A stretch of 38,492 bases of DNA from Limisphaerales bacterium (lineage in GTDB: Bacteria > Verrucomicrobiota > Verrucomicrobiia > Limisphaerales > UBA11358). This document shows, in pieces, positions 1 to 38,492 of this stretch; within the stretch, counting starts at the first letter, position 1; the number at the start of each line of letters is the position of its first letter. The notes below the pieces were generated by a model, which was given only the letters and a program-made list of their open reading frames with translations, did no database searches and was not told the DNA's origin. The stretch covers positions 1,558 through 40,049 of the forward strand of contig PLYV01000139.1 of assembly GCA_003151855.1 (NCBI GenBank), read 5' to 3'. The translations under genes were made by a program, and so were the position numbers.

Positions 1-2
1 GC

Positions 3-1175
3 AACAAAATCCAGTCCGTGACGCCATGGAAAGATCTGCGCCCGCACCAGCGCGAAAAAACCCGCGACCTCGGCGAAGTCATTTTGCTGCCCGGCCTCGT
101 CAACGCCCACTGCCACCTCGACTACACCGACATGGCCGGCGAATTTTCGCCGCCGAAAACTTTCACCGACTGGATCGCCAGCATCACCGCGCACAAGACC
201 GGCTGGAGCTATTCCGACTATGCCCGCTCGTGGCTGCGCGGCGCGCACCAGCTTCTGAAGACCGGCACCACCACCGTCGCCGACATCGAGGTCATGCCGG
301 ATCTGCTGCCCGAAGTCTGGGACGCCACGCCGCTGCGCGTCTTTTCTTTTCTCGAAATGACCGGCATCAAATCACGCCGCGCGCCGAAAGAAATTTTGCG
401 CGAGGCCGTCGAGATGATTGACTCGCTCCGGCATCCGCGCAACCGCGCGCTGCTTTCGCCGCACGCGCCCTACTCCACCATGCCCGAGCTGCTGCGCCTC
501 ACCGCCAGGATTTCGCAAAAGCGCAAATGGCCCGCCAGCATCCACGTCGCCGAATCCGTGCAGGAATTCGAGATGTTCCTGCACGCGCGCGGCAAGATGC
601 ACGACTGGCTCAAGCGCAATGACCGCGACAACTCCGACTGCGGCCATGGCTCGCCCGTCGCGCACCTCGCCCGCAACCAGTTGCTCGGCGAAAATGTCCT
701 TGCCATCCACGTCAACTGCCTGGCGCGCGGCGACGCCACGCTGCTCGCCAAAAACAAGACCCACGTCGTCCACTGCCCGCGCAGCCACGATTATTTCAAG
801 CATCCGAAATTCGAGCGCGCACGCCTGGCTGCCGCCGGCGTGAACATTTGCCTCGGCACCGACAGCCTCGCCACCACGCGCAAAGTTGGAAAACACAAGC
901 CGGAGTTGGATCTGTTCGCCGAAATGCGTTTGCTCGCTGACGCCGACCAGTCCGTTTCGCCCGAAACCATTTTGCAAATGGCCACCGCCAACGGCGCGCG
1001 CGCCCTCGACCTTGCTGGCAAAATCGGCGAACTGGCGAAAAACAGTTTTGCCGACGCCATCGCCCTGCCCTTTACCGGCAAAATCGCCCGGGCGCACGAT
1101 GCCATTCTCGCCCACTCCGGCCACGTCGCCGCCAGCCTGATCGAAGGCCGCTGGGCGGTTCCGCCGCAGAGTTGA
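3..1175 (+). CDS. Amidohydrolase-family metal-dependent deaminase/hydrolase (5' end missing)
   Basis: This is a metal-dependent amidohydrolase of the cytosine deaminase/chlorohydrolase/MtaD-like branch. Such enzymes remove an amino or chloro group from heterocycles such as adenosine derivatives. Visible motifs are the first metal site NAHCHLD, the SPHAPYS segment, the HVAES metal-histidine strand, HCPRSHDYF, and LGTDSLA carrying the late catalytic Asp. The frame is open to the window edge: residues NKIQS precede the GTG at 18, and the HCHLD motif comes only about 30 residues after that GTG, whereas family members usually have a beta-sandwich strand before it. The true start therefore lies upstream of the window. 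It precedes bioF in the same direction by about 50 bp. The substrate cannot be told from sequence; aminodeoxyfutalosine and methylthioadenosine deaminases are possibilities only. Confidence 0.85.
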   Translation, partial: NKIQSVTPWKDLRPHQREKTRDLGEVILLPGLVNAHCHLDYTDMAGEFSPPKTFTDWIASITAHKTGWSYSDYARSWLRGAHQLLKTGTTTVADIEVMPDLLPEVWDATPLRVFSFLEMTGIKSRRAPKEILREAVEMIDSLRHPRNRALLSPHAPYSTMPELLRLTARISQKRKWPASIHVAESVQEFEMFLHARGKMHDWLKRNDRDNSDCGHGSPVAHLARNQLLGENVLAIHVNCLARGDATLLAKNKTHVVHCPRSHDYFKHPKFERARLAAAGVNICLGTDSLATTRKVGKHKPELDLFAEMRLLADADQSVSPETILQMATANGARALDLAGKIGELAKNSFADAIALPFTGKIARAHDAILAHSGHVAASLIEGRWAVPPQS

Positions 1176-1190
1176 GACAGCCGTCTTTCC

Positions 1191-1220
1191 ATCTGTGTCC
1201 ATCTGTGTTTATCTGTGGCC
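1191..1220 (+). repeat. Three tandem 10-bp ATCTGTG repeats ahead of bioF
   Basis: ATCTGTG occurs at 1191, 1201 and 1211 with an exact 10-bp period, ending directly before the bioF start. It fills most of the short amidohydrolase-bioF gap. It may be a dispersed intergenic simple repeat rather than a regulatory site; nothing here distinguishes the two. Confidence 0.6.
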
Positions 1221-1223
1221 AAA

Positions 1224-2426
1224 ATGAATTCGTTCGCTGACGAATTAAACCGCCGCCTCGCCGCGCTGCGCGAACAGAACCTGTTCCGCGAACCGCGCCG
1301 CGTGGATTCCGCCCAAGGCACGCGCATCGAGATCGGCGGCAAATCGTTCCTGAACTTTTCCGCCAACGATTATCTGGGCCTTGCCAACCATCCCGCGCTG
1401 AAAACCGCCGCCGTCAACGCCGTGGAAAAATTCGGTGCCGGCGCGGGCGCGTCGCGGCTGATCTGCGGTTCGCTGGCGCCGTTTCACGAATTGGAGGAAG
1501 CGCTGGCCGCTTTCAAGCAAACCGAGGCCGCTCTCACCTTTTCCACCGGCTACGCCGCCGCCGTCGGCACCATCACCGCGCTCTGCGGCAAGAACGACAT
1601 CATCATCCTCGACAAGCTCGTTCACGCCTGCATCGTGGACGCCGCGAAATTGTCCGGCGCAAAACTGCGCGTCTTCGCGCACAACGACCTTGAAGATTTG
1701 GAAGACAAACTTCGTTGGAGTTCAAGCTTTAGCTTGTCCAGGAACACGCTGAAGCGTGAACTCCAACCACATGTCCTCGTCATCACCGAAAGTATTTTTT
1801 CCATGGACGGCGATGCCGCGCCACTGTGCGAAATCGTCGCGCTCAAGGAAAAATACGCCGCGTGGCTGATGGTAGATGAGGCGCACGCCACCGGCATTCT
1901 TGGACGGCACGGTCGCGGCCTCGCCAATGAACTCGGCGTCAGCGACCGCATCGAAATCCAGATGGGCACGCTCGGCAAGGCGCTCGGCGCGAGCGGCGGC
2001 TACATTTGCGGCCGCCGCGCGCTGATTAATTTTCTTATCAACCGCGCCCGCAGCTTCATTTTCTCGACCGCACCCGTTCCCGCCGCCGCCGCCGCCGCGA
2101 CCGCTGCCGTCAATTTGGTTCAATCCGCCGCAGGTGAAGCGCTCCGCTCACAACTCCGGCAGCGCGTGGCTGAATTTCAATCCGCAATCCGCAATCCCCA
2201 GTCCGCATTTATCAGCGCCATTATCCCGCTCATCCTCGGCGATGAAAACAAAACCCTTGCCGCCGCAAGCAGCTTGAGCGAACTAGGAATTTTTGTTCCC
2301 GCCATCCGTTATCCAACCGTCGCGCGCGGCGCGGCGCGGCTGCGCGTGACGTTCAGCGCCGCCCACACCGCCACCGACGTGGCCGAACTCGTGGCCGCGC
2401 TAAACAAATTGGCGATGGGAAATTGA
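1224..2426 (+). CDS. bioF: 8-amino-7-oxononanoate synthase (BioF) with in-frame repeat inserts
   Basis: A PLP-dependent alpha-oxoamine synthase that condenses pimeloyl-ACP or pimeloyl-CoA with L-alanine to give 8-amino-7-oxononanoate, the first committed ring-building step of biotin synthesis. Diagnostic segments are NFSANDYLGLANHP, GAGASRLICGS, ITESIFSMDGD, VDEAHATG (the PLP-ring Asp) and MGTLGKALGASGGY with the Schiff-base Lys near residue 252. The ATG at 1224 is preferred over an in-frame GTG at 1215. Residues about 164-181 (WSSSFSLS...KRELQ) come from a 54-bp palindrome placed between the HNDLEDLEDKL helix and the HVLVITES strand. Residues about 317-329 (QSAIRNPQSA) come from a simple repeat. 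Both are extra to the family fold and keep the frame. bioA follows within 9 bp of the stop, so the two are probably co-transcribed. Confidence 0.93.
   Translation: MNSFADELNRRLAALREQNLFREPRRVDSAQGTRIEIGGKSFLNFSANDYLGLANHPALKTAAVNAVEKFGAGAGASRLICGSLAPFHELEEALAAFKQTEAALTFSTGYAAAVGTITALCGKNDIIILDKLVHACIVDAAKLSGAKLRVFAHNDLEDLEDKLRWSSSFSLSRNTLKRELQPHVLVITESIFSMDGDAAPLCEIVALKEKYAAWLMVDEAHATGILGRHGRGLANELGVSDRIEIQMGTLGKALGASGGYICGRRALINFLINRARSFIFSTAPVPAAAAAATAAVNLVQSAAGEALRSQLRQRVAEFQSAIRNPQSAFISAIIPLILGDENKTLAAASSLSELGIFVPAIRYPTVARGAARLRVTFSAAHTATDVAELVAALNKLAMGN
1714..1767 (+). repeat. 54-bp palindromic element (family A) inside bioF
   Basis: The arms GTTGGAGTTCAAGCTTTAGC (1714-1733) and its counterpart at 1748-1767 pair at 18 of 20 positions, with 11 perfect outer base pairs and a 14-nt loop. 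A near-identical copy lies in bioA at 2854-2907. The element adds exactly 18 codons in frame. Of the three frames on this strand only the one in use is open; the other two meet TAG or TGA. Confidence 0.9.
2174..2210 (+). repeat. AATCCGC-type simple repeat inside bioF
   Basis: Tandem units of the kind TCCGCAA/TCCCCAG encode FQSAIRNPQSAF, in a stretch where BioF proteins normally have only a short loop. It reads through in frame. From memory, such repeats are common between genes in soil Verrucomicrobia and Planctomycetes; this could not be checked here. Confidence 0.6.
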
Positions 2427-2435
2427 AAATTGGAA

Positions 2436-3953
2436 ATGAACAAACTCGCCCAGCTTGACCAACGCTACGTCTGGCATCCCTTCACACAGATGCGCGACTG
2501 GCTGCGGCGCGAGCCGATTGTCATCGCATCCGGCAAGGGTGCAGTGCTGCGCGACGTTCACGGCAAGGAATACCTCGACGCCAATGCCTCCATCTGGACG
2601 AATCTCCACGGCCATCGCCATCCCAAGATCAACGCCGCCATCACGCAGCAGTTGAAGAAGATTTCCCATTCCTCCGCGCTCGGCTTTGCGAATGAGCCGG
2701 CGAGCCTGCTGGCAGAAAAGCTAGTAGGCGTCGCCAATTCAAAACTAAAAATTAAAAACTTAAAACTCGGAAAAGTTTTCTTTTCCGACGACGGCTCCAC
2801 CGCGCTCGAAGTCGCGCTCAAGCTGGCCTATGAGTTCACCCGGCGGACGCGCGGTTGGAGTTCAAGCTTTAGCTTGTCCGGGAACACGCTAAAGCGTGGA
2901 CTCCAACCCCGATTCCTCTCGCTCGCCGGCGCGTATCACGGCGACACCATTGGCGCGGTCTCCCTCGGCCACGTTGATCTCTTTCACAAGGCTTACGGCG
3001 GGATGCTCTTTGCCACCGACCAGGTGATGTCGCCCTATTGCTACCGCTGCCCGTTCAATCAGGCGAAGCCGGAACGTGCCGATGCGCGCAATTATCGCAA
3101 ATGTCATTGGGAATGTGTCGGCCAGGTGGAACAGAAATTTGCCGCGCAGAGAAAAAAGGGCAACCCCTACGCCGGCTTCGTGTTTGAGCCGCTGATGCAA
3201 GGCGCGGCGGGGATGATTCCGCAGCCCGCTGGCTGGCTGGCGCAAGTCACGCAAATCGCGCGGGCGCAGGGCGCGCTCTTGATTGCCGACGAAGTGATGA
3301 CGGGATTTGGTAGGACAAATTCTGTAGCGGCGGTCTATGACCGCCGTTCAGATGTTTTGAAAACCCACGACGGTCACAGACCGCCGCTACAACCGTTTCA
3401 GCATCTTTTCGCCTGCCAGCAGGAAAACGTGGTGCCGGATTTTCTGTGCGTGGCGAAAGGGTTGACCGGCGGTTATCTGCCGATGGCGGCCACGCTGACC
3501 ACGCAGCGCGTGTTCGATGCGTTCCTAGGCGAATACGAGGAATTCAAGACCTTCTTCCACGGCCACAGTTTCACCGGCAACCAGCTTGGCGCCGCCGCCG
3601 CACTTGCGAACCTTGATTTGTTGGCGACAAAGAACTCCGTGACGCAACGGGCAAAATTGCAGCAGCAGTTGCACGACGAATTGCAAACTCTCTGGGCGCT
3701 GCCGCAGGTGGGCGACATCCGGCAGGTGGGGCTGGTGGTGGGCGTGGAACTGGTGAAGGACTGGCGGACGCGCGCGCCGTTTGCGCTGCGCGAACGCGCC
3801 GGCATCCGCGTGTGCGAGGCGATGGCGCGGCGCGGCGTGCTGACGCGGCCCGTGGGCAATGTGATCGTGCTGCTGCCGCCGTATTGCACCACGCCGAAGC
3901 AGTTGCGGCAGATGGTGGCCGCGCTGGCGGCAACCGTGGCGGAAAGTTTTTAA
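2436..3953 (+). CDS. bioA: Adenosylmethionine-8-amino-7-oxononanoate aminotransferase (BioA) with three in-frame repeat inserts
   Basis: A class III PLP aminotransferase that converts 8-amino-7-oxononanoate to 7,8-diaminononanoate, usually with S-adenosylmethionine as amino donor. Evidence: the N-terminal YVWHPFTQM, the SDDGSTALEVALK phosphate-binding turn, GAYHGDTIGAVS, IADEVMTGFGRT with the PLP Asp, and VAKGLTGGYLP with the Schiff-base Lys near residue 341. The ATG at 2436 gives the usual MNKLAQLDQRYVWHP start; an upstream TTG at 2430 is less likely. At about 505 residues it is longer than the roughly 430-450 usual for the family. The excess is explained by inserts from repeats at 2741-2768, 2854-2907 and 3323-3391. 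The last lies between GFGRT and LFAC, beside the active site. All inserts keep the frame and the catalytic motifs are intact, so the protein is probably functional. Confidence 0.94.
   Translation: MNKLAQLDQRYVWHPFTQMRDWLRREPIVIASGKGAVLRDVHGKEYLDANASIWTNLHGHRHPKINAAITQQLKKISHSSALGFANEPASLLAEKLVGVANSKLKIKNLKLGKVFFSDDGSTALEVALKLAYEFTRRTRGWSSSFSLSGNTLKRGLQPRFLSLAGAYHGDTIGAVSLGHVDLFHKAYGGMLFATDQVMSPYCYRCPFNQAKPERADARNYRKCHWECVGQVEQKFAAQRKKGNPYAGFVFEPLMQGAAGMIPQPAGWLAQVTQIARAQGALLIADEVMTGFGRTNSVAAVYDRRSDVLKTHDGHRPPLQPFQHLFACQQENVVPDFLCVAKGLTGGYLPMAATLTTQRVFDAFLGEYEEFKTFFHGHSFTGNQLGAAAALANLDLLATKNSVTQRAKLQQQLHDELQTLWALPQVGDIRQVGLVVGVELVKDWRTRAPFALRERAGIRVCEAMARRGVLTRPVGNVIVLLPPYCTTPKQLRQMVAALAATVAESF
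2741..2768 (+). repeat. AT-rich repeat inside bioA, shared with an intergenic copy
   Basis: The 20-mer AAAATTAAAAACTTAAAACT at 2748-2767 recurs exactly, on the opposite strand, at 29352-29371 between rpe and the sensor kinase gene. In bioA it encodes NSKLKIKNLKL, a Lys/Leu-rich insert before GKVFFSDDGS. Its base composition is sharply different from the GC-rich gene around it. Confidence 0.8.
2854..2907 (+). repeat. 54-bp palindromic element (family A) inside bioA
   Basis: Second copy of the bioF element, with four base differences, in the same orientation and reading frame. It encodes WSSSFSLSGNTLKRGLQ between the YEFTRRTRG helix and RFLSLAGAYHGDT. The outer arms GTTGGAGT and ACTCCAAC are intact, and one extra flanking G/C pair (2853 and 2908) extends the stem. 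Confidence 0.9.
3323..3391 (+). repeat. 69-bp palindromic element (family B) inside bioA
   Basis: The arms TGTAGCGGCGGTCTATGACC (3323-3342) and GGTCACAGACCGCCGCTACA (3372-3391) pair at 19 of 20 positions around a 29-nt centre. It adds about 23 codons (VAAVYDRRS...GHRPPLQ) in frame. The other two frames of this strand meet TGA or TAG within the first 20 bases. Confidence 0.88.
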
Positions 3954-4031
3954 CGCCAAGACGCCAAGGCACAAAGCCGCAATCAAACACCGTTCATTCT
4001 TTGCGCCATGGTGCCTTGGCGTCTTGGCGTT
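3952..4031 (+). terminator. Long perfect hairpin after bioA, possible terminator or repeat element
   Basis: AACGCCAAGACGCCAAGGCAC (3952-3972) and its exact complement at 4011-4031 form a 21-bp stem with a 38-nt loop. The stem starts at the bioA stop codon. No long T-tract follows (only TTTAATT), so it is as likely to be a mobile repeat as a true intrinsic terminator. It would nevertheless fold strongly at the bioA mRNA 3' end. Confidence 0.5.
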
Positions 4032-4034
4032 TAA

Positions 4035-4290
4035 TTCCGTCTTCCGCCCAAAGCGCCGTTCGGCGCGGCATCATTGTAGAACCCCAAAACCAAAACAAAT
4101 TTCAGCCCCGGCGGGGCGGCATATTCCGCTCGGACGAAGCTAGATTTGTTTTTTCAATTTTATTTGCGACAACGCTGCCAGCCCGACGGGCTTTTTCCAA
4201 AGGCAGAAGGCAGAATGTTGAATGATGAAATAAAAACCGATGCCGGCTCCTTCATTCTGCATTCTTCATTCATAATTTTTCCTTTCCCGC
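4035..4290. repeat. Gene-free stretch built from repeat-like fragments
   Basis: No convincing gene. The stretch holds several short symmetric pieces: AGCCCCGGCGGGGCGG near 4102, AGCCCGACGGGCT followed by Ts at 4180-4196, and an imperfect inverted pair AGGCAGAAGGCAGAATG (4201-4217) against TTCATTCTGCATTC (4251-4264). These look like remnants of dispersed intergenic repeats. Confidence 0.5.
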
Positions 4291-4591
4291 TCACGGCGTG
4301 GTCGCGGGCGTCGGCGGCGGCGTGGGCGGGACGGTGGTGTCGTCGAAGCCATAGACCACGCCCCAGCGCCTCGCGCGCGTGGTCGGTGGCCACTTGCGCC
4401 TGGTCCCTCGCCGTGGTGGCGGTCTGGAACTGCGTCAGCAGCGCGCCCACGTCGGCCGCGCTGGGCATGGCCATCGGCACAAAACCGCCGGTGGTGGTAT
4501 CCATTTTTAACCCGGTGTCCATCCGCAACCCGCTGTCCATCGTCAAGCGGTTGGATGAAATCGGATTCGTCTGGGTGATAGTTGAACCCAT
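4291..4591 (-). pseudogene. Frameshifted small hypothetical gene (about 100 aa)
   Basis: Reading from the ATG at 4591 gives MGSTITQTNP..., a Thr/Met-rich N-terminus, then a Gln/Ala-rich helical stretch (LLTQFQTATTARDQAQVATDHAREALG). The same frame then runs into an Arg/His-rich sequence typical of shadow reading. Dropping one base from the run of four C's at 4361-4364 (plus strand) restores a sensible end, VVYGFDDTTVPPTPPPTPATTP and a stop at 4291. The span is 301 bases, one more than a multiple of three, which fits a single extra base. It may be a real lesion or a sequencing error. I do not recognise the family and no strong ribosome site is visible. Confidence 0.4.
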
Positions 4592-5036
4592 GGCTTGGGA
4601 AAAAATGTTCGCAGCAATTGTTGAATACAAGGGAGTTCACAATCATTGCAATGTTCCACAAAAAGCAGGGGAATATAAACATCTGGGAAAATGAGTAAAC
4701 ACGCAACGCACTCGCAATTTTCGCGGCAAACTTCATGCCGACCGGAAAAAGCTCCTTGATTCAATCGGCTTTGTTTGGAATATGCGACCGAACCTTGCGG
4801 CTGCGAGCTGAATTTTCCGCCCCCCTTCAGGGTGGATTATATTTTTTGCAAATTACCCAGGGTAGTCGCTGCGCTCCAACCCTAATTTCCGTAGGCCTTC
4901 AGCGCATTTTAATTCATTAAGGGGCCGGTCCCAAAAATGGATATTGCTCCATGACCGTTCCCCAGCCATTTCAATCTCAAGGACGCCAGCGGGCGCTGGC
5001 ACCGTTGTTTCGGCAAGCCGCAGTTGACCGGGCCGG
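4592..5036. other. Gene-poor stretch, no supported gene
   Basis: Short ORFs here lack any family signal. The sequence has repeat-like pieces: CCCTTCAGGGTGG near 4824, AGGGTAG...CCAACCCTAA at 4860-4885, and GCCAGCGGGCGCTGGC at 4985-5000, a nearly perfect short palindrome. No promoter or RNA gene was recognised. Confidence 0.4.
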
Positions 5037-5288
5037 CTATGCGCCCGGTCTGCCGGCGGCATCGGCGGGACGGGCGGGATTCTGGCCGGGAGTATTTTTA
5101 TACCAGATGATGTCGGTCCGGGTGATGATCTGATCCCGGCCCGGGTGAAAACAGAGGCGCAGGCCGTCCACGTCCACGAGATGCGCGCACTCCAAGGGGT
5201 TGGTCAGGCAGACGGCAAACAAATCGGTGATCACCCGCCGGGGCTTCTCGGCCCGGCAGTTCGGGTCTATTTCAACATGGCTGTTCAT
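5037..5288 (-). CDS. Small hypothetical protein (83 aa)
   Basis: An ATG-started reading frame of 83 codons with ordinary amino-acid composition: mixed hydrophobic strands (VITDLFAVCLTNP, CAHLVDVDGLRLCFHPG), then DQIITRTDIIWYKN and a Pro/Ala/Gly-rich tail. It does not overlap a better candidate on either strand, and its composition is unlike the Arg/Ala-rich shadow frames nearby. I do not recognise a family. No clear ribosome-binding site precedes the ATG. It stands alone between the repeat island and the end of the cbb3 operon. Confidence 0.45.
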   Translation of the reverse strand: MNSHVEIDPNCRAEKPRRVITDLFAVCLTNPLECAHLVDVDGLRLCFHPGRDQIITRTDIIWYKNTPGQNPARPADAAGRPGA

Positions 5289-5456
5289 AGGCAGGGGGAA
5301 TGCGACACCCCGCTATCTACTAATACGTAAGAAAACGGCAAATCTGTCAAAAAATATTAAAAAAAATAGCGCGGTGCCGGGTGGGTGGAATTTCCGCGCC
5401 AAACCGGTGACGCAAACCCTGCAGCCACCGGCCAAACGCCACCTCGGCCGCCAATC

Positions 5457-6137
5457 CTACCGCACACAGCAGGAACCGGCATCCGGCCCGGGACTGACGT
5501 AAGGAATTCTCAGCTCCAAGCCGCGCAGGATCAAAAGCGCCGCGAGCAAGCAGACGCCCACCGGAATGGCCGCGCGCAGCTTCAGCCGCAGCGCCGGCGG
5601 AAACATCCGCCCGGACAGGCCGATGGCCAGCATCATCGGCAGCGTGCCCAGCCCGAACACCGCCATCTGCGCGACGGCGAGGGAAAGACTCTTTGCGGTC
5701 GCGGCGTGCGCGAGCGCCACATAGACCAGGCCGCACGGCAGCAGGCCGTTCAACAGGCCCAGCAACGCGAGCGACAAGAGATCGCGGCGTTGCAATTGCG
5801 CAGCCATGAGGGTTTTCAACCCCAGCACCAGCCGCACGACGGGCGCGGACACCGCAACTTTTTTGGAAACAAAAAACCCGATGAGCACCGCCACGCCCAG
5901 CGCGAGGGACAGCCAGCGTTGAAATCCGGCGAGCAGGATGGATTGGCCAAATAACCCGGCAAAAACGCCCAGCAGCGTATAAGTCAGCACGCGCCCGGAT
6001 TGATAGACCAGCCGCCCGGCGATGAACCGCCCGGCCCCGCCGGCGGCCACCGGCAGCGCCAGCAGCAGCGGACCGCACATGGCGGCGCAATGCAGGCTGC
6101 CGAGCAAGCCGAGCGCGAAGGCGATGCCAAAGTCCAT
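5457..6137 (-). CDS. TauE/SafE-like membrane protein at the end of the cbb3 operon
   Basis: A polytopic membrane protein of the sulfite exporter TauE/SafE (UreH-like) type that often accompanies cbb3 oxidase assembly genes and is thought to help metal or cofactor delivery. It begins with GLLGSLHCAAMCGPLLLAL, whose HCxxMCGP motif in the first membrane segment is typical of this subgroup. Five or six further hydrophobic segments follow, with NGLLPCGLVYVAL and LGTLPMMLAIG. The C-terminus IPYVSPGPDAGSCC also fits the subgroup, which often ends in cysteines. Its ATG directly abuts the ccoH stop codon, so translation is probably coupled. It is the last gene of the operon. Confidence 0.8.
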   Translation of the reverse strand: MDFGIAFALGLLGSLHCAAMCGPLLLALPVAAGGAGRFIAGRLVYQSGRVLTYTLLGVFAGLFGQSILLAGFQRWLSLALGVAVLIGFFVSKKVAVSAPVVRLVLGLKTLMAAQLQRRDLLSLALLGLLNGLLPCGLVYVALAHAATAKSLSLAVAQMAVFGLGTLPMMLAIGLSGRMFPPALRLKLRAAIPVGVCLLAALLILRGLELRIPYVSPGPDAGSCCVR

Positions 6138-6596
6138 TTACTTGCCGGCGACGGTGATTTTCTGTTCGAGGAAATAATCCTGGCCGGCGGCGTTCCATTT
6201 CACGCGCACGACCCAGAGGCCGGCGGCGAACTTCGAGACGTCCAGTTTCTGCGTGCCATCCGCCGACGGCGCCAGCGGAAATTGCCGATCCAAATCCGGC
6301 GCGGACGGACGGTAAAGCTCAATGCTGCCGGAGATTTTCTGCCCCAGTTGCGACGGCGGCAGCGTGACGACGAGCGAAGTTCCCGCCGCATCCAGCGTAA
6401 CGCTTGCGCCGGAGGATTTCGTGCGCGCGGCGCTGTCAATCTGACCCTGATATTTCAGCTCCTGTTCGTAATAGGTTTCGCTCACGAGATGGTCGCGGTG
6501 CGTGGTCGCGATGACCACCATTACCGCCATGCCGGCGAAAAAAAGCGCGAAGAAAGCGACGATGCCCCACGGCCAGAGATTGCGGTTCGGTTTCAT
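6138..6596 (-). CDS. ccoH: CcoH/FixH cbb3 oxidase assembly protein
   Basis: A 152-residue protein with one N-terminal membrane anchor (WGIVAFFALFFAGMAVMVVI) followed by THRDHLVSETYYEQELKYQ, the FixH hallmark region, and a periplasmic beta-rich domain ending in QDYFLEQKITVAGK. FixH proteins are needed for stable assembly of cbb3-type cytochrome oxidase. It lies 3 bp after ccoG and abuts the TauE/SafE gene, matching the G-H order seen in other organisms. The length is normal for the family. Confidence 0.88.
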   Translation of the reverse strand: MKPNRNLWPWGIVAFFALFFAGMAVMVVIATTHRDHLVSETYYEQELKYQGQIDSAARTKSSGASVTLDAAGTSLVVTLPPSQLGQKISGSIELYRPSAPDLDRQFPLAPSADGTQKLDVSKFAAGLWVVRVKWNAAGQDYFLEQKITVAGK

Positions 6597-6599
6597 GAT

Positions 6600-8051
6600 T
6601 TATTGGCGCGGGCCGATGAAGGCCGTCTTGATGACCTGCAACTGCCGGTCGTTGGAATACACGCCGACAGTCACCTGCGTGGTGCCATAACGCATGGCTT
6701 CGGGATCAATTTCAATCAGGATGGAATTTTCCACCAGCTTTTGCGCCGGCACGACGATCTTCCCCTCGCCCATCACGAGGACGTGGCCGGGGAGGTTTTC
6801 GAGATGCAGTTCCACCGGCAGGTCGCGGGAGGTTTTGTTGACCACGCGCACGGTGTAAAGATTGCTGTAATGGCCGTCCGGCATCTTTTGGAACAGCGAG
6901 CCGGGCGCGCGGAGGATGGTCGCCTCCACGTCGGCACGGGTGAAAATCATCAGCGCCAGCGCCGTCGCCAGCGCGAGCAGCACCACCGTGTAGGCAGCGA
7001 GACGCGGCGTGACGCGCAGCCGTTCGCCGCGCTCGATGCCGTTGAGCGAGGCATAGCGGATGAGGCCGGCGGGCGAGCCGATTTTTTTCATCACGTTGTC
7101 GCAGGCGTCCATGCAGGCGGTGCAGTGCACGCACTCCATCTGCGTGCCGTTGCGGATGTCAATGCCCGTTGGGCAGACGGTGACGCATTGGTTGCAGGCT
7201 ACGCAGTCGCCGAGGCCGGCGAAGCGGCGCTGGCCGAAGGACTGGGAACGCTTGAGGCCGCCGCGCTTTTCGCCGCGCTTGTAATCGTAGGCGACGACGA
7301 TGGAATTTTCATCGAGCAGCAATGATTGCAGCCGGCCATAGGGGCAGATGAACGTGCAGGCCTGTTCGCGGAAGCGCGCAAAGATGCCGTAGAACAACAG
7401 CGCGAACGCGACCATGAACGCCAGTCCGGTGGCGTGTTGCGCCGGCGGATCGGTGACGATTTGGTAAAGCGATTGCCAGCCGATGATGTAGCTCAGGAGG
7501 ACGTTGCCGACAAGGAACGAGAGCGCAAAGAAAATGGCATGCTTGGAAAACTTCTTAAAGACTTTACCCGCGCTCCACGGCGCACGGTTCAGTTCGCGCT
7601 GGCTGGGCGCGTCGCCTTCGATGAGGTATTCAATCTTGCGGAAGACCATTTCCATCATCACGGTCTGCGGGCAGGCCCAGCCGCACCAGAGCCGGCCAAA
7701 CGCGGTCGTGAAAATCAGGATGCTCACCACGAACAGCAGCACGGCCACGGCGAAGATGATCATGTCCTGCGGCCAGAAAATCTGGCCGAGCACGACGAAC
7801 TTGCGCTCGACGATGTTCATCAGCAGGAGCGGATTGCCGTTGATGGTGACAAACGGCCCGGCAAACATGATCAACAGCAGCAGCCAGCTAAACCACGTCC
7901 GCCAGCGGAAGAATTTGCCGCTCACCTTGCGCGGATACATCCACTGCCGGCGACCATCGCGGTCGGCGGTGCCGAGGTGATCGCGGTAGTCCGACCAATC
8001 CACCTTCTTAATTGAAGAGTCGGATTTTTTAGGCGGCTGCATATTACTCAC
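6600..8051 (-). CDS. ccoG: CcoG/FixG cbb3 oxidase accessory iron-sulfur protein
   Basis: A membrane ferredoxin-like protein, known in other bacteria to take part in cupric-ion reduction for CuB insertion into cbb3 oxidase. The N-terminal part has several membrane segments (TWFSWLLLLIMFAGPF, MIIFAVAVLLFVVSILIF, IGWQSLYQIV), with the conserved FGRLWCGWACPQTV between them. Two 4Fe-4S clusters follow: CVACNQCVTVCP and CVHCTACMDAC. After another membrane helix, the C-terminal half is the Ig-like FixG domain (YTVRVVNKTSRDLPVELHL). Length (483 aa) is usual. It is separated from ccoP by 73 bp containing a strong hairpin, the largest gap within the oxidase genes apart from the ccoNO upstream space. 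Confidence 0.95.
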   Translation of the reverse strand: MSNMQPPKKSDSSIKKVDWSDYRDHLGTADRDGRRQWMYPRKVSGKFFRWRTWFSWLLLLIMFAGPFVTINGNPLLLMNIVERKFVVLGQIFWPQDMIIFAVAVLLFVVSILIFTTAFGRLWCGWACPQTVMMEMVFRKIEYLIEGDAPSQRELNRAPWSAGKVFKKFSKHAIFFALSFLVGNVLLSYIIGWQSLYQIVTDPPAQHATGLAFMVAFALLFYGIFARFREQACTFICPYGRLQSLLLDENSIVVAYDYKRGEKRGGLKRSQSFGQRRFAGLGDCVACNQCVTVCPTGIDIRNGTQMECVHCTACMDACDNVMKKIGSPAGLIRYASLNGIERGERLRVTPRLAAYTVVLLALATALALMIFTRADVEATILRAPGSLFQKMPDGHYSNLYTVRVVNKTSRDLPVELHLENLPGHVLVMGEGKIVVPAQKLVENSILIEIDPEAMRYGTTQVTVGVYSNDRQLQVIKTAFIGPRQ

Positions 8052-8066
8052 GGATTGAAAACTATG

Positions 8067-8100
8067 AATTCCGGCACGCCTTGTCCAGCGTGCCGGAATT
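8067..8100 (-). other. Perfect 13-bp hairpin between ccoP and ccoG
   Basis: AATTCCGGCACGC (8067-8079) and GCGTGCCGGAATT (8088-8100) pair perfectly around an 8-nt loop. On the operon strand no T-run follows the stem, so it is not a typical intrinsic terminator for ccoP. It could be an mRNA processing or stabilising structure between the subunit and assembly genes, or a short palindromic repeat. Confidence 0.6.
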
Positions 8101-8124
8101 TTTCACACAAGCTAATCGGATGAA

Positions 8125-8718
8125 TTATTCAAAGCTGCTCGGCCCGGCGGGCTTGGCCGGAGCCAGATTCTCCGGCACCTTGCCGGGCGACTGCAATTTC
8201 GCGCCGCGCAGCGTGTAAATGTAGCTGGCAACCGCCTCGATTTCGCCCGGCTTCAAAATGGTTTTCCAAGTGATCATGCCCTTGGCTGGCACGCCGTCCC
8301 AGATGACTTTCACGGTGTCCACATAATTGCTGCCGTGGATCCAGTAGTCGTCCGTGAGGTTCGGGCCGACGAGGCCGCCGCCGTCCGCGCGATGGCACGG
8401 GGCGCAGAACTTGACGTAGGTCTGGCGTCCGCCTTCGAGCAGCACGGCGTCGGTGGCGGGCTTGAGCGAGGCGAGGGAAGACTCGAAGTTGCCCATCGCG
8501 GCGGCCTTGAGGGCGGCACCAGCCTTCATCTCCTTGTCATATTCGGCGGCCGACAAATCGCCGGTGCGGGTGACGTGGTAATAAACCATGTAAACCGCCG
8601 CGAAGATGATGGTGATGTAGAACAGCCAGACCCACCAGCGCGGCAGTTGGTTGTCGAATTCCTGGATGCCGTCGTAGTCGTGGTCGAGCAGCAAAGGTTC
8701 TTTGGGATCGTTGCTCAT
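8125..8718 (-). CDS. ccoP: CcoP, cbb3 oxidase cytochrome c subunit (short, one haem site)
   Basis: N-terminal CcoP signature: the DHDYDGIQEFDNQLPRWW segment followed by a membrane helix (WVWLFYITIIFAAVYMVYY). After a linker comes a cytochrome c domain with one CAPCH haem site and a distal Met candidate (GMITWK). Classical proteobacterial CcoP is about 300 residues with two CxxCH motifs. This one has 197 residues and a single motif, a shortened version I believe occurs in Bacteroidetes and related groups. The ATG overlaps the ccoQ stop by 4 bp. The Pro/Ala-rich C-terminus is unremarkable. Confidence 0.9.
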   Translation of the reverse strand: MSNDPKEPLLLDHDYDGIQEFDNQLPRWWVWLFYITIIFAAVYMVYYHVTRTGDLSAAEYDKEMKAGAALKAAAMGNFESSLASLKPATDAVLLEGGRQTYVKFCAPCHRADGGGLVGPNLTDDYWIHGSNYVDTVKVIWDGVPAKGMITWKTILKPGEIEAVASYIYTLRGAKLQSPGKVPENLAPAKPAGPSSFE

Positions 8719-8915
8719 AGTTTTTCGGATTGAATTTTTTTGTTGGAATTGACCTCGCCGCCGTCCAGCGGCAGCGCGCTCATCTTGGTCAGGTAACTTT
8801 GCTTCCGCAGGAACGCCCAGATGAGCATCCCGGTGAAAAAGCCGAAAAAGATGCTGATCGAGACGATGCCGTAAATGTTGATGCCCTCGACGCCGGACAG
8901 GATTTTTTGTTCCAT
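8715..8915 (-). CDS. ccoQ: CcoQ-like small cbb3 oxidase subunit
   Basis: A 66-residue protein with one membrane helix (IYGIVSISIFFGFFTGMLIWAFL) followed by a short charged tail, as expected for CcoQ/FixQ, which stabilises the oxidase complex. It sits between ccoNO and ccoP, the standard place. The stop overlaps the ccoP start (ATGA), which suggests translational coupling. Identity rests more on position, size and topology than on conserved residues. Confidence 0.78.
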   Translation of the reverse strand: MEQKILSGVEGINIYGIVSISIFFGFFTGMLIWAFLRKQSYLTKMSALPLDGGEVNSNKKIQSEKL

Positions 8916-8935
8916 AATATTCTCCGGTTGATTAT

Positions 8936-11085
8936 TTATTTGGCAGCGCTGATCACTGGCGCGGTTGGCGGCGCGGACTTGATGTCCGTGCCGAGCCGTT
9001 GCAGATAGGCGATGAGGCCGATGATTTCCTTGTCCGCGTCGCAGTTGACCGAACCCTGCTTCAGGTTCGCCACCACTTTCGCAGCCTGTTCATCGAAGTC
9101 CTTTTGCGCCGGGCCGTTTTCGTAACCGGCGGGATACGGCACCCCGACTCGGCGCAGCGCGCCGAGCCGCGCGGGCAGCGATTCCTTGTCCAGCTTCTGC
9201 GTCAGTAGCCACGAATAGCGCGGCATGATGGAACCGGGCGAGGTCGCACGCGGGTCGTCCATGTGGTTGAAATGCCACGCGTCGGGATAGCGTCCGCCTT
9301 CGCGCGCGAGATCCGGGCCTTTGCGCTCGGAACCCCACAGGAACGGATGGTCATAGACAAATTCGCCGGCCTTGGAGTATTCGCCGTAGCGCTCGGTCTC
9401 GGAACGGAACGGACGGATCATCTGCGAATGACAGCCGAGGCAGCCTTCGCGGATGTAGATGTCGCGGCCGAGCACTTCCAGCGGCGTGTAAGGATGCACG
9501 CTGGCGATGGTCGGGACGTTTGCCTTGATGAGGAACATCGGGATAATTTCCACCAGGCCGCCGATGAGCACCGCCACGACGGCGAGCGCGGTGAAGAACA
9601 TCGGCTTGCCTTCGAGCATCCGATGGAAGGTTGACTTGCCGTGCGCTTCGGGAGCCTTTTCAATCGGCGCGGCCTGTGCCTCGGTGTCCGGTTCAAATTT
9701 GCCGGCCTTCGCGGTGCGATACAAATTGTAGGCCATCATCAAAACGCCGGCGATGTAGAGCGTGCCGCCGACCGCGCGGAGTTTGAACATCGGCACCACC
9801 TGCACGATGGTTTCGAGAAAGTTCGGATATTGCAGGAAGCCGTCCTTGGTGAACTGCTTCCACATCAGCCCTTCCGTGACGCCGGCGACGTAAATCGGGA
9901 TGATGTAAAACACCATGCCCAACATGCCGAGCCAGAAATGGTAATTCGCCAGCTTGTTCGACCAGAGCTTGGTGTTGTAAAGCTTCGGGAACAGATAATA
10001 CAACATCGAGAACGTCAGGAAGCCGTTCCAGCCGAGCGCGCCGCCGTGCGCGTGGGCAATCGTCCAGTCGGTGTAATGCGTCAGGCCGTTGACCGATTTG
10101 ATGGACATCAGCGGGCCTTCCAGCGTCGCCATGCCATAAGCCGTGACGGCGGCCACCATGAATTTCAGCATCGGGTCCGACCGCACTTTGTCCCAGGCGC
10201 CGCGCAGCGTGAGCAGGCCGTTCAACATGCCGCCCCAGCTCGGCGCGATGAGCATCAGCGAGAACACCATGCCCAGCGACTGCGCCCAATCCGGCAGCGC
10301 CGTGTAAAGCAGATGATGCGGGCCGGCCCAGATGTAAAGAAACACCAGCGCCCAAAAATGGATGATCGAAAGCCGGTAACTGAAAAGATCGGACGGTTCG
10401 CCGCCTTCGGCAGAAAATAATACATCAAACCGAGATACGGCGTCGTCAGGAAGAAGGCGACGGCGTTGTGACCATACCACCATTGCACCAGCGCGTCCTG
10501 CACGCCAGCATACATCGAATAGCTCTTCAGCGGGCTCCACGGCATCTCCATCGAGTTGGTGATGTGCAGCACCGCGATCGTGACGGCGGTGGCGATGTAA
10601 AACCAGATGGCGACGTAGAGGTGTTTCTCGCGGCGCTTGATGATCGTGCCGAACAAATTCACTGTGAACGCCACCCACACCACCGCGATGGCGATGTCAA
10701 TCGGCCATTCGAGTTCCGCATATTCCTTGCTCGTGGTGAAACCCAGCGGCAATGTCACCGCCGCGCTGACGATGATGAGTTGCCAGCCCCAGAAATTGAA
10801 CCAGCTTAAAAAATCGCTGAACATCCGCGCCTTGCACAGCCGTTGCAGCGAATAGTAAATGCCCATGAACATGCCGTTGCCGACGAAGGCGAAGATGACG
10901 GCGTTCGTATGCAGCGGGCGGATGCGCCCGAACGTGATGAACTGAAGGTTGAGGTTCGCGCCGGGATAAAATAGCTCCACCGCCGCGAGCAGGCCGGCCA
11001 GCATGCCGACGACGCCCCAGATGACGGTGGCGATGGCGAAGGCCCGCACGATGCGATTGTCGTATTTGAAGGTTTCTACGTTCAT
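8936..11085 (-). pseudogene. ccoNO: Fused CcoNO cbb3 oxidase subunits I and II, interrupted by a frameshift
   Basis: CcoN part (from 11085): haem-copper oxidase core with RPLHTNAVIFAF (haem b His), VQWWYGHNAVAFFLTTPYLG and WAGPHHLLYTALPDW (CuB His ligands), and HYTDWTIAHAHGGALGWNGF (haem ligands). CcoO part: a membrane helix, then GCLGCHS (haem c) and IMPRYSWLL with the axial Met. The reading frame breaks near codon 233. The first frame ends ...YYFLPKAANRPIF and goes astray, while the next frame resumes SYRLSIIHFWAL, exactly where CcoN proteins read RP-x-x-SYRLS. The break lies at the four A's at 10383-10386 (plus strand). The span of 2150 bases is two more than a multiple of three: two extra bases or one missing. 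Everything else is intact, so a sequencing or assembly error is quite possible and the gene may be functional. Fused ccoNO is known in other phyla. Confidence 0.9.
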
Positions 11086-11163
11086 ATTTTGGATTTTGCT
11101 AAACTTTCAGTTCATCAACCGGCGGCACGACCACCCGGCCGCGCCGCCGGCATCGGAATTCAA

Positions 11164-12078
11164 CTAAAAACGGAAAATCACGTCCGCCGTGATGCGTCCG
11201 GCAAAAATGCCGACCGGATGGACGATGCCGAATTCATACGCCGCGCCCACGTCCAGATTCTTCAGGATGCGTGTGCGGAAACCGGCGCCGAGTTCCATTT
11301 GAGTCGTGCCGCGCGCCGCGCAACTGCCGAAGTTGATGAGGTCGTAGCCTTCCGTGTTCAGCGGCACGGCGGTCAGCGACTGGTTCGCCTGGTTGCGTCC
11401 GTTGGACAACACCGTGTAGCCGTTGGCCGCCACGAACGGGATGAAATACTGGTGGACATAGTAGTCAACCTGCGCACTGTAGTGTAATTGCGCCGTGCTC
11501 TTGTCGAACGTGTTCGGGATGCGCACGCCGAGGTTGCCGGTGACGTGCAGGTTCTTGAAACCTTTTTCCGCCGAGACAAAAACGTTTTCCTCGCCGGCAC
11601 CGTGATCCTGAAAAACGTCCGTGCTGCCGGTCGGCACCGTGACGGTGAAGCCGGGGGTGACGATCAACTGGTTTTCCTGGTCGTCCACCACCGCGTATTT
11701 CAAGCCCGCCGCGAGGTCGCCCCAGCCGTATTTGTGGCCGAGCGTGTGCGCCGGCTGGAATTCGATGTAGCCGTCCTTCGTCGCGATGATCGCCAGCCGG
11801 TCGGTGAGCGCGTAGCGCAACTGCACCGCCATCACCTGCACGTCGCCGCCGAGCGGCACCGCCCCGCCGCTGAAGCTGAAGCTATTCGGCAAAAAGTGAT
11901 ACGCGTAAATCGGGCGCACTTCGCTGGTGATGCGCGGATCCTCGAAGTAAATCGGGTTCGCCACCGGCGAGATGGTGTTGTCGAGCCAGCTCACCGAGTT
12001 TGTGTCGGCGCCGAACGCCGCCGTTGCCGAAACCGCCAATGCCATGGCGCTGACGCCTGCGTGCACAGATGTTTTCAT
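11164..12078 (-). CDS. Outer-membrane beta-barrel protein within the cbb3 operon
   Basis: A 304-residue protein with a signal peptide (MKTSVHAGVSAMALAVSATAAFGA) and alternating amphipathic strands. Examples are VQVMAVQLRYALTDRLAIIATKDGYIEF, GDLAAGLKYAVV, QLIVTPGFTVTVPTG and FAGRITADVIFRF, which ends in the terminal Phe typical of barrels recognised by the Bam machinery. The pattern resembles the MetA-pathway/transporter-type barrels often annotated as putative phenol-degradation proteins; its cargo is unknown. Its ATG overlaps the ccoS stop by 4 bp and it precedes ccoNO by about 80 bp, so it is part of the operon. A role in copper or electron-donor supply is only a guess. Confidence 0.72.
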   Translation of the reverse strand: MKTSVHAGVSAMALAVSATAAFGADTNSVSWLDNTISPVANPIYFEDPRITSEVRPIYAYHFLPNSFSFSGGAVPLGGDVQVMAVQLRYALTDRLAIIATKDGYIEFQPAHTLGHKYGWGDLAAGLKYAVVDDQENQLIVTPGFTVTVPTGSTDVFQDHGAGEENVFVSAEKGFKNLHVTGNLGVRIPNTFDKSTAQLHYSAQVDYYVHQYFIPFVAANGYTVLSNGRNQANQSLTAVPLNTEGYDLINFGSCAARGTTQMELGAGFRTRILKNLDVGAAYEFGIVHPVGIFAGRITADVIFRF

Positions 12079-12296
12079 TTAGTTTGTTTGGGATTCAGCC
12101 GCCCCAGGATTTTGACCGAGGCCGGTTCGGGAGCAGCTTGACCCCCGGCCTGGCCGGAACCCTCCTCCGCCAGCACCCGCAAGGACGGCGTCAACGTGTC
12201 TTCAAACTGTCCGCTGCGCACCGCCCAGACGAAGCCTGCGAGGAACAGCAGGGCGACGGCGAGGCTGGCCAGGATGAGCAGGATGATGACGTTCAT
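12075..12296 (-). CDS. ccoS: CcoS-like cbb3 oxidase assembly protein
   Basis: A 73-residue protein with one N-terminal membrane helix (VIILLILASLAVALLFLAGFVWAV) followed directly by RSGQFEDTLTPSLRVL. This matches the CcoS pattern, in which the helix is followed by a SGQFDDLETPA-like stretch. CcoS is required for cofactor insertion into cbb3 oxidase. The Gly/Ala-rich tail is longer than usual. It overlaps both neighbours by 4 bp (the AraC-type regulator upstream and the barrel gene downstream), a clear sign of tight coupling. Confidence 0.85.
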   Translation of the reverse strand: MNVIILLILASLAVALLFLAGFVWAVRSGQFEDTLTPSLRVLAEEGSGQAGGQAAPEPASVKILGRLNPKQTK

Positions 12297-13297
12297 AAGC
12301 AGGTTAGTCTGCCGCCCGCCAATGCCATCCGACTGGTTCCGGTCTTCACCGGATCATTGAAGCCAGTGGCGGCTTTTGGCGCTACGCCTGGATTTCGGTT
12401 TTCTTGTCCTGAATTTTGATTCGGCAATTCTTCCCGGTATTCCGACGGCGAACAGCCGAACGCCCGCCGAAACGCGCGGTTGAAATACGGTATGGACTCG
12501 AAGCCCGCCTCGAACGCCACGTCGCTCACGCGCATCTCCGGGTCGGCCAGAAGTTGCCGCGCCTTCTCCAAACGCTGACGCGTCCGATACTGGCTGAACG
12601 TCAGGCCGGTCTGCTTCTTGAACACGGAACAAAAATGGCACGGGCTCAAGTTCACGCTCGCCGCGACGCTCTTCAGCGATATGTGTTCGTCGCGGCACTC
12701 GGCGAGAAATGCCTCGATCTTTTGCAGTAGGCTGGAAGGCCGATCCTCGCCGCGCGCCTCAATTTTCTGCCGGCCACATTCCTCCAGATATTTCCCGAAC
12801 ATCCGCAACAGCGTTCCCGCCGCGCGGCTTTTCACCGAGGTCAGTTTCGGCGTGAACTTCCACGTCGTCTGCAACCGGTCGGCGCGGTCGCCCAGGCCCA
12901 GCTTGTCCAGCCGGCTCAACAGATATGCCAGACGGTTGCCGTCCAATGCCCGCAAGGCAAACGGCCCGGCCAGCAGACTGCCCGCGTGACAGCCGTTGAT
13001 GAACACCGGCACCAGGATTTTCACCAAGCCGGACGGACACGAATATTGCACCGGCGAGGTCCGCATCACCGCACGCTTTTCCGCCGCCAACAATTTTTCC
13101 CGGCACGCCGTCCCGCTCGGCCCGCCGAGGCAGCCTTTCACGCAAAACGTCCCGTCCGCCAGCGCATACGAACTCGCCGGCGCCAGCGTCAGCGGCACGC
13201 CGGTCGCGCACGTGAACGCCATCTGCTGTTCGCGCACAATCTCGGACGACGCCAGCGACTGCCACGCTTCCCGTTCCGGTGAATAGTTATTTGGCAT
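12293..13297 (-). CDS. PocR-domain AraC-family transcriptional regulator in the cbb3 operon
   Basis: The N-terminal 160 residues resemble a PocR sensory domain. They show clustered cysteines in FCVKGCLGG, TACREK and QYSCPSGL, then VKILVPVFINGCHAGSLLAGPF, a typical PocR strand pair. Residues about 185-290 form an AraC double helix-turn-helix: HISLKSVAASVNLSPCHFCSVFKKQTGLTFSQY and MRVSDVAFEAGFESIPYFNRAFRRAFGCSPSEYR. A low-complexity tail of about 45 residues follows and may derive from repeat DNA. The gene lies 6 bp after ccoI and overlaps ccoS by 4 bp, so it probably controls this operon. Signal and direction of control are unknown; the cysteines make a metal or redox cue possible. Confidence 0.85.
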   Translation of the reverse strand: MPNNYSPEREAWQSLASSEIVREQQMAFTCATGVPLTLAPASSYALADGTFCVKGCLGGPSGTACREKLLAAEKRAVMRTSPVQYSCPSGLVKILVPVFINGCHAGSLLAGPFALRALDGNRLAYLLSRLDKLGLGDRADRLQTTWKFTPKLTSVKSRAAGTLLRMFGKYLEECGRQKIEARGEDRPSSLLQKIEAFLAECRDEHISLKSVAASVNLSPCHFCSVFKKQTGLTFSQYRTRQRLEKARQLLADPEMRVSDVAFEAGFESIPYFNRAFRRAFGCSPSEYREELPNQNSGQENRNPGVAPKAATGFNDPVKTGTSRMALAGGRLTCL

Positions 13298-13303
13298 GAG
13301 GAT

Positions 13304-15811
13304 TCAGCGTTGGGTTTCTGGTTTCATTCCCGGTTCCGCTTTCAAACCACTGCGATGAGCCATCCACACCGTGACCGTGCAGGCAAAGACCACCACCGTC
13401 ACCGAGCTGACCGGCATCAGCACCGCGCACACGATCGGCGCGAGCCAGCCAGCAGCGGCGATGCTCACGCCGGCCAGGTTGTAAAGGGCGGAAATCACAA
13501 AGCCCGCCCGCACCACCCGCGCCGAGCGCCGCGAGAAATCGAGCATCTGCGCCAGCCTCGGCACCTGCGCCGCGTCGAGAATCACATCGCTCGCCGGCGA
13601 AAACACGCCGATCTTCTCGACCACCGCCACGCCGACTTCAGCCTGCTTCAACGCGCCGGCGTCGTTCAAACCGTCGCCGACCATCATCACCTTCTTGCCG
13701 CGTTGCTGGAGTTCCCGGACAAAGTTCAGTTTATCCGCCGGACTTTGGTGAAAGCGCAGCGTCGCGCGTTCGCCGAAAATCTTTTTGAACCGCGCCGCCT
13801 CGCGCTCGTTGTCGCCGCTCAACAGCGCAAGTTCATACCGCCCGCCCAGCTGCGTGATCAATTTCTCCACTTCCGGCCGCAGGGTGTTTTCCAAAACGAA
13901 CGCCCCGCGCACGACGCCGTCAATCGCCACGAACACCGCGCTGCCGTTTGGAACATTGGTGGGGCGAGCGTCCTCGCGAGCCGCCGTGCCAACCCAAGCC
14001 TGTGAACCCAGTAAAATCGTGTGTCCGTCCACTTCACCTTCAACGCCACAGCCAGGCGTCTCCTGAAATTGATGCACCGGCAGTGCAACCGCCTTCAGCG
14101 CCCTGGCCACGCGCACCGAATTGGGATGCGTCGAAAGCCGCGCCAGCGCGCCAATGAATTTTCTTTCGTCATCGGACAACGCCGTTTCCGCTTTCCGCTT
14201 TTCGCTTTCCGCTTTTTGAAAAAACACGCCGCCCGCATCCGCCGCCGTGAGCGTGCCGGTTTTGTCCAAGACTATCGTATCCACCTCGGCCATGCGCTCG
14301 ATGACGAGCTCGTTTTTCAGAAAGATGTTCAGCCGCGCGAGCAATCGTTGCGCGGTGCCATGCGTGAGCGGCGCGGCGAGCGCCAGCGCACACGGACACG
14401 CGACGATGAGCACGGAGGTGAAGGCTTTCAGCGACACCGCCGGATTCTTGAACGCCCAGAAAACCGCCGCGCCCAGCGCCACGCCGATGACGAGCTTCGT
14501 GAATCGTTTGCTGTAACGGTTCGTGAGCGAGTCGAGGTCGCGGTTGCCGGGCTTGTGAAACGCCTCGTTGTTCCAAAGCGCCGCGAGATAGCTTTGCGCC
14601 ACCGGTTTGACCGTCTCGATTTCAATCGCGCCGCCGACTTGCCGGCCACCGGCGTAGAGACGTTCGCCCGCGAGACATTTCACCGGTTCGGATTCGCCGG
14701 TCACAAAGCTGTAATCAATGCACGCCTCGCCGCTGACGAGCTTGGCATCCGCCGGCACCAGTTCGCCGTTCCGCAAAACCAGATGGTCGCCGGTCTTGAG
14801 CTGTGAAATCGCCACGCTTTCTTCACCGCCAATATTTTTGCGGACGACGGACAGCGGGAAGAAACCTTTGTAATCGCGGTCGAACGTCAGCCGGTCGTAG
14901 GTTTTCTTTTGAAACAATCTTCCGCAGAGCAGGAAGAAAATCAGGCCGCACAACGAATCGCAGTAGCCGGGGCCGCGCTGCGCCGCGACTTCAATCACAC
15001 TCGAACCGTAGATCGCGCCGAGGCCGAGGGCGATGGGCACTTCCATCGTGAGCCGTTTCTGCCGCACGCTCGTCCACGCCGAACGCCAGAAATCCGCCGC
15101 GCTGTAAGTCACCACCGGCAGCGCGAGCAGCAATGCGAGCCAGCCGGCGAACTTGCGGAACCACGGCCCATTGAAGCTGTCCAGTCCCATGTAGAACGGC
15201 AGCGACATGATCATGATGTTGCCGAACGCAAAGCCCGCGAGGCCGATCTGCAACCACGTCCGGCTCCGCCACAGCGGCATTTTCTTCGCCGGATCCAGCT
15301 CGCCGAGCGTGAACTGCGGTTCGTAGCCGATGCCATCCAGCAGCGCGGCGAGTTCGCTGAATTTAATCTTATCCGGAGCAAAGGCGATGGACGCCTCGCG
15401 CCGCGAAAAGTTCACCACCGACTTGCCGACGCCGGGATGCAGCTTGAACAGGTTTTCCAACAGCCACACGCAGGCGACGCAATGGATCTGCGGCAGATGC
15501 AGTGTCACGCGCGCGTGGGTCTTGTCCGCGAAATCGAAAAGTTTCTCCTGCACGGCGGGATCGTCCAGATACGCCCAGCGCGCCATGCCGATTTTTTGGC
15601 GGATGCGCGTGCCGGGACAGGCGTTCAACTCGTAGAACTGGCCGAGGCCGTTTTCGGAAAGCAGGCTGAAGACCGTCTGGCAGCCGAGACAGCAGAAGTT
15701 TTTGCCGTCCAACCCCAGCGAATCATCGGGGCAAGGCTCGCCGCAGTGGAAGCAGTTCAGCTCCACGCGAGCGGCGGGCGATTCCATGATGGCGGCTGGC
15801 TGGCTGGACAT
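13304..15811 (-). CDS. ccoI: CcoI/FixI-type copper-transporting P1B ATPase
   Basis: A copper-exporting ATPase of the slow CopA2/FixI type that supplies copper for cbb3 oxidase. Order of features: an N-terminal Cys-rich domain (CFHCGEPC, FCCLGCQ), a heavy-metal-binding domain with HCVACVW, membrane helices, TGES, the CPCALALA metal channel, DKTGTLT with the phosphorylated Asp, and MVGDGLNDAGAL. The ATG at 15811 (MSSQPAAIM) is preferred: the open frame runs to 15901, but the extra 30 residues lack family character and cover an inverted repeat. A later ATG at 15787 is possible. Two loops look repeat-derived: QKAESEKRKAE near 14185-14217 and AREDARPTNVPN near 13949-13995. First gene of the oxidase operon. 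Confidence 0.93.
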   Translation of the reverse strand: MSSQPAAIMESPAARVELNCFHCGEPCPDDSLGLDGKNFCCLGCQTVFSLLSENGLGQFYELNACPGTRIRQKIGMARWAYLDDPAVQEKLFDFADKTHARVTLHLPQIHCVACVWLLENLFKLHPGVGKSVVNFSRREASIAFAPDKIKFSELAALLDGIGYEPQFTLGELDPAKKMPLWRSRTWLQIGLAGFAFGNIMIMSLPFYMGLDSFNGPWFRKFAGWLALLLALPVVTYSAADFWRSAWTSVRQKRLTMEVPIALGLGAIYGSSVIEVAAQRGPGYCDSLCGLIFFLLCGRLFQKKTYDRLTFDRDYKGFFPLSVVRKNIGGEESVAISQLKTGDHLVLRNGELVPADAKLVSGEACIDYSFVTGESEPVKCLAGERLYAGGRQVGGAIEIETVKPVAQSYLAALWNNEAFHKPGNRDLDSLTNRYSKRFTKLVIGVALGAAVFWAFKNPAVSLKAFTSVLIVACPCALALAAPLTHGTAQRLLARLNIFLKNELVIERMAEVDTIVLDKTGTLTAADAGGVFFQKAESEKRKAETALSDDERKFIGALARLSTHPNSVRVARALKAVALPVHQFQETPGCGVEGEVDGHTILLGSQAWVGTAAREDARPTNVPNGSAVFVAIDGVVRGAFVLENTLRPEVEKLITQLGGRYELALLSGDNEREAARFKKIFGERATLRFHQSPADKLNFVRELQQRGKKVMMVGDGLNDAGALKQAEVGVAVVEKIGVFSPASDVILDAAQVPRLAQMLDFSRRSARVVRAGFVISALYNLAGVSIAAAGWLAPIVCAVLMPVSSVTVVVFACTVTVWMAHRSGLKAEPGMKPETQR
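13949..13995 (-). repeat. Repeat-like insert in ccoI (ARPTNVPN region)
   Basis: The plus-strand text TTGGAACATTGGTGGGGCGA followed by GCGTCCTCGCGAGCC is bounded by TTGG and CCAA. It encodes TAAREDARPTNVPNG, a stretch I do not expect in P1B ATPases. I recall similar sequences scattered in verrucomicrobial genomes, but no second copy lies in this window. Confidence 0.4.
14185..14217 (-). repeat. TTTCCGC simple repeat inside ccoI
   Basis: Four TTTCCGC/TTTTCGC-like units in tandem encode KAESEKRKAE between the phosphorylation motif and the nucleotide-binding domain. The unit resembles a common intergenic simple repeat. It keeps the frame and would add a charged surface loop. Confidence 0.55.
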
Positions 15812-15814
15812 TTC

Positions 15815-15831
15815 TTGTCGATGCTCGACAA
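15815..15831 (-). promoter_or_regulatory. Inverted repeat upstream of ccoI, candidate operator
   Basis: TTGTCGA-TGC-TCGACAA is a perfect 7-bp inverted repeat ending 4 bp before the preferred ccoI ATG. It lies in the untranslated leader if that start is right. The size and symmetry suit a dimeric regulator, and it is not an exact FNR box. No clear -10/-35 pair could be assigned. Confidence 0.4.
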
Positions 15832-15919
15832 AATAGTGTCGGTTTCCAGCTTGCCCGACTAACCGTATTTTAACCGGTGGCGGACATATTTTGCCACCCA
15901 CCTGAACGCCAGCCCGGCT

Positions 15920-16309
15920 TCAGCCCGAGATCAAAATGGTGTTCGCGTATTGCACCGTGTCGCCGGTGCGGATGAGGCCGATGGCGTGCGGCACGCGTTT
16001 CTTGAAGTCCACGTGCGGCTCATATTTCACCGGGATGCGCTTCAAGGCGCGGGCAAAATCCTCCTGCGTGTTCTTGAAATTGTTCTTCAGGAATTCCATC
16101 GCCATGTAGGCCTCCGTGAAATGATGGTTTGCGCGCACCGCCTTGATGAGCTGCACCACGGTCGGCAGGTCGTCCACGACGGAGATGTCCACCGTCTCGA
16201 TCATCGGCCAGAACGGAAAGCCGCGGTCGGCGATGACGAGCGCGTTGGTGTGGCGCACGCGGGCGAGCAGCGAGAGGATTTGCGGATTAAGAATGCCGTG
16301 GTTGATCAT
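15920..16309 (-). CDS. rbsD: RbsD/FucU-family sugar mutarotase (D-ribose pyranase-like)
   Basis: A 129-residue protein of the RbsD/FucU family, whose members interconvert pyranose and furanose or anomeric forms of ribose or fucose. Family marks are MINHGILNPQILSLLARVRHTNALVIADRGFP at the N-terminus (catalytic His in GHT/RHT context), the VDDLPTVVQLIKAV stretch and the C-terminal RTGDTVQYANTILISG, which closely follows the RSGE-x-x-PYANIIL pattern of RbsD. Length is normal. It lies about 110 bp upstream of ccoI on the same strand but has no evident link to respiration; more likely it is a remnant of a sugar-use cluster. Ribose versus fucose specificity is undecided. Confidence 0.87.
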   Translation of the reverse strand: MINHGILNPQILSLLARVRHTNALVIADRGFPFWPMIETVDISVVDDLPTVVQLIKAVRANHHFTEAYMAMEFLKNNFKNTQEDFARALKRIPVKYEPHVDFKKRVPHAIGLIRTGDTVQYANTILISG

Positions 16310-16440
16310 AGGGTGGAGAATTTAATGCGGCGGCAACCTTGCGCCAAGCCTCAAAAGTTTGGCCAAAGCCTGTGATTGCCTTGGCACCGGATTTTGGGGA
16401 ACTTATCGGCCAGATTACTTAACAACTTTAACTATTTGAA

Positions 16441-18294
16441 ATGAAAATCCGGTCATTGCTCCCCATCAGCCTCGTCCTCCTCTTGCTGTGCGACTGGAAC
16501 ACCGCCGTGGCGCAGTCCAATCCAAATGCGTATCTGTTCACCTCCTTCCGAGACAACGGTGACGGCCTGCATCTGGCCTGGAGCCGCGACGCCTATCATT
16601 GGACGGACTTTGACCGCGTCTTTCTGAAGCCGGCGGTCGGGAGCAGGCTGTTCCGCGACGCGCACATTCTTCAGGGGCCGGACGGCGTGTTCCGCATGGT
16701 CTGGACGACCGGCTGGAATGACAAGGGCATCGGCTACGCGTCCTCGACCAATCTCGTGGACTGGTCGGAGCAGAAATATCTGCCGTTCATGGAAAGCACG
16801 CCGGGCACGAAAAACTGCTGGGCGCCGGAGACGTTTTACGACGCGGAGAACCAGCAATACATCATCTACTGGTCGTCGGATGTGGCCGGGCGTTTCCCGG
16901 AAACCGTTTCGCCGAACCACATGAACAACCGCGCCTATTATGTCGTGACGAAGGATTTCAACACGTTCAGCGAACCGAAAGTGCTGTTCGATCCAGGCTT
17001 CGACAACATTGATTCCACGATGATCGCAGCCGGCGGCAAGTTCAGGCTCGTCCTCAAGCAGGGCGATGAGCAGGCGCAGGGCAAATGGGGGCCGATCCAC
17101 GCCGCCGTGGCCGATCATCCGCTGGGGCCTTACCAGCTCCAGCCGCAACCGCTCGTCACCGAGCGCGCGGAAGGGCCGACGCTCATCACGATTGGCGGTA
17201 AAACTTTGCTCTATGTGGATTTCTATGTCGGCGGCCATTACGGTGCCTACGAAAGCAGCGACTGGAAAGTCTGGACGGATGTTTCCGCCAAAACCAAACC
17301 CATTGACGGCCAGCGCCACGGCACGGTTTTCTCCGTCGCGCCGAAGGTGCTGGAAAAATTGCTGCATCTGGATGACGCCGCCATCGCCGCCGTGCCCAAG
17401 CCGATTCTTGACGGCTTCACCGCCGACCCGGCCATCCGCGTCTTCGGCGACACCTACTACGTTTATCCCACGTCCGACAAACCGGAATGGATGACCACCG
17501 ACTTCTCCGTCTGGTCTTCCAAAAACCTCGTGAACTGGAAGAAGGAAGGCATGATCCTCGACGTCACCAAGGATTTGAAATGGGCGAACATCCGCGCCTG
17601 GGCGCCGGACTGCGTGACGCGGAACGGGAAATTTTATTTCTACTTCTGCGCCGACGGGAAGATCGGCATCGGCACGGCGGACAAACCCACCGGGCCATTC
17701 GTGGATGCGCTTGGCCAGCCGCTCGTCCAGAAGACCGACAAGATTCACACCTACACGATTGACCCGTATCCGTTCATTGACGACGACGGCCAGGCGTATC
17801 TTTATTTCGGCAACGGCACGCTCACCGTCCTCAAGCTCAAGCCCGACATGATTTCGTTCGACGGCGACCCGGCGACCATCCCGCTCAAGGAATTCCGCGA
17901 AGGCATCGTCGTCTTCAAGCGGCTCGGCAAATATTATTTCATGTGGTCCATTGACGATGCGCGCAGCGATGATTACCGCATCGGCTATGGCATTTCGGAT
18001 TCGCCTTACGGCCCGGTCACCTCGCCGGCCAACAATTTCATCGTGCTCCACAAACACGGGTTGGTGAAAGGCACCGGCCATCACAGCGTGGTGAATGTGC
18101 CCGGCACCGACCGCTGGTATGTGGCGTATCATCGCCACGCGATCCCCGGCGGCGGCGGCTACAAACGCGAAACGTGCCTCGTCAAAATGGAGTTCAACCC
18201 CGACGGCACCATCAAGCCGATGGACCCGATGATTCCCGCGTTCACGCCCGGCTCCGTCGGCGAACCCGTCGTCAACGGCAAGGGCCGGCCCTGA
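16441..18294 (+). CDS. Secreted protein with two GH43-type beta-propeller domains
   Basis: A signal peptide (MKIRSLLPISLVLLLLCDWN, cleavage near AVAQS) precedes two five-bladed propeller domains. The first (about 28-310) has RDAHIL with a candidate base Asp73 and a later RAEGPTLI acid candidate. The second (about 316-610) is a clear glycoside hydrolase family 43 unit with the full triad: Asp329 in TADPAIR, Asp441 in IDPYPF and Glu487 in REGIVVFK. GH43 enzymes release arabinose or xylose from arabinans and arabinoxylans; the exact substrate cannot be read here. The gene converges with the rhamnogalacturonan lyase-like gene with only 32 bp between stops, which suggests a shared role in pectin breakdown. 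Confidence 0.88.
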   Translation: MKIRSLLPISLVLLLLCDWNTAVAQSNPNAYLFTSFRDNGDGLHLAWSRDAYHWTDFDRVFLKPAVGSRLFRDAHILQGPDGVFRMVWTTGWNDKGIGYASSTNLVDWSEQKYLPFMESTPGTKNCWAPETFYDAENQQYIIYWSSDVAGRFPETVSPNHMNNRAYYVVTKDFNTFSEPKVLFDPGFDNIDSTMIAAGGKFRLVLKQGDEQAQGKWGPIHAAVADHPLGPYQLQPQPLVTERAEGPTLITIGGKTLLYVDFYVGGHYGAYESSDWKVWTDVSAKTKPIDGQRHGTVFSVAPKVLEKLLHLDDAAIAAVPKPILDGFTADPAIRVFGDTYYVYPTSDKPEWMTTDFSVWSSKNLVNWKKEGMILDVTKDLKWANIRAWAPDCVTRNGKFYFYFCADGKIGIGTADKPTGPFVDALGQPLVQKTDKIHTYTIDPYPFIDDDGQAYLYFGNGTLTVLKLKPDMISFDGDPATIPLKEFREGIVVFKRLGKYYFMWSIDDARSDDYRIGYGISDSPYGPVTSPANNFIVLHKHGLVKGTGHHSVVNVPGTDRWYVAYHRHAIPGGGGYKRETCLVKMEFNPDGTIKPMDPMIPAFTPGSVGEPVVNGKGRP

Positions 18295-18326
18295 ACTTGC
18301 GTGGGATCATCGTTTCGCCACCGACT

Positions 18327-21300
18327 TTACGGATAGACGAGGCGGAAAAAGGCACTGGGGTTGGCCAGAATGATGGGAATAATCGATTGATTGCTGTTGG
18401 TGGAGCCGGTCACGGTCACCCAATTTGTGCCCAACCCCTGCCCCAGCGAATTAGTCTGCATCTGCAATCGCCAGCCCGTGTGGTCGGCGGGCCATGACAA
18501 AGTCAGGTTGGTGCCGCTCACGGCAAAAACAAGGTTCGTCGGCACGAGCGAAACCATGCTGACCACGGCGATGGTTCCGTTTACCGCCAGGGTGTTGTTC
18601 CACGCCAGACCGCTGCCCAACGCAGGCAAATTGGTGGCGGCAAAGGTGCCGCCATAGCTCGAGGCGCTGAACAATTGGAACGAATCACCGGCCTGCAACG
18701 GACCGCCGACATTCGTCACGGTCAGCGTGCCGCCGAAGTTCAGCGTGCCGCTGCTCAGAACAAGTTTGTCCACCGCAGGCGCGTTCGTTCGATTGATTTC
18801 CATCAAGGTCTTCCCACTCAAGACGGGGGCGGTCCCGAACGTCAACGTCCCGATCGAGGCACCGGGGGCAAGCGTGCCCAGAATGGTCGTCGCCCCGGTC
18901 ACCGTGCCATTGCCTTGGAGCGTCTGGCTTGCGCCGAGCACAAATGATGAAGCCATGCCGGTGACGTTGAGGGTCGCCCCATTGCTGATCGAAATGCTGG
19001 TTGAACTGGCGATGGAACTGCCGCCGCCCAACGCGAACGCCCCGCCGGTGATGATGGTCGGGCCGGTGTAAGTGTTCGCGTTGGTCAAGGTCAACGTGCC
19101 GCTGCCGCTCTTGGTGAGACCGCCGTCAACGGCATTATCGCCCGCGACACTGCTGTGAACCAGCGCCTGGCCGATGGTGATGTTAAAGTTTGCGGTGTCG
19201 ATGATCGCGCCGCCGTTCCGCACGTTGGCGACGGCGTTGCCGGTGCCGAGATACATGAAGGCCGGGCTGCTGCCGTTCGGTTTGAGCGTGCCGCCATTGA
19301 AGTTGAAAATCCGCGCGGGTGTGGCTGAGGAAGAAAGCACTTGGGGCAAAATCAGCGTGCCGCCATCAAGGTTGTAAGTATTTCTCGCGGTGGCCGCGCC
19401 GGCGTAGGCAAGGTCGAGAACGCCCGCGCCGCCGACCGTCGAACCGTTGTCACTGTAAAACGTGACCGTGCCGCCGCTCTGATTAACCGCGTTGGTGCCG
19501 CCACCGCCGGCAGTGGTGAACCGGATGGCCGTATTGTTCCACAAATTCAGCGAGCCGTTGTTGGTGAGGTTCAACTGGCCCTGCACCGTGTCGTATTGCC
19601 CAAGGATCAACCATCGTTGTCCCGTTGTGCCGACGTTCACCACGCCGCCGCCAATCGTCATCGTGCCGGTGCTGGCACCTCCGAGCCCGACAACCAGGTC
19701 GCCAGCAGAATTAAAAGTGCCGCCGTTGACGTTGAATGTGCCAGCTTCAGTATTTCCCGCCGCCGTGCTGCGCGCGATCGCCGTGACGCCGCTGCCGGTG
19801 GTGCTGATCGAGCCGCCATTCAGGTTGACCGTTCCACTGCCGGAAACATAGCCGACATCCAGCGCGCCGCCAAAATTGACTGCGCTGGAGTCGTTGACGT
19901 TGAGCACGCCATTGCCGCCAGCGCCGATGCGATGCGCACCGGTGCCGGACGCCACAACTTGCGCCGAGCTGCTCAAGGTCATCGTCATGTCCGAGCCGGC
20001 GGACTCGCCGACGTAAAACGTGCCATTGCCGGCGACCGTGAAGGACGACGTGCCATTCAGCGAGATCAAACCTTTCGGCAGATTGGCTGCGTTGCCGCCG
20101 TTAAATCCGGCGCTGAAGTTGGCAACGGAGATGACCGCGGCATTACTGGCAACCAGATCCGAAGAAACGCCGCCCACGCCGTTGCCGCGACCGAGGGAGA
20201 GCCAGGTCGCAACGTTCAGCCTGGCATTATCCACGACAATTTTGGCGTCATTACCCGCGCCGCCATTGGCCACCACCCCGCCGACGACCAGTTCGCCGTT
20301 CACGTAGTTGCTGCTGCCATTGTTGAACGTGAGCGTGCCGGCCTGGGCGATGAGCGGGCCGCTAAACCCGCCCGAGGATGCCTGCGTCAAATCCCAGGTG
20401 GCGTTGGTTGCGACCGTCAACCCGCCGCTGCCTTGTTTGAACAAGGAACCGCTGCCCGAGATCGGGCCGCTGAGAACCGTGTTCGTCGCACCGATGACCG
20501 TGAGCAGGTTGCCGGCTTTGTTCAGGCTGTTGCTGAGAATCAGGTTTCCCGCCGCAGCATTCAGGGTTACGGCCGCGCCTAGCAAAATTGGCACGTTCAA
20601 GGTTTGCGCGTTGGTGGAATTGTTCGTCATCCCGCCAGCCATGGTCAGCGTGCTGGCATTGGCGGTGCCGAGGTTGAAACTGCTGGCGTGGTTGCTGAAG
20701 GTCAGGCCGCTGACGCTGAAATTGGCATCCATGCCGGGCGTTGTCCGGGTGCTGCCGGCAAAAATGAGACTGTCTCCGGACGTTGACGGAACAAAGCCGC
20801 CATACCAATTCAAGCCGGTCGTCCAGTTATTGTCTCCGCCGCCGCCAGTCCAGATCGGAGCCGGGATGACCACGACCGCTTCCGCAGAATTGATGCCCGC
20901 GCCGACGGTGTCCACCGCGGCCACGACATAATAATAGGTGGCGCCAGAAATGACGCTGGTGTCGGAATAATTGGTCGCGGTCAGGCCGCTCGCAATCGTG
21001 GTGTAAGGCCCGCCGCTGCTCGTCGAGCGCAGCACGCTGTAATCAACCGCCCCCGGCGCGGCATTCCATTTCAGGTTGACCTGATTTGCCGCCACCACCG
21101 TGACGGTGAAATTCGTCGGCGCAAACGGCGGCGACGAGACCAGTGCGGAAATTTGCGACGCGCTCAAGGCGCCGTTGTAAATGCGGAAGTCATCCACGCG
21201 CCCGTTGAGATACGGATCGGACCACTGGGATTTGCCGAGGTAATTTTGCAGCGTCGGATTCGAGCCAAGCGGCTGGCTCAAATCGGAGGGCTTTAGCGTC

Positions 21301-23699
21301 ATGGCGTTGTTTGTGCCGACGGCGACGCCGTCCACATAAAGAATTCCCACCGAACCTTGGTGGGTCACCGTGACGTGATGCCAGCCGGTTGGCAGGGCGC
21401 TCGGGCCGTTGATCTGTTGCTCACCGGCACTGGATCCGACTGTGATCGCAAACCGGATCGTTCCGCTGCCGCTGGTGGCGCGTGGCGTCAGCATCATGTA
21501 GGCGGTGGTGCTGTTGCCGAAATCAAAAATTCGCGAAAAAGTGCTCACGGAGGTTTGATTAACCCACGCGGCGATGGTGAAGTCGCTTAATCCGCTGACG
21601 ACGCCGGCGGGCAGGCTGACGTAATTGCTCGTGCCGTTGAAGCTGGTCGCGCTGCCGTATTTGCCCGTGTTCCAGCCGGCGCCATTGAGCAGCGTGCCGT
21701 CCCAGCCGTTGCCCGTGGCGTCAGCGGCGTTCGTGCCGCTGGTTTCATCGAACGGCAGATACGCCATCAGCGCCGGTTCAATTCCGGCGGCGACTTCTAA
21801 GCTGTTGGTGCTTTCGCCCGCCGAGTTGGTGGACGTGATCACATAGTAATAGCGCGTGGCCGCCACGAGGTTGGTGTCGTTGAAGCTGGCGACGACGTTG
21901 GTGGCGATGGCGGTGTAAGGCCCGCCGTGCGTCGTCGAGCGTTTGATCTTGTAACCGACCGCGTTGAACACCGGCGTCCAGGACAGGCTCACTTGCGAAG
22001 GGTTGAACGAGGCGACGATGTTTGACGGCGGCAGCGGCGCGCTGGGCGTGCCGTCCATTTGCACACAATCGTAAACCCAGCCGGCGCTCAACCAGCCACC
22101 CAGATCACCGGAACCGCTGATGACACCGATATACAGGACGTTTTGGCCGGTGACGAATGCGCTGGCCGGCACGCTGTAGGAGTAAAGCGTGTTGTTGCCG
22201 CGATATGAACCGGTGGTAAAAGTGCGCGAATTCGGTTCGTTGGGCGCGGCTTGACCAGTCGAGGTCCAACTGTTGACGGTGATGTTGGGGCGGCCGCCGT
22301 TGTAGTCGGTGGTCATGCCGATGCGGACCGTGTGAGCCACGGCGGCCTGGGCGGCGGTGAGATTGAAGCGGATGGTGAGCGTGCCGTTTTCCTGCCGCGC
22401 CTGGATGCAGGGAAACTGCGTCGTCGGGTTGTTTTCCACCGTGAAATCAGTGGTGGCCCAACTGCTCATTCGCACGTCGGAGGGATGCATGTAGGTCATC
22501 TTGTCGGCGTTGAGAAAGCCCGCGGGCGTGCCGTCCCATTCGCCAAATTTGAAGACGAAGGTGGGATTGGCCTCGGCCGAGGCCAGGTTCACCGTGTTCG
22601 TGACGCCCGCGCTCACCGTGGTCGTGGTGGCCGCCACGGCGTATTCCTGTTTGTAAAGCGTCACGTTGTAAGTGCCGGGAATCATCCGCGACGTGGTGTA
22701 AACGCCGTTCGTCGCGATTGCCCAATATTGCGCATTGGTGTTGGCGAAGCCGACCACGGTTTGGAACCCGTCCGGCACGCCGGTGACCGTGCCGGTGACC
22801 ACGCCGCGATTGGTGGCGGCAACCCAGCCGATGAGGTTCAAGCCGGCAGTTTCCAGCCAGAAATTATCCAGGGGCGCGGCGGGAATCTGACCATTGTTGA
22901 ACACGAGGGTGTAGGGACCATTCAAAATGTTGAGACGAAACGCTTCGGTCTGGTTTTCCCCATAATTGACGATTTCGTAAATTTCCTGATCCCCCGAGTC
23001 TTGGTTGATCAGGCAGCGGAAAAACGGGCCGCCCGAACCGCCTTCCTGCGAGTCGCGCATCATGAACACGCCCACGCCGCTGCCGGTCGCCCCGGTGCAA
23101 AACCAGTCGAGCAGGCGATGATTGGAATAATGCTTCGAGCGCGTCTCGCCATCCGGCATGCCGAAAATGTCGGATGACTCCACCGTGTAAGTCGTCGTCG
23201 TATTGTCCGACGGCCGCGGACCATTGGGCAGCAGGCTTTGGTTGGCGCGCACGATGTAGCGGCACAGCCCGCCGCCCGTGACCGGTTCGACGTTGAACCA
23301 CGTGGCCATGTAGATGTGCGGATAACCATTCCGCGCGATGTAGTAATGAACAAGATTGGCCGCCGTGCAGGTGACGACGATGTAATTGGCGTTCACCACC
23401 TGGGCGGTGACGGTGACGTTGTTATTGCTGTAAGCGAGAAAATCCATCCCGGAGTTGATTTGAGAACCTTTGCTTTGGTCCTGATATTCGACCCCGTTAT
23501 AGATCAGGCTCATGAGGTCGCCCACCTTTTGCTGGTTGTTGATGGTGGCAAGGCGCACCTTGAAGACCAGCCCCGCCCCGGTGTCCACGGCAAAATTATC
23601 CGAGTTGGTGGTTAGGCCAAACGCCCCCAAGGCGTGGCTGGGAATTGCCAGCGAAACAATGATCCCAAAAATAACGCCGAAGCAATGCGTCCAGCGCAT
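18327..23699 (-). CDS. Giant secreted PL4 rhamnogalacturonan lyase-like protein with LamG, FN3 and autotransporter-type repeats
   Basis: Signal peptide MRWTHCFGVIFGIIVSLAIP with cleavage near SHALGA; the frame extends upstream to a TTG at 23792, so the start is uncertain. The first 550 mature residues follow the three-domain plan of polysaccharide lyase family 4. There is a catalytic beta-sandwich (GLTTNSDNFAVDTGAGLVF, ETRSKHYSNHR with a candidate catalytic Lys, SGGPFFR), a small FN3-like domain (GVVTGTVTGVPDG) and a carbohydrate-binding-like domain (FKFGEWDGTPAGF). Then come an FN3 domain, a LamG/concanavalin-like domain (LMAYLPFDETSG to NGRVDDFRIYNGAL), a second FN3, and about 750 residues of Gly/Ser/Asn-rich beta-helix repeats of the autotransporter-associated type. 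The C-terminus (LTLSWPADHTGWRLQMQTN ... FFRLVYP) is a module I associate with verrucomicrobial secreted proteins. Probably surface-attached and active on pectin rhamnogalacturonan I. Confidence 0.85.
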   Translation of the reverse strand: MRWTHCFGVIFGIIVSLAIPSHALGAFGLTTNSDNFAVDTGAGLVFKVRLATINNQQKVGDLMSLIYNGVEYQDQSKGSQINSGMDFLAYSNNNVTVTAQVVNANYIVVTCTAANLVHYYIARNGYPHIYMATWFNVEPVTGGGLCRYIVRANQSLLPNGPRPSDNTTTTYTVESSDIFGMPDGETRSKHYSNHRLLDWFCTGATGSGVGVFMMRDSQEGGSGGPFFRCLINQDSGDQEIYEIVNYGENQTEAFRLNILNGPYTLVFNNGQIPAAPLDNFWLETAGLNLIGWVAATNRGVVTGTVTGVPDGFQTVVGFANTNAQYWAIATNGVYTTSRMIPGTYNVTLYKQEYAVAATTTTVSAGVTNTVNLASAEANPTFVFKFGEWDGTPAGFLNADKMTYMHPSDVRMSSWATTDFTVENNPTTQFPCIQARQENGTLTIRFNLTAAQAAVAHTVRIGMTTDYNGGRPNITVNSWTSTGQAAPNEPNSRTFTTGSYRGNNTLYSYSVPASAFVTGQNVLYIGVISGSGDLGGWLSAGWVYDCVQMDGTPSAPLPPSNIVASFNPSQVSLSWTPVFNAVGYKIKRSTTHGGPYTAIATNVVASFNDTNLVAATRYYYVITSTNSAGESTNSLEVAAGIEPALMAYLPFDETSGTNAADATGNGWDGTLLNGAGWNTGKYGSATSFNGTSNYVSLPAGVVSGLSDFTIAAWVNQTSVSTFSRIFDFGNSTTAYMMLTPRATSGSGTIRFAITVGSSAGEQQINGPSALPTGWHHVTVTHQGSVGILYVDGVAVGTNNAMTLKPSDLSQPLGSNPTLQNYLGKSQWSDPYLNGRVDDFRIYNGALSASQISALVSSPPFAPTNFTVTVVAANQVNLKWNAAPGAVDYSVLRSTSSGGPYTTIASGLTATNYSDTSVISGATYYYVVAAVDTVGAGINSAEAVVVIPAPIWTGGGGDNNWTTGLNWYGGFVPSTSGDSLIFAGSTRTTPGMDANFSVSGLTFSNHASSFNLGTANASTLTMAGGMTNNSTNAQTLNVPILLGAAVTLNAAAGNLILSNSLNKAGNLLTVIGATNTVLSGPISGSGSLFKQGSGGLTVATNATWDLTQASSGGFSGPLIAQAGTLTFNNGSSNYVNGELVVGGVVANGGAGNDAKIVVDNARLNVATWLSLGRGNGVGGVSSDLVASNAAVISVANFSAGFNGGNAANLPKGLISLNGTSSFTVAGNGTFYVGESAGSDMTMTLSSSAQVVASGTGAHRIGAGGNGVLNVNDSSAVNFGGALDVGYVSGSGTVNLNGGSISTTGSGVTAIARSTAAGNTEAGTFNVNGGTFNSAGDLVVGLGGASTGTMTIGGGVVNVGTTGQRWLILGQYDTVQGQLNLTNNGSLNLWNNTAIRFTTAGGGGTNAVNQSGGTVTFYSDNGSTVGGAGVLDLAYAGAATARNTYNLDGGTLILPQVLSSSATPARIFNFNGGTLKPNGSSPAFMYLGTGNAVANVRNGGAIIDTANFNITIGQALVHSSVAGDNAVDGGLTKSGSGTLTLTNANTYTGPTIITGGAFALGGGSSIASSTSISISNGATLNVTGMASSFVLGASQTLQGNGTVTGATTILGTLAPGASIGTLTFGTAPVLSGKTLMEINRTNAPAVDKLVLSSGTLNFGGTLTVTNVGGPLQAGDSFQLFSASSYGGTFAATNLPALGSGLAWNNTLAVNGTIAVVSMVSLVPTNLVFAVSGTNLTLSWPADHTGWRLQMQTNSLGQGLGTNWVTVTGSTNSNQSIIPIILANPSAFFRLVYP

Positions 23700-23864
23700 C
23701 AAGGCTGAGCGGGGACTGGCGCAGCCATTGACAACAACCATCCTGCCGCAGCGGTTTTCATGTTCAGAGGTGATCAAGGTATTCACCACCAAACTACCTC
23801 ACGAAACGGCAATCCACCATCCACAGAACTGGTGATAAGGGCAAAATAAATCTTTGAGGAAACC

Positions 23865-25346
23865 CTAGTCGTGCAGCAACGAAATGCCCAGCTTCAGAAG
23901 CTTTTGCACGTCGGCATCTGATTTCGCCTCGGCGTAAATACGCAACACCGGCTCGGTGCCGGAACCGCGCAACATCAGCCAGGTGGAGTCGGCGGCAATG
24001 AATTTCACGCCGTCGCGCGTCTCCATTTTCGTCAGGGGCTGGCGCAGGAGTTTCGCGGGCGGATTCGACCTCAATTTTCCCATGAGCTCGGCGCGTTGCT
24101 CCAGCGGGTAAGGCGCGTCGAACCGGGCGTAACGGTGCGGACCGAATTCCTTTTCCAGCCGGGCGTAGATCTGGTTCACAGAAACGAGCGACATCGCCAG
24201 CATCTCCAGCAGGAACAAACCGGCGGCCAGACCGTCACGCTCGGGAATGTGATTGGCAAAACCCACGGAGCCGCTCTCCTCTGCGCCGAACAGCGCGCCG
24301 GGCTTCATCAACTCCGGCGCGATATGGCGGAAACCGATGCCGACCTCGGTGAGCGGCAGGTTGTGCGCGGCGCAGAGCTTGTCCACGAGCGCGGTGGTGT
24401 TGAAAGTCTTGGTCACCGTCCCCTGCCCGCCCCGGTTGCGCACGAGATGATGCAGCAGCAAGGCGATGACCTGCTGGTTGGTCATCGGCGTGCCGCGCCC
24501 GTCCATCAGGCCGATGCGGTCGGCGTCGCCATCGGTGACGAGGCACAGGTCGTGCGGTTTTTTGCGCAGTTGCGCGGAGCCGAGAACGTAGTTTTTCGCA
24601 AGCGGCTCCGGGCAGATGCCGCCAAACAGAATGTCGTGCGCGCCGTTCAGCGTGGTGACAGTGCAATTGGTCTTGGCGAGCAGCGTTTCAAACACGCCCG
24701 CACCGACACCGAAGAGCGCATCGTGCGCGACGCGCAGCTTCGACTTTGCGATGAGCTTGAAATCCACCAGCCGCTTGATGGCGGCGAAGTGCGCGGGACG
24801 GAGATCGTGAATGTGGATTCGTTCCGGGAGCGCCGGCATCTTGCCGACCGCTTGGGCAAAACGCAACTTGCCGGCAGGGATGCCGGCGCTCCCAGCTTCA
24901 CCGTGCACCGGATTTTTATCCAACAAGGCTTCCACGGCGGCGCAATCTTCCGCGCTGCTGCTGCCGCCGAAATGGGATTTCAACTTGAAGCCGTTGAACT
25001 GCGGCGGATTGTGGCTGGCGGTGATCATCACGCCGCCGACGGCACCAAGCTGTTTCACCGCGAACGACACGCATGGCGTCGGCGTCGGCTCCGGCGTGAG
25101 GATGACTTCATAACCATTGGCGGCAAACACCTGCGCGGTGGTCTGCGCGAACTGCGGGGAAAGAAACCGGCGGTCGTAGCCGACCACAACTTTCAGATTG
25201 CGCCCGAAGATTTCGGAATGACGATTTGAAATTTCCAGCTTCCAAAAGTCCGCCGTGGCCTGCGCGACGCGGGCGACATTCGCAAAAGTAAAATCCTCGG
25301 CGATGACCGCGCGCCAGCCGTCGGTGCCGAACTTGATCTGCGACAT
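23865..25346 (-). CDS. Phosphoglucomutase/phosphomannomutase-family alpha-D-hexose phosphomutase with repeat inserts
   Basis: Interconverts hexose 1- and 6-phosphates. The four-domain signature is complete: FGTDGWRAVI at the N-terminus, the phosphoserine loop MITASHNPP (Ser111), the metal loop TDGDADRIG, the sugar-binding GAEESGSVGF and the phosphate-binding RGSGTEPVLR. Glucose versus mannose preference is not evident. Residues about 152-175 (GSAGIPAGKLRF...GKMPALPE) are encoded by a palindromic element at 24826-24893. Residues about 36-47 (KLEISNRHSEIF) may come from another repeat; both are in frame and outside the catalytic loops. The gene runs the same way as the downstream lyase gene's strand but has its own 70-bp flanks. 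Confidence 0.92.
   Translation of the reverse strand: MSQIKFGTDGWRAVIAEDFTFANVARVAQATADFWKLEISNRHSEIFGRNLKVVVGYDRRFLSPQFAQTTAQVFAANGYEVILTPEPTPTPCVSFAVKQLGAVGGVMITASHNPPQFNGFKLKSHFGGSSSAEDCAAVEALLDKNPVHGEAGSAGIPAGKLRFAQAVGKMPALPERIHIHDLRPAHFAAIKRLVDFKLIAKSKLRVAHDALFGVGAGVFETLLAKTNCTVTTLNGAHDILFGGICPEPLAKNYVLGSAQLRKKPHDLCLVTDGDADRIGLMDGRGTPMTNQQVIALLLHHLVRNRGGQGTVTKTFNTTALVDKLCAAHNLPLTEVGIGFRHIAPELMKPGALFGAEESGSVGFANHIPERDGLAAGLFLLEMLAMSLVSVNQIYARLEKEFGPHRYARFDAPYPLEQRAELMGKLRSNPPAKLLRQPLTKMETRDGVKFIAADSTWLMLRGSGTEPVLRIYAEAKSDADVQKLLKLGISLLHD
24826..24893 (-). repeat. About 68-bp palindromic element (family C) inside the phosphomutase gene
   Basis: GGGAGCGCCGGCATC (24826-24840) and GATGCCGGCGCTCCC (24879-24893) are perfect 15-bp inverted arms around a 38-nt centre. 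The translation GSAGIPAG...KMPALPE interrupts the region between domains 1 and 2. From memory, AGSAGIPAG-type peptides recur in unrelated proteins of such genomes. Confidence 0.85.
25209..25244 (-). repeat. Possible simple-repeat insert in the phosphomutase gene
   Basis: On the coding strand GGAAATTTCAAATCGTCATT runs into CCGAAATC and encodes LEISNRHSEIF, where homologues usually have a short linker before KVVVGYDRRF. The text resembles AT-rich intergenic repeat phrases, but no second copy is in this window. Confidence 0.35.
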
Positions 25347-25409
25347 GTGGCAAGCTTGGCAAAAGAGACTTCAACCGCCAAGCTCAAGCGCACTGTCGGC
25401 CGACCGGAT

Positions 25410-26249
25410 TCAATCCGGGATGATATGCAGCGTGTCCGCAGAAACCGGCTTGATCGCATCACCGGCAGACGGTTTGTTGCCGTGGACATCTTCGTGATCC
25501 ATGGAGGCTTCCGGTGCCATCTTGAATTTCACCGGCTCGCGCGACCACCAATTGCCCCAGGTCCACAGGAGCTTGTCCCCCTGCACCGTCACATGCTGTT
25601 TCCACGTCGGCGAAAAGAGGAAACCTTCCGGCGTGGCAATGATGCGGCTGGCTTCCCGATTCTCGTTGATGGCAAACAGCCGGTTCTCCGTGCCGACAAG
25701 GTAGCAGCGCCGGTTGGGATCGCCATTGTCATACCAGTCGCCGAGCAGGGATTGTTCGCGCACGGTCAACGCCTTTTCATCCGCCTTGCCCGGCACTTCC
25801 ACCAGACCACAAACCGGATTCGCCCCGTCCGTATTGTCGTTCCACTTCCCCGTGTCGAGCATCTGGATATAATTTTCATTGCCGCCGCTGTTGCTGGGTT
25901 CGCCGACACTCCAGTTGAAATAATTTGCCCGGACATCCGCCACCGCCCGAAAGGCTCCGCCCGGCCCTTGCCGATAAAATCCCAGCCACAAGCTCCGATT
26001 CGTGCCGCCGTAATCACCGAACTTTGAAAATGCCCAAGCCTGTTCGGCCTGATTCTGGATGACGGCGAGCGTGCCGCCGAGTTGTTCGGCGGCCGCCTCG
26101 CTCGCCGACCAGGTATCGGACGTGAGCAGATAATAATCATGACCGTTGGCCGGATTGGTGATGGGGCCGGCGATGATTCCCGCGTGGGAGCTGACGGCGA
26201 CCATGACCAAAAACGCTGTCGCCATGACCAAAGTGGTTTTTGTCTTCAT
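25410..26249 (-). CDS. Secreted C-type-lectin-like protein (paralogue 1)
   Basis: Signal peptide MKTKTTLVMATAFLVMVAVS with cleavage near SSHAG (ATG at 26249 preferred to 26258). A C-type-lectin-like domain follows: GHDYYLLTSDTWSASEAAAEQLGGTLAVI, SLWLGFYRQ, FNWSVGEPSNSGGNENYIQM and KWNDNTDG, the latter carrying the EPS/WND-type calcium and sugar-contact positions. A second domain of about 100 residues (LLGDWYDNGDPNRRCYLVGTENRLFAIN ... LLWTWGNWWSREPVKF) is shared with the next gene upstream. Both paralogues have the same order and 18 bp separate them, so they arose by tandem duplication. The ligand is unknown; cell-surface carbohydrate binding is plausible. Confidence 0.8.
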   Translation of the reverse strand: MKTKTTLVMATAFLVMVAVSSHAGIIAGPITNPANGHDYYLLTSDTWSASEAAAEQLGGTLAVIQNQAEQAWAFSKFGDYGGTNRSLWLGFYRQGPGGAFRAVADVRANYFNWSVGEPSNSGGNENYIQMLDTGKWNDNTDGANPVCGLVEVPGKADEKALTVREQSLLGDWYDNGDPNRRCYLVGTENRLFAINENREASRIIATPEGFLFSPTWKQHVTVQGDKLLWTWGNWWSREPVKFKMAPEASMDHEDVHGNKPSAGDAIKPVSADTLHIIPD

Positions 26250-26276
26250 AATTTTCATCAGTCGCAGCAGGTCATT

Positions 26277-27074
26277 TCATTCGGTCAGGCTGCCCGTTGA
26301 AATTCTCGGCACACCCTTGCCCGTAACCTTTGGGTCGGTTTCATATTTGGCCGGCTGGCGCGACCACCAGGTGCCGTTGCTCCACAGAATTTTGTCCTTG
26401 GCGATTTCCCCATACTGGCGGTCCGCGTCATAAATCACATCGTCGCCTTTCATCACCAGCCGCGCCGCGTGGCGGTCGTGCGTGATGAGGAACAGCTTGT
26501 TGTCTGTGCCGGCAATCCACGCCATCCGGTCGGGCCGCCCGCTTTCATACCAGTTGCCGACGAGCGCTTTTTCCTTGGATGTGAGCGCCTTTTCGGCGGA
26601 CTTGCCCGGCACCTCGACGACCGCGTTGAGCGAGGTCCAGTCCACCGCGTCATTCCAAGCGCCACAGTTCTGGGAGTCGGTCCACATATGCACGCAGTCC
26701 TCCACGCCACCGCCGTTGTCCGGCTGACCACTGTTCCAATCGGCATAATCCAGCTTGGAGCCGTCCAGCCACACGAACGGCCCGCCCGGATTTTGCCGGC
26801 GCAAGCCAATCCACAGGCTGCGCAACTTCTCACCGTCATGGCCGAACTTGGCATAGACCCATTTCTGGTCGGCCTCGCTCTTGATGATGGCCAGCGTGCC
26901 GCCAAGATTCTCCGCCTCCGCTTCCGCCGCCGACCAACTGCCCGGCGCGAGCAGATAATAATCATGCCCGTTGGCGGGATTGGTGATGGGGCCGGAAATC
27001 ACTTCGGCACCGGCCGGCCAGGCCACGAGGGCGAGAAGTATAACCGCGCTACGGACAATCAGGGTGGTTTTCAT
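26277..27074 (-). CDS. Secreted C-type-lectin-like protein (paralogue 2)
   Basis: Signal peptide (MKTTLIVRSAVILLALVAWP, cleavage near AGAEV), then a C-type-lectin-like domain: GHDYYLLAPGSWSAAEAEAENLGGTLAII, RSLWIGLRRQNPGGPFVWLDG, DWNSGQPDNGGGVEDCVHM and GAWNDAVDW. QPD instead of the EPS of its neighbour hints at a different sugar preference, since EPN/QPD residues often separate mannose- from galactose-type binding. The C-terminal domain (LVGNWYESGRPDRMAWIAGTDNKLFLIT ... ILWSNGTWWSRQPAKY) matches the partner protein. It is the first of the pair in transcription order. Confidence 0.8.
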   Translation of the reverse strand: MKTTLIVRSAVILLALVAWPAGAEVISGPITNPANGHDYYLLAPGSWSAAEAEAENLGGTLAIIKSEADQKWVYAKFGHDGEKLRSLWIGLRRQNPGGPFVWLDGSKLDYADWNSGQPDNGGGVEDCVHMWTDSQNCGAWNDAVDWTSLNAVVEVPGKSAEKALTSKEKALVGNWYESGRPDRMAWIAGTDNKLFLITHDRHAARLVMKGDDVIYDADRQYGEIAKDKILWSNGTWWSRQPAKYETDPKVTGKGVPRISTGSLTE

Positions 27075-27242
27075 AATGAGTTAGACGGGGACGGCCACCA
27101 TATGCTCCACGAAAATACTTACAATCGGAAGCTTCACGGGGGGCATCGAGCGTTCGACCGGCAAAGCAGCCGGACGTTCGATGTTTTCCATCGGACTCAA
27201 TTTCCGGCGAGGCAGCTCCCGCAGGGAAGACCGAACCAGAAC

Positions 27243-28508
27243 TCACTCGACCGCCAGCACGGACGCAAAGGATTCACGGCGATGGCGGACTTCATGCGGC
27301 AGGCTGAATTCGCGGGGATGCGCGGCGGAAAGATTCGTCAGCATCTGGCCGGAGATGATGTGGAAGCTCTGCGCCCACGCGAGCGGCGTGTTGTGCCCGG
27401 TCTTCTCGCCGAGATACATTTCGGGCACCGCGCCGTCAGCGGTCATGTTTTTTTCGAGCAACTGAAAATAGTGAACAGCCTTGTGGAAGTAATTCCGCCG
27501 CTGCACCCAGTCAAAATGCACCGGCCGGTGATGCTCGTCGAAATCATGGCCGTGCTCCGCGAGCTTGGCGTAACAGATCGCCAGCCACGCGAAGCCAAGC
27601 GGCCATTCGGCGGTCTGGTTCTCGCCGGGCACAAGGCCCTTGCCGCAATACACGTCGCCGGGATAACGGCACACACCGCGTTCGCCGACGAGGTGCGTTT
27701 CGAGGTTGTGCAGGATGACTTTCTTGGTGTGGAAATCCACGATGTTGTAGGGCCAGATGAGGCTCAACTGCGCCAGGTCATGCGGCCGGCTGGCGGACTC
27801 GCGGGGCAGCACGCGCGCCAGGGATTTTTTGCCGTCGGCAATCATGCGCTCACTGATCGGCACGTAGTGGCTGATGTCAATCTTGTGCCGGTATTTGTAA
27901 TCGTAGTAGCCCTGGTCGAACCACATCATCAAACCGCCGAGCACCGCGCCGAAGCTGCTGGCGTGCTCCTCCGGGCCTTCCTCCCACATCCCGTAATCCG
28001 GCTCGAAGCCCATGTTGAAAATGTAATTGCGGATGTGGCTCAACAGGAAAAAATCCTCCTGCTTGAAACGGAAACCGTAACCCTTTTTGATCAGGTCGCC
28101 CATCTTATACATGAACAGCCCATACACATCCAACTGATGATGCCCCCACGCGTCGGTGATGGTGTCCAGCGTGGTGGGATGCACGCGCGCGGGCATGAAC
28201 TGGCCGGTCTGATGCCGCACGTCCGGCTTGATGATGGACGCCTGGATGATGCGCGAATGAAACTTTTTGAAGATGTCCAGCACGAGGCGGAAGCTCTCCA
28301 CCATCTTGTCGAAGCAGCCGAGATATTCGTTCGCGTAGGTGGCGAACATGATGTCGCGGATCCAAAAGACGTTGTAGGCGTCGCCCGAACCGTCCTCGGC
28401 GGAATACGGGCTGGCGATGTAACCGCCGTTCGGGCGGCGCATCCGTTCCAGATGCAGGTGCGAAATCTTGAGGCGTTCTTCCAGCGGCAGTTCGTGGAAT
28501 GTCTTCAT
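27243..28508 (-). CDS. GH15/glucoamylase-like (alpha/alpha)6-barrel protein
   Basis: A 421-residue cytoplasmic protein without signal peptide. It has the look of the GH15/phosphorylase-kinase-alpha superfamily: GDAYNVFWIRDIMFATYANEYLG early on, GMWEEGPEEHASSFGAVLGGL in the position of the catalytic acid (WEE...H), then CRYPGDVYCGKG, TAEWPLGFAWLAICYAKLAEH and VPEMYLGEKTGHNTPLAWAQSFHI near the end. GH15 enzymes remove glucose from the non-reducing ends of alpha-glucans or trehalose. Whether this one is catalytic or regulatory is not settled by sequence. Its stop lies about 170 bp from the lectin pair and its start about 130 bp from rpe. Confidence 0.75.
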   Translation of the reverse strand: MKTFHELPLEERLKISHLHLERMRRPNGGYIASPYSAEDGSGDAYNVFWIRDIMFATYANEYLGCFDKMVESFRLVLDIFKKFHSRIIQASIIKPDVRHQTGQFMPARVHPTTLDTITDAWGHHQLDVYGLFMYKMGDLIKKGYGFRFKQEDFFLLSHIRNYIFNMGFEPDYGMWEEGPEEHASSFGAVLGGLMMWFDQGYYDYKYRHKIDISHYVPISERMIADGKKSLARVLPRESASRPHDLAQLSLIWPYNIVDFHTKKVILHNLETHLVGERGVCRYPGDVYCGKGLVPGENQTAEWPLGFAWLAICYAKLAEHGHDFDEHHRPVHFDWVQRRNYFHKAVHYFQLLEKNMTADGAVPEMYLGEKTGHNTPLAWAQSFHIISGQMLTNLSAAHPREFSLPHEVRHRRESFASVLAVE

Positions 28509-28641
28509 GGTGATTGAGTGTCTCCTGGCATCGCGCTCATTTTGACAATCTCCTTGTTTGGAGAGCGCAACGACACGGACAATTTGCCCTTATTCGCAAA
28601 AGAAGCAAGTCTGGGATGAAGGCAACTGCCGGCGAAACGAA

Positions 28642-29337
28642 TCAGAGGAATGGCACCGCAAGGTCCGCGAGCGCGGGGTCGTTGTCGCTGACGATTTTGC
28701 GCATCTTCTTCACGGCGGCCTTGAGGCTGCGCGCGCCGAAGAGACTGGTGCCGGCGACAAAGGTGTCCGCCCCCGCCCGCGCGCACTCGGCAGCGGTCTG
28801 GTTGGTGATGCCGCCGTCCACTTCGATGCGGTATTTCAACTTGCGCTCGCGCCGCCACGCGTCCGCCTGCTGGATTTTCGGCAGGCATTCGTGGATGAAA
28901 CTTTGTCCGCCGAAGCCGGGGTTGACGGTCATCACGAGGAGCAAATCAATCTTGTCCAGAAACGGCGCGGCGGCGGCGATGGCCGTGGGCGGATTGACGG
29001 CGAGGCCGACTTTCAGGCCGAGGGATTTGATTTTCCAAAGGAGCGCCGGAACTTTCTCGGCCAGCTCGACGTGGATGGTCAGTTGATCCGCGCCGGCCTT
29101 GACGAACGGCTCCAGCAAAATCTCCGGCTGGCCGCACATCAGGTGGACGTCGAAGAAAAGGTTCTTTGCAAACGGCCGCACGGCCCCCACGACGCCGGGG
29201 CCGTAGGAGATGTTCGGCACGAACTGGCCGTCCATGATGTCGAGATGCAGCCAGTCCGCGCCGGAGGCAGCGACGCGCGCGGCTTCCTTGCCGAAGCGCG
29301 AGTAATCCGAGGCGAGCAGTGACGGGGCGATGATCAT
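28642..29337 (-). CDS. rpe: Ribulose-phosphate 3-epimerase
   Basis: A TIM-barrel enzyme interconverting ribulose 5-phosphate and xylulose 5-phosphate in the pentose phosphate pathway. Signatures are APSLLASDYSRFG at the N-terminus, WLHLDIMDGQFVPNISYGPGVV with metal-binding His and Asp, FDVHLMC, LLVMTVNPGFGGQSFI, YRIEVDGGI and the phosphate loop FVAGTSLFG. Length (231 aa) is normal. The conserved C-terminal region is followed by AVKKMRKIV and a short tail. It stands between the GH15-like gene and a repeat-rich gap before the sensor kinase. Confidence 0.95.
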   Translation of the reverse strand: MIIAPSLLASDYSRFGKEAARVAASGADWLHLDIMDGQFVPNISYGPGVVGAVRPFAKNLFFDVHLMCGQPEILLEPFVKAGADQLTIHVELAEKVPALLWKIKSLGLKVGLAVNPPTAIAAAAPFLDKIDLLLVMTVNPGFGGQSFIHECLPKIQQADAWRRERKLKYRIEVDGGITNQTAAECARAGADTFVAGTSLFGARSLKAAVKKMRKIVSDNDPALADLAVPFL

Positions 29338-29348
29338 TTCAACAAGTC

Positions 29349-29428
29349 GTTAGTTTTAAGTTTTTAATTTTAGGTTGGAGCCAGCAAAAGACAAAACTAA
29401 AACTCACAACTAAACATTAAAAACTAAC
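29349..29428. repeat. AT-rich imperfect inverted repeat between rpe and the sensor kinase
   Basis: Left arm GTTAGTTTTAAGTTTTTAAT near 29349 and right arm ATTAAAAACTAACTC near 29414-29428 form an imperfect palindrome. The kinase stop codon (29424-29426) lies within the right arm. The left part carries the same 20-mer, inverted, as the insert in bioA at 2748-2767. Confidence 0.75.
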
Positions 29429-32400
29429 TCGGTTTGCCGTCTAGGCAGTCGCGGATGGTCTTGACCAGCGTCTGCGGCAGGTAGGGTTTCTGAAGATAGA
29501 GGATGCCGGGCTCCAGCTTGAAATCCTTGCCCAGCGTGTCCGCGCCGTAGCCGCTGGTGAAGATGACCTTCATCTTCGGGGCGTCGCGCCAGATGTGCTC
29601 GGCGATCTCCCGTCCGTTCAGGCCGCCGGTCATGATGATGTCGGTGAAGACGAGCTTGATCTCGTTCTTGTATTCCGCCCAGATATCCAGCGCGCCCGGG
29701 CCGTCCACCGCCTCGAAGACGCGGTAGCCATGCCGGCGCAGCTCGCGCGTGACAAAATCACGCAGGTCGCGCTCGTCCTCGACGACGAGGATGGTCTCGG
29801 TGCCGCCGCGCTGGCGGAACTGCGTCTCCGCCGCGCCGGGCGCGGCGATGGGCAGATCCGTCGCCGGCAGAAAGACGTGGAAGGTCGTGCCCTTGCCCAG
29901 CACGCTCTCGACCTGGATCCAGCCCTGATGCTGCTTGACGATGCCGAAGACCGTGGCGAGGCCGAGGCCGGTGCCCTTGCCCAGTTCCTTCGTGGTGAAA
30001 AACGGCTCGAATATGCGCGATAAAATTTCCGGCGGAATGCCGTCGCCGCTGTCGGCATGGCTCAGGCAGACAAATTTCCCCGGACGCGCCTCGACAATCT
30101 GCCGGGCGTAGGTGTCATCAATGAGCCGGTGGCTGACCCGGAGGTTCAACTGCCCGCCCTTGGGCATGGCGTCGCGGGAATTGACGGAGAAGTTCAGCAG
30201 GATCTGCTCCATCATGCCGGAATCAGCCTCGACGACGGCGGGTTCGTCGCTGAAATTAATCTTGAGGGAAATGTCCTCGCCGAGCAGCCGCGCGAGCATC
30301 TCGGCCATCCCGCCGACCAGCTTGTTCATGTCCAAGGCCTGCGGCTGCGCGACCTGCTTGCGCCCGAACGCGAGCAGCTGGCGCGTGAGGCCGGCGGCAC
30401 GCTCGGACGCCTGCTTGATCTGCAGCGCGGAAACCATCGCCTTCGGCTCCAGGTTCTGCATCGTGAGCAGCGTGGCGTGGCCGAGGACGACGGTGAGGAT
30501 GTTATTGAAGTCATGCGCGATGCCGCCGGCGAGCTGGCCGATGGCCTCCATCTTCTGCGACTGGCGGAACTGCTCCTCCAGCCGCCGCTGCTCGGTGACA
30601 TTGCGGAAAAGACTCAGCAGCAGGCGGGGTTTGCCGCCGAGTTCCACATAGGAATCAGTGATTTCAAACACCACCGACCGCCCGTCGTGCAGGACGTAGT
30701 CGCGCGCCCGCTTGCCCTGCAGCCGGCCGGCGCGGAAATTTTCCCGGTGCGCCTGCAGCATCATGTCCCAGTCGGTGCTGGCGTCGTAGCAGACCGCGAA
30801 GGGCCGGCCCTCCAGCTGTTTCAGCGGCAGGCCGACGAGCCGGCAGAACGCATCGTTGACCGCCACGATGTTGCCCGCCTCGTCGGTGAGCCGCATCCCG
30901 TCCACGGAATTTTCCCAGACGGAGCGGAACAAACTTTCGGAACTGCGCCGCGCGGTCTCCGTCGTCACGCGCTCGGTGATGTCGCGGACGTGGAAGAGCA
31001 GCGCGGGCCGCTCCTGGTATTCCACGCGCACCACGCGGATCTCCACCGGCACCGCGCGGTTGTCCACGCGGCGGCTCTCGCTCTCGATCCAGGAAATCTC
31101 GCCGGTGGCGAGCCGGTGAAAATCCGCGCGCGCGATTTCGCGGCGCTCGGCGGGCACGAGTTCCTCGATGGCGTTCCGGCCGATGAGCCAGTTACGCTCC
31201 ACGCCGTGCAGCTTGCACGCGGCGCGGTTCGCGTCGAGCACGTTGCCCATCATGTCCTCGACAAAGATTGCGTCGGGGGAATTCTCGAAGAGTTCCCGGA
31301 AGCGCCGCTGGCTCTGGCGCAGCTCGTCTTCGGCGCGGATGCGTTCCAGCGCGCCGCCGCACTGGTCGGCAAGGGTCTGGAGCGTGCGCAAATCATCTTG
31401 GGTGTAGGTGCCGGACAGCCGGTTCTGGATGAACAGCACGCCGATGACCTTTTCGCCCTTGCGGATGGGGGCGATCATCGTGACGCCTTCCCGGTCGCCC
31501 GTCTCGGCGGCGGTGATCAACTCCGCGCCGCGCATGATGACGCGCTGGACGAGGGCGTTCGCCGTCCGAGGCTGCGGCGTCGCGGGGATTTCCACACGTT
31601 TGCCCTCGATGGTGGCAATGGTCATCAGCGAATGAACCTCATCCCGGTCCGTCACATACAAGTCCAGCGAGAAATCGTCCCAGTGGAACAGCTCGTCCGC
31701 CGCCTCGCAGATGAACTTCGCCGCCGCACCCGGGACGGAGACCGCGCTCAACTGGTGGCTCAACCGCCCGAACACCGCGTTCAGGTGCGCGGCGCGGCGG
31801 CGCTCGGTCACGTCGGTGGCCATCGCCAGCGCGCACAGCCGGCCCTGAAAGGCCAGCGGCGTCCAGACGACTTCCATGTCCATCACGCGACCGGACTTGT
31901 GCCGCTGCTGCCAGACCACGCCCCGGTTCTCGGTTTCGCGGATGGCCTCGCCGGGGTGCTTGCCCTTCCCCGCCGCGCGCAGGTCGTTCAGCTTCATGCG
32001 GAGAAATTCCCCGCGGGCAAAACCGTAATGCAGCACGGCGGCCTCGTTCACCTCAATGATGTCCAGGCTTTCCAAATCGAAAACCCACATCGGATGCGGG
32101 TTGCCTTGGAACAGCAGGCGGTATTGTTTTTCGCTCTGGCGCAGGTCGGCCTCGGCGGCGGTGCGGCGGGCGCGCTCCGCCACCTCGGCGACGGCGCGCT
32201 GGATGGCGGACGGCAGGCGCTCGCGCTTCTGCTTGAGGACATAATCGGTTGCGCCGGCCCTGAGCGATTGGACGGCGATCTCCTCGCCGATGGTGCCGGA
32301 CAACAGGATGAACGGCGTGTCCTTGTCCTCCTTCCGCACGAGATCCAGCGCCTCGACGCCGGTGAAATCCGGCAGGCGGTAATCGGCCAGGATCAGATCC

Positions 32401-32552
32401 CATTTGGTCTTTGCGATGGCGGCGAGAAAGTCGGCGCGCGTGCTGACCAGGGTGAGTTCCGCCGCGACGCCCGCCAGGTCGAGCTGGTCGCGCACCAACT
32501 GTGAATCCAGCGGATTGTCCTCCAGGTGCAGGATACGGAGCGTTTGGTTCAT
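29424..32552 (-). CDS. Hybrid sensor histidine kinase (REC-PAS-GAF-PAS-PAS-HisKA-HATPase-REC)
   Basis: The ATG at 32552 ([13 protein letters not shown]) is chosen because a receiver domain starts there; the upstream 33 residues are not conserved-looking. Receiver 1 has acidic HLEDN and Asp57 in ADYRLPD. Next come a PAS domain ([21 protein letters not shown]), a GAF domain (about 265-420; [16 protein letters not shown]), a second PAS ([21 protein letters not shown]) and a third PAS ([21 protein letters not shown]). The kinase core follows: [19 protein letters not shown] with the phospho-His, the N box [14 protein letters not shown] and [16 protein letters not shown] terminal receiver has VVEDERD and Asp in FTDIIM. 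No membrane segments, so it is a cytoplasmic sensor. Output is unknown since no regulator gene is adjacent. Confidence 0.93.
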
Positions 32553-32634
32553 GCAGGTTCGTCGCGCAATTATCCGCACAAACAACCAGCCCGCCGCGTA
32601 AAAGTAAAGCGGCTTCTCGCCGCGCTTTTCGCCG

Positions 32635-32662
32635 TTGACTTTCCGCCGCACTCCTTTAGTCT
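32635..32662 (+). promoter_or_regulatory. Candidate promoter for rpsT
   Basis: TTGACT (32635-32640) and TAGTCT (32657-32662) with a 16-bp spacer resemble a sigma-70 promoter about 35 bp before the rpsT ATG. A better -10 look-alike, TACAAT at 32681, lies too close to the start to be useful. Confidence 0.4.
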
Positions 32663-32696
32663 TGCCGGCTCTTTAGCAAATACAATTTAAGAAATT

Positions 32697-32972
32697 ATGC
32701 CGAATACGAAATCAGCCGAACGCCGCATGCGCAACAGCGCCCGCAAGAACCTCCAGAACAGCAGCGTCAAGTCCCGCCTGCGCCGCACCGAGAAGGAGTT
32801 CCGCGCCGCCATCACCGCCGGCAAGCCCGACGAAGCCGCCAAGCTCCTCCCCGGCGTCTTCTCTGCGTTCGACAAGGCCGTCAAGGTCGGTGCCGTCGCC
32901 CGCCCCACCGCCAACCGCAAGAAATCCCGCCTCGCCGCGAACCTCAAGGTCAAGCCCGCCGCCGCGAAGTAA
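32697..32972 (+). CDS. rpsT: 30S ribosomal protein S20
   Basis: A 91-residue basic protein that binds 16S rRNA. It begins MPNTKSAERRMRNSARKNLQNSS, the standard bS20 N-terminus, continues with SRLRRTEKEFRAAI and ends with AVARPTANRKKSRLAANL, the conserved helix that reads HKNTAARKKSRL in other phyla. It is divergent from the sensor kinase gene and is followed within 50 bp by the GH43-GH16 gene, which probably has its own expression. No Shine-Dalgarno sequence is clear in the AT-rich leader. Confidence 0.95.
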   Translation: MPNTKSAERRMRNSARKNLQNSSVKSRLRRTEKEFRAAITAGKPDEAAKLLPGVFSAFDKAVKVGAVARPTANRKKSRLAANLKVKPAAAK

Positions 32973-33022
32973 GCCTTTTTCGGAATTTCCTTTGCCCGCC
33001 TGCTGTGGCTTAATGGCCGCTC

Positions 33023-34777
33023 ATGCGGGCAATTTTAATTTTTCTCTTCGCCACGTTCGCCCCCGGCGCGTTCGCCGGCGACCCCGCCGCGCCGGCGGAA
33101 CTTGCCGGCCAGACGTTCATCCACGACCCCTCCACCGTCATCCGCGACGGCAGCAATTATTTCGTCTTCGGCACCGGCCCGGGCATCCGCATCAAGACAT
33201 CCCCGGATTTGACCCGCTGGGAAAACGCCGGCAGCGTCTTCCGCCATCCGCCGGAGTGGACCCGTAAGGTGGTCCCAGGCAATTGGCCGCGTTTCCATTT
33301 TTCCGGCGACAGTTTTTGGGCACCGGACATCATCCGCGTGAACGGAAAATATTTCCTCTACTACTCCGTCTCCGCCTTTGGCAAGCAGACCTCCGCCATC
33401 GGCCTCGCGGAAATTGCCACCCTCAATCCGGCGGCGGAAAATCATGTCTGGATTGATGGCGGCACCGTCATCGCCTCAACCAAGGGCAGCGCGCTCAACA
33501 CCATCGACCCCAGCGCCTTTCTCGATCGCGACGGCAAACTCTGGCTCGCGTTCGGTTCCTACTGGCAGGGCATCTTCCTCACCGAGCTGAATCCGGCGAC
33601 CGGTTTGCGCGTCGCCACCAATTCCCCGCTGTTTCATCTTGCGTGGAACCACAGCATCGAGGCCGCCTGCCTGACGCGGCATGAAAATTATTATTATCTC
33701 TTCGTCAACTGGGGCGAATGTTGCAAGGGCACCAATAGCACCTACGAAGTCCGCGTGGGCCGCGCCGAGAAAATCACCGGCCCGTATCTCGACCGCACCG
33801 GCAAAGACCTCGCCGCCGGCGGCGGCTCGCTGTTTCTCGCGAGCCATGGACGGTTCATCGGCCCCGGCCACATCGGCATCGTGGACGACGGCCAGACTAA
33901 TGGCCCGACGCGGTTCAGTTATCATTACTATGACGCCGCCACGCAGGGCCGCTCACGGCTCGCGCTGGGAACGCTGGTTTGGACGGACGGCTGGCCGGTG
34001 GCGGTAAGCCAGGCGATGGACGATTGGCAACTGGTCTGGGCGGATGAATTCAACACCAACGGCGCGCCCAATCCCGCCAACTGGAACTTCGAGCGCGGCT
34101 TCGTGCGCAATCATGAACTCCAATGGTATCAGCCCGAAAATGCCTTCTGCACGAACGGCCTGCTCGTCATCGAGGCGCGCACGGAGCATAAGCCCAATCC
34201 GAATTACACCACGAACAGCGCCGACTGGCGGCAGGCGCGTCCGTGGATTGATTGCACTTCCGCCAGCCTCACGTCGCGACGGCTGCACGAGTTCAACTAT
34301 GGGAAGTTTGAAATGCGGGCGCGCATTGACACGCGGCCCGGAAGCTGGCCGGCGTTCTGGACGCTCGGTGCCAAGCGCGGCCTCCGCTGGCCGGCGTGCG
34401 GGGAGATTGACATCATGGAGTTTTACACCGGCACGGTGCTGGCGAACTTCGGCTGGCAGTTGAACGGCCAGACCAAATGGCTGGCGCAAAAGAAACCCGT
34501 CAAGGATTTGGGCGGCGAGGCGTGGGCGAAGGAATTCCATATCTGGACGATGGATTGGGAGACGAACCAGATTGACCTGCTCCTCGACGGCCAGTTGATG
34601 AACCACCTGAACCTCACCGACGCGGACAGCGCGGATCAAGGCAATCCGTTTCACCGCGCAGAATACCTCATCCTGAACCAAGCCATCGGCGGTGACTGTG
34701 GCGGCGATCCGGCGCACACGCCCTTCCCCATCCGCTACGAGATTGACTGGGTGCGCGTCTATCAGCACGCGAAGTAA
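33023..34777 (+). CDS. Secreted GH43-GH16 fusion glycoside hydrolase
   Basis: Signal peptide MRAILIFLFATFAPGAFAGD. Residues about 28-325 are a GH43 domain of the endo-arabinanase kind: Asp35 in FIHDPST, Asp162 in NTIDPSAFLD and Glu213 in HSIEAACLTRH form the expected triad, with SFWAPDIIRVNGKYFLYYS and SYWQGIFL also typical. Residues about 335-584 are a GH16 domain (LVWADEFNTNGAPNPANWNFE start, GSWPAFWTLG, then GEIDIMEF with nucleophile Glu461 and acid/base Glu466, and IRYEIDWVRVYQ at the end). So one chain carries an alpha-arabinan-cutting domain and a beta-glucan- or galactan-cutting domain, both with intact residues. A multi-substrate enzyme for plant or algal wall is likely; exact linkages are unknown. 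Confidence 0.92.
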   Translation: MRAILIFLFATFAPGAFAGDPAAPAELAGQTFIHDPSTVIRDGSNYFVFGTGPGIRIKTSPDLTRWENAGSVFRHPPEWTRKVVPGNWPRFHFSGDSFWAPDIIRVNGKYFLYYSVSAFGKQTSAIGLAEIATLNPAAENHVWIDGGTVIASTKGSALNTIDPSAFLDRDGKLWLAFGSYWQGIFLTELNPATGLRVATNSPLFHLAWNHSIEAACLTRHENYYYLFVNWGECCKGTNSTYEVRVGRAEKITGPYLDRTGKDLAAGGGSLFLASHGRFIGPGHIGIVDDGQTNGPTRFSYHYYDAATQGRSRLALGTLVWTDGWPVAVSQAMDDWQLVWADEFNTNGAPNPANWNFERGFVRNHELQWYQPENAFCTNGLLVIEARTEHKPNPNYTTNSADWRQARPWIDCTSASLTSRRLHEFNYGKFEMRARIDTRPGSWPAFWTLGAKRGLRWPACGEIDIMEFYTGTVLANFGWQLNGQTKWLAQKKPVKDLGGEAWAKEFHIWTMDWETNQIDLLLDGQLMNHLNLTDADSADQGNPFHRAEYLILNQAIGGDCGGDPAHTPFPIRYEIDWVRVYQHAK

Positions 34778-34805
34778 AGGCTTTGGTCCTAAAGCCGTCT
34801 TCTAA

Positions 34806-34884
34806 ATCGTAATCCTAATCTTAATCGTAATCCCCGGGGAAGGGAGATCAGGATTATGATTACGATTACGATTCAGATTACGAT
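34806..34884. repeat. AATCGT-type imperfect inverted repeat
   Basis: Left arm ATCGTAATCCTAATCTTAAT (34806 onward) and right arm GGATTATGATTACGATTACG (34851 onward, continuing to 34884) consist of GTAATC/GATTAC units in opposite orientation, flanking CCCCGGGGA. It fills the gap between the GH43-GH16 and transporter genes. A transcript would form a long imperfect hairpin. Confidence 0.75.
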
Positions 34885-34898
34885 CAGGACTGGGGGCG

Positions 34899-36146
34899 GT
34901 GGTTCCTTCCTTTAATTATCTGGTCATTGGGTTATCCTCCGCGCCTGTGTTAAGGACCCTGCGCAAAGCCGAATACGCCGAGTTGATGATTCTCTTTTTC
35001 ATCCTCGCGGCGGGCATGGGCATCTGGTTCGTGCCGCTCGGCGGCATCCTCGACGCGAACGGACTGCATGGCATCAAGCCGTTCGCCTTCGCCGCCTCGG
35101 CGGTGGCGGCCTTCATTTCGCCGCTCACCTTCGGCGCAATGGCGGACCGGCATGTGCCGCCGGCAAAAGTGCTGCGCGGCCTGTCCGCCACCGCCGGCGT
35201 CCTCATGGCGCTCATCAGCGTCGCAATCCAAACGCATTGCCGCGCGTGGTTCATCCTGCTGCTCATCCAGTTTTTTTACCTCGCCTATTCGCCGATGTTC
35301 AGCATCGCCACGGCGCTGGTGTTCGCCCGGCTGGCGGACGCGAAAAAAGAATTTGGCCCCATCCGCGCGCTGGCGACGCTCGGCTGGGTCGCGGGCGCGA
35401 TGCTCATCAGCGCGTTGTCGCTGGACCGTTCCGCGTATGCCGGTTATCTCGGCGCGACGGTCTGGCTGCTGGTCGCGCTGTTCACCTATTATCTGCCGGA
35501 ATTAAAAGTGCCGCCCGCGATCGAACGTCTTTCGTGGCACGAACGCCTCGGGCTGGATGCGTTAACGCTTTTGAAGAACCGGCAGGTGCGCGTGGTCTTC
35601 ATCGTCACCACGCTGTTCAACATCCCGCTCGCCGCGTTTTATCCGTATGGGCCGACGCATCTGCACGATCTCGGCTTCACGCACACGAGCGGCTGGATGG
35701 GACTGGGCCAGGCCACGGAGCTGGTCGCGATGTTCGGCCTGGCGTGGCTGCTGGCGAACTGGCGGCTGAAATGGATTTTTGCCTGCGGCCTCGGCTTCGG
35801 CGTGGCGCGCTTCGCGGTCAGCGCGCTGGACAACGAACCTTCCCTGCTCCTCGGCATCACCCTGCACGGCGCGTCGTTCGTGCTCGTCTTCATCACCGCG
35901 CAGATTTTCCTCGACCAGAATATTGACCCCGGTTGGCGCACGCGCGCGCAGGCGCTGCTGACCTTGATGAACGGCGGCATCGGCAACCTCATCGGCTACC
36001 TCGGCACCGGCTGGTGGTTCGCTGCCTGCACCCGCGCCAGCCACACGCGCTGGCCGGTGTTCTGGGGCGGACTTTCGGCGCTCGTCGTGGTGATCCTGAT
36101 TTATTTTCTGACGGCCTATCGCGAACCGCTGGCGAAACGGAAATAA
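34899..36146 (+). CDS. MFS transporter, nucleoside:H+ symporter-like
   Basis: About 12 membrane helices (for example MILFFILAAGMGIWFVPLGG, FILLLIQFFYLAYSPMFSIATALVF, VFIVTTLFNIPLAAFYPYGP, PVFWGGLSALVVVILIYFL). The general layout, with ADRH between early helices, RALATLGWVAGAML after helix 4 and a C-terminal gene-family NGGIGNLIGYLGTGWWF, resembles nucleoside:proton symporter-type MFS carriers. Cargo cannot be told; a sugar or nucleoside is likely. The GTG at 34899 is the first start in frame; GTG at 34947, giving VLRTLRKAEYAELMIL, is equally possible. Stop is 3 bp before the end of the convergent aldo/keto reductase gene. Confidence 0.8.
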   Translation: MVPSFNYLVIGLSSAPVLRTLRKAEYAELMILFFILAAGMGIWFVPLGGILDANGLHGIKPFAFAASAVAAFISPLTFGAMADRHVPPAKVLRGLSATAGVLMALISVAIQTHCRAWFILLLIQFFYLAYSPMFSIATALVFARLADAKKEFGPIRALATLGWVAGAMLISALSLDRSAYAGYLGATVWLLVALFTYYLPELKVPPAIERLSWHERLGLDALTLLKNRQVRVVFIVTTLFNIPLAAFYPYGPTHLHDLGFTHTSGWMGLGQATELVAMFGLAWLLANWRLKWIFACGLGFGVARFAVSALDNEPSLLLGITLHGASFVLVFITAQIFLDQNIDPGWRTRAQALLTLMNGGIGNLIGYLGTGWWFAACTRASHTRWPVFWGGLSALVVVILIYFLTAYREPLAKRK

Positions 36147-36149
36147 AAA

Positions 36150-37142
36150 CTATCCCGCAAGAATGGTTTCAATCCGCGCGAGTTCGTCCGCGCTGAAGTT
36201 TAGGTTCTTCACCGCGCCCACGCAGTCGTCCACCTGCGACACTTTGCTCGCGCCGATGAGCGCGCTCGTCGCCACCTTGTGCCGCAACACCCACGCCAGC
36301 GCCATCTGCGCCAGCGTCTGGCCGCGCGCCGAGGCGAGATCGTTCAGCTTGCGCGTCTTCGCGAGCACCGCGTCCGTAATATGTTCGGGACGGAGAAACC
36401 GTGGGTCGTGGCCCGCGCGCGAGTCGGCGGGAATGCCCTTGAAATAGCGGTCGGTCAAAACGCCCTTGCCCAGCGGCGAAAATACCGTGCAGCCGATGCC
36501 TTCCTTTTCCAACACGCCCAGCAGCTCCGGTTCCACCCAGCGATCCAGCATGGAATAACGCGCCTGATGGATGAGACACGGCACGCCCAGCTCACGCAGG
36601 ATTTTCGCCGCGCCCGCCGTCTCGGCGGCGGGATAATTCGAGATGCCTGCGTATAACGCCTTGCCACTTTTCACCGCGTGCGCCACGGCCCCGAGGGTTT
36701 CTTCGAGCGGCGTGCCGGGGTCGAAGCGATGCGAATAAAAGATATCCACGTAGTCCAGGCCCAGCCGCTTGAGCGACTGGTCGAGCGACGCCAACAGATA
36801 TTTGCGCGAACCCCATTCGCCATAGGGCCCCGGCCACATATAATAGCCCGCCTTCGTCGTGATGATGAGTTCGTCGCGCCACGGGCGCAGATCGTCACGA
36901 AGAATTTTGCCGAAGGTGATTTCCGCCGAACCGTCGGGCGGACCGTAATTGTTCGCGAGATCGAAACAGGTGAGGCCGAGGTCGAACGCGCGCAGCGCAA
37001 TGGCGCGGGCATTTTCGTAGGGATCATTCGCCCCGAAATTATGCCACAAGCCGAGGGACAGCAGCGGCAGCTTCAATCCCGAACGACCGCAGCGCCGGTA
37101 AAAGTCCTGGTTGTCGTAGCGGGTGGCGGCAGCGGAATACAT
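36150..37142 (-). CDS. Aldo/keto reductase, L-glyceraldehyde-3-phosphate reductase type
   Basis: An NADPH-dependent TIM-barrel oxidoreductase. It closely follows the YghZ/Gpr type: LSLGLWHNFG, FDLANNYGPPDGSAE with the catalytic Tyr, IITTKAGYYMWPGPYGEWGSRKYL, DYVDIFYSHRFDPGTPLEETLGAVAHAVKSGKALYAGIS, CLIHQARYSMLDRW and VFSPLGKGVLTDRYFKGIP, then IGASKVSQVDD in the cofactor site. Such enzymes act on L-glyceraldehyde 3-phosphate or other aldehydes and help detoxify methylglyoxal-type compounds. The ATG at 37142 (MYSAAATRYDNQDF) is preferred over 37178, because family members begin close to this point. Confidence 0.9.
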   Translation of the reverse strand: MYSAAATRYDNQDFYRRCGRSGLKLPLLSLGLWHNFGANDPYENARAIALRAFDLGLTCFDLANNYGPPDGSAEITFGKILRDDLRPWRDELIITTKAGYYMWPGPYGEWGSRKYLLASLDQSLKRLGLDYVDIFYSHRFDPGTPLEETLGAVAHAVKSGKALYAGISNYPAAETAGAAKILRELGVPCLIHQARYSMLDRWVEPELLGVLEKEGIGCTVFSPLGKGVLTDRYFKGIPADSRAGHDPRFLRPEHITDAVLAKTRKLNDLASARGQTLAQMALAWVLRHKVATSALIGASKVSQVDDCVGAVKNLNFSADELARIETILAG

Positions 37143-37189
37143 GATGGGTTCAAGTCTAGCCGCGCCCGCGAAATTCATCCATCAATATC

Positions 37190-37266
37190 ATGATAGGGCT
37201 GACCTGCTGCCAGCAGGCCCGGCGGCGCGGCAGCGCCACCCTACCACGCCAATGTGACCCTATCAT
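37190..37266. repeat. Palindromic repeat upstream of the aldo/keto reductase gene
   Basis: The ends ATGATAGGG (37190-37198) and CCCTATCAT (37258-37266) are perfect inverted copies. Inside are CCTGCTG-C-CAGCAGG (37203-37217) and GGCGCGGCAGCGCC. It lies in the leader of the reductase gene and looks like a small non-autonomous repeat. Confidence 0.7.
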
Positions 37267-37289
37267 TTTGATTCGTCCCCTGCCCTGCC

Positions 37290-37326
37290 CCAAAAACAAA
37301 CCGCGCCGGGCGAACCCGGCGCGGTG
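37290..37326 (-). terminator. Intrinsic terminator after the SGNH lipoprotein gene
   Basis: On the minus strand, ACCGCGCCGGG-TTCG-CCCGGCGCGGT is an 11-bp stem with a TTCG tetraloop, followed by TTTGTTTTTG. It lies about 20 bp past the stop of the lipoprotein gene, a convincing rho-independent terminator. Confidence 0.88.
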
Positions 37327-37344
37327 AAAAATACTTGCCCCCGT

Positions 37345-38118
37345 TTATTTCCCGCCGAGGAGTTCCTTCAATTTCGGTTCGATGGCGTTGGCCCAGATGA
37401 CGTAGCCCTTTTCATTGGGATGCAGCGCGTCGGGCATGATGTTCTTGGAGATGGAGCCGTCGAGTTCGACATATTGCGAGCCGAAGTCCTGGTAAAAAAT
37501 GTTTTTGCCGTCCGCCAGCTTGGCGAGGACCTGGTTGATTTCACAAAGCCGTCCGCGCTGCGGGCTGAAGACCTTGCCGCGCGGGAAAATGCCGAGGAGC
37601 AGAATCTTGGTGTCCGGCTGGCGGGTGCGGAGCTGGTTCACGATGGCCACGACGCCTTCGAGAATGTCGCTGTCGGTGTAGGTGTCGGTGCCGTCCTTGT
37701 TCTTGCCGGAATTATTGGTGCCGATCATCACGACGGCAACCTTGGCCTTGATGCCGTCGAGTTGGCCGTGTTCGAACCGCCAGAGGACATGTTCCGTGCG
37801 GTCGCCGCTGACGCCCATGTTGATGCCATCGAGCTGGCCGTAGAACTGGTTCCATACATTTGTGCCACGGGTCTCCCAGCCTTGCGTGATGGAGTCGCCG
37901 ATGAATTCGATGTCGTAATCGCCGGGCGCGGCCTGGGCGCGGGCCATGACGAAATCGGTGCGGCCACCTAGATGCTTGGCCGGGATGAGGCCGGCGTTGA
38001 CGTGCGGCGCGGGGACGACGGCGGCGGCGTTGGTGCCGGGGACATTGGTTTGCGCGCACGCGGCCAGTTGCATGACCAGCGCGGTGGCGAGAATGAGGCG
38101 GATGGTTTGGATTTTCAT
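37345..38118 (-). CDS. SGNH/GDSL-type esterase lipoprotein
   Basis: A lipoprotein: the signal peptide MKIQTIRLILATALVMQL ends in a lipobox LAAC (ATG at 38118 preferred over 38127). The SGNH hydrolase motifs are present in order: GDSITQGW with the nucleophile Ser, MGVSGDRTEHVLWRF with the oxyanion Gly, MIGTNNSG with the Asn, and DALHPNEKGY with the catalytic Asp and His. It resembles the acetylhydrolase (platelet-activating-factor acetylhydrolase-like) group, many of which remove acetyl groups from sugars. Given the neighbouring carbohydrate genes, polysaccharide deacetylation is plausible. Length about 257 residues. A strong terminator follows. Confidence 0.9.
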   Translation of the reverse strand: MKIQTIRLILATALVMQLAACAQTNVPGTNAAAVVPAPHVNAGLIPAKHLGGRTDFVMARAQAAPGDYDIEFIGDSITQGWETRGTNVWNQFYGQLDGINMGVSGDRTEHVLWRFEHGQLDGIKAKVAVVMIGTNNSGKNKDGTDTYTDSDILEGVVAIVNQLRTRQPDTKILLLGIFPRGKVFSPQRGRLCEINQVLAKLADGKNIFYQDFGSQYVELDGSISKNIMPDALHPNEKGYVIWANAIEPKLKELLGGK

Positions 38119-38184
38119 CAAGGGCATGGTGGCATTGGACGCGGGCGGACGCGGGCGGGTCTTTGTCTTATCATCAGGAATATT

Positions 38185-38492
38185 TCATAGCCCCAGTTTC
38201 TTAAACCGGTTGTTCACTTCCTTGAAATGGAAATCCAGCGAGCAAAGTTTTTCCAGTTCGCCCGCCTTGAAAAGTTTTTTAACTTCCGGGTCCAGCTTGA
38301 GCTGCTCCACGAAGTCGGCGTCATCGCGGCCGGCGTGTTTCACTTCCCACGTCTTCATCGCGGCGTCCTGGCAGATCTTGTAGGCGGCTTCGCGGGTCAG
38401 GCCTTTCTTGATAAGTGCGAGAAGGATCGTCTGGCTGTTCCACATGCCGAGCGAGAGGCCGAGATTCTTCTTCATGTTCGCCGGATAAACGA
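38185..38492 (-). CDS. purB: Adenylosuccinate lyase, C-terminal part (5' end beyond window)
   Basis: The last 102 or so residues of a fumarase/aspartase-superfamily protein. The frame stays open to the window edge as VYPANMKKNLGLSLGMWNSQTILLALIKKGLTREEAAYK-like text, which is the PurB C-terminal pattern (VxPxxMxxNLxxxxG...ILLALxxKGxxREEAY). PurB splits SAICAR and adenylosuccinate in purine synthesis. The catalytic domain lies outside the window, so identification rests on this C-terminal domain. The ATG at 38475 is internal, not the start. Confidence 0.75.
   Translation of the reverse strand, partial: VYPANMKKNLGLSLGMWNSQTILLALIKKGLTREAAYKICQDAAMKTWEVKHAGRDDADFVEQLKLDPEVKKLFKAGELEKLCSLDFHFKEVNNRFKKLGL

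Follow-up and report, generated by a model that had tools for sequence, protein, structure and literature searches.

A recurrent FN3-like module at the C-terminus of large secreted proteins from Limisphaerales: a candidate sorting or anchoring domain

How the Verrucomicrobiota of this lineage deliver giant polysaccharide-degrading enzymes past their outer membrane is a question for which we found no explanation. The question is raised by a genomic window of a Limisphaerales bacterium (the whole stretch of 38,492 nucleotides analysed here), where a long protein with a rhamnogalacturonan lyase domain ends in a small module of its own kind. In a preliminary description of this DNA, the module was singled out as a possible sorting signal, said to match a motif at the ends of many otherwise unrelated secreted proteins of the lineage and compared with type IX or PEP-CTERM tags. 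We followed the module through its own genome, through 59 relatives and through a sample of the phylum, and weighed what it might do at the end of such large proteins.

The host protein and its last 71 residues

The module lies on the minus strand, which the preliminary description leaves unsaid. The open frame at 18327-23792 (minus strand, 1821 aa) combines PL4 rhamnogalacturonan lyase, FN3, LamG and PATR domains. Reading of the translation suggests that the protein starts at Met32 of the frame, with a likely Sec signal peptide encoded at 23622..23699 (−). Pfam then places, on the same strand, the rhamnogalacturonan lyase domain RhgB_N (residues 58-318, 22839..23621, E 1.2e-67), PL4 domain II, or fn3_3 (residues 329-400, 22593..22808), the CBM-like PL4 domain III (residues 413-579, 22056..22556), an FN3 domain (residues 588-667, 21792..22031), a Laminin_G_3 domain (residues 719-882, 21147..21638) and a second FN3 domain (about residues 891-974, 20871..21122; Pfam fn3 matches two stretches). 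A passenger-associated-transport-repeat or PATR (Pfam PF12951, E 1.9e-9) occupies residues 1559-1585 (19038..19118, −) and is followed by what AlphaFold2 (AF2) and Foldseek indicate as the end of a beta-helix plus an autochaperone-like domain (residues 1588-1750, 18543..19031, −). The remaining 71 aa (residues 1751-1821, 18330..18542, −) constitute the FN3-like tail module, of the form that we call type A, and its terminal Pro adjoins the stop codon (18327..18329, −). The protein ends in LTLSWPADHTGWRLQMQTNSLGQGLGTNWVTVTGSTNSNQSIIPIILANPSAFFRLVYP before the stop, and the tail reads ...LTLSWPADHTGWRLQMQTN...NWVTV...AFFRLVYP*, a stretch that differs from the PATR and beta-helix upstream, as had been proposed.

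No Pfam or NCBIfam model matched the tail of this protein. Searches with 75 diverse tails at E ≤ 1 matched 12 Pfam and 10 NCBIfam families, none of which covers the tail; for the single sequence and the diverse set alike, no family model is known. Full-text searches on sorting and secretion in Verrucomicrobiota, Limisphaerales or Pedosphaera, in a library without most subscription journals and preprint servers, likewise listed no title or opening of an abstract that describes the tail.

Recurrence, position and subtypes

The single tail used as query found 31 places in its own genome (3.8 Mb, 69.7% complete) at E ≤ 0.01, and an 8-row profile found 36 at E ≤ 1, 33 of them ending 0-3 aa before a stop. 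The three exceptions comprise a probable chance match 13 aa before the stop (C136) and two proteins which, from labels read off their sequence, would be hydrolase-like (C310:17257) and multihaem-cytochrome-like (C203). Among the fetched loci, which overlap and where copies were counted as distinct by sequence, every one of the 127 type A copies reaches to 0-3 aa from the stop, when uniform placement would put about 1.7% within 5 aa of it. Moreover, the FxRL motif stands exactly three residues from the end in 105 of these copies and the terminal residue is Pro in 109. FN3 domains of the same frames were taken as a control, with one out of 62 lying within 5 aa of the stop; this control and the stop positions of type A rule out an artefact of chance or composition. 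One tail per protein was the case throughout the fetched frames, the sole double match being an FN3 domain at E 0.45. The recurrence right at the C-terminal end of secreted proteins with little else in common, as stated in the preliminary description, is thus borne out by both the own-genome matches and the type A copies.

Two further forms of the tail were recognised. Type A carries QTN and YP motifs as hallmarks, type B shows GY/GF..LQ..TNL and often ends in K, and type C, which emerged from the ends of those PATR proteins that carry neither a type A nor a type B tail, shows YxIQYTTNL...W...D......RFYR. Profile comparison with hhalign (probabilities of 99.6 for A versus B, 96.5 for C versus A and 98.6 for C versus B) argues that the three types form one superfamily. 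A 30-row A/B/C profile, which includes rows from some of the genomes later searched with it, detected 85 copies in the own genome at E ≤ 0.01. Partial or N-containing copies had been dropped before two other profiles (A2 and A3) were built and before tail identities were compared. Most of these copies (76 of 85) lie within 8 aa of the stop, and the remaining nine comprise one at 9 aa, one at 34 aa and seven internal ones. The copy at 34 aa probably results from a frameshift, since its close relatives end near there. Building a profile and listing the proteins that end in it had been recommended in the preliminary description, and both profiles return a list dominated by terminal copies. The same text had held that mid-protein occurrence would refute a sorting signal, and here the outcome is divided: the tight form has no such case among 127 copies, but in the wider superfamily eight of the 85 own-genome copies are separated from the stop by more than 9 aa. 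We count these mid-protein copies, one of them being the likely frameshift, against a sorting role, and because of them sorting is not proven.

Three type C tails of the own genome (C43:16950, C43:20567 and C38:1592) share an LGPPLP extension after the last strand, and a fourth relative (C201:7011) runs past that point as if frameshifted; these four copies are covered by loci L244, L235, L242 and L249.

With regard to distribution, the A/B profile was positive in 58 of the 59 relatives, with 1 to 86 copies each, and in 27 of 194 sampled Verrucomicrobiota genomes, a number that rises to 74 of 194 with the A/B/C profile (up to 30 candidates per genome were scored in these phylum scans). A scan of 84,980 species genomes with a type A pattern gave 108 confirmed loci, of which 80 were kept. 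By record title they belong to Verrucomicrobia, Limisphaerales or Pedosphaera MAGs, together with one Methylacidimicrobium and two labelled as 'bacterium' only, which fits the lineage-specific character attributed to the tight form. The only relative without an A/B tail is G235, a genome of the same order (2.6 Mb, 94% complete). Neither exosortase nor PEP-CTERM occurs in it, and it belongs to the four relatives with an autotransporter barrel over the cut-off.

Predicted fold and likeness to known C-terminal domains

An AF2 model of the tail based on the 75 diverse tails reached a pLDDT of 91.6 and contains five strands of at least three residues (5-9, 12-16, 25-29, 52-56 and 65-69). When the tail alone was given to Foldseek, FN3 domains took the top rows with weak E-values (0.05 and above), and VIA aligned the whole module with FN3-type domains at Z-scores up to 6.4 (65 residues, 2.6 A), values that, being below 8, may reflect just a common arrangement. 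The sequence relation with FN3 is also weak: hhalign gave P 0.0016 (35 columns) for types A+B and P 0.0052 (60 columns) for type C, with column-shuffled controls at 0.067 or higher, and the FN3 model PF00041 matched one of the 75 tails, at E 0.13. Altogether, the models point to an FN3-like beta-sandwich with the order and arrangement of strands A to F. The VIA alignments of the 71-residue model end near residue 72-78 of FN3 domains of ~90 residues and leave nothing for strand G, so of the seven strands A-G of FN3 the last one would be absent and the final strand of the tail (F in FN3 terms) would form an open edge. In at least two internal copies of the superfamily the next domain starts within about 10 residues of the last strand; these copies also seem to offer no space for a G strand, whose lack would therefore characterise the family as a whole and is nothing special to the terminus. 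The tail differs from FN3 (PF00041) in stopping before strand G, in its weak sequence relation and in being terminal rather than internal. A remnant of an autotransporter barrel, which we also considered, was rejected in view of the predicted FN3-like fold.

Conserved positions of the tail are W17, G23, T30, N31, W41, F65, R67, L68 and the terminal Pro, with R67 kept in 94%, F65 in 89% and the Pro in 89% of the rows that have a letter there. Following the FN3 pattern, and not coordinates, W17 and L68 would belong to the core, with F65 and R67 facing outward.

A C-terminal beta-sandwich brings to mind the type IX secretion system (T9SS), whose CTD is described as an Ig-like sandwich with the export signal in its last two strands and able to dimerise by C-terminal strand swapping (PMC4804311), and with conserved motifs that are reported as surface-exposed (PMC10202324). 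As in the type A CTD (PF18962/TIGR04183), a folded, Ig-superfamily-like beta-sandwich is predicted for the tail, which ends many unrelated Sec-exported proteins (the signal peptides being called by a home-made rule only), and the comparison with T9SS and PEP-CTERM tags in position and recurrence made at the outset was well founded, as seen from type A at the stop and from the 85 superfamily copies of one genome. However, the CTD has seven strands whereas the tail is predicted to be FN3-like without the G strand, the phylum is a different one and there is no match to a sequence model: PF18962, TIGR04183, PF13585 and TIGR04131 were matched by none of the 75 diverse tails in Pfam and NCBIfam at E ≤ 1. 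The CTD of RgpB did appear at rank 38 (E 0.58) in a Foldseek search with a longer model of 234 aa; it is not among the matches listed by VIA for the module alone, an absence that does not exclude likeness. As for the secretion machinery, SprA_N (PF14349) was found in 0 of 59 relatives and 0 of 194 genomes of the phylum, although the control genomes stayed silent too and absence is thus not proven.

PEP-CTERM is likewise described as a C-terminal homology region that occurs in many copies on diverse proteins with signal peptides (PMC1569441; PMC4960237), with 65 copies counted in Verrucomicrobium spinosum (PMC1569441). Both features are shared by the tail, but PEP-CTERM consists of a short PEP motif, a transmembrane helix and a basic cluster, whereas a folded domain is predicted here. 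The tail can be rejected as a PEP-CTERM tag on the basis of that fold and of PF07589, which is not among the Pfam matches of the 75 tails at E ≤ 1. Exosortase occurs in 56 of the 59 relatives, as does PEP-CTERM, and being near universal its distribution tells nothing. Among the matches listed, PEP-CTERM frames are under 500 aa, versus a median of 1070 aa for the frames with a C-terminal tail in the own genome, and the two seem to be parallel C-terminal systems split by the size of their cargo. That the tail is a true type IX CTD or an exosortase substrate working through a known system is a highly improbable reading, in spite of the shared sandwich fold, the distant RgpB match and the widespread exosortases: the family models were not among the matches, SprA_N failed to appear (as it did in the control), and the tail is predicted as folded and soluble while the PEP-CTERM of the same genomes sit on other, small frames.

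Upstream of the tail, the protein resembles type V autotransporters. The AF2 model of residues 1588-1821 (234 aa, pLDDT 92.4) comprises the beta-helix, the autochaperone-like part and the tail. For this model, Foldseek placed Ssp, Ag43, a beta-helix from a gut metagenome and the autochaperone of IcsA in its best rows (lowest E 4.5e-3). The protein thus has a likely signal peptide, a beta-helical passenger with PATR and an autochaperone-like region near its C-terminus, just as type V systems do. In classical autotransporters a beta-barrel comes next, whereas a small tail occupies the position of the barrel here. The translocator barrel PF03797 has no match in this protein and is absent from the own genome (the control was positive in E. 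coli and Caulobacter), and just four of the 59 relatives carry it over the cut-off; barrel and tails occur together in three relatives and are not mutually exclusive. Of the 25 PATR frames in the own genome (told apart by contig and frame length), 21 have a tail at their end. Among the other four, the end is not readable in two, the tail is internal in one, and no tail was detected in C188. The tail offers a reason for the barrel-less beta-helical passengers of this lineage.

These observations also feed the main rival explanation, in which the tail is a structural cap. As a stable mini-domain of FN3-like kind, it would close long beta-rich secreted proteins, help them to fold and shield them from exoproteases, with no machine to recognise it. 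The predicted fold is an ordinary FN3-like sandwich, a beta-helix often precedes the tail (16 of 29 and 26 of 42 tailed proteins surveyed have PATR), the 234-aa model puts the tail directly after the autochaperone-like domain, mid-protein cases exist and no partner has been found. On the other hand, a cap does not need the fixed spacing to the stop, the terminal Pro or the near-invariant Arg of the last strand, and many different domains accompany the tail. A cap specific to beta-helices is ruled out by the 13 of 29 own-genome tailed proteins without a PATR match. We regard the general form of this explanation as possible, if somewhat doubtful.

Cargo and a candidate role at the outer membrane

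The bodies that carry the tail were surveyed with Pfam. For 29 tailed proteins of the own genome, the families found were LamG and PATR (16 each), FN3 (8), alginate lyase (3), the C-terminal domain of arabinofuranosidase (2) and fucosidase, rhamnosidase, rhamnogalacturonan lyase and subtilase (1 each). In 42 proteins from the pattern-scan loci, the shorter ones of 71 eligible, we found PATR (26), Ig (14), LamG (10), GH76 (3), GH28 (1) and others. To judge from these families (alginate lyase, fucosidase, rhamnosidase, arabinofuranosidase, GH28, GH76, subtilase, LamG, Ig), the cargo appears extracellular in kind, and the cytoplasmic proteins that would have refuted a sorting signal did not turn up, with no cytoplasmic family among the Pfam families listed (25 of 37 and 25 of 34, respectively) for the 29 and 42 tailed proteins. 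Moreover, a home-made rule called a signal peptide in 87 of 103 tailed frames versus 154 of 434 other frames, which make a crude control; several of the 16 tailed frames that fail the rule seem to be broken, to contain runs of N or to start at a codon other than ATG.

Tails are also related beyond the bodies that carry them. We compared 4753 pairs of tailed proteins. In 2116 of them BLAST finds no match between the bodies at E ≤ 1, yet the tails show a median identity of 41.7%, a value that leans upward since the pattern-scan loci (80 of 108 kept) were picked by the type A pattern. Within the own genome only, type A tails on unrelated bodies have a median identity of 38.6%; the corresponding values are 29.6% in the preceding 150 aa and 27.8% when the tails are shuffled. 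FN3 domains of that genome reach a median of 46.7% (thinned set), versus which the tail is not unusually conserved, a point that we count against a sorting role. One pair of own-genome proteins (L025:1262-4438 and L027:1770-5774) has tails that are 79.5% identical on bodies without any BLAST match, as though a tail had passed from one gene to the other.

The nature of the cargo suggests another explanation, in which the tail would be an accessory ligand-binding domain (FN3/CBM32-like) for polysaccharide or cell wall that merely tends to stand last. Besides the mostly carbohydrate-active cargo, the tail profile weakly matches the domains of glucanase/chitosanase entries (48 positions, E 0.0013), which we take to be discoidin/CBM32 domains. 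Accessory binding modules, however, usually occur in tandem and at any position, and here there is one tail per protein, terminal in every type A copy, and found as well on a protein with a subtilase domain. We consider this explanation improbable.

The tail stands at the terminus, once per protein, on exported bodies that are unrelated to each other, with a fixed distance to the stop and a conserved strand that is probably exposed. These are traits of a folded C-terminal sorting domain, for which the T9SS CTD is the known example, and they favour a role in sorting or anchoring. We propose, with confidence that stands about midway, that the tail is a folded C-terminal sorting or anchoring domain which works like the T9SS CTD but is not one, and which probably marks its protein, much like an address label, for a machine of the outer membrane. 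No partner machine for the tail has been found, which we count against this proposal together with the points already mentioned. Proteins of this kind would first be exported by Sec, after which the tail would fold in the periplasm. A machine in the outer membrane could then recognise the exposed last strand, with its near-invariant F-[FY]-R-L, and the outward residues of the neighbouring strands, and would also read the free carboxyl end at a constant spacing, in most cases three residues past FxRL with Pro as the last. Finally, the machine would carry the cargo to the surface or anchor it there, and in beta-helical proteins the tail would take the place of the translocator barrel of a classical autotransporter.

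A more specific version of the proposal, which we put forward tentatively and hold to be rather unlikely in all its parts, is an outer-membrane secretion or anchoring system of Verrucomicrobiota, not yet described, with dozens of substrates per genome, most of them giant enzymes, that would be recognised through their strand-deficient FN3-like tail. Its machine would add a strand to the open edge and read the free carboxyl end, and it would have taken over from the autotransporter barrel, so that passengers with PATR and autochaperone travel barrel-less. Being abundant and lacking a database model, the tail flags likely cargo in one step and predicts a shared route for it, and the phylogenetic profile of its 74 positive genomes could be used to trace the machine, an approach that served for PEP-CTERM and EpsH as described in PMC1569441.

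Two other carbohydrate-active proteins of the window, the GH43 enzymes at 16441-18294 (+) and 33023-34777 (+), one of them with GH16, are without a tail, which indicates that the tail marks only a subset of such proteins and which we likewise count against the proposed role. Elsewhere in the window, at the frames 8936-10678 (−) and 10255-11085 (−), one frame fuses the C-terminal part of COX1 with FixO (a ccoN-ccoO fusion). The oxidase subunit may have its N-terminal part in another, overlapping frame, possibly through a frameshift.

Follow-up and report, generated by a model that had tools for sequence, protein, structure and literature searches.

A REPIN-like palindromic element residing in frame within a phosphohexomutase linker of an uncultured Limisphaerales bacterium

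Palindromic repeats located inside bacterial genes have been documented for several kinds of elements. For GTAG repeats, intragenic REP dimers are most numerous in Opitutus terrae (Verrucomicrobia), dimers or groups, which encode 20-30 amino acids, make up more than half of the intragenic REP inserts, and two Xanthomonas species were found to carry different REPs at approximately the same site in recB (PMC3733652). Older still are the Rickettsia palindromic elements (RPE), in-frame palindromes whose host proteins stay functional (Ogata 2000; Claverie and Ogata 2003; both cited in PMC6649704 and PMC3733652). The locus described here lies in a DNA stretch of 38,492 nucleotides (hereafter the window), whose lineage, as read from the titles of close orthologues, is Limisphaerales (Verrucomicrobia subdivision 3). 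It consists of a palindromic element embedded in frame in a gene encoding a phosphoglucomutase/phosphomannomutase, an enzyme for which homologues were present in all 40 of the 40 genomes searched.

The palindromic insert and its host gene

The following features, given with their coordinates in the window, define the locus:

23865..25346 (-): phosphoglucomutase/phosphomannomutase gene hosting the element, 493 aa, uninterrupted (ORF, Pfam, structure match, homologues)
24915..25337 (-): PGM_PMM domain I, residues 4-144, on the 5' side of the insertion (Pfam)
24492..24791 (-): PGM_PMM domain II, residues 186-285, on the 3' side of the insertion (Pfam)
24826..24893 (-): REPIN-like palindromic element, 68 bp, in frame (arm search, ORF, genome copies, fold, structural family model R2)
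24879..24893 (-): left outer arm in gene orientation, GGGAGCGCCGGCATC, carrying the GGAG tag (repeat search)
24826..24840 (-): right outer arm in gene orientation, GATGCCGGCGCTCCC (repeat search)
24870..24876 (-): left inner arm, TGCCGGC (sequence and inner helix of the family consensus)
24842..24848 (-): right inner arm, GTCGGCA, imperfect (sequence and inner helix of the family consensus)

On the coding strand, the element extends from GGGAGCGCCGGCATCCCTGCCGGC to GTCGGCAAGATGCCGGCGCTCCC and encodes residues 152-174 of the mutase (GSAGIPAGKLRFAQAVGKMPALP), a peptide that reads GSAGIPAG...KMPALPE. The sequence-only reading of this DNA had proposed perfect 15-bp inverted arms placed between domains 1 and 2 of a phosphomutase, and both points were borne out. 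A repeat search of the window recovered the two outer arms, 15 nt each, 100% complementary and separated by 38 nt. The palindrome does not reflect chance, because the folding energy of the element as single-stranded DNA (-29.7 kcal/mol) is far stronger than that of shuffled sequences (-16.8 +/- 2.6 kcal/mol, z = -4.95), the element beating 200 of 200 shuffles. An Rfam search of the window returned no matches. The sequence KLRFAQAVGK inside the insert, which resembles LKFDEAVRAGK, was considered as a remnant of the ancestral linker; this was rejected, since the AAGTTGC motif beside the inner arm has a counterpart, GAGTTGC, in further family copies (e.g. L013).

The two Pfam domains lie on either side of residues 152-174, and the alignment of the mutase to its closest solved structure, 1tuo, splits into residues 3-144 and 178-485, the insert therefore occupying the interdomain gap. 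The AlphaFold2 model of the protein, based on 32 sequences, is confident (pTM 0.86, mean pLDDT 84), and its sole segment with a pLDDT below 50 spans residues 151-170. The fold is therefore predicted to be intact and the insert to be a flexible loop on it, with the reservation that a thin alignment of the insert would likewise lower the confidence of the model. Distant homologues have neither the arms nor the peptide: orthologues outside the genus, as well as many inside it, exhibit instead a short NPVRSLxFxEAVRAGKI-type linker. At another place in the protein, near position 308, the mutases of G001 (L067) and G042 (L114) display extra or altered in-frame residues (e.g. NRGSGREPALIPSEQKLSGLTSAVTGLRVVK) with no match to a repeat family.

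A dispersed family, its RAYT linkage and its copies inside genes

The arms recur elsewhere in the genome, where the exact 15-mer of the outer arm was found 16 times (8 on each strand) and its reversed control 0 times. Relatives of the full element in the same genome reached a best E value of 2.9e-9 apart from the self-match, and the structural model R2 identified, among the matches listed, 36 both-strand matches corresponding to about 18 places. With both strands counted and among the matches listed, this model detected the family in 27 of the 49 genomes of the genus, with at least 40 places each in G042 and G040. Aligned copies of about 72 bp share a common plan, comprising the outer arm GGGAGCGCCGGCATC, the inner arm TGCCGGC, a variable spacer and then the mirror image. 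The family can be described as two inverted hairpins, each with a GGAG(CGC) head followed by the palindromic stem GCCGGC-ATCCT-GCCGGC, on the two sides of a variable spacer. Its consensus (GGGAGCGCCGGCATCCTGCCGGCGAGTT..AACTCGCCGGCAGGATGCCGGCGCTCCC) has the inverted hairpin pair and short spacer of a REPIN, and the family is dispersed and multi-copy as REPINs are; a short form of 29 bp also occurs (L007). Covariation supports the stem, with 6 pairs changed on both sides (0 of 500 shuffles as high) and 95% of the cells paired across the family alignment versus at most 51% when slid, the model structure having come from this same alignment, which favours the model. Of the 14 aligned copies, 13 have a GGAG head and one (L022) has GTAG, which places the family outside the GTAG REP superfamily and is a counterpoint to its assignment as a RAYT-linked REP, the described ones being GTAG-headed.

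A link with a transposase gene was found in sister genomes. In G016, family copies are positioned at 384-473 and 1201-1276 of locus L184, which contains a Y1_Tnp ORF (237-1232) with the MPNHVHAL motif of a RAYT; the reading frame of this gene ends within the second copy. This RAYT has the flanking by matching REPs that characterizes a REPtron. Sister families, in the form of GGAGCGC-headed dimers with other stems, occur on both sides of the RAYT genes of G042, G044 and G047 (L223, L234 and L238), and two additional RAYTs (L219 and L221) have one GGAGCGC-headed dimer nearby. This combination of a constant head with RAYT-specific stems is the logic of REPs. Of the 30 other Y1-type loci covered by the first scan, none matched the family model, and no RAYT flanked by the mutase-element family was found in the element's own draft genome (69.7% complete), whose two Y1 transposase loci, considered as the driver, likewise gave no match to this model. 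A RAYT-like gene of the own genome with a weak Y1_Tnp match (L120) is flanked by several TTGGAGTGCGG...CGCACTCCAA repeats belonging to another GGAG-headed (GGAGTGC) family, and the RAYT genes at L223 946-1731 and L234 1000-1800 (-) contain an in-frame GGAGCGC-type copy in the middle of the transposase.

A size of about 72 bp, inverted ends and dispersal in many copies are also features of classical MITEs, moved by a DDE transposase and bordered by target-site duplications. This origin is improbable given the architecture of the repeats (two head-to-head hairpins, a variable loop and a GGAG head), the lack of a consistent target duplication in the copies inspected and the Y1/HUH nature of the RAYT genes with which the physical link was found. 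Counting against the REPIN reading itself, neither a clean target-site duplication nor a perfect empty site was seen at the mutase linker, where the flanking linker residues differ too.

The mutase genes of G000 and G004 carry inserts that share the same position, the same phase and part of the spacer. Their outer arms are 92-100% identical versus 73-76% for the gene flanks, a pattern that fits a shared insertion, independent insertions or conversion between copies alike. A nearest-copy test ended in a near tie (89.7 vs 89.6%), and a tree built to ask whether the two genomes share one insertion gave no resolution of that branching; it grouped G040, which has heptamers in the linker, with G042, which has an ancestral-type linker, as a supported pair (100/98), most other branches being without support. 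A single shared insertion is somewhat more likely. The high identity of the arms, together with a very stable hairpin, could also suggest that the insert is kept in the mutase gene for a function at the DNA or RNA level, such as a hairpin in the mRNA or a target site for a protein. Little credence can be given to this idea, since most orthologues are devoid of the element and have other linkers or repeats instead, the family occupies many unrelated genes and intergenic sites, and a recent insertion or conversion would also produce high arm identity.

The sequence-only reading further held that residence in frame extends beyond the biotin genes and beyond one repeat family, and this was upheld. 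In the own genome, 9 of 15 copies lay in frame inside genes, as did 21 of the 85 examined overall, these copies having been chosen by score; the other genomes contributed 3 of 6 in G004, 4 of 18 in G040, 3 of 21 in G042, 1 of 10 in G022, 1 of 6 in G021 and 0 of 9 in those remaining. According to Pfam and NCBIfam models, the host genes encode PdxA, RibD, the CCA-adding enzyme, DapF, protoporphyrinogen oxidase, a GH43 protein, an NAD-dependent epimerase, a histidine kinase, an AddB-like nuclease, pyruvate dehydrogenase E1, a GlmS-like enzyme, a CofH/MqnC-type radical-SAM enzyme, OGG, PdxJ, an FtsK-like protein, a GH141-like protein and a beta-propeller. The inserts of the BioF and BioA genes belong to a family different from that of the mutase element. 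As with Rickettsia palindromic elements, the palindromes are in frame within enzyme genes that are intact, as judged here from the genes themselves. A simple codon-score scan saw no copy interrupting a gene out of frame. The RibD gene of the own genome (L024 748-2160, minus strand) combines the REPIN-like element with two further stretches resembling translated heptamer arrays (QIADGRWQMGK and SAIGNRQLAIN).

Genic copies display a frame bias. Among 17 independent ones, the 3' arm is read as MPALP in 11, as DAGAP in 6 and in the third frame (CRRS) in 0 (p = 0.007), while the phases of the 5' arm are mostly GSAG-type (10), followed by GAPAS-type (5) and RERxHP-type (2) (p = 0.04); the null was provided by the open frames of non-genic copies, and both tests rely on one small, score-selected set. 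Such a bias is what a filter acting on the protein would leave. A precedent exists for palindromic elements that are bypassed in translation, in yeast mitochondria (as cited in PMC6649704), and the element could similarly be transcribed and then skipped by the ribosome or cut from the mRNA, leaving a protein without the peptide. This is very improbable for the mutase, as the frame is open across the insert, its net length is frame-keeping and frame usage is biased in peptide terms, as translation would predict. The idea that the stretch is an ordinary evolved linker, palindromic by accident, can practically be dismissed: the length and sequence of the linker vary among mutases of the genus in any case, but about 18 places, in intergenic DNA and in unrelated genes, have the same palindrome, which folds more strongly than all 200 shuffles and is missing from most orthologues.

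Overall, the element is one copy of a REPIN-like repeat, most likely a non-autonomous single-strand transposon copied by a RAYT into the mutase linker and then filtered at the protein level. A REP-associated HUH/Y1 transposase of the host lineage would have acted in trans, and the inserted copy would have given the phosphohexomutase a flexible loop at its surface, about 23 residues long, where domain I is joined to domain II. Protein-level selection would then have eliminated the copies that were out of frame and those having their arms in the charged/Cys frame. Its GC-rich arms are free of stops in any frame, its net length leaves the reading frame unchanged and extra residues are tolerated by the linker, which would explain why this copy persisted. 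The family would be mobile, and the decorated enzyme presumably retains normal activity.

Several other repeats were observed in the window. GTTGGAGTTCAAGCTTTAGCTTGT... palindromes reside in frame at 1714-1767 and 2845-2916 in BioF-like and BioA-like ORFs, respectively (WSSSFSLSRNTLKRELQ and WSSSFSLSGNTLKRGLQ), and their family also occurs in the CCA-adding enzyme gene of G016 (L244). The same BioA-like ORF contains in frame, at 3323-3391, a GTAG-headed TGTAGCGGCGGTCTATGACCGCCG dimer (AVYDRRSDVLKTHDGHRPPLQ) of another repeat family. Long degenerate inverted arrays were found at 34796-34889 and 29349-29428, the first of which seems to be made of 7-bp units like those of the linker arrays.

Two linkers with several repeat families

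Across the genus, GGAGCGC-type inserts in the mutase linker are of four kinds. G000 and G004 carry the element described above, G017 a GGAGCGCCGATC dimer, G052 half of a GGAGCGCCGGGCACC-type dimer and G056 a short GGAACGCCGAGCATTGCTCGGCGCTCC form. Degenerate 7-bp tandem arrays were detected in frame in at least 10 of the 39 mutase linkers measured (L041, L042, L045, L098, L099, L100, L104, L108, L111 and L113; lag-7 test p < 0.01 each, uncorrected for 39 tests). Their units vary by species and include CCGAACT, CATCGGC, CAATCGC, GGCAGAT and GCATCAC, among others.

The CCA-adding enzyme gene was compared at loci L239-L268, the repeat families there being named by eye from sequence. The enzyme has a continuous LFxPPHAARGL motif, without insert, in G013, G014, G059, G003 and G005; G054 and G060 show it with a single substitution. 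Between LFxPP and AARGL, the mutase-element family is found in G000, G004 and G042, a GTTGGAGTTCAAGC palindrome, shared with the BioF-like and BioA-like genes of the window, in G016, a GGGCGGGCAG-type palindrome in G056, where it is GTAG-headed, and in G006, inverted GGATTGG-type arrays in G015 and G010, and a CTCACCCCGGCCC-type palindrome in G044, G053 and G001.

Passive tolerance of the mutase and CCA-adding enzyme linkers explains this occupation by multiple families. A bolder proposal, which we regard as doubtful, is that these linkers act as permanent 'sockets', where unrelated repeat families would land in frame again and again, one after another occupying and replacing each other in different species. 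The occupants would be GGAG REPINs, GTAG REPs, GTTGGAGTTC palindromes, CTCACCCCGGCCC palindromes and degenerate heptamer arrays. If true, this would go beyond passive tolerance and imply that insertion is targeted or that one repeat replaces another at identical codon positions, the heptamer arrays being mobile themselves. The domain I-II linker of the mutase and the LFxPP-AARGL junction of the CCA-adding enzyme offer a natural experiment in linker insertion. Within one genus, the same two positions are either short or empty or differently filled with repeats, and the conversion of mobile palindromes into protein, with its filtering by frame and residue, is therefore directly measurable.

Comparison with described repeat systems

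A single in-frame insert is a known kind of thing, as in-frame REPs were already published for a cultured verrucomicrobial species (PMC3733652). The repeats described here resemble the GTAG REPs of that study in being short tagged palindromes, often arranged as inverted dimers and linked to RAYTs, but differ from them by the GGAG(CGC) tag, by their occurrence in an uncultured Limisphaerales genus, and by single linkers that several repeat families have taken up in different species, the site being empty or short in further ones. With REPINs and RAYTs (PMC3116915, PMC8266576), they share the two inverted REP hairpins separated by a spacer, the RAYT gene flanked by matching REPs and the presumed mobilisation in trans by a Y1/HUH RAYT. 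In contrast to those systems, the head is GGAG and not GTAG, and the genic share in the own genome is large (9 of 15).

The likeness to Rickettsia palindromic elements lies in palindromic repeats residing in frame within protein genes. The family works like RPE without being a member: it comes from a different phylum, a transposase link was seen here, and the two are likened by description, not by sequence. Heterocystous cyanobacteria carry STRR heptamer tandem repeats, degenerate 7-bp units spread through their genomes; unlike these, the heptamer arrays described here also occupy the linker of a protein, in frame and with a unit that differs by species. As far as found in open-licence papers, the new features are the GGAG tag combined with RAYT linkage in this lineage, the measured frame bias and the two multi-family linkers within a single genus. 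The systems already described are thereby joined by a REPIN group from uncultured Limisphaerales that has a GGAG tag and RAYT linkage.
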